Origin: a virus
Strand: one strand, 5' to 3'
IMG/VR virus record: IMGVR_UViG_3300032291_000773
Span: 1 to 26,143 of that record
Length of the DNA stretch: 26,143 nucleotides
The notes beneath the pieces were generated by a model. It saw only the letters and a program-made list of their open reading frames with translations, ran no database searches and had not been told where the DNA came from. This document shows, one piece after another, positions 1-26,143 of the stretch. The position numbers and the translations under genes are program-made. Position 1 is the stretch's first letter; each line of letters opens with the position of its first letter.

Positions 1-600
1 GACGAATGGTTTGCTGCCCGCCTGGGCAAAGTCACCGCGTCCAAAGTGGCCGACGTGATGGCCCGCACAAAGTCGGGTTACAGCGCCAGCCGCGAAAACT
101 ACATGGCCCAACTGGTGGTCGAACAAATCACCGGCACACGCCAGGAATCTTTCACCAACAGCGCCATGCAATGGGGAACCGACCAGGAACCGTTTGCCCG
201 CGGGGCGTATGAAGCGGCCACCGGCAACATGGTGGAAGAAACCGGCTTTGTAAATCACCCGACCATTGCGATGGCTGGCGCGTCACCCGACGGCCTGATC
301 GGCGACGACGGATGCGTGGAAATCAAGTGTCCCAACACGGCCACCATGATCGAAACGTTGCTGACCGGCGCCGTGCCTCAAAAGTATTTCGCGCAAATGC
401 AATTCCAAATGGCTTGCGCTGGCCGCGCCTGGTGCGATTACGTGGTGTTCGATCCGCGAATGCCAGCCAAGGCGCAACTGTTCATCAAGCGCGTACCGCG
501 TGACGATGTGTTCATCGCTGACATGGAAGCGGAAATTATCAAGTTCCTGGCCGAAACCGCGGTCAAGGTCGATCAACTTAAAAAAATCATTGGGGAATAA
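1..600 (+). CDS. YqaJ-type viral recombinase / lambda-exonuclease-family nuclease (5' end outside the window)
   Basis: This is a 5'-3' double-stranded DNA exonuclease of the type that makes single-stranded tails for phage recombination. The reading frame is open from base 1, so the true start lies upstream. The translated part opens with an Asp-Glu-Trp stretch followed by R-x-G-K-x-T-A-S, the usual N-terminal signature of YqaJ proteins. The nuclease core is visible as S-P-D-G (Asp codon 289-291) and E-I-K-C-P (Glu 319-321, Lys 325-327), the metal-binding D...ExK pattern. A later Gln-rich segment, YFAQMQFQM, is the conserved helix after the core. About 200 residues are present, close to a full-length family member, so only a short N-terminus is missing. 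The next gene starts 3 bases after the stop, which suggests joint translation with the SSB-like protein. Confidence 0.9.
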   Translation, partial: DEWFAARLGKVTASKVADVMARTKSGYSASRENYMAQLVVEQITGTRQESFTNSAMQWGTDQEPFARGAYEAATGNMVEETGFVNHPTIAMAGASPDGLIGDDGCVEIKCPNTATMIETLLTGAVPQKYFAQMQFQMACAGRAWCDYVVFDPRMPAKAQLFIKRVPRDDVFIADMEAEIIKFLAETAVKVDQLKKIIGE

Positions 601-603
601 ATC

Positions 604-876
604 ATGGCAAAACTTTTGAACGAAATCAGCGTAATCACCGGCACGTACACCAACAGCCAGGGCCAACAAAAGAACCGTTACCAGCGGATCGGTTCAATCA
701 TCGACACCAAGAACGGGCCAATGCTCAAAATCGACGTGATCCCTTTGAAGGAAGGCGGTTGGGATGGTTGGGCATACATCAACGAACCCAAGCCACGCGA
801 CGAACAGCCGCAACAACAGCGCCAGCCGCAAGGCAGCGGGTTCGACGACATGAACGACGATTTGCCAAACTTCTAA
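604..876 (+). CDS. Small putative single-stranded-DNA-binding protein with SSB-like acidic tail
   Basis: This 90-residue protein has a short beta-rich N-terminal part (residues 8-60, ending in a WDGWAYI strand), a Gln/Pro-rich linker (about 66-77) and an acidic end, FDDMNDDLPNF. That layout copies bacterial SSB: OB-type barrel, disordered linker, then a D-D-x-P-F tail that recruits partner proteins. The body is far shorter than an SSB OB fold, and I do not recognise a named family from sequence alone. It lies 3 bases after the YqaJ exonuclease, a natural place for a protein that coats or anneals the single strands produced. The binding function is inferred from tail and context; the tail and neighbour are directly visible. 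Confidence 0.6.
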   Translation: MAKLLNEISVITGTYTNSQGQQKNRYQRIGSIIDTKNGPMLKIDVIPLKEGGWDGWAYINEPKPRDEQPQQQRQPQGSGFDDMNDDLPNF

Positions 877-886
877 GGGGAACAAC

Positions 887-1036
887 ATGGGTTACATCTT
901 TGGCTTGATTTGTTTCTTTGCCTGGTTAACCCACATCTTCACTTGCTTTGCAAATGGGTTGTGGGGCTTCCTGGTGGCTGGCGCGATCTTCTTTCCAATT
1001 GGAATCCTTCACGGGTTCTATCTTTGGTTCAAATAA
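887..1036 (+). CDS. Small two-helix membrane protein, unknown function
   Basis: A 49-residue open frame starts at ATG 887 after a GGGGA ribosome site at 877-881 and ends with TAA at 1034-1036. It is strongly hydrophobic: a first membrane span of about 17 residues (YIFGLICFFAWLTHIF), a short Cys-Phe-Ala-Asn-Gly turn, then a second Gly/Phe/Ile-rich span, ending in Trp-Phe-Lys. It fills the gap between the SSB-like protein and the next gene with 10 bases to spare on the left and 9 on the right, the same tight spacing as its neighbours, which argues it is real. No family is recognised. It could act at the host membrane early in infection, but nothing in the sequence proves that. Confidence 0.6.
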   Translation: MGYIFGLICFFAWLTHIFTCFANGLWGFLVAGAIFFPIGILHGFYLWFK

Positions 1037-1045
1037 GGGGCAGCC

Positions 1046-1558
1046 ATGCAATTGGATTTTTTTGGCGACGAAGGCGAATACCTGGCGCAACTGAAAACCA
1101 ACTGGCGGGTAACCATCGAAGGCGACGGGGGCCATTGCCCCTGTTGCGGGAAGTGGGGCAAGGTAAGCCCCCAGGGCATGAACGAAACACGCGCCCTGGC
1201 CCTTCTATGGCTTTCCCGTGCCCCTTCCGACGTTGATGGTTGGGTCGATGTTCCAAAGATTGGCCCGCGCTGGTTGATGCGTGGCAAAACGCACACAACG
1301 TTGCAGCATTGGGGATTTGTGGAATCAGGCGGCCACGCTGAAGACAGCAAAAAATCGGATGGCGCTTGGCGCGTGACGCCAAAGGGCTTGCACTTTATTT
1401 GCGGAACGATTACCGTTCCACGTAAGGCGTACATTTACAACAATGTCGTCGAAGGATGGTCGGACGAATGCGTTTCGTTTAGGGATTGCTTTGGCCGCCA
1501 TTTTGACTATGCGGAAGTGATGGCCGACAATTTCAACTTAAATGCAATCAAACTTTAA
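1046..1558 (+). CDS. Winged-helix-like phage protein with N-terminal Cys cluster
   Basis: A 170-residue protein starts at ATG 1046, with AAGGGG at 1033-1040 as ribosome site. Residues 30-40 hold H-C-P-C-C-G-K-W-G-K, a possible metal site though only three cysteines are close together. Residues about 47-125 have the look of a winged-helix fold: a first helix (ALALLWLSRAP), a second segment ending in a T-T-L-Q-H-W-G-F-V-E recognition-type helix, then the wing, G-A-W-R-V-T-P-K-G. The C-terminal part (about 130-165) ends in FDYAEVMADNF and resembles small early phage proteins of unknown function. The likely role is DNA binding or regulation. This rests on fold impression, not on a recognised family. 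Confidence 0.55.
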   Translation: MQLDFFGDEGEYLAQLKTNWRVTIEGDGGHCPCCGKWGKVSPQGMNETRALALLWLSRAPSDVDGWVDVPKIGPRWLMRGKTHTTLQHWGFVESGGHAEDSKKSDGAWRVTPKGLHFICGTITVPRKAYIYNNVVEGWSDECVSFRDCFGRHFDYAEVMADNFNLNAIKL

Positions 1559-1570
1559 GGAATGCCCACC

Positions 1571-1783
1571 ATGCAACAACAATTGCAATCAGGGTCGGCT
1601 TTGCCCGAACCGTGGGTGTGCCCCTTTTGCTACACCACCGGCTGCACCACGCCAGGCCAATGCAAAGAATTGGCGCAACGCAATCACGTCCTGGATGAAG
1701 TGGCTGCGGAATTTGACAAAATGACTAGCCTGGGCGACACCGCGGCATCGTTCGCGGTGTTTGTCAGGAACATGAAACGTTAA
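1571..1783 (+). CDS. Small Cys-rich (zinc-ribbon-like) protein, unknown function
   Basis: This 70-residue protein has W-V-C-P-F-C-Y followed by two further Cys within 12 residues (C-x2-C ... C ... C), a likely structural zinc site, and then a helical C-terminal half. Two in-frame ATGs exist, at 1562 and 1571. The ribosome site AAGGA (1557-1561) touches the first ATG but lies 9 bases before the second, so 1571 is chosen. The gene ends at TAA 1781-1783, overlapping the stop of the minus-strand peptidase gene by four bases. It closes the plus-strand cluster. Function unknown. Confidence 0.55.
   Translation: MQQQLQSGSALPEPWVCPFCYTTGCTTPGQCKELAQRNHVLDEVAAEFDKMTSLGDTAASFAVFVRNMKR
1737..1760. other. 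Perfect 8-bp hairpin at the convergent gene junction
   Basis: The arms acaccgcg and cgcggtgt are exact complements around an 8-base loop. The hairpin lies within the last 50 bases of the small Cys-rich gene, 20 bases from the overlapping stop codons of the two converging gene blocks. Neither strand has a proper T-run after it, so it is not a standard rho-independent terminator. It may slow or stabilise the ends of the two opposing transcripts. Confidence 0.35.
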
Positions 1784-2208
1784 GCGAAGGCCCGCGTTCC
1801 AGCCTTGTCAATGATTAAGGCTTGGCGGCGTGGCTTGTCGCCATCTTTGTTTGAGATGCTTACGTGCGTCCAACGATCGAATTCTCGAATCACCTGGTCA
1901 TACCCGATGCCCGACGCAATGATGGCCCGCACCACTTCGTCCGGCGTCATGCCAGGAATGCGAAGGTCGGCAGCGCAACCAATGCGGTGCTGGCTGGTGT
2001 CTTTTGATCCAACAGCATCATTCACGGCTTTGCTGCGAAACGCGGAATTCACCATCACCGGCTTGCCGCCCAACACCGTTTTGACTTCTTCCAGGAAATC
2101 AGCCAGGCGAACCAGGTTGGCCATTTCCGCGTCATTGGGCGTGTTGTCCAATTCGCGGTGATCGGTGTGCGTCAATTCTTCCAGGGTGAAATGCTCAGAC
2201 AAATTCAT
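1780..2208 (-). CDS. Endolysin: M15A-family peptidase (D-Ala-D-Ala carboxypeptidase/endopeptidase fold)
   Basis: The 142-residue product cleaves peptide cross-links in the host cell wall at the end of infection. The zinc site of the M15A group is visible: S-Q-H74-R-I-G-x3-D81 and W-T-H115-V-S, with Glu109 in the preceding strand as the likely catalytic base and S-A-F-R58-S as the conserved substrate-side motif. The N-terminal segment LSEHFTLEELTHTDHRELDN is the usual opening of this family. There is no signal peptide, so export depends on the holin encoded just upstream. Its ATG overlaps the holin stop (ATGA, 2205-2208). The length is normal for a single-domain phage M15 enzyme. Confidence 0.9.
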   Translation of the reverse strand: MNLSEHFTLEELTHTDHRELDNTPNDAEMANLVRLADFLEEVKTVLGGKPVMVNSAFRSKAVNDAVGSKDTSQHRIGCAADLRIPGMTPDEVVRAIIASGIGYDQVIREFDRWTHVSISNKDGDKPRRQALIIDKAGTRAFA

Positions 2209-2615
2209 TTTTTGACCTTCATGTCGGCAAGTTTTTCAATGGTGCGGCCACCAAAGTAAGCCAGGAAAATGATTTGACCCCATTGACCCAACAACTGCAC
2301 GTAGGATTCCTGGGCGTTGTAGCCGAATGCACTCATCATGGTGAACAAAAAGAATGCCACAAAAATTGCAATCAGCGCCAGCGGCCGAATGTTTTTTGAC
2401 AACCAGGAATCGGAAGCCATGTCGGCTTTCCAACGGTCGGTCACGTTTACCATTTCGGTTTCAAACAATTTGGTGTCGTTGGCCATTTTGGCCAATTCGC
2501 CATCCTGGGCCATTTTGGCCAAATCTAATTGGGCTTTGGCTTTGGCTTCGGGATCGGGAATCAGTTTGTCGATCAACTTTCCACCAATGTTCAACAATGC
2601 GTCAAGTGCAAACAT
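2205..2615 (-). CDS. Holin of the three-TM superfamily type
   Basis: The 136-residue membrane protein should form the inner-membrane lesion that lets the M15 enzyme reach the wall. It begins with a hydrophilic, helical region carrying G-G-K-L-I-D-K-L-I-P-D-P-E-A-K-A-K-A, a signature seen in phage and gene-transfer-agent holins of this type. The W-L-S-K-N-I-R-P-L motif (71-79) leads into the first strong span (about 79-97). A second hydrophobic span lies at about 105-122, and the end is basic (KVKK). The gene is coupled to both neighbours: it shares one base with the stop of the upstream small membrane protein (TAATG) and four with the endolysin start. Confidence 0.8.
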   Translation of the reverse strand: MFALDALLNIGGKLIDKLIPDPEAKAKAQLDLAKMAQDGELAKMANDTKLFETEMVNVTDRWKADMASDSWLSKNIRPLALIAIFVAFFLFTMMSAFGYNAQESYVQLLGQWGQIIFLAYFGGRTIEKLADMKVKK

Positions 2616-2884
2616 TATTTTTTCCCCATGCGTTCGCGTTCTTCTAGCAATTGCACTTTGACTTGCAACTGGTGAATGTCGCGGTAAATTTCCTCTTTCA
2701 TTGTGTGCCGACGTTCCGCGCTAATCGGAGAATCGGTAGGCACACCTTCTTTGGTAATCAATGCGGGCATCGAACCTTCAATTTTGGTCAACCGCACGGA
2801 AAAGTCCGACACCTGGCCCAACAGCCACGCAAGCGACGCAACGATCACGGGAATGACTGCTTTGAGAATGTCGGCCCAATTCAT
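2615..2884 (-). CDS. Small membrane-anchored coiled-coil protein of the lysis module
   Basis: The 89-residue product has one N-terminal membrane span (about residues 6-23, Ile/Val/Ala/Leu-rich), a middle part with S-M-P-A-L-I-T-K-E-G-V-P-T-D-S-P-I-S-A-E, and a charged helical C-terminus (about 60-88). An N-terminal anchor with a distal coiled coil is the topology of an inner-membrane spanin, and the position beside the holin would fit. I do not see a lipobox-containing partner that would be the outer-membrane spanin, alone or embedded, so the role stays open. An accessory holin or antiholin is the other obvious option. The stop overlaps the holin start by one base. Confidence 0.6.
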   Translation of the reverse strand: MNWADILKAVIPVIVASLAWLLGQVSDFSVRLTKIEGSMPALITKEGVPTDSPISAERRHTMKEEIYRDIHQLQVKVQLLEERERMGKK

Positions 2885-2890
2885 ATCGAC

Positions 2891-3121
2891 TCACTTGTGA
2901 AAATAACTAGACATATAGCCGACAACGCTGGACGCTGCCGAAACCAGGGCCATGCCAGCCCAAAAACCGCCACGGCCTTGATTGGCCAAAGCGACCAGTT
3001 TTTCCAACTGGCCTTCCATCTTGTCCATTTTCTTGTCCATGTCGTCGAATCGACGTTCGTAGTCCTGAACCTTTTGCCAAAGGACGCCGTATTTCACGGG
3101 ATCAATTTCGGGGGTTGCCAT
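2891..3121 (-). CDS. Small coiled-coil protein with C-terminal membrane span (XhlA-like layout)
   Basis: The 76-residue product has a charged heptad-like helix (about 14-47, with repeated D-D-M-D-K-K-M-D-K-M) followed by a Gly-rich turn and one C-terminal span (about 52-72). That tail-anchored layout resembles XhlA-type lysis proteins, but the resemblance is one of architecture only. An in-frame GTG exists at 3124, but the ribosome site AAGGG on the minus strand leaves only 3 bases to GTG and 6 to the ATG at 3121, so ATG is chosen. The start shares one base with the stop of the large ejection protein gene (TGATG), which points to translational coupling. Confidence 0.6.
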   Translation of the reverse strand: MATPEIDPVKYGVLWQKVQDYERRFDDMDKKMDKMEGQLEKLVALANQGRGGFWAGMALVSAASSVVGYMSSYFHK

Positions 3122-5682
3122 CACTTGCCCTTATTTTTAACTTCTTCCAGGGTTGATCCCGCGCCTGGTTCCAATGATTTTTCCACGGCGGCTTTTTCCT
3201 TGCGCGACCGAATAAATTTTCGCGCTTCGCTGCCAATCGGATAACCGCCAACGAATTTCAAACCAGCCACGTTACCCAACGCTTCAGCGCCACCGGCAGC
3301 CTTGTTGGCCAGGTAGCCCACCAGCGTGTTGGAATTGTTCACGTAGGAACCGCGTGGTTGGAATTGGGTGTAGTTTGCCACGTTGCCCAATGTCTTCAAC
3401 TGCAATTGAGTTTCAGGATCAAAAATTTCGCCGTAGTTCCGCACGTCGTCCAGCGACTTCAGCGCCTTGTTGTAGTTGGCCTGGCTGAAATTGCCTTTGC
3501 CGTCCACAATGCCAGCCTTGTCCGACAGCCAGTTGATTGTTCCGGCTTTGATGTGCTGGTGGCCAACCGAATCGCGGCCCAACGTGTCCACCATTGTCCG
3601 AACGTTTTTGTTCACACCGCGAATCACATACTTGTCGAAAAACTTGTCGGCCGGTACGGTTTCGTTCACGGCGGCTTTGTAAGCGGGGTCTTTTTTCAGC
3701 GCGTCAAAACGTGACTTGGCTAGGCTGCGGGCGGTGTCGGCCAGGGGCTTCAACTGCGCGGCGCTGCCTTGCAATGGCAAGTCTTCCAGGGCTTGATAAA
3801 CCAGGCTGGATGCCATCGAACGGTTGCCGTCGCCGGATCGTTCGGCCTTGCGAATTTCGGCAGCCAGGTTGGTTCGCAACGCTTCGAATTGTTCGAACGT
3901 CATTGGCTCACCTTCGCGGAACCGTTTAAGGTCGGCCGCGATTTCGGGGGGCACAAAGTTGGTTTTCAGTTTCTTGGACAACAGCGCGTCGGCATTCTTG
4001 GCCAATTGCACACCGTCAACGGGAAACGTGCCGCCGTTGGCGTCTTCCAATTTTTTGTAGGCTTGGCTGATTTGTGCGCTGCGGTCAGCGTCCAATGCTT
4101 TGTAGGCGTCGATCAACGCTTCGCTGGATTCAATTGTGCGCGTCGAATACACGTCCGGCGCTGCCTTTTCACGAATCGCGGGCACGTTGTCCACCAGGGC
4201 TTTGTTTTGCTCGTTCAAACGGTATGCAAGCGCCTGGCCTTCGGGTGTTCCGCGGGTGTTTTGTTCCTTGGAAATTTTCACCAGGTCGCCGGTGGCTTGG
4301 CCTTCGGTCAAACGCACGGGCACGGGCAACGAATCGCCTTCCAGGTGACGCAACACGACGGGCGCGTTTACTTTGTCCAACGCCATATTGCCGTACAACT
4401 GCTGGAATTCAGGCGTGGCCGTTTGTAGGGCTTGCTTGATGATCGTGGCGTCAGGTGTCGCGGCTGCACCAACGCTGGCCGCACGTCCACCGCCTGGTTG
4501 CGCGTAGGGCGCGGCCTGGGGCGGCAAAGCGCCAGCGGTTGGCGTTGGGATTGGCGGTTTCACGGTTGTCGTGCCAGGCGCGACGGCTTCCACCGCACGA
4601 ACAACACCACGTTGCACAACTTCAGGCGTGACAGCCTGAACGCCTTGCTTGACAGCCTGGCCAGCGTAACCGGCTTCGGTCTTGATGGCCTGGCCAAGTT
4701 TGGTTTGACCGGCGGCTTTGACGGCTGAAGGCGTGGCCAGCATAGCCGTGTTCATATACGATTCAACGTCAGCCTTTGGCAAGCCAGTTTCTTTGGCAAT
4801 CCAATCAGCGCCTTTGTCCATGTTGGCGCCCACGAAATTCATAATTCGCTGGCTGGCTTCGCCTTTGTATTCCGGCGTTTCGGTCACACCGAACGCACGA
4901 CCAACAACGTTTTTGGGGCTGGTGGTTTCGGCTTTGGCTTTTTCGGCTGCGGCTTCAGGCGACATTTGTGTGCCGTAGTAAGCCCGCGCCACCGGATAAG
5001 CCAGCACGTCCAACGTTCCGGTCAACGCATTGATGCCGGTGTCGGCCAGGCTGGCGGCTGCGCGGCCTTGGCCACGGAAAAATTCGCCAACCTTACTGGC
5101 CACCTTGCCGGTCGCGCCCTGGGGCTTGGCCGGTTCGGGATTCTTGAATGCGTCGGTCACCGCGCTGTTAATGTCCTGTTCGCCAATCATTGGAAAACCG
5201 GTTGTCGATGTTGATGGCTCGGACGACGGCGCGGATGATGTTTGCGTAGATGTGCCGCCCGTTACCTTTTGAACGTAACTGGTTGGGTCTTTGGTCACAA
5301 ACCCGCCGTAATCTTTCAACGCCAAATCAACGTTGCCGCCGTGGCGTTTGGTCAATTGCGTCAAATATGTCCTGGCGGCTTCGCGTGATTCGTTTTCGTC
5401 AAACGGGTTAAATTTCACACCCTGTTTATGAAGCATTTGGACAGTTTCAGGCAAAAACTGATAAGGCCCCATCGCTTTGGTTTCTTTGTTTACCGCGTAA
5501 GGGTCTTTTCCGCTTTCAACTTTTTTCAGTCTATCCAGCAATTGGTCGGAAATAATCGCGCCTTGACCGGTTGACGCTGGCGCTGCGGTTGATGCTGTCG
5601 CTGGTCGTGATTTGACTTTTGTGCCAAAGGCGTCACCCACCGCGCTGTCAATTTGCGATGGATCAAACAGTTCGACGGCCAT
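3121..5682 (-). CDS. Large ejection / internal virion protein with N-terminal lytic transglycosylase domain
   Basis: An 853-residue protein likely carried in the virion and injected with the DNA. Residues 45-130 match the soluble lytic transglycosylase fold: L-L-D-R-L-K-K-V-E56-S-G-K with Glu56 as the catalytic acid, M-G-P-Y-Q-F at 71-76, and a later A-L-K-D-Y-G-G. This would open peptidoglycan so that DNA can cross the periplasm. A Ser/Thr-rich linker (143-162) follows, then long Ala-rich helical stretches, a Pro-rich segment (about 370-400) and a mostly helical C-terminal half. It holds the position of P22 gp16, but P22 gp16 is shorter (about 609 residues). The start shares one base with the stop of the 535-residue gene. 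Confidence 0.75.
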   Translation of the reverse strand: MAVELFDPSQIDSAVGDAFGTKVKSRPATASTAAPASTGQGAIISDQLLDRLKKVESGKDPYAVNKETKAMGPYQFLPETVQMLHKQGVKFNPFDENESREAARTYLTQLTKRHGGNVDLALKDYGGFVTKDPTSYVQKVTGGTSTQTSSAPSSEPSTSTTGFPMIGEQDINSAVTDAFKNPEPAKPQGATGKVASKVGEFFRGQGRAAASLADTGINALTGTLDVLAYPVARAYYGTQMSPEAAAEKAKAETTSPKNVVGRAFGVTETPEYKGEASQRIMNFVGANMDKGADWIAKETGLPKADVESYMNTAMLATPSAVKAAGQTKLGQAIKTEAGYAGQAVKQGVQAVTPEVVQRGVVRAVEAVAPGTTTVKPPIPTPTAGALPPQAAPYAQPGGGRAASVGAAATPDATIIKQALQTATPEFQQLYGNMALDKVNAPVVLRHLEGDSLPVPVRLTEGQATGDLVKISKEQNTRGTPEGQALAYRLNEQNKALVDNVPAIREKAAPDVYSTRTIESSEALIDAYKALDADRSAQISQAYKKLEDANGGTFPVDGVQLAKNADALLSKKLKTNFVPPEIAADLKRFREGEPMTFEQFEALRTNLAAEIRKAERSGDGNRSMASSLVYQALEDLPLQGSAAQLKPLADTARSLAKSRFDALKKDPAYKAAVNETVPADKFFDKYVIRGVNKNVRTMVDTLGRDSVGHQHIKAGTINWLSDKAGIVDGKGNFSQANYNKALKSLDDVRNYGEIFDPETQLQLKTLGNVANYTQFQPRGSYVNNSNTLVGYLANKAAGGAEALGNVAGLKFVGGYPIGSEARKFIRSRKEKAAVEKSLEPGAGSTLEEVKNKGK

Positions 5683-7289
5683 TATTTACCCCCAACCAGT
5701 TTTTGCATATCCCCGATTTTGCGAACCAGGTTTTGATAGCCAGGCGAATTCGGGCCGCCCGCTTGCGTCACCACTTCGCGGATGGCTTCCTTGTCATTGT
5801 TTCGCATGGCATCGTACAAACGCACGGCGTTGATGCCGTCGGCGCCCAATGTCTGCGTCCAACGCTGTTGAAATTCGGTTGCCGAAAACGGATTCTTTGT
5901 GCGATTGAACGCATTGTCAACGCCCTGGTTGAACAGTTCCGTGCCGGTAGTCAATGCGCGGTTCACGCGGGCAGTTTGCTTGATGGCTGGCGCCGTCCAT
6001 TCGGTCGTGCCTGAAATTTGACCAGCAATTGCGCGGCCAGCGTCCGTGCCACCAAGGCCGGATGACTGCGCCAGCGATGACGTTTGCATGGCCATGTAAT
6101 GGCCCAATTGGTTCAAGTTGGTGGCGTTGTCAGTTGACCAGGGAATGGCCGCATAACCGCCGGACAACGCGCCAACAAAGTTTGCGCCGCGGCCGGTGAT
6201 AACGTCATCGGCCAACTTGATGATTTGATTGTTGTTAAATTGCTGTGCTGGCGCCTGGGCCGCTGCATTGCGAACATCAATTCGCAATTTGTTTGCAGCG
6301 TCCAAAGTGGTTCCGCTTTCACCGGCGGGCATTCGCATTGGCGCATTTGCTGGCGCTGCTGGCGCTTGCACATTATTTTGTGGCAACACGCCGCCACCTT
6401 GAACACCGGTTGGTGCGCCAGGTTGGACAACGGGTTGTGCGCCAGGCATCGCGTTGGCAGCGGGGCCGCCTGGCTGTTGCGCTGCATTTGCGCCAGCGGG
6501 AATTGTGATTTCGCCCAACATTTCGCCGTTCGGGCCGTAAGCCAGGGCGGTTGGGTTGTTGTTCATGTCCACACGACCGGTTGGCACGTAACGCGAACCT
6601 GGGCCAAGTTGGTTGGTTGCCAAAGGCGTTTGGCCAACCTGGATGGTTGGCGCTTGGCCAGCAACGGACGGACGTGTAACGGTCGGCAAGATTTGGGCGC
6701 CGGTGTTCAATGTTCCAGGTTGCGGGCCAAATTGTGTTTCTTGCGTTGCAACTGGCAACAACGTTTGTGCGCCGGTAACGGCCAACTGCGACCAGTTTGT
6801 GTTTTCCGGCATCTTGCCCCAAATCGTTTTGTACGAATCGGCAAGGCGTCCCAAATCTTTGTTTTCGGGATTGGTAGCCACCAGGTCATCCAAGGCTTTC
6901 ATGTAAGTGTCCCTGTTGTTGACACCGGCTTTGCCCAGGATGTTGAAAGTTTGCCCGACCAATGCTTTTTGGTCTTGCGTCAAACCTTGCTTGGCTTTGT
7001 TGGCTTGCGTTTGGGCTGTGCTTACATCGGCCAAATTTTTCATTACGTCACGGCCTGTCATTGGGGCAATTTTTGGAATTGCCGCGTTGACTTTGCTCAT
7101 GTCGATGTTGCCATCGGTTTGGAAATTTTCAGGATTAGAAAAGAATTCCTGAAGGCCCAAACGTTCGGTGTTGCCTTGCTTTTCTTTTTGCAACTGAATG
7201 CCGCCGCGGCCAACGTTAATCATGTCAGCCAGCGACATGGTTTGCGCTGGTTTAATTTGGGTTCCAACTGGTGTGATGTTTAAGTCCAT
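5682..7289 (-). CDS. Putative ejection / internal virion protein (P22 gp20 position)
   Basis: A 535-residue protein with three parts: a helical, charged N-terminus (1-180), a long low-complexity middle rich in Pro, Gly, Ala, Gln and Asn (about 195-325), and a helical C-terminus (about 335-535) ending in I-G-D-M-Q-K-L-V-G-G-K. No enzyme motif or membrane span is seen. Identity rests on context: it lies between the 232-residue gp7-like gene and the 853-residue transglycosylase-bearing gene, the place of gp20 among the three P22 ejection proteins (7, 20, 16). A clear ribosome site, AAGGAAAAG, precedes ATG 7289. The flexible middle suits a protein that must unfold and pass through the tail channel. 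Confidence 0.55.
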   Translation of the reverse strand: MDLNITPVGTQIKPAQTMSLADMINVGRGGIQLQKEKQGNTERLGLQEFFSNPENFQTDGNIDMSKVNAAIPKIAPMTGRDVMKNLADVSTAQTQANKAKQGLTQDQKALVGQTFNILGKAGVNNRDTYMKALDDLVATNPENKDLGRLADSYKTIWGKMPENTNWSQLAVTGAQTLLPVATQETQFGPQPGTLNTGAQILPTVTRPSVAGQAPTIQVGQTPLATNQLGPGSRYVPTGRVDMNNNPTALAYGPNGEMLGEITIPAGANAAQQPGGPAANAMPGAQPVVQPGAPTGVQGGGVLPQNNVQAPAAPANAPMRMPAGESGTTLDAANKLRIDVRNAAAQAPAQQFNNNQIIKLADDVITGRGANFVGALSGGYAAIPWSTDNATNLNQLGHYMAMQTSSLAQSSGLGGTDAGRAIAGQISGTTEWTAPAIKQTARVNRALTTGTELFNQGVDNAFNRTKNPFSATEFQQRWTQTLGADGINAVRLYDAMRNNDKEAIREVVTQAGGPNSPGYQNLVRKIGDMQKLVGGK

Positions 7290-7299
7290 GATCTTTTCC

Positions 7300-7998
7300 T
7301 TATCCCAAAAGCGCGTACATCATGGCAGCGTTGCCCAACGAACCATAACCGGCTGCATTTGCATTTGCAGCGCCAATTTGGCCCGATGCAATAGCATTTG
7401 CGCCAGCCACGCCTAATTGACCAATGTTTGTTCCGGCTGTTTGCATGGTGTTTGAAACGTTTGTTCCCAACTGCGCGGCAGCCGATCCGGCGCCTGGTTG
7501 GCCTTGACCAATGTTAGCCACACCAGCCAAGGTGTTGTAAATGTCGCGTTTTTGTTGCATCAACTGTGGCAGCGCCGTGCCCATCGTGTAATCAATGGCA
7601 AACTTTTGGCCAGCGCGTTGAACGTTTGATCCACCGCCACCAACGTTCATGCCTTGCATAGCGCCGCCGGTTCCTTGCTGGACGGCAAACTGATAACCAG
7701 GCATATTTTGAATGTCTGCCGCCGTCACCGGCGAAGTTAAACCAGGCAGTAATTCATTAAGTCTCGACAGTCCTTTGTAACCAGTTTCCCGATACGGTTG
7801 GCCAAGTTCCAATTGCTTTTGGAACATTTCCTTTTGGAAAGCAATGGAATCCAGCGCGGTTTGCCGTTGCAGTTGGGCCGCTTCGCTTGTTCCGGCGGCT
7901 TGCGTTGCTGCCGCCGATTGCGCTGCACTTGCTTGATTTTTGCTGCCCATGTAGCCCAATACGGCTGAACCACCTATTGCAACTGCTATCCATGACAT
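7300..7998 (-). CDS. Putative DNA-transfer / ejection protein (P22 gp7-like)
   Basis: The 232-residue product starts with a hydrophobic Gly/Ala-rich stretch (residues 3-19, IAVAIGGSAVLGYMGSK). A helical Gln-rich region (about 40-70) follows, then P-G-Y-Q-F-A-V-Q-Q-G (about 100-109), a motif found in many podophage ejection proteins. The C-terminal half is Gly/Ala/Asn-rich. Its length is close to P22 gp7 (about 229 residues), and its place, after the tail factors and before two larger internal proteins, matches. It probably leaves the capsid early to help form the channel across the host envelope. The ribosome site AAGGGG lies 6 bases before ATG 7998. Confidence 0.65.
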   Translation of the reverse strand: MSWIAVAIGGSAVLGYMGSKNQASAAQSAAATQAAGTSEAAQLQRQTALDSIAFQKEMFQKQLELGQPYRETGYKGLSRLNELLPGLTSPVTAADIQNMPGYQFAVQQGTGGAMQGMNVGGGGSNVQRAGQKFAIDYTMGTALPQLMQQKRDIYNTLAGVANIGQGQPGAGSAAAQLGTNVSNTMQTAGTNIGQLGVAGANAIASGQIGAANANAAGYGSLGNAAMMYALLG

Positions 7999-7999
7999 A

Positions 8000-8461
8000 T
8001 TATTCCCCTTCCAATTTTTTCATTTCGCCAATTATTTGCTTCAGTTTGTTGCTTGAATCAAACAAGGCAGTTTCATCGGGTTCGATCAATTCCGCTTCAA
8101 TTTCATCAAGATCGGTTTTGTCTGTTCGATGAATTGTTATTCCTATTGCATCCGTTACCGCCAACGTTACGCGTTTGGTTCCAGGCTTGGATTCGATCAC
8201 GTCACCAGCCTGAAGTTTTTTCATCCCGTTTTCACTCCAAGCAATTATCTCGCCCTTCGCGCATAAAAAGAAGTGGGGCTGCTTGTGAACCTTGCCAACA
8301 ATCAGCGTTCCGGCGGGACGGTAAAGTTTCCGCATATACATTCCAGGGCTGAATTGATGTTCGGTCACCAGTTCGGCTTGCGGCATTGCCGACATTGCGT
8401 TTTGCAATCGGTCGATTTGTTCCCTGGTTGGGGTTTCGTTGATGATTTCCAGTTCAGTCAA
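8000..8461 (-). CDS. Cupin-fold phage protein, TTG start
   Basis: The 153-residue product has a single cupin-like barrel: P-A-G-T-L-I-V-G-K-V-H59-K-Q-P-H63-F-F-L-C-A-K-G-E71, a good match to the first cupin motif, then L-Q-A-G-D-V-I at 83-89 and T-I-H111 as a third possible ligand. Such proteins are widespread in podophages near tail genes; the function is not established to my knowledge. No ATG is available near the N-terminus before residue 23. The TTG at 8461 overlaps the previous stop by four bases and has GGGGG six bases upstream, so it is chosen. The ATG at 8395 has no ribosome site. An acidic tail follows the barrel (116-135). In gene order it lies where P22 has gp14. Confidence 0.7.
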   Translation of the reverse strand: MTELEIINETPTREQIDRLQNAMSAMPQAELVTEHQFSPGMYMRKLYRPAGTLIVGKVHKQPHFFLCAKGEIIAWSENGMKKLQAGDVIESKPGTKRVTLAVTDAIGITIHRTDKTDLDEIEAELIEPDETALFDSSNKLKQIIGEMKKLEGE

Positions 8462-8742
8462 AATGTGCCCCCGCCAATGCCATTTAAGGCCGTCAAGTTT
8501 GTAAATTTACCCGCGGCTGGTGTCGTCAGGCCAATCGTTGAATCGTTGATGATTGCATTGTCAATCGTCACGCCGCTGATTGCACCACCCGTAATTACAA
8601 TGTAAGCAATCGTGGCCGACAGAATGTCGGGGCTTTGCAGCCAAATAATCCATTCACGCGCTGGCCTTCCGGTCTGCGGATCAAGGAACGGCGATTGCGG
8701 AAACCGAATGTTCGTGGATGAAATTGGATTGGGGGCAACCAT
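8458..8742 (-). CDS. Mini-fibre-like 94-residue tail protein in the tail-needle position
   Basis: The N-terminal half has P-F-L-D-P-Q-T-G-R-P-A-R-E-W-I-I-W-L-Q (about 18-36). The C-terminal half is a beta-rich repeat built from T-I-D-N, I-I-N-D-S and T-I-G-L-T-T-P-A-A-G-K-F-T-N-L, the same kind of motif found in phage fibres and twice in the 733-residue fibre of this window. The last residues are G-G-G-T-F. The gene is coupled on both sides: TAATG with the gp10-like gene, TTGA with the cupin gene. P22 has the tail needle gene 26 in this place, so a short trimeric plug or fibre is a reasonable guess, but length and sequence are unlike gp26. Confidence 0.55.
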   Translation of the reverse strand: MVAPNPISSTNIRFPQSPFLDPQTGRPAREWIIWLQSPDILSATIAYIVITGGAISGVTIDNAIINDSTIGLTTPAAGKFTNLTALNGIGGGTF

Positions 8743-10208
8743 TAGTTATCCCCCACCGACGCTTTCAGGTTTGCGGAAACAATCACGGCCTTGATCGGAT
8801 CGGACACAACAACTTCAAAAATGCGATCACGCGACCAGCCCAGGCGTCGCCAAATGGCGCGGTTTTGATATTGGCCAATCTTGCCAATCGTGATCCAATG
8901 TTCGTTTGACCAGGTAGAACCGCCGTCATTTGACCAACGCAACATGGCTTGCGGATCGCTTCCTTGGCCAGTTGCAAGTCCAACACCAGGTTGAAATTGG
9001 ATTTGGAATTCTTCGAAAAACTGGCGCTGTAAGTCCGAAGTCAGGTGAACCGCACGGCGCAAACGACGAATCGTTGAACCGTCTTCGGTGTAAACATCAT
9101 TGTTCAGGCTGTAAATTTTGCCGTTTTCAAAGTCGCCAACCAGGTTTTTTCCGGCAAAAAATGCCGCGCAATTTGACCGGTGGCGATAGTAACCACTTAC
9201 ATCATCCCATGACAACCATTTGTGCCATTGTTGCGTGGCCAGGTCATAAACCCACGTAAGGTTGATCGAAGGAAACGTCACGACATACATTTCGTGGCCT
9301 TCGATTTGATAGGTGTAAGCCACGGCATCAGACACATCCACGCCAACCAGGCTTTGTTCTACCGCGTGGGTGGATGTTCGCACCAGGGTGTAACCGTTCA
9401 CGGCGCCAATGATGGCTTGGCCGCGGGTGTCCTTGCTCACAAACATGAACGATTCGCCAAACCTGGCAATCGAATACTTGGCCGCGCAACCGTGTTGCAT
9501 GGTCGTGCCGCTAATTCGCTGGAACGGGAAAGTTGTTAGGCCGGAAATCACGGTTCCAACATCCACCCAAACTTCGGTGGTAACTTCGCCAAGCAAATAA
9601 ACCTGGCGATGGTCAACGATTAAAGCCACCAGGGTGTCAGGGGCGCCGTCTTTGCTGCCGTAATTGCCCGTTGTGGTCACGGCAAGGCCAAGGTCAGTCG
9701 CGGCCCAATTTTGCGTTCCTGGCTCGTTGTAGATGATGTAGGAATCCACCGTGTCGGTGGACGTGGCGCCTTGCCAAAGCCCATCGGTTGACGGTAATTG
9801 CGAAAACGTGTTGGTGCTGGCCACCCATGTGTAACGGCTTTGGCCATCAACAATGTAAGCGGTCAAACCGTTGTTTGTGGTCACGTTGTCCGTGATGCGA
9901 ACCTGGCCGCTGTTTGTGGTCAACGTTCCAATTTGCGTGGCCACAAAATTCACATCAACTTTGTAAACCCGATTGCCAGCAACGGCCACCAAGTATTGGC
10001 CACCGGAAAGCGCCCGCATTCCGCGCACTTCCTGGGCCACCAGTTGCACTTCCTCGACAAGTCCAGGGGTAGGGTACAACGCGACAACGCCGCGGCTTCC
10101 AGGCTGCTTTGTGGGATCAATTTCAGGATAAAAATTGATGCACTCTTGCGCGTCTTGGTAAATTGACGGGGCTTCGTAAGAAGCGCCCACGAAGCCAAAG
10201 TCAGGCAT
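8742..10208 (-). CDS. Tail accessory / packaged-DNA stabilisation protein (P22 gp10-like)
   Basis: The 488-residue product is expected to form a ring on the gp4-like factor below the portal and to keep packaged DNA from leaking. The N-terminus has the family pattern G-A-S-Y-E-A-P-S-I-Y-Q-D-A-Q-E-C-I-N-F-Y-P followed by A-L-Y-P-T-P-G-L. The rest is beta-rich with many aromatic residues, and the length is close to P22 gp10 (472). A TTG at 10235 would extend the frame by 9 residues. The ATG at 10208 is preferred because it follows a GGGGGA site, shares one base with the gp4 stop (TAATG), and starts just before the conserved block. Confidence 0.85.
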   Translation of the reverse strand: MPDFGFVGASYEAPSIYQDAQECINFYPEIDPTKQPGSRGVVALYPTPGLVEEVQLVAQEVRGMRALSGGQYLVAVAGNRVYKVDVNFVATQIGTLTTNSGQVRITDNVTTNNGLTAYIVDGQSRYTWVASTNTFSQLPSTDGLWQGATSTDTVDSYIIYNEPGTQNWAATDLGLAVTTTGNYGSKDGAPDTLVALIVDHRQVYLLGEVTTEVWVDVGTVISGLTTFPFQRISGTTMQHGCAAKYSIARFGESFMFVSKDTRGQAIIGAVNGYTLVRTSTHAVEQSLVGVDVSDAVAYTYQIEGHEMYVVTFPSINLTWVYDLATQQWHKWLSWDDVSGYYRHRSNCAAFFAGKNLVGDFENGKIYSLNNDVYTEDGSTIRRLRRAVHLTSDLQRQFFEEFQIQFQPGVGLATGQGSDPQAMLRWSNDGGSTWSNEHWITIGKIGQYQNRAIWRRLGWSRDRIFEVVVSDPIKAVIVSANLKASVGDN

Positions 10209-11182
10209 TATGCAAATCCCCCATCCATGATCCAACCGGCATCTTTCGATTTGCCCATCAACAAGGTGTCAGGGTAACGCGCAATTTGCGGTGGTCGCAT
10301 ATTGGTTCGTTTGACTGTTGCCTTGGCTTGGGCTGCCAAAGAGTTAATCATAGCCATTTGCACCTGGTTCATTTTGCCGTACATTGGCAAAAGTCGTTCG
10401 GCCAAACACCAGCGCAATGCGTTGATGTAGCCAGGCGGCAGCGCAATGTCGTTGGTCTGCGCGGTGAACGTGCGGAATTGCGTGTATGCAAACAAGTGCA
10501 TTTCGCCCTGGGAAGGATTTGGCCAAACGTAAATCGTGCCAAGGTTTTCGCTGGCCTGGTAATAAACACCCTTTGGCCAAGGGCCGTTCAGTTGTTTCAG
10601 GCCGATCATTTCGTACTGTTCCAGGCTGAACACGGCCACGGGATAGTCCAGGCCGCCGCCGTAGATTGGGGCGCCGTTGCTGGTGGTGGTCACGCGTACA
10701 AACGCGGATTCAATGGTCAACGGGCGTTCGTAGTAGCCTTGGATAGTCGTGCTGGCCACGGTCTGCGACTTGCTGACGGTGTAGGTTCCGGCTTCGTTGA
10801 CGTTGCCGCCGCCACCGCTGTTGAAATTCACAATTGTGGTTCCTGGCAAGATGCCAGTTCCCGACAACGTTTGGCCCATCGTGATGGCGCCGGAAGTCAC
10901 GCCGTTGGTCGGAATCGTCAAGGTTGTGCCGCTGATCGAACCGGTGAACGTGCAACCCACCTGGCCACCAGGGCCAATCGTGTATTGCGTTTGGTTTTGG
11001 ACGACCGGAAAAATGATTTCGGTTTTGTAAAAAACCATCATGTTTTCGTTCGACCATTGGGCGCACATATCATTTAGCATATCGAAGCCGTCTTGGGCTT
11101 CGTCGGCCGTTGGCACTTCGCCCGCGGCCAAGGCGCCAATGTCTTTCATGGCGCGGGTAACAATGTCGAACGGCGTTGTCAT
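10208..11182 (-). CDS. Tail accessory / head-completion protein (P22 gp4-like) with an inserted Gly/Thr-rich domain
   Basis: The 324-residue protein binds under the portal and joins it to the gp10 ring. The conserved frame is visible: helical N-terminus ending in D-M-C-A-Q-W (residues 38-43), Y-T-I-G-P-G-G (67-73), then [12 protein letters not shown] (about 153-164), I-Y-V-W-P-N-P, and [12 protein letters not shown] near the C-terminus. It is about twice as long as P22 gp4 (166 residues). Much of the excess is a block at about 75-146 that splits the Y-T-I-G-P-G-G strand from the next conserved strand. It is followed without a gap by the gp10-like gene. Confidence 0.8.
10745..10960 (-). other. 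Inserted beta-domain within the gp4-like gene
   Basis: Codons for about residues 75-146 encode a Gly/Thr/Ser-rich block with [30 protein letters not shown] and [14 protein letters not shown] recognise this as a mobile beta-sandwich-like module common in phage structural proteins. It interrupts the conserved gp4 frame. The borders are estimated by eye. Confidence 0.55.
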
Positions 11183-11192
11183 TTTTTATTCC

Positions 11193-11510
11193 TCAAATTT
11201 CAGGCGTGAAAGTTTGCGGCATCCAGGGCGCAACGGTTTTTGTTTGCGTCTTCAATGCTGCAATTTGTTCTTCCAGGCGCGTTTTAATCAATGGCTTGCC
11301 ATCTTGAACGGCTTGATCTTGAACCCATTGGGCCACCATTTCTTCGGTGACTTGATCGAATGGAATTTCCATCTTTGGTTCTTGGAAAAACCAATTGCCT
11401 TCAGTTTCAACAACCACATTGCCATCGGTTGCGGTTGCATGGTAATGGGCGCTGGTAATCAAGCCATCTTTGGCTTCAACGCCTAAAATTTTCCATGTCA
11501 AATTTGCCAT
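11193..11510 (-). CDS. Small phage protein of unknown function next to the tail factors
   Basis: The 105-residue product begins with a beta-rich half (W-K-I-L-G-V-E-A ... V-V-V-E-T-E-G-N-W-F-F) and continues with I-P-F-D-Q-V-T-E-E-M-V-A-Q-W-V-Q and a helical end. The layout resembles a small family common in phages (I recall it as DUF7936) that often lies close to tail fibre genes; the assignment is from memory and uncertain. An in-frame TTG at 11534 would overlap the previous gene. The ATG at 11510, two bases from that gene's stop, is preferred. A role as fibre chaperone or virion accessory is possible, with no direct proof. Confidence 0.6.
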   Translation of the reverse strand: MANLTWKILGVEAKDGLITSAHYHATATDGNVVVETEGNWFFQEPKMEIPFDQVTEEMVAQWVQDQAVQDGKPLIKTRLEEQIAALKTQTKTVAPWMPQTFTPEI

Positions 11511-11511
11511 A

Positions 11512-11799
11512 TCAGCAATCCATTGAACCGGCAAATTCTTCCAAAGACTTCAAATGTTCATACGCTTGTTTGATGAAGTTGCCGCCTTCCAAATTCACGG
11601 CAAAGTCGTAGGATTTGAAACCCACAAATTTGTCGCCCGAAAATGAAACCTGTGCTTTGGCCACATCTTTGTTTCCGCTTACGGATTGCACTTTGATGTA
11701 GCAATCAACCACCACGGAATCGGGGGTTGATTCAGCCGACCAAAAAGAACCTGAAACGGTCTTTTGGCCAACAAAGGAAAAAGTTTTTTTCAAAGCCAT
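11512..11799 (-). CDS. Small beta-rich phage protein, unknown function
   Basis: The 95-residue product is mainly beta: T-F-S-F-V-G-Q-K-T-V, V-V-D-C-Y-I-K-V-Q-S-V and A-Q-V-S-F-S-G, then a short helical end (Y-E-H-L-K-S-L-E-E-F). The frame can be read from a TTG at 11814. The ATG at 11799 is preferred because GAAGGG lies 7 bases upstream, overlapping the tailspike stop. I do not recognise a family. Its place immediately after the tailspike gene fits a small virion protein or a fibre assembly factor. Confidence 0.5.
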   Translation of the reverse strand: MALKKTFSFVGQKTVSGSFWSAESTPDSVVVDCYIKVQSVSGNKDVAKAQVSFSGDKFVGFKSYDFAVNLEGGNFIKQAYEHLKSLEEFAGSMDC

Positions 11800-11810
11800 G
11801 ATGATGCCCT

Positions 11811-14039
11811 TCAAAGTCCTATTGGTAAAAGTTTAATTCGTGTCTGCAAAGCCGTTCCCGCCGGATAAGCCGAAGCCCTTTGGAACCATTGAATTGCTGA
11901 CTGTGTATTGACGTAAAGATGGTCGTCAGTCACCGTGCTTGCCACGCTGTAACCCCAAGTGTTGTTGATTACCGTGTTGTAAGAAAATCCCTGACTTGTT
12001 CCATTTTGCAAAGTCAAAACCAAACCAGCAATTCGTCGCACCGCGGCGACTGAAACGCTGTCGATTTCCATGTCAACCGATGTTGGATAACAATTAAAAT
12101 CAACAATTGTTTGCGATTGGCCTGGTGTAAATCCACCAATGTTTGTGCTGACAAAAAATTCATTTGTTGGCGATGGAATGTGCCCAACCATGCCAGGGAA
12201 AAGCCCAACAAAATCCACCGCGGCCGCGCCGCCTTGAATTTGAATTGGAATATTGGAAACCGTGCTGCCATTGAATTTCACAAATGCGGCATAAATCAGC
12301 CAATCAGCGGTCAAAGAACCCGAACGATGTGCGCCAGCCACCGCGGTAAAACTACCAATTTCCAAATAGTCAACTACCGAACCGTTGACATTCAAACCAA
12401 ATTCTTCGGTGTAAGTTGTGGGATCAATATACATTCGCAACGCTGAACCCGTGTTAGGGTCATAGCGTTTTGCTCGAACAATGATTGTGTGCCAACCATC
12501 CAATGCGCTGTGCTGCGGATCAACAATCAAATTTGCGCGGGTGGCTGAAGAAACGTTACCAGGCGCATACAACACGTTGCGGTTGTAAGCGCCGTCGTAT
12601 GTTGCATTTGAAGCCCGACTTACAACCACGCCACCATAAAACGCGCTGGTGTAAAGGATTGATTCAAAAGTGCCATCAATGATTAAACTTCGGGGCGCAC
12701 CCAAAACCTGGGAAAAGTTCAGATAACCATTTAGGCCAAGTTGCTGCGAACGCTGATATTGCGCGTCAGTCATTTGCGGGAAATTGCAACCGTATGCAGC
12801 CACAAAACTTTCAGCAACATCATCGCTTTGGAAATCAACGGTGTTTTGCTCGGCCAAAGTTTGGGCGATGTAGTTGTATCGGCCGCGATTGCAAATGCCG
12901 ATTTCGTTCGATTCCACGTCGCAACCAATGATGCGTTGCGTGTAGCCGCCCTTCAATTCAATGCCGATGGAATAGCCGTTCGATGCGCCAAAGCCGCCCA
13001 CGCGGGTGTCGATGATCGAACACGCGTTGTTGTCACCACCGTATTGAATTTGCTTATTTGTGCCGCCGGAAATGATGCCGTTTGAACAGTATGTGAATTG
13101 GCATTCCTGGATGGTGTTCATTTGATTGAACGTGGCTGCGCCGTCGTACCAGGCGCCAATATACAAACCAACGCTGCTGTTTGTCAGGCTGCCATTCCAG
13201 CCGTAAAACTCGCAACGGTTGATCTTCATAAAGTGCGCCCAATTCACATACATACCGTAAAGAATTGGCAGCGTTGAACGGCTGGCGCCGCCCAATCCAT
13301 TGAACCCCATATCTTCAAACAAAACGTTGAAGGTCTTGTCTGTTGGATCATTGTCAACGGTGGATGCCTCAACACGGATGAATTCGGTGTCGGTGAATGT
13401 TGAAGCCGGTTGAAGGGTGGTCATTCCAATACCTTCACCACGCCATTGGCAAGTGTTGTTCACGCTGCCAACTTTGATGCGGCTTGCAAATGTGTATGTG
13501 CCACGCGGCCAATACAGTCGATAACCCGTTGCAATTGCATTTTCCAACGCGGCGTTATTTACCGCGCCTTTGCTTGCATCGTCAGGAATGACGCCAAAAT
13601 CCAAAACGCTGACCCACTCTTGCAATTTTTGATGCACGGTGCGGCCAACAGCATTGGGCAAGTTGCCCGCGCTGTTTGATTGGCGAAAACCGATCAATGC
13701 GTCGCCCAGGGCTGGATCAGTCGTGTTTGCAAAATCGGCAAAGTTGTTGATCGCGCCAATGTTGTCTTTTGTCCAAATCGTGTTGCCCGACGAATCTTGC
13801 AAAACGAATTTGTAAAGCGGCGAACCAAGCAACCAAATTTCTTCGGGCACACGGCCAGCCGAATCCAAAATGATCGGATTGGAATTGGCAATGTTACCGG
13901 CGCTGCTGGTGTAGGTAGTCGCGGGTGTGCTTGTTCCCGCGGCATACGTGTAAATTTTGCCGCCACTCAATGGGACGCCATCATTGCTGAAAAACTGCCA
14001 GCCAGCGCCAGCCAGGTTCGACAAATAAACAGTTGTCAT
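11811..14039 (-). CDS. Tailspike / receptor-binding protein with beta-helix domain
   Basis: The 742-residue product should be a trimeric adhesin that binds and possibly cleaves surface polysaccharide. Residues 1-95 form an attachment domain seen in many podophage adhesins (G-A-G-W-Q-F-F, G-G-K-I-Y-T-Y-A-A-G-T, D-S-A-G-R-V-P). Residues 107-142 form a neck (A-L-I-G-F-R-Q, R-T-V-H-Q-K-L-Q-E-W). From about 143 V-S-V-L-D-F-G opens a pectate-lyase-like right-handed beta-helix with many Gly/Asn turns, up to roughly residue 400. The C-terminal part (about 430-742) is a separate beta-rich region, probably receptor binding or trimerising. Active-site carboxylates cannot be assigned by eye. The ribosome site AGAGG precedes ATG 14039. 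Confidence 0.8.
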   Translation of the reverse strand: MTTVYLSNLAGAGWQFFSNDGVPLSGGKIYTYAAGTSTPATTYTSSAGNIANSNPIILDSAGRVPEEIWLLGSPLYKFVLQDSSGNTIWTKDNIGAINNFADFANTTDPALGDALIGFRQSNSAGNLPNAVGRTVHQKLQEWVSVLDFGVIPDDASKGAVNNAALENAIATGYRLYWPRGTYTFASRIKVGSVNNTCQWRGEGIGMTTLQPASTFTDTEFIRVEASTVDNDPTDKTFNVLFEDMGFNGLGGASRSTLPILYGMYVNWAHFMKINRCEFYGWNGSLTNSSVGLYIGAWYDGAATFNQMNTIQECQFTYCSNGIISGGTNKQIQYGGDNNACSIIDTRVGGFGASNGYSIGIELKGGYTQRIIGCDVESNEIGICNRGRYNYIAQTLAEQNTVDFQSDDVAESFVAAYGCNFPQMTDAQYQRSQQLGLNGYLNFSQVLGAPRSLIIDGTFESILYTSAFYGGVVVSRASNATYDGAYNRNVLYAPGNVSSATRANLIVDPQHSALDGWHTIIVRAKRYDPNTGSALRMYIDPTTYTEEFGLNVNGSVVDYLEIGSFTAVAGAHRSGSLTADWLIYAAFVKFNGSTVSNIPIQIQGGAAAVDFVGLFPGMVGHIPSPTNEFFVSTNIGGFTPGQSQTIVDFNCYPTSVDMEIDSVSVAAVRRIAGLVLTLQNGTSQGFSYNTVINNTWGYSVASTVTDDHLYVNTQSAIQWFQRASAYPAGTALQTRIKLLPIGL

Positions 14040-14041
14040 TT

Positions 14042-14290
14042 TTACGCCTCTGCTTTTGGTTGATTGGCCAAATGCGCTTGGATGATTTCAGGCGTCCAAA
14101 CGGATTGACAAATGCCTTTTACTTTTTCAGGCTGATCGGAAACATCCTGGCCAGGATAAAGGCTTGAACGATGAAATGTTTGCGAAAGAACCGCGCCGTT
14201 TTCAATCAATCGCGTGGCCTCACGGATCATCACATAACCATTTTCGTCAACCGTGATTTGGTCAATGACTTTGATTTTTTCGATTGTCAT
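14042..14290 (-). CDS. Small conserved phage protein next to tail-fibre genes
   Basis: The 82-residue product has D-Q-I-T-V-D-E-N-G-Y-V-M-I-R-E-A-T-R-L-I-E-N-G, then S-Q-T-F-H-R-S-S-L-Y-P-G-Q-D and an end with K-G-I-C-Q-S-V-W-T-P-E-I-I. Proteins with the R-E-A-T-R-I-x-E-x-G ... S-x-x-F-H-R layout are common beside fibre or tail genes in phages, with no function known to me. It may be a fibre-associated or chaperone protein. The ribosome site AAGGAAAC precedes ATG 14290. The stop is two bases from the tailspike start. Confidence 0.6.
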   Translation of the reverse strand: MTIEKIKVIDQITVDENGYVMIREATRLIENGAVLSQTFHRSSLYPGQDVSDQPEKVKGICQSVWTPEIIQAHLANQPKAEA

Positions 14291-14300
14291 TTTTGTTTCC

Positions 14301-15422
14301 TTAACTTGTGAAATAGGTCATGCTGCCAATCAGCAAACATCCGGCCGTGACGTTTGCGCCAAACAAAATGCCGCCCGAAATATCGTAGTGATAAATCGTC
14401 GTGTTTGACGCATAAAACGCCGGTGAATTTGTGCCTGTTTGGCCCGTAGTGTTCACGCCATTCGTGCCAACGTAACTGAAAGCGCCCGTCGCAACTGCGT
14501 CAGCGGAAAAAGGCGCGGTCATTGACGCAACACCGTTTCCACCTGACACCGTGTTGACGTTGATATACCAAAACAAATGCACTTGCCTTCCGATTTTGGT
14601 ATATCGGCCATATTGCGCGGTGTAGGTGATTGTCCCGTTGTTTGTCAAATTGGGCGTGAACGTGCCTTCCTCGTAATCGTCCAGCGTGTTTGCATCGGTT
14701 GATGCGCTTTGCGATGCGGGGAATGACACGCCCGCGCCGCTGGCCGATGCAGTCGCACCGCCAACGCCAATCGTTGTGCCAAATGTCGGCACGGCTGAAA
14801 ACACCAGGTTTGTGCTGGTGGTTCCTGTCGCGCCGCTGGCGCTGTATCCCGTGATGTTGTTGAACGCGGTAATGCTGGCGCTGGATGCGTTTGTGCCGCC
14901 GTTGGCAACGGGCAAAACGTCTGTGACACCGTTTGCCAAATTGATTTGCGCCCAGGCGGGGTTGTTGCTTGTGCCTGTGTTTGACAAATACCTAGTGGCC
15001 GTTGTGTTTTTGGCCAACCTGGCCAAAGTGTTTGCGGCCGACGCATAAAGCAAATCACCCTGGTCGGTCATTACTGAAGTGGCTGAAGGCTGCCAGGCTG
15101 GCGCCGTGCCACCCGCATTCACGCCTAATTGGTAATAGGCCGTTCCAATGCCCAATTTGGTAAACGTAGTTCCCGATGCGTAGTAAATCAAATCACCGGC
15201 CGTGTATGAAGTCAGGCCCGTGCCGCCAGCGGTGGTCGGGGTTGTTTTCCATCCAATCACCTGAACAGCGTTTGCGTTGTCTTTGTAGAACAGTTTTCCG
15301 TCGGTGATGTTGATGGCAAGTTCCGACCCCAACGTGCTGTTGGTTAAATTGCCAGCCGCGGGCGCTTGCGACGCCGTGGTGCTGGAATAAATCAGAATTG
15401 GTGTGTAGCCTGTTTGCGACAT
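14301..15422 (-). CDS. Tail-fibre-like protein with conserved C-terminal LDDYEEGTF domain
   Basis: The 373-residue product starts with a short N-terminal domain (I-L-I-Y-S-S-T-T, S-E-L-A-I-N-I-T-D-G-K-L-F-Y-K). Gly/Thr/Ser-rich fibre repeats follow, such as A-G-D-L-I-Y-Y-A-S-G (75-84), D-L-L-Y-A-S-A-A and L-P-V-A-N-G-G-T-N-A-S. At 247-257 lies L-D-D-Y-E-E-G-T-F-T-P, followed by Y-G-R-Y-T-K-I-G-R (271-279), a well-known opening of a C-terminal domain in many phage fibres. It has no recognisable capsid or tail attachment domain, so it may assemble onto the 733-residue fibre whose gene overlaps it by one base (TAATG). Confidence 0.7.
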   Translation of the reverse strand: MSQTGYTPILIYSSTTASQAPAAGNLTNSTLGSELAINITDGKLFYKDNANAVQVIGWKTTPTTAGGTGLTSYTAGDLIYYASGTTFTKLGIGTAYYQLGVNAGGTAPAWQPSATSVMTDQGDLLYASAANTLARLAKNTTATRYLSNTGTSNNPAWAQINLANGVTDVLPVANGGTNASSASITAFNNITGYSASGATGTTSTNLVFSAVPTFGTTIGVGGATASASGAGVSFPASQSASTDANTLDDYEEGTFTPNLTNNGTITYTAQYGRYTKIGRQVHLFWYINVNTVSGGNGVASMTAPFSADAVATGAFSYVGTNGVNTTGQTGTNSPAFYASNTTIYHYDISGGILFGANVTAGCLLIGSMTYFTS

Positions 15423-17623
15423 TAAAAAGTTCCCCCGCCGGTTCCACCTGTTGCGGTCAAAACGCCCGTCGATGGATTGAATTTCAGTTTAGTCGATGAC
15501 ACCTTCGCGGGCAAGTTTCCGGTCGTGCTTGTCACCCAAGTCAAATACATATCAGCCGAAGTTGTCGTGTCGTCGGTGATTGCAATGTTCGTTGCGTTTG
15601 TTGCGTTTGTTGCACTTCCCGCGCTGCCATCAATCGACACGCCGTTCAACGTTTGGCTGGCGCTTGTGCGGTTCAATGCAATGCCGGTCGTGCCAATGTA
15701 AACGGTCGAATTGCCCAACACGGTCGAAGGAATCGTGCCGGTCAATTGGCTGGCCGGAATGCTGGTCAGGTCGGCAGCCGAACCGCTGAACACCGTGGCC
15801 GACAACGTGCCGGTGGACGGGTTGAATTGCAATTTCGTGCTGCTGACGTATTCCGTGGCCAGGTTGCCGGTCGTCTGATTGGCAAAAAGCGGATACCTGG
15901 TTGCGTTGGTGGTCGTGTCGTCAGTCACCGTTGCGTAAGCCACGGGCGTCACCCAGGTCGGGGCGCTGGCGCCGTTTGATTGCAACACTTGGCCAGCCGA
16001 TCCGGTTGAACCGGACACCGCCAACGTGCTGCTGAAATCAATGGTGGTGAATTTGCCTGTTGATGCCGTAGTGGCGCCAATCGACATATTGTTGATTGTG
16101 CCCAAAATTGTCGGGGCAATTTCAATTGAACCGGCGCCGGTTGGCTTTATGTGAACGTGGCCGGTTCCTGTGGGGCTTATGTCAATTTGCGCGTTTGCAC
16201 CGTTGATGTTTGTGGAAACATCCAAACTTAAATTATTGCCACCACCACCACCCCATTGCAATTGGGCTGTGCCGCTTGCATTTCGCAACGAACCACCACC
16301 CGAACCGGATGCGTCAAAATACGACGAAACAAACTTGGTTGTGGCCGTGATGGTTGTGCCGCGAATTGTGTTTGCAGTCGTCCCGCCAATTGCTGGCGGG
16401 CTGGACAAATCCAAAGTGCCGCCCAAAGTCAAATCGCCGCTGCTCGTTACCGTGCCGGACAACGTGATGCCAGACACCGTGCCCGTGCCGCCAACGGAAG
16501 TCACCGTGCCAACCGTAGGCGTCGCCCAGATCGGAATACCCGCGGCCAATGTCAACACCTGGCCATTGCTGCCAACAGCCAGGAAGGAAGTGGCGCCAGC
16601 GGCCGTTTGGTATGGAACCGAACCCGATGCACCACCGCCCAAATTTGTGGCCGTGGTGGCCGTTGTAGCCGTTACCGCGTTGCCTGAAATCGAACCCGTG
16701 ATTGTGTTGGTCACGGTCAAGTCCAGCAAAGTTCCCAAACCTGTAATTCCGGTGTAAGAACCCGACAACCTGGCGCTGTCAAATGTGCCGCTGGTGACTT
16801 GGCTGGCAGCAATTGCAATGCTGGTGCTGGCCGCCAAAGTCAATTGGCCCTGGGCGTTCACGGTGAACGTGGCCACCTGGGAAGCCGAACCATAAGCGGC
16901 CGCGGTCACCGCGGTGTTGGTGATGCTGAATGTGTTGCCGGTCAGGGTTAACCCTGTTCCAGCCAAATAAGAACCGACGCCTGAAAACTGCGACCAGGGC
17001 ATGGCTGTCACGCCAATCGTGCCGGTGGATGCTGCGGTGGTCACCCAACCGGTGGATGCCAGCGTGGCGCCGCTTTCGATGAACGTGAACGCGCCTGGCA
17101 CTTCCGACCAGGTGTTCATGTCGGCCGTGCGCGTCCATTGGCTGGCGCTGGCTGCATAGATGCCGTTTTGTGCCTGGTTGGCTTGGTTCTTGACCAAGAT
17201 GCGGTCGCCATCGGTCAGGCTGGTTGGCCAATCACCGTTTGTTTGCGTCCCCAAACCGGCCAACGTCACAATGCCGGTGGTGGTGTAAAGGCACGATGCC
17301 TTCACGTCCAAGCCTTGGGCGACGGAATCGACATAAGCCTTGTTGGCAATGTCGGTGTCGGCTGAAGGGGTTGTGGCCACCTGGCCGGTGGTTGCATAAA
17401 TGCTGGTGAAATAACCGGCTGCTGGCGCGGTTCCACCGATCACGGACGAATCAATCGTTGAATCGGTAATGGTCAGGCCCGATTGAAATGGATCAATCGG
17501 CGGCAAAAACGGTGTTCCGGCGGGGCCGATGAACGTGATTAAATCAAACGTCGGTTCAGGTTGAAAAAGCGCCTGAACCGGTTTGATGTTGGTCGTGTTC
17601 GTGACAGCGGTGCTGTTCGACAT
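15422..17623 (-). CDS. Large tail-fibre-like protein
   Basis: The 733-residue product is a long adhesin-like protein. The N-terminal part includes T-I-G-type repeats (T-I-T-D-S-T-I-D ... V-I-G-G-T-A-P-A-A-G-Y-F-T, about 51-72). A conserved fibre domain at about 91-214 has A-N-K-A-Y-V-D-S-V-A-Q-G-L-D-V-K-A-S, G-D-R-I-L-V-K-N-Q, Q-N-G-I-Y and S-G-W-type ends. The remainder is Thr/Ser/Gly/Ala-rich, with repeats such as G-S-V-P-Y-Q-T-A-A-G and another S-I-G-A-T-T-A-S-T-G-K-F-T. It ends in G-G-G-T-F, matching the end of the 94-residue mini-fibre. The ribosome site AAGGGGG precedes ATG 17623. The reading frame is intact over its full length. Confidence 0.7.
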   Translation of the reverse strand: MSNSTAVTNTTNIKPVQALFQPEPTFDLITFIGPAGTPFLPPIDPFQSGLTITDSTIDSSVIGGTAPAAGYFTSIYATTGQVATTPSADTDIANKAYVDSVAQGLDVKASCLYTTTGIVTLAGLGTQTNGDWPTSLTDGDRILVKNQANQAQNGIYAASASQWTRTADMNTWSEVPGAFTFIESGATLASTGWVTTAASTGTIGVTAMPWSQFSGVGSYLAGTGLTLTGNTFSITNTAVTAAAYGSASQVATFTVNAQGQLTLAASTSIAIAASQVTSGTFDSARLSGSYTGITGLGTLLDLTVTNTITGSISGNAVTATTATTATNLGGGASGSVPYQTAAGATSFLAVGSNGQVLTLAAGIPIWATPTVGTVTSVGGTGTVSGITLSGTVTSSGDLTLGGTLDLSSPPAIGGTTANTIRGTTITATTKFVSSYFDASGSGGGSLRNASGTAQLQWGGGGGNNLSLDVSTNINGANAQIDISPTGTGHVHIKPTGAGSIEIAPTILGTINNMSIGATTASTGKFTTIDFSSTLAVSGSTGSAGQVLQSNGASAPTWVTPVAYATVTDDTTTNATRYPLFANQTTGNLATEYVSSTKLQFNPSTGTLSATVFSGSAADLTSIPASQLTGTIPSTVLGNSTVYIGTTGIALNRTSASQTLNGVSIDGSAGSATNATNATNIAITDDTTTSADMYLTWVTSTTGNLPAKVSSTKLKFNPSTGVLTATGGTGGGTF

Positions 17624-17632
17624 GACGCCCCC

Positions 17633-17974
17633 TTAATCTGCTTGGACGGGCGTGATGTAAAGTGTGTTTGTGCCGCTGCTAATCGCCTTGATGTAGAACG
17701 GGCCTTTGGGCGCCGCAATCACCAGGGGAAAATTCATGCTGCCAGGTAACACGAAGGAACCGGAATTGCCGGTGCTGGCAATTGTCGGGGTCACCAGGTT
17801 CGCCGATGCTGGCGCCATTTCAACGCCCGCAACGCCTGTTCCGGTGTTCAACAAACTGACGTAGTTTGTCACGTCATTGGTCGTTGGCGTAATCAGCAAA
17901 GCCGATGATGCCGCTGTTGTCAAATCAAGCGCGTAGGTCTTACCGCTTGTTCGCATGGCTGATAAATTGACCAT
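17633..17974 (-). CDS. Small beta-rich virion-like protein at the start of the tail block
   Basis: The 113-residue product is Thr/Ser/Ala-rich and beta-like (Y-A-L-D-L-T-T-A-A-S-S-A-L-L-I-T-P-T, V-S-L-L-N-T-G-T, F-V-L-P-G-S-M-N-F-P-L-V). It reads like a compact structural or decoration protein. No family is recognised. It is the first gene after the terminator at 18020-18053, preceded by TATAAT at 18001-18006 and the ribosome site AAAGGG, so it heads the fibre/tail transcript. A minor capsid or fibre-base protein is possible. Confidence 0.5.
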   Translation of the reverse strand: MVNLSAMRTSGKTYALDLTTAASSALLITPTTNDVTNYVSLLNTGTGVAGVEMAPASANLVTPTIASTGNSGSFVLPGSMNFPLVIAAPKGPFYIKAISSGTNTLYITPVQAD

Positions 17975-18000
17975 TTTTTACCCTTTCCCGTGTTTTCAAA

Positions 18001-18006
18001 ATTATA
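18001..18006 (-). promoter_or_regulatory. Candidate promoter -10 box (TATAAT)
   Basis: On the minus strand the sequence reads TATAAT exactly, 27 bases before the start codon of the 113-residue gene and directly after the coat-region terminator. No good -35 box is found 16-18 bases upstream, where the terminator T-run lies. Either a phage-modified or activator-dependent promoter is used here, or the match is chance. Confidence 0.35.
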
Positions 18007-18019
18007 GTGCCGCGCATAG

Positions 18020-18053
18020 AAAAAAAGCCACCCTTTTTAGGGGCGGCCTTTTC
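18020..18053 (-). terminator. Rho-independent terminator after the coat/decoration genes
   Basis: On the minus strand the stem GCCGCCC / GGGTGGC (one G-T pair) closes a 7-base A-rich loop and is followed at once by seven T. Flanking A and T runs extend the stem. It lies 15 bases after the stop of the 140-residue gene and before the fibre block. Arms on the plus strand are 18027-18033 and 18041-18047. Confidence 0.85.
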
Positions 18054-18068
18054 TCGCTTCATGCCAAA

Positions 18069-18491
18069 TTAAGGCAAGAATGTCAGGTCGTAACCGTAGA
18101 TGAACACATCGGCGGTTGCGGCTGCGCCTTGGGCGGTCGTGCAACGAATGTAAAGGGGTGTGCCCGATACTGCGTCGGTTGACGTGGCGGCGGTCACAAC
18201 AACTTTAGCGTTGCTGCTGTTGCCGGTCAAAGCATAAGCCGATTTGACGGCCGTGCCAGTTGCGCCAGCGCCGGTGTAAACGGCCAATTGGGCCGTAGTC
18301 AGGTCGATGGATGCGTTGGCAACGATGATGCTTTGAACGCTGACGCTACCGGCCGCCAGGATGGGGGCGATAGTGTCGGCGACAGCGTTAAGGTTCACAC
18401 CTTGGGCCGAAGCAATCAGGCGAAGTGCCTGGTTCGTTGCTAGGGGGGTAGGGTGATTCGTTTGGGTTGATGCTGGCCCTGGATTGCTCAT
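18069..18491 (-). CDS. Putative head decoration or coat-associated protein
   Basis: The 140-residue product has a short helical N-terminus and then a beta-rich Ala/Thr/Val body (S-V-Q-S-I-I-V-A-N-A-S, A-Q-L-A-V-Y-T-G-A, V-F-I-Y-G-Y-D-L-T-F-L-P at the end). It is the gene directly after coat and before a strong terminator, so it shares the coat transcript. A small beta-rich protein in that place is often a head decoration protein, but no family motif is recognised. The ribosome site GGAG lies 8 bases before ATG 18491, a strong signal that fits high expression. Confidence 0.5.
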   Translation of the reverse strand: MSNPGPASTQTNHPTPLATNQALRLIASAQGVNLNAVADTIAPILAAGSVSVQSIIVANASIDLTTAQLAVYTGAGATGTAVKSAYALTGNSSNAKVVVTAATSTDAVSGTPLYIRCTTAQGAAATADVFIYGYDLTFLP

Positions 18492-18513
18492 GTTAATTTC
18501 TCCAAAATATGTT

Positions 18514-18549
18514 TAATGAAGGGCGGCCGAAGCCGCCCCCGTTTCATTA
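18514..18549 (-). other. Stable UUCG-type hairpin at the coat stop codon
   Basis: On the minus strand GGGCGGC-TTCG-GCCGCCC forms a 7-bp stem with the very stable cUUCGg loop. The flanking TAATGAA and TTCATTA are also exact complements, with a 4-base bulge (18539-18542) between the two stems. The outer stem includes the coat stop codon. There is no T-run, so it is not a normal terminator; protection of the coat mRNA 3' end, or partial attenuation, fits better. Confidence 0.6.
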
Positions 18550-19788
18550 GGCTGCAACGCGGCAAGCCAGTTCGGGATACAAAGGCGCCCAACCGTAAAG
18601 AACGTCCAAACGTGTAGGAATGGAATCGTTGTTGATCGTGTATTGACGAACAACACGGATGGACAAGCCCAAATCCTTGTCGCTTGCGCGGCCAGCGAAG
18701 TGAACGCCGTCAGGCAACTCAAGGTCAGCGGTTGCCAAGGTCGCAAAATTCTTGTGGAAAACCAAGTTTTGCGGGCTGACAGTACCGGTGTTGTTGAAGG
18801 GTGTCACGACAGCGGATGCGCTGGTGGTTTGCACAACAACGTTTTGGAATTGGCCGCCGGTGATGATCGCGGGCGAAACAGTCACGGCAGTACCGCCACC
18901 AGTTGCAACGGCAGTTGTTGACATCACAACGAAGTTGCGAAGTTTGCCGTATGACTGACGGTTTTGTGGGTTCACGCCGTACACGCCAGCAATTTGAATC
19001 ACGTCGCCCTGGTTCAAGGTCAATGCGGAAGATGCAACCAATTGCACCGTGCCGAATTGCGCCCAACCAGTTGAAATGCCAAACGAAGCGGAAGTCGTGT
19101 CAACGGACAAAGTTTTGCCGCTGTACGAACCGAAGGTTTGGGACACAACGTTCTGATCCATGTACCAGTTCATGCCAGCGGAATCGCGGCCCATCATGCC
19201 TTTGGTGTATTGCTTGCCGATCACGTCGGAAGGAACAAACAAACCTTTCAGGCTGTCAACGATGGTGGCTGAAGTGAAGGGTTCAATCACGCATGAACGG
19301 CGGCCGTCGCGGGGTGCGCCTTCGCTGTCCATGTATGCGCCAGCGGTCAAATACGTAATCAAGCCGGTGGGCGGTGTGCCAGCCGTGCCGACGATGTTGG
19401 CCACGTTGTTTTTGGCCATTGTCAAGCCGTCGTAATCCATCTTGTTGGCAATGGCAGCCACGGCCGGTTTGAGAATTCGGTCGCTGAATGCGTCCAGGCT
19501 CAAAGCCAGGTCTTGGGTGGTGAATTGCGTGTCAACGTGGAATTGGGTTGACAAAGTGACGGGCACGCTGGTTTCGTTGAAGTCTTCAACGTTCAGCGCG
19601 GGGCCAGTTGTACCGATGAAACGGCCAGGACGACGGACGTTCAAGGTGTTACCGATTTTGGCGCCGGTGACAGCAAATTGGTCGTCGTATTCGCGGGTGA
19701 CGTTGTTTGTGAACGTCAATTCGTTTTCAAGAACCATCAACGCTTCGTTGGTGATTTTCGAAATCGTCAGTAAGTTATTTCCAGACAT
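18547..19788 (-). CDS. Major capsid protein (P22 coat-protein family)
   Basis: The 413-residue protein forms the icosahedral shell. It has the P22-coat-type start, with L-L-T-I-S-K-I-T-N-E-A-L-M-V-L-E-N and F-T-N-N-V-T-R-E-Y-D-D-Q-F, then I-G-N-T-L-N-V-R-R-P-G-R-F, T-L-S-T-Q-F-H-V-D-T-Q-F-T and D-R-I-L-K-P-A-V-A-A-I-A-N-K. These form the HK97-like N-arm/E-loop region of that family. The length agrees with P22 gp5 (430). The later part has a beta-rich insertion-type region (about 230-340), as in P22 coat. It directly follows the scaffold gene with a TAGGAAAA ribosome site. The GC-rich hairpin at its stop codon is noted separately. Confidence 0.9.
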   Translation of the reverse strand: MSGNNLLTISKITNEALMVLENELTFTNNVTREYDDQFAVTGAKIGNTLNVRRPGRFIGTTGPALNVEDFNETSVPVTLSTQFHVDTQFTTQDLALSLDAFSDRILKPAVAAIANKMDYDGLTMAKNNVANIVGTAGTPPTGLITYLTAGAYMDSEGAPRDGRRSCVIEPFTSATIVDSLKGLFVPSDVIGKQYTKGMMGRDSAGMNWYMDQNVVSQTFGSYSGKTLSVDTTSASFGISTGWAQFGTVQLVASSALTLNQGDVIQIAGVYGVNPQNRQSYGKLRNFVVMSTTAVATGGGTAVTVSPAIITGGQFQNVVVQTTSASAVVTPFNNTGTVSPQNLVFHKNFATLATADLELPDGVHFAGRASDKDLGLSIRVVRQYTINNDSIPTRLDVLYGWAPLYPELACRVAA

Positions 19789-19818
19789 TTTGTTTTCCTA
19801 TTGAAAAAGGGTTTTTTG

Positions 19819-20778
19819 TCAGCGAATCTGCCTGTTTTGGCGGGCTGCTTTCCATTGGGCAAATGTACCGTGAAAATTGCCATCGGCATCCACGTTGTTG
19901 TCCGTCTTGGAAAGCGCACCGCGAATCGGGCTGATTGGCGCTGGCGCTTTTGATTTCACCGCGGTCGATTTCACTTCCGGTTCGCTGGCTTTGGGTGCGG
20001 TCTTTTCAAACTGCGCCTCAAGTCTGCCGATTTGTCGAAGGGCTGAAATTACGGAACCTTCGCCAAGTTTTTTGGCAAAGTCGGGATTTTCGGCCAGGTG
20101 ATAAAGGATTTGTGGCCCCACATCACTTTCCATGATCGCGTCGCGCACGGGGTCTGAAATAGACACATCGCTTGACTGAACCATGTCGTCGAAATCCGGC
20201 ATTTCGCTTCTCGCTGCATTCACGCGGTCGGCCCAACTCTTTTCGAATTGCGCCCGTTGTTCCGCGGCCTTGCGATTTGCTTCAGCCTGGTCACGTTCCA
20301 TCAACTTCTTGTCAGCGGTATATTCGGCCAACGCTTTCGCGTATTCGAACATATCGTTGAATTCTTCAGGCTTGGGTTCGGGGCCAAAATCGTCCTGGGC
20401 TTTCGCTGGTGGATTGATCTTAGTTTCCAGTTCCTTCAACCTGGCTTCCAGTTCTTGCCGTGCTTCGCGTTCCTTTTGGGCTTCGGCCTTTGCGGCTTCG
20501 CGTTGCTTGGTAATTTCTGAAAAGCGCCTTTCGATCTTCGGGTTCGCCTTGCGTTCCTTTTGATCGTCTTCTACGGTCGCCTCATTCCCTTCCCCGTCTG
20601 AATCACTCTGATCGGCCTGATTTTCCGGCTCGTCAGCAACCTGGGTTTCCCCGTCGTTTGCTGGCGCCTCGGTGGTTTCAGGCGTCGCGTCAACTAATCC
20701 AAGTTTACGGGCGGTGAATTCCGCTAAATTGTCACTTGTCACCACGTTAGCGGCGACACGTTCTTGCACTTCGGACAT
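19819..20778 (-). CDS. Scaffolding protein (P22 gp8-like)
   Basis: The 319-residue protein guides coat assembly and leaves or is cleaved before packaging is complete. It has an acidic, disordered N-terminus (about 36-75, rich in Glu, Asp, Gln, Thr) and long charged coiled-coil helices (about 80-122 and 148-190). The short basic C-terminus, F-A-Q-W-K-A-A-R-Q-N-R-Q-I-R, is like the coat-binding helix pair at the end of P22 scaffold. Its place between portal and coat is the expected one, and P22 gp8 is of similar length (303). The 79 bases before it carry the promoter-like and hairpin signals described separately. The ribosome site TAGGG precedes ATG 20778. Confidence 0.85.
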   Translation of the reverse strand: MSEVQERVAANVVTSDNLAEFTARKLGLVDATPETTEAPANDGETQVADEPENQADQSDSDGEGNEATVEDDQKERKANPKIERRFSEITKQREAAKAEAQKEREARQELEARLKELETKINPPAKAQDDFGPEPKPEEFNDMFEYAKALAEYTADKKLMERDQAEANRKAAEQRAQFEKSWADRVNAARSEMPDFDDMVQSSDVSISDPVRDAIMESDVGPQILYHLAENPDFAKKLGEGSVISALRQIGRLEAQFEKTAPKASEPEVKSTAVKSKAPAPISPIRGALSKTDNNVDADGNFHGTFAQWKAARQNRQIR

Positions 20779-20785
20779 ACGTATC

Positions 20786-20820
20786 CCTACGAATCAACCC
20801 AATGAAAACCCATTGGTAGG
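20786..20820 (-). promoter_or_regulatory. Hairpin able to cover the scaffold ribosome site
   Basis: On the minus strand CCAATG and CATTGG form a 6-bp stem with a GGTTTT loop. The flanking CCTA pairs with the TAGG of the scaffold ribosome-binding site, leaving a bulge on one side. If folded, the site is partly hidden. P22 scaffold synthesis is known to be controlled after transcription, so this is a plausible control element. Confidence 0.45.
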
Positions 20821-20822
20821 TT

Positions 20823-20837
20823 GGTTAATTGTTAACC
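20823..20837. promoter_or_regulatory. Perfect inverted repeat (operator-like) over the -10 region
   Basis: ggttaa and ttaacc are exact complements with three bases between them. The dyad covers the putative -10 box of the promoter at 20828-20857 and could bind a dimeric regulator. No regulator is identified in the window. Confidence 0.4.
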
Positions 20838-20857
20838 GGAATCAATCTCATTGTCAA
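20828..20857 (-). promoter_or_regulatory. Candidate promoter for scaffold and coat
   Basis: The minus strand has a consensus -35 box TTGACA (20852-20857), an 18-base spacer and AACAAT (20828-20833), four of six matches to the -10 consensus. Start of transcription would fall near 20820, about 40 bases before the scaffold ATG. The 79-base gap between portal and scaffold is the longest gap between head genes. Confidence 0.45.
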
Positions 20858-23080
20858 CTATTGTGGCATGGCCATTGGCTGCTGCATTTGCGGCGCCATT
20901 TCGGGCTGCATTTGCGGCTGCATTTGTTGTTGCGGCATTTGGCCAGGAATACCCGACGCCATGTCCATTTGACCAATGAACGGGCTGGCGCCCTGGTGAA
21001 TATCCTCTGCCGCAACGCTTGAAAACGCATACTGTTCGGCGTTCATTTGCTCGATGCGACGCAATAGGTCTTCGGGCGACATATTGGCCAACAACAGTTT
21101 GACCACCGCGTCGATTTCCGTTTTGTTTTGGCTAGTGATTGACCTGGTGTTTTGATCGTTGACTTTGACTTCGGCCATCGTTTCGGTGTTGTGCGCCTTG
21201 GCGATGCCCTTGATAAGTTCGCGGCGGGTTTCGCCTTCCTGGCGCACACCCTCTTTGGTGACGCCGTATTTGATATCCAGGCCCATTGCTTGCATTTGCT
21301 GTTGCTGTTCTTGCACCATCTTTTGCAGTTGCAGCAACTTCATTTGAACCTGGGGTGGAATGTCGATCTTCTCGTCGATCTGCGACAGCGGGTTCATGGC
21401 TGCCAGGCGATCGGCGATCACGTCGGCGCCAGGGAAATCCATGTTGCGGAACAATAGGTCGCCCGCCACCTGGAAAATCTCGTTTTGGGCCATCAAAGGC
21501 ATCATGGCTTCGACGGCTTCCATTCGCTTGCTGTTGTAGCCTGGGCCGGTGTCCATCACCACATCGTATTCGCCCACCGTGACGTTGTTCAACACTTCGC
21601 CGGTGGCTTGCATATCGTTCAGCGTCACCAGGTCGGGTTTGCCATCCACACCAATGATTCGCAATACGCGTTTGGTGTCGTAAATCTTGGGTATCAAGTC
21701 CAGGATGATTTTGCCGGTGTGCTTGATCGAACGCGTCATGTTGTCGTAGAAGTGGAAGTTCGACATATCCACTTGCTGTTGCTGGCCTTGTAAGGCTTTG
21801 CCCGACACGTTGCCAATCATTTGCTGCGCTGGATCAAAGATACCCAACACGGTTTGCAAGTCCTGGCCAACTTCGCTGGCCGCTTCCATGATGCCCGCGG
21901 GTGGTGGTTCAGGCTGCAAACGTTGTGGTGGCGGCGCGGTGCGGCCTTCAATGTCGGTTTGCTTGTAACGCAACACCGGCATCGACTTGATGTTGGCCAG
22001 CGCCCAATCGTTTTCGTGGCCTTCGTCCTGGCCTTCGGCCATCACCCATTTGGCCTTTGGCGCCAGGGCGATGGATTCGGTCAGGCTGGTGCGCCAAAAG
22101 TTGAACATTCGCTGCGGGTCTTTGGCGTTGCGAATCAGGCCGTATTTTTTGCGCTTGCCTTCGATGGTCACCTGGGCGCCGTAGCACGGAACAATCGGAA
22201 TCCACTTGCCCGCCCATTCCTTTTCTTCCAGGATTTGCATGGCGGTCATCTTGCACCACTTCACCGTTTTGCGGTACGAAGGGCGGCGGTCAATCTCGAC
22301 AATACCCGCTTCGTCCAACACGGCTTTGGGTGGCAGTTTGTCGGCCCATTCCTTTGTGCCATCGGACAACATCACCAGGTCGTGTTTCACGCGGTCGATG
22401 TAGAAGTATTCAGCGATGCGAATATCCTCTTTTGTCACCCATTCGGCGCTGCTATCACCAGTTGCGCGGGGCTGGAAACCCACGCCATCGTCGGCGCCTG
22501 GGTACATTTGACGGAATACGTGCTTCGGAATCACGCTGGCGATCAACACCTTTTCAGCGTCGGAACCATCGGGCGCCACGCTGTTGGGGTCGAAGTAAAC
22601 GGAAAACGGGTCGTCGATTGGTTCGATAAAAATGTCCTGGTCGAACGAATCTTCGCGCACGTAATCGGTCACCACGCGCCAGTAACCCCAACCCATTCGC
22701 ACGGCATACGAAAACGCGGTGTCGTAAGCGGTGTCGGCGTTGCTGTTGACCTCAATGTGTCGGGTGATCCCTTCGATCACCTGGGCGACCTTCAAATCGC
22801 CTTCGTTGTTGACGGGGTGAACCTTGATGCGCGGGCGCTGCTGTCGCTGCTGGTTTTCAACCTGGCGGCAATATGCGTCGATCTTGTTGATCGTCAGGCA
22901 CGGGCGGGCTTCAATGTTGCGGCTGTTTTGAATCTCAACCGGCCATTGATCGCCAGCGCCGAATTTCAAATCCTGAAGGGCAGCCGAACGGTTATTGGAA
23001 TCGGCCTCACCCACCAGGCGCAAGAATTTAATCGCGTCCTGGATGCGTGGGTCTTCGGATTGGTCTTGGTAATCTGACAT
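20858..23080 (-). CDS. Portal protein (P22 gp1-like)
   Basis: The 740-residue protein forms the 12-mer ring through which DNA enters and leaves. The N-terminus has D-L-K-F-G-A-G-D-Q-W-P, R-P-C-L-T-I-N-K-I-D-A-Y-C-R-Q-V-E-N-Q-Q-R-Q-Q-R-P in its opening 85 residues, a strong match to P22-type portals. It continues with G-W-G-Y-W-R-V and D-P-F-S-V-Y-F-D-P. The length fits P22 gp1 (725). A coiled-coil rich in Gln (about 585-605) lies near the C-terminus, in the place of the P22 barrel helix. The last 30 residues are Gln/Met/Pro-rich repeats. The ribosome site AAGGGG precedes ATG 23080, 22 bases after the large terminase stop. Confidence 0.9.
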   Translation of the reverse strand: MSDYQDQSEDPRIQDAIKFLRLVGEADSNNRSAALQDLKFGAGDQWPVEIQNSRNIEARPCLTINKIDAYCRQVENQQRQQRPRIKVHPVNNEGDLKVAQVIEGITRHIEVNSNADTAYDTAFSYAVRMGWGYWRVVTDYVREDSFDQDIFIEPIDDPFSVYFDPNSVAPDGSDAEKVLIASVIPKHVFRQMYPGADDGVGFQPRATGDSSAEWVTKEDIRIAEYFYIDRVKHDLVMLSDGTKEWADKLPPKAVLDEAGIVEIDRRPSYRKTVKWCKMTAMQILEEKEWAGKWIPIVPCYGAQVTIEGKRKKYGLIRNAKDPQRMFNFWRTSLTESIALAPKAKWVMAEGQDEGHENDWALANIKSMPVLRYKQTDIEGRTAPPPQRLQPEPPPAGIMEAASEVGQDLQTVLGIFDPAQQMIGNVSGKALQGQQQQVDMSNFHFYDNMTRSIKHTGKIILDLIPKIYDTKRVLRIIGVDGKPDLVTLNDMQATGEVLNNVTVGEYDVVMDTGPGYNSKRMEAVEAMMPLMAQNEIFQVAGDLLFRNMDFPGADVIADRLAAMNPLSQIDEKIDIPPQVQMKLLQLQKMVQEQQQQMQAMGLDIKYGVTKEGVRQEGETRRELIKGIAKAHNTETMAEVKVNDQNTRSITSQNKTEIDAVVKLLLANMSPEDLLRRIEQMNAEQYAFSSVAAEDIHQGASPFIGQMDMASGIPGQMPQQQMQPQMQPEMAPQMQQPMAMPQ
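20864..20945 (-). repeat. Short imperfect repeats encoding a Gln/Met/Pro tail of the portal
   Basis: Units close to GCTGCATTTGCGGC (plus strand reading) recur about five times and encode M-Q-P-Q-M-Q-P-E-M-A-P-Q-M-Q-Q-P at the portal C-terminus. The repeat is in frame and does not disturb the gene. It is a likely site of length change between related phages. Confidence 0.6.
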
Positions 23081-23102
23081 ATTCGCCCCTTATTTTCTAA
23101 AA

Positions 23103-24386
23103 TTATCCCATCCAACCGGCGCCTTCGGCAACAACTCGCTGTTTTCTGCGCTGCGTCGGCTCTTTAATCATCAATGCGATGTATCGGAATGCGTCGGCGC
23201 CGTGCGAATACTGGTCATGTACCGGTGACTTGCTGAATTGGCCTGTTGATGGATCGACTTCGTAGCGGTAATGGCGAAGGCAGTTCAAGCCATCGGCGCA
23301 ATTCTCGCGGTCAAACCAAAGATTTGGAAAGATGGTGCGGGCCGCGTTGATCGAATCGACCACCGGAACCCGCGGCATGATGCTGGTTTTGTATCCCGCG
23401 CTTCGCACAATGTCTTCAATCGTGCGACCGGCTGCGGCCAGCGTTTTGTTTTCGGCATCGTGCGGCAGCCAAATGGTGTCGTACACGTAGCCAAACGTTT
23501 GAAGTTGTGCCAGGTACGAAGTCATCGTGCGCTGGCTGCCCTCAAAGTATCGGATCAACCTGGTTTCCATGCCGATGAATTGAACGAACCACCAGGCGGT
23601 GGCATCCGACCAACCCAGGTCGCAAACGGCGTGAACGGGCTTGGTTGGATCGTAGGGCACGGAAGTCAGGCGGCCATTGTTTTCGGCCACTTGCATTTCG
23701 TTGCCGAACACGGCGCCATCGACCGACCGGCGGCACATACCTTCCCAAACCTGGTTGTATGCGTTCGGGTCGCGTTCCTTCAATGCGTCTTTTTCCAGGC
23801 GCAAGGTTTCAGGGAACCAGGGGTTATCCGACCAGTTGATCCGCATGATGATGCAATCACGCGGGGGTTTGACCACGAACCGTTGGTAAGTTTCGTCGGT
23901 TTCCAGGTCAGGGTTGAACGAAATCCATATCTCGCTGCCTTGTTTGCGGATCGTCGGGATCAACACGTTCCAGGACAACCGGCTGACGGTTTGTGCTTCC
24001 TCCACCCAACAAATATCCACACCTTCGAATGACTTGATGTTGGTCGGGTTGTTCTTCAGGCCGATGAATGCGAATTCCGTACCGTTGAAGCCACGGATCG
24101 ACGTTTGCGTAATCTCGTAAAAGGGCAGCAAGCCCAGGGCCTCGATTTGGTCGCATAACAGTTTGTGGACGGAATCCTTGATGCTGGCCTGGAATTCCCG
24201 CGCACACAAAATCCGCATTGGGCTTTTGGCCCCCAGGATCAACAAGGCGCGGGCGATTCCCCAGGATTTTGCACCGCCGCGGCCGCCCAGGCAAACTTTA
24301 TATCTCGCCTTTTTGAACAGTCCTTGCAACTTGACCGGAAATTCGGCCTTTGCAATGGCGTTTTCAATTGTCGGGGTTTGTTCCAT
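23103..24386 (-). CDS. Terminase large subunit (Terminase_3 / PBSX-like ATPase-nuclease)
   Basis: The 427-residue enzyme drives DNA into the head and cuts the concatemer. ATPase motifs: Walker A G34-G-R-G-G-A-K40-S; Walker B V-D124-I-C-W-V-E129-E. The nuclease domain has the RNase-H-like carboxylates D256 in C-D-L-G-W-S-D, D310 in P-H-D-A-E-N-K-T and D398 in S-H-G-A-D-A-F-R. The length is normal for the family. The start ATG 24386 lies 23 bases inside the small terminase gene and has only a weak ribosome site, so translation is probably coupled. The family suggests headful packaging, but this is not certain without the packaging series. Confidence 0.92.
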   Translation of the reverse strand: MEQTPTIENAIAKAEFPVKLQGLFKKARYKVCLGGRGGAKSWGIARALLILGAKSPMRILCAREFQASIKDSVHKLLCDQIEALGLLPFYEITQTSIRGFNGTEFAFIGLKNNPTNIKSFEGVDICWVEEAQTVSRLSWNVLIPTIRKQGSEIWISFNPDLETDETYQRFVVKPPRDCIIMRINWSDNPWFPETLRLEKDALKERDPNAYNQVWEGMCRRSVDGAVFGNEMQVAENNGRLTSVPYDPTKPVHAVCDLGWSDATAWWFVQFIGMETRLIRYFEGSQRTMTSYLAQLQTFGYVYDTIWLPHDAENKTLAAAGRTIEDIVRSAGYKTSIMPRVPVVDSINAARTIFPNLWFDRENCADGLNCLRHYRYEVDPSTGQFSKSPVHDQYSHGADAFRYIALMIKEPTQRRKQRVVAEGAGWMG

Positions 24387-24909
24387 CGGGCGTCACAAAG
24401 GTTACCTGGATGCCAGTAAATGCGGCGCCGTCCTTGCCGGTGATTTCCTGTTCGATCTTGTCGCGCCAGCCCAGGACATTTTTGGCCGTAAAGATGGCGA
24501 ACGTGCTGTTGTAAGCGCCCGCTATCGTGCCTTCCACCAGGTTTGCTTCCTGTAAATCTTTGGCTCTTTTATAGGCGTCAGAAAATTCGGGGTGCTTTAG
24601 TTCGCCAGTTTCGGGATTTTTGGCCGTTGCCCAATCGTGCAAGGTCTGTTTTGTCACCCCGATGTTCGTGGCAAATCGCGCCAGCGTAGGGAAAACCCCA
24701 GGTAGGGTTTGCGTGGATTCGTTGCCCTTGGCGTCGCGGTTGGTCACTTCCCTGGTGGGCGCCTGGCTGAAAAATTCAATCAGCATATCCACAAAGTCGT
24801 CCTGGTACACCGTGGGGCGACCAACTGGACGTTTGACGGGCGCAACAACGCCCTGGGCTTCGGCCTTGGGCTTCCTTTCGCGTTTCTTGGGCGTTGCTGC
24901 GTCTGTCAT
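24364..24909 (-). CDS. Terminase small subunit (DNA-packaging, gp3-type)
   Basis: The 181-residue protein should recognise the packaging site and regulate the large subunit. It has a basic N-terminal tail (residues 8-32, with R-P-V-G-R-P like an AT hook), a helix-turn-helix at about 74-95 (L-A-R-F-A-T-N-I-G-V-T-K-Q-T-L-H-D-W), then N-S-T-F-A-I-F-T-A-K-N-V-L-G-W-R-D-K, which is typical for phage packaging subunits of this kind. The C-terminus is beta-like and probably oligomerises. Its ATG overlaps the stop of the 52-residue gene (ATGA) and its end overlaps the large subunit gene by 23 bases. Confidence 0.85.
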   Translation of the reverse strand: MTDAATPKKRERKPKAEAQGVVAPVKRPVGRPTVYQDDFVDMLIEFFSQAPTREVTNRDAKGNESTQTLPGVFPTLARFATNIGVTKQTLHDWATAKNPETGELKHPEFSDAYKRAKDLQEANLVEGTIAGAYNSTFAIFTAKNVLGWRDKIEQEITGKDGAAFTGIQVTFVTPDGTNPDN

Positions 24910-25064
24910 TTTTTCTTTGCTGGTTTCTTGGCCGCTGCCTTTTTGGCTTCGCGGGCTTCGGAATAGGCGATGGCCACGGCCTGTTTGACGGGCTTACCGG
25001 CCTTCACCTCGGTTTTGATGTTTTGCTTAAACGCCTTCTGCGCCATCGACCGGATTAGCGGCAT
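24906..25064 (-). CDS. Small basic protein of the DUF6496-like type
   Basis: The 52-residue product is M-P-L-I-R-S, then a helical core K-A-F-K-Q-N-I-K-T-E-V-K-A-G-K-P-V-K-Q-A, followed by A-I-A-Y-S-E-A-R and a Lys/Ala tail. The K-x-N-I-x-x-E-x-x-x-G-K-P-x-K-Q-A-x-A-I-A-Y pattern is widespread in small phage and bacterial proteins (I recall DUF6496); its function is unknown. The frame extends upstream to 25181, but that part is out of keeping with the family, and ATG 25064 has AAGGGG 6 bases upstream. It overlaps the preceding coiled-coil gene by 38 bases and the small terminase by 4. Confidence 0.65.
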   Translation of the reverse strand: MPLIRSMAQKAFKQNIKTEVKAGKPVKQAVAIAYSEAREAKKAAAKKPAKKK

Positions 25065-25212
25065 CTTGTTCCCCTTTGTCTTTGCTGGCCTGGGCCAACA
25101 CGTTTTGGTATTCCTGGATCGCGCCGCTGATTTGCAGCAACACGGCTTCGTGTTGTTTGGCGATGCCTTGCAGTTCAGCAATGCGGGCGGTAATTTGTTC
25201 GGTCGTCATCAT
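25027..25212 (-). CDS. Small coiled-coil protein upstream of the terminase genes
   Basis: The 61-residue product is largely one helix (E-Q-I-T-A-R-I-A-E-L-Q-G-I-A-K-Q-H-E-A, then I-Q-E-Y-Q-N-V-L-A-Q-A) with an acidic end. It probably forms a dimer or trimer. The frame is open back to 25275, but AAGGA lies 7 bases before the ATG at 25212, and the extension reads Lys/Pro-rich and unlike a protein start. It runs 38 bases into the next gene. No family is recognised. Confidence 0.5.
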   Translation of the reverse strand: MMTTEQITARIAELQGIAKQHEAVLLQISGAIQEYQNVLAQASKDKGEQDAANPVDGAEGV

Positions 25213-25234
25213 GGCTTCTTCCTTTTTGCAGTAA

Positions 25235-25405
25235 TCAACAGTTTTCGTCTTCGGCCTTCTTGGCGGCCGTTTCAAGTTCTTGGATTCGATTCTCTAGTTC
25301 CTTGTTGGCACGGAATAAGGCGGCAGCCTGGGCCACCGCCTGATCCCGTTGTCCCTCAAGCATCTCAACCAGGAATTGAACCTCTAGGTCGGGATGCTTC
25401 AACAT
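25235..25405 (-). CDS. Small coiled-coil protein coupled to the 198-residue gene
   Basis: A 56-residue frame starts at ATG 25405, sharing one base with the stop of the upstream gene (TAATG), and ends with TGA at 25235-25237. The protein is one charged helix (V-E-M-L-E-G-Q-R-D-Q-A-V-A-Q-A-A, then N-K-E-L-E-N-R-I-Q-E-L-E). The ribosome site is poor, so it likely depends on re-initiation after the upstream gene. It fills an otherwise empty gap of about 190 bases between two other genes and has no family that I recognise. Confidence 0.55.
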   Translation of the reverse strand: MLKHPDLEVQFLVEMLEGQRDQAVAQAAALFRANKELENRIQELETAAKKAEDENC

Positions 25406-26001
25406 TAAACAGCGTCCGACACCATGATGTAGTACGGTGTGCCGTTGTCTGCCACGATTTTGATTACGTGGGTAACTGCGGCTGCCGACTTGGCGCGGAA
25501 AATTGTGTTTGATGCTGGCGCGGGCATATTCAACAGCGAACCAACCTTCACGGTGTTGCTGTCAGACACGCGCATAAATGCGGCCGTGGCTGGCAAAGTC
25601 ACACCGGACGCAAAATTGGAATCCAACTGCACGGCTGCCAATGTGCCACCAGGGGAAGCGGTTGTGCCGCCGATGGTTGCGCGAACGGCGTTTGCTGCGC
25701 CGCTGATCGTGCCGCCCTGGGCTTCCATGCTGAAGTGTGCGCCGTTGATCGTGCCAGCGGTTGCGCCGCCAGTACCGGTCACCACCGCAAAACCGCGCAC
25801 AACTTCACCGGAACCGGTGCTGGTGAACGTCAGTTTGTTGTACGACAGTCGGGTGTCGCCGCTGGTCGCGCTGGTTGTGGCATAAGCGCCGTTCAGGACG
25901 CCAGCCGATGTGATGCTAATAGGTACGCTGGACGAACCAACTTGTACGCTATCGAATGCGGGGTCGGCATACGCGACGCCGATTGCTTTAGTATTTGCCA
26001 T
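25405..26001 (-). CDS. Fibre- or decoration-like structural protein upstream of the terminases
   Basis: The 198-residue product is Gly/Thr/Ser/Ala-rich and beta-like, with A-I-G-V-A-Y-A-D-P-A-F-D-S-V at the start, L-S-Y-N-K-L-T-F-T-S-T-G-S-G-E and a conserved-looking end, H-V-I-K-I-V-A-D-N-G-T-P-Y-Y-I-M-V-S-D. The composition is that of virion surface proteins. I have the impression of a common environmental-phage family but no firm name. The place, before packaging genes rather than with the tail, is unusual for a fibre. The ribosome site AAAGGAAAC precedes ATG 26001. Confidence 0.5.
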   Translation of the reverse strand: MANTKAIGVAYADPAFDSVQVGSSSVPISITSAGVLNGAYATTSATSGDTRLSYNKLTFTSTGSGEVVRGFAVVTGTGGATAGTINGAHFSMEAQGGTISGAANAVRATIGGTTASPGGTLAAVQLDSNFASGVTLPATAAFMRVSDSNTVKVGSLLNMPAPASNTIFRAKSAAAVTHVIKIVADNGTPYYIMVSDAV

Positions 26002-26032
26002 TTTTGGTTTCCTTTATTTATTCCAAAAGGGT

Positions 26033-26143
26033 TTAACAATTCCAGTTTTTTAGGCTGGCTTTAGCCCGTTCCGCGGGGCCTTTCGCGTTCTTAACCACCC
26101 CTTCCATCCTGGCACAAAACGACGCTTTTCTACCGGCGTCGGC
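26033..26143 (-). CDS. C-terminal part of a small phage protein (5' end outside the window)
   Basis: The minus strand is open from the window edge to TAA at 26033-26035 and encodes 36 residues: G-R-K-A-S-F-C-A-R-M-E-G-V-V-K ... K-G-P-A-E-R-A-K-A, ending in L-K-N-W-N-C. The K-x-F-C-A-R-M-x-G ... W-N-C end is typical of a small protein found in many phages, function unknown. Its stop lies 31 bases before the next gene, and the codon frame runs exactly to the edge, so the gene is cut rather than broken. Confidence 0.6.
   Translation of the reverse strand, partial: ADAGRKASFCARMEGVVKNAKGPAERAKASLKNWNC

Follow-up and report, generated by a model that had tools for sequence, protein, structure and literature searches.

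How is the synthesis of the scaffold protein controlled in a phage with a P22-like order of capsid genes, and what part in it is played by the short gap preceding the scaffold gene? Autoregulation by free scaffold is a classic phenomenon of phage P22, where it acts post-transcriptionally, and to our knowledge the RNA target of this regulation has never been defined. The locus investigated in this study is contained in a 26-kb viral record, which was analysed as a whole (positions 1–26143, in the following termed the window), and is encoded on the minus strand in the order terminase small and large subunit, portal, scaffold and coat. The P22-like portal gene (20858–23080, minus strand; PF16510, E 1.1e-176) is located upstream of a gap of 79 bases, which is followed by the scaffold gene (19819–20778, minus strand; phrog_8865, E 1.3e-37) and, next in the operon, by the gene of a P22-type coat protein (18547–19788, minus strand; PF11651). 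The gap opens with the motif TTGACA right behind the stop codon of portal and continues with an 18-nt spacer, the motif AACAAT and the leader AACCUACCAAUGGGUUUUCAUUGGGUUGAUUCGUAGGGAUACGU-AUG. Our analysis leads us to favour, with somewhat better than even confidence, a view of this gap as an internal promoter joined to a structured cis-regulatory leader RNA, whose ligand would most probably be free scaffold.

The window by itself offers little to decide the question. A scan for promoter-like sites found 6 compared to 5.5 expected by chance and the folds of the leader were no better than those of shuffled sequences (z of 0.28, −0.15, −0.80 and 0.47), which is why single-sequence folding was discarded as evidence for structure. 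Since both approaches were uninformative, the evidence presented here is comparative. Searches with the scaffold protein provided about 200 loci from IMG/VR, to which named phages were added via protein searches, whereas a distant-mode DNA search with the scaffold region of the window found no match in phage records. The 202 extracted leaders contain 104 distinct sequences over 62 nt, 100 of which could be parsed, and 82 distinct cores. The scaffold proteins of the representative alignment show identities to the protein of the window that extend from 71% down to 21%.

A promoter, as judged from sequence, is located in the gap between portal and scaffold. Its −35 element TTGACA (20852–20857, minus strand) and −10 element AACAAT (20828–20833, minus strand), which had been proposed in a first-pass annotation of this DNA, predict a transcript start at around position 20821. 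This promoter is conserved in relatives, as the best sigma70-like site ends 9–13 nt before an invariant UA of the downstream element in 72 of 86 distinct upstream regions, and sites scoring at least 9/12 are found in 67% of these regions compared to 11% of shuffles. In addition to scaffold, the promoter presumably drives the expression of coat.

The same annotation had pointed to a perfect dyad, GGTTAA-ttg-TTAACC, over the −10 element (20823–20837), and had suggested it as the site of a repressor or activator. The dyad is indeed there as the single perfect copy of the window, with the next best candidate showing three mismatches. However, it is perfect in the window and in the relative L001 but broken in L003–L018, as in most other close relatives, whereas in other clades it is either absent or, where it exists, has arms with different letters. 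Its function is thus doubtful and it was dropped as a conserved operator. Unrelated to this question, 6-bp inverted repeats with spacers of 3–8 nt are generally frequent in the window, where they are more than twice as numerous (79) as in shuffled sequence (27–44). A pairing of CCTAC with GTAGG of the ribosome site, the second component of the initial proposal, is physically possible and was seen in one fold. Among the relatives, at least five contiguous pairs between leader and ribosome-binding site (RBS) are found in 20 of 75 cases and the observed mean is reached by 9% of recombined controls. The pairing is thus not conserved and shows no significant excess over these controls. Although both sequences exist in the window, it appears exceedingly unlikely that the locus would be governed by the pairing of a hairpin flank with the Shine-Dalgarno sequence in combination with a dyad that serves as operator for a DNA-binding regulator.

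What has instead emerged from the comparison is a pseudoknot of the H-type at the 5' end of the leader, composed of the helices S1 (AACC/GGUU, with three covarying pairs) and S2 (CCAAUG/CAUUGG, with six pairs) and the loop L1 (UA). All parts are encoded on the minus strand. The 5' strand of S1 (ACC, 20819–20821) pairs with its 3' strand (GGT, 20808–20810) inside the loop of S2, which makes the pseudoknot, and A20822 may contribute a fourth pair. L1 (20817–20818) separates S1 from the 5' strand of S2 (CCAATG, 20811–20816), which pairs with the covarying 3' strand (CATTGG, 20799–20804). A single-stranded linker (GTTGATT, 20792–20798) with the consensus G-U/C-nn-AAUU in our alignments A2 and A3 leads to the opening C of a second hairpin termed P2. 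In relatives, the three bases that precede the UA pair with the three that open the S2 loop, and the resulting strand order S1-UA-S2-S1-L3-S2 corresponds to an H-type pseudoknot. The UA was found in 100 of 100 parsed distinct leaders, a number to be read in light of an anchor search that favoured TA; in one held-out relative, L246, it is replaced by CA. Strong conservation is seen for both the unpaired UA and the unpaired segment AAUUC.

The sequence of S1 varies extensively while its pairing is maintained, from ACC/GGU in the window to GCU/AGC in L114, ACG/CGU in L170, CCG/CGG in Thalassomonas phage BA3, GGC/GCC in Shewanella phage X14, GGU/ACC in L206 and AGC/GCU in VvAW1. Covariation was quantified on a tree of the scaffold proteins against independent columns simulated on the same tree in 400 runs, using our own simple version of such a simulation and leaders that had been anchored on S2 with pairing as one of the criteria, whereas S1 played no part in this step. 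In S1, branches where both sides have changed with pairing retained amount to 10, 4 and 8 for the three pairs, which was reached in 0 of 400 simulations; for the six pairs of S2 the counts on the same tree are 1, 3, 18, 8, 0 and 6, the value of 18 being found at pair b3. If four positions of S1 are counted, 88.7% of cells pair in the proposed register compared to 26–60% in neighbouring ones, but the outermost position (a1) has no support, which leaves three certain pairs. An independent count in two MAFFT alignments, with 95.6% and 92.2% of cells paired, is above 500 of 500 shuffles. In these alignments, pairing falls to 21–54% if the partners are shifted by one to three columns, and the covariation scores of 0.577 and 0.531 compare to 0.22 and 0.20 in shuffled data. 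Collectively, S1, S2 and the hairpin P2 all covary beyond tree-aware or recombination nulls.

P2 (CGUA-GGGA-UACG, 20780–20791, minus strand) encloses the Shine-Dalgarno sequence AGGG of scaffold and ends beside the AUG. In relatives, it extends from the conserved UUC to the start codon with the Shine-Dalgarno sequence residing in the 5' arm or the loop, and its arms change in concert, as exemplified by UAGG-GAAA-CCUA in L022, UUGAG-GAAA-CUCAA in L044, UGGA-GUAA-UCCA in L062 and CGUAUA-GGACUA-UAUACG in BA3. The hairpin is formed in 43 of 45 distinct tails, whose mean minimum free energy (MFE) of −3.62 kcal/mol compares to −1.48 kcal/mol (sd 0.19) after recombining halves, a difference of about 11 sd. 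With about −2 to −6 kcal/mol it is marginally stable, and in many relatives it also contains the A of the AUG. P2-like hairpins were also observed before the scaffold genes of Xanthomonas phage PBR31 (UGGA-GUAA-UCCA-UG) and Pseudomonas phage PAE2 (UGGA-GUGA-UCCA-UG), where they lie 3' of a terminator-like hairpin, with no pseudoknot and no significant matches to our models.

With respect to the initial reading of the leader, the pairing CCAATG/CATTGG within its hairpin is thus real and corresponds to S2 (20799–20816), whereas the pairing attributed to its flank is not above recombined controls. The idea of an RNA control of the scaffold ribosome site has gained comparative support, but from a pseudoknot and a separate Shine-Dalgarno hairpin rather than from one hairpin pairing with the RBS; both selected features, S1 and P2, were absent from that proposal.

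The weakness of P2 implies that it might set a fixed translation level only. Compared at the same loci, the mean MFE at the RBS is −0.71 for coat and −3.59 kcal/mol for scaffold, and values at or below −2 kcal/mol are found in 9% of cases for coat but 96% for scaffold, with the coat RBS of relatives being unstructured. P2 alone would reduce initiation, and since the scaffold of P22 is reusable, less of it is needed. It is thus conceivable, though in our view unlikely, that pseudoknot and hairpin passively fix a low translation of scaffold relative to coat and that no ligand is involved. However, a weak Shine-Dalgarno sequence would suffice for a fixed rate, and such passive tuning would leave the covarying pseudoknot with its invariant UA and the conserved linker unexplained.

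The specificity of the element was investigated with covariance models, which show a single strong match, at the start of scaffold, in almost every phage record tested. In the window, whose sequence was included in the model, the match spans 20776–20823 (59.1 bits, E 9.4e-17), and the complete arrangement is found, consisting of the S1–S2 pseudoknot, the UA of L1, the linker and P2 at the RBS directly 5' of a phrog_8865 scaffold. Exceptions are L120 and L121 (G018), whose diverged and apparently duplicated leaders give weak matches only, and a further weak match was obtained for L204 (G037). The leader of L120 (and L121) contains seemingly two tandem pseudoknot-like units, AGCUUACUAGUUAGCUUUUAACUAG followed by AUUAUUAGCAGUUAAUUUUUUAACUGAG, whereas in the diverged leader of L203 and L204 a different longer hairpin replaces S2 and the UUCG-P2 part is retained. 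In L248 (G613), three tandem S2-like hairpins (UUUACG...CGGGUU repeats) located 5' of scaffold are followed by a long hairpin at the RBS whose loop contains AGGG. In L087 (MW202557), a gene on the opposite strand is annotated over the scaffold open frame, which is probably an annotation error.

Carriers of the element include phages of Vibrio, Shewanella and Thalassomonas, and it was further found in bacterial genomes (Stenotrophomonas, Burkholderiales) as well as in metagenomes. Outside of model building, where S1 combinations such as AAGG/CCUU were encountered, all three helices are found in metagenome-assembled genomes of Burkholderiales (L218) and Pseudomonadota (L219), in Stenotrophomonas (L223) and in L246. 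They are also kept in L229, L231 and L240, which were identified outside the models by a pattern that fixed some S2 bases and did not impose S1 and P2. When 247 genomes from the family of the Stenotrophomonas strain were scanned, the element was detected in that strain only. No full-length covariance-model match was found in P22 and seven other P22-like records, and the element was not found in Xanthomonas phage PBR31, Rhodoferax phage P26218, EBPR podovirus 1, ctTUS972, PAE2, DSL-LC05 and P22. So far, it was always located upstream of phrog_8865-type scaffold genes and, except for L120/L121, once per phage record.

The spacing of the promoter relative to the UA places the expected start of transcription into the first strand of S1, and the predicted start coincides with this strand in most relatives. 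The pseudoknot could consequently tuck in the first nucleotides of the capsid mRNA and shield it from 5'-dependent decay, but we regard a role as 5' end stabiliser as improbable, since an RBS hairpin is not needed for such protection and since the element also occurs inside longer transcripts. No evident promoter was found at the element in the prophage-like Stenotrophomonas locus L223 or in L244, where it is next to or overlaps the portal end, and the same probably applies to L246. Its retention in such relatives illustrates that the RNA itself is the conserved item.

The element does not belong to any family of Rfam 15, which showed no match at gathering threshold and nothing beyond noise (9.4–11.7 bits, E up to 10). 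Its parts nevertheless resemble known devices. Small RBS hairpins that are targeted by a phage protein are exemplified by the coat/replicase hairpin of MS2, and compact H-type pseudoknots near the RBS by the SAM-II and preQ1-I riboswitches, although metabolite riboswitches usually serve metabolic genes. The T4 gene 43 operator (PMC3014915) is likewise a small hairpin at the RBS of a phage gene to which a phage protein binds. The MS2 and gene 43 operators are hairpins of proven binding that do not contain a pseudoknot, in contrast to the scaffold leader, which is a putative operator that does. According to PMC7367207, the SAM/SAH riboswitch likewise features a small H-type pseudoknot adjoining the RBS. 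Together with the strong conservation of the unpaired UA and AAUUC, this similarity would be compatible with a different ligand, which might be coat or a further phage protein, but also an RNA-binding protein of the host or a small molecule. In light of the confinement of the element to phrog_8865-type scaffold genes, once per phage record, and a gene context of capsid assembly rather than metabolism, we consider this alternative rather unlikely.

A close parallel is provided by T4, whose gp32 represses its own mRNA via a pseudoknot in the leader, which a 2010 review regarded as possibly the sole viral example in translational autoregulation (PMC3014915). In both systems, the phage gene under control is preceded by a 5' leader with an H-type pseudoknot. 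However, in T4 gene 32 the pseudoknot is located about 67 nt before the start codon and the RBS region 3' of it, A+U-rich and unstructured, is coated by gp32, whereas in the scaffold leader the pseudoknot resides beside a covarying hairpin enclosing the RBS, and the controlled gene encodes a capsid scaffold (phrog_8865) instead of a single-strand binding protein. With scaffold as downstream gene and the RBS inside P2, membership in the gene 32 type of operators was rejected. As for P22, the autoregulation of scaffold is a published phenomenon, a title on which is cited in PMC5744158. Its gene 8 also resides between portal and a P22-type coat, but the preceding gap measures 13 nt and contains neither pseudoknot nor P2 nor a model match, so the regulation in P22 relies on something other than this element.

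Promoter, pseudoknot, P2, their position and their specificity are established by comparison of sequences, which strongly supports an arrangement where the promoter of scaffold would be immediately followed by an RNA structure controlling its ribosome site. Given where the leader lies, that it is tied exclusively to one gene and that it encloses the RBS, the translation of scaffold is very likely under its control. A role of scaffold as its own repressor is plausible, with free scaffold as the leading candidate due to the known autoregulation in P22 and the T4 leader pseudoknot with the same logic; against this view, P22 itself has no such element, and coat or a host factor might just as well act as regulator. 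In the proposed mechanism, RNA polymerase would start at around 20821, so that the first nucleotides (AACC) would form S1 with the loop of the S2 hairpin, and the short conserved linker would lead from the pseudoknot to P2 holding the Shine-Dalgarno sequence. Ribosomes would be able to open the weak P2, whereas the pseudoknot would most likely offer a recognition platform for a protein involved in capsid assembly, most probably scaffold in its free, unassembled form, which when bound to pseudoknot and P2 would lock the RBS and thus match scaffold synthesis to assembly. We tentatively assign a nearly even chance to the full proposal of an undescribed RNA family that acts as scaffold translational operator, in which free scaffold reads the 5'-terminal pseudoknot and clamps the RBS hairpin.

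No description of the element was found in the literature searched, whose restriction to open-licence papers does not permit a proof of absence; the type of device is known, and its combination and the gene are new. Paired mutations keep the structure of this leader across about 200 related phage sequences and thus provide a concrete RNA target for the question of scaffold supply. This target is compact with its about 46 nt, its pairs are predicted and many compensatory variants of it exist in nature, and in conjunction with the cultured hosts (Vibrio, Shewanella, Thalassomonas) it makes binding and repression directly testable. The element would join the very few pseudoknots of viruses with a role in translational control and, if our proposal is true, scaffold synthesis would be coupled to procapsid assembly across many phages with P22-like capsids of Gammaproteobacteria, including the former Betaproteobacteria.
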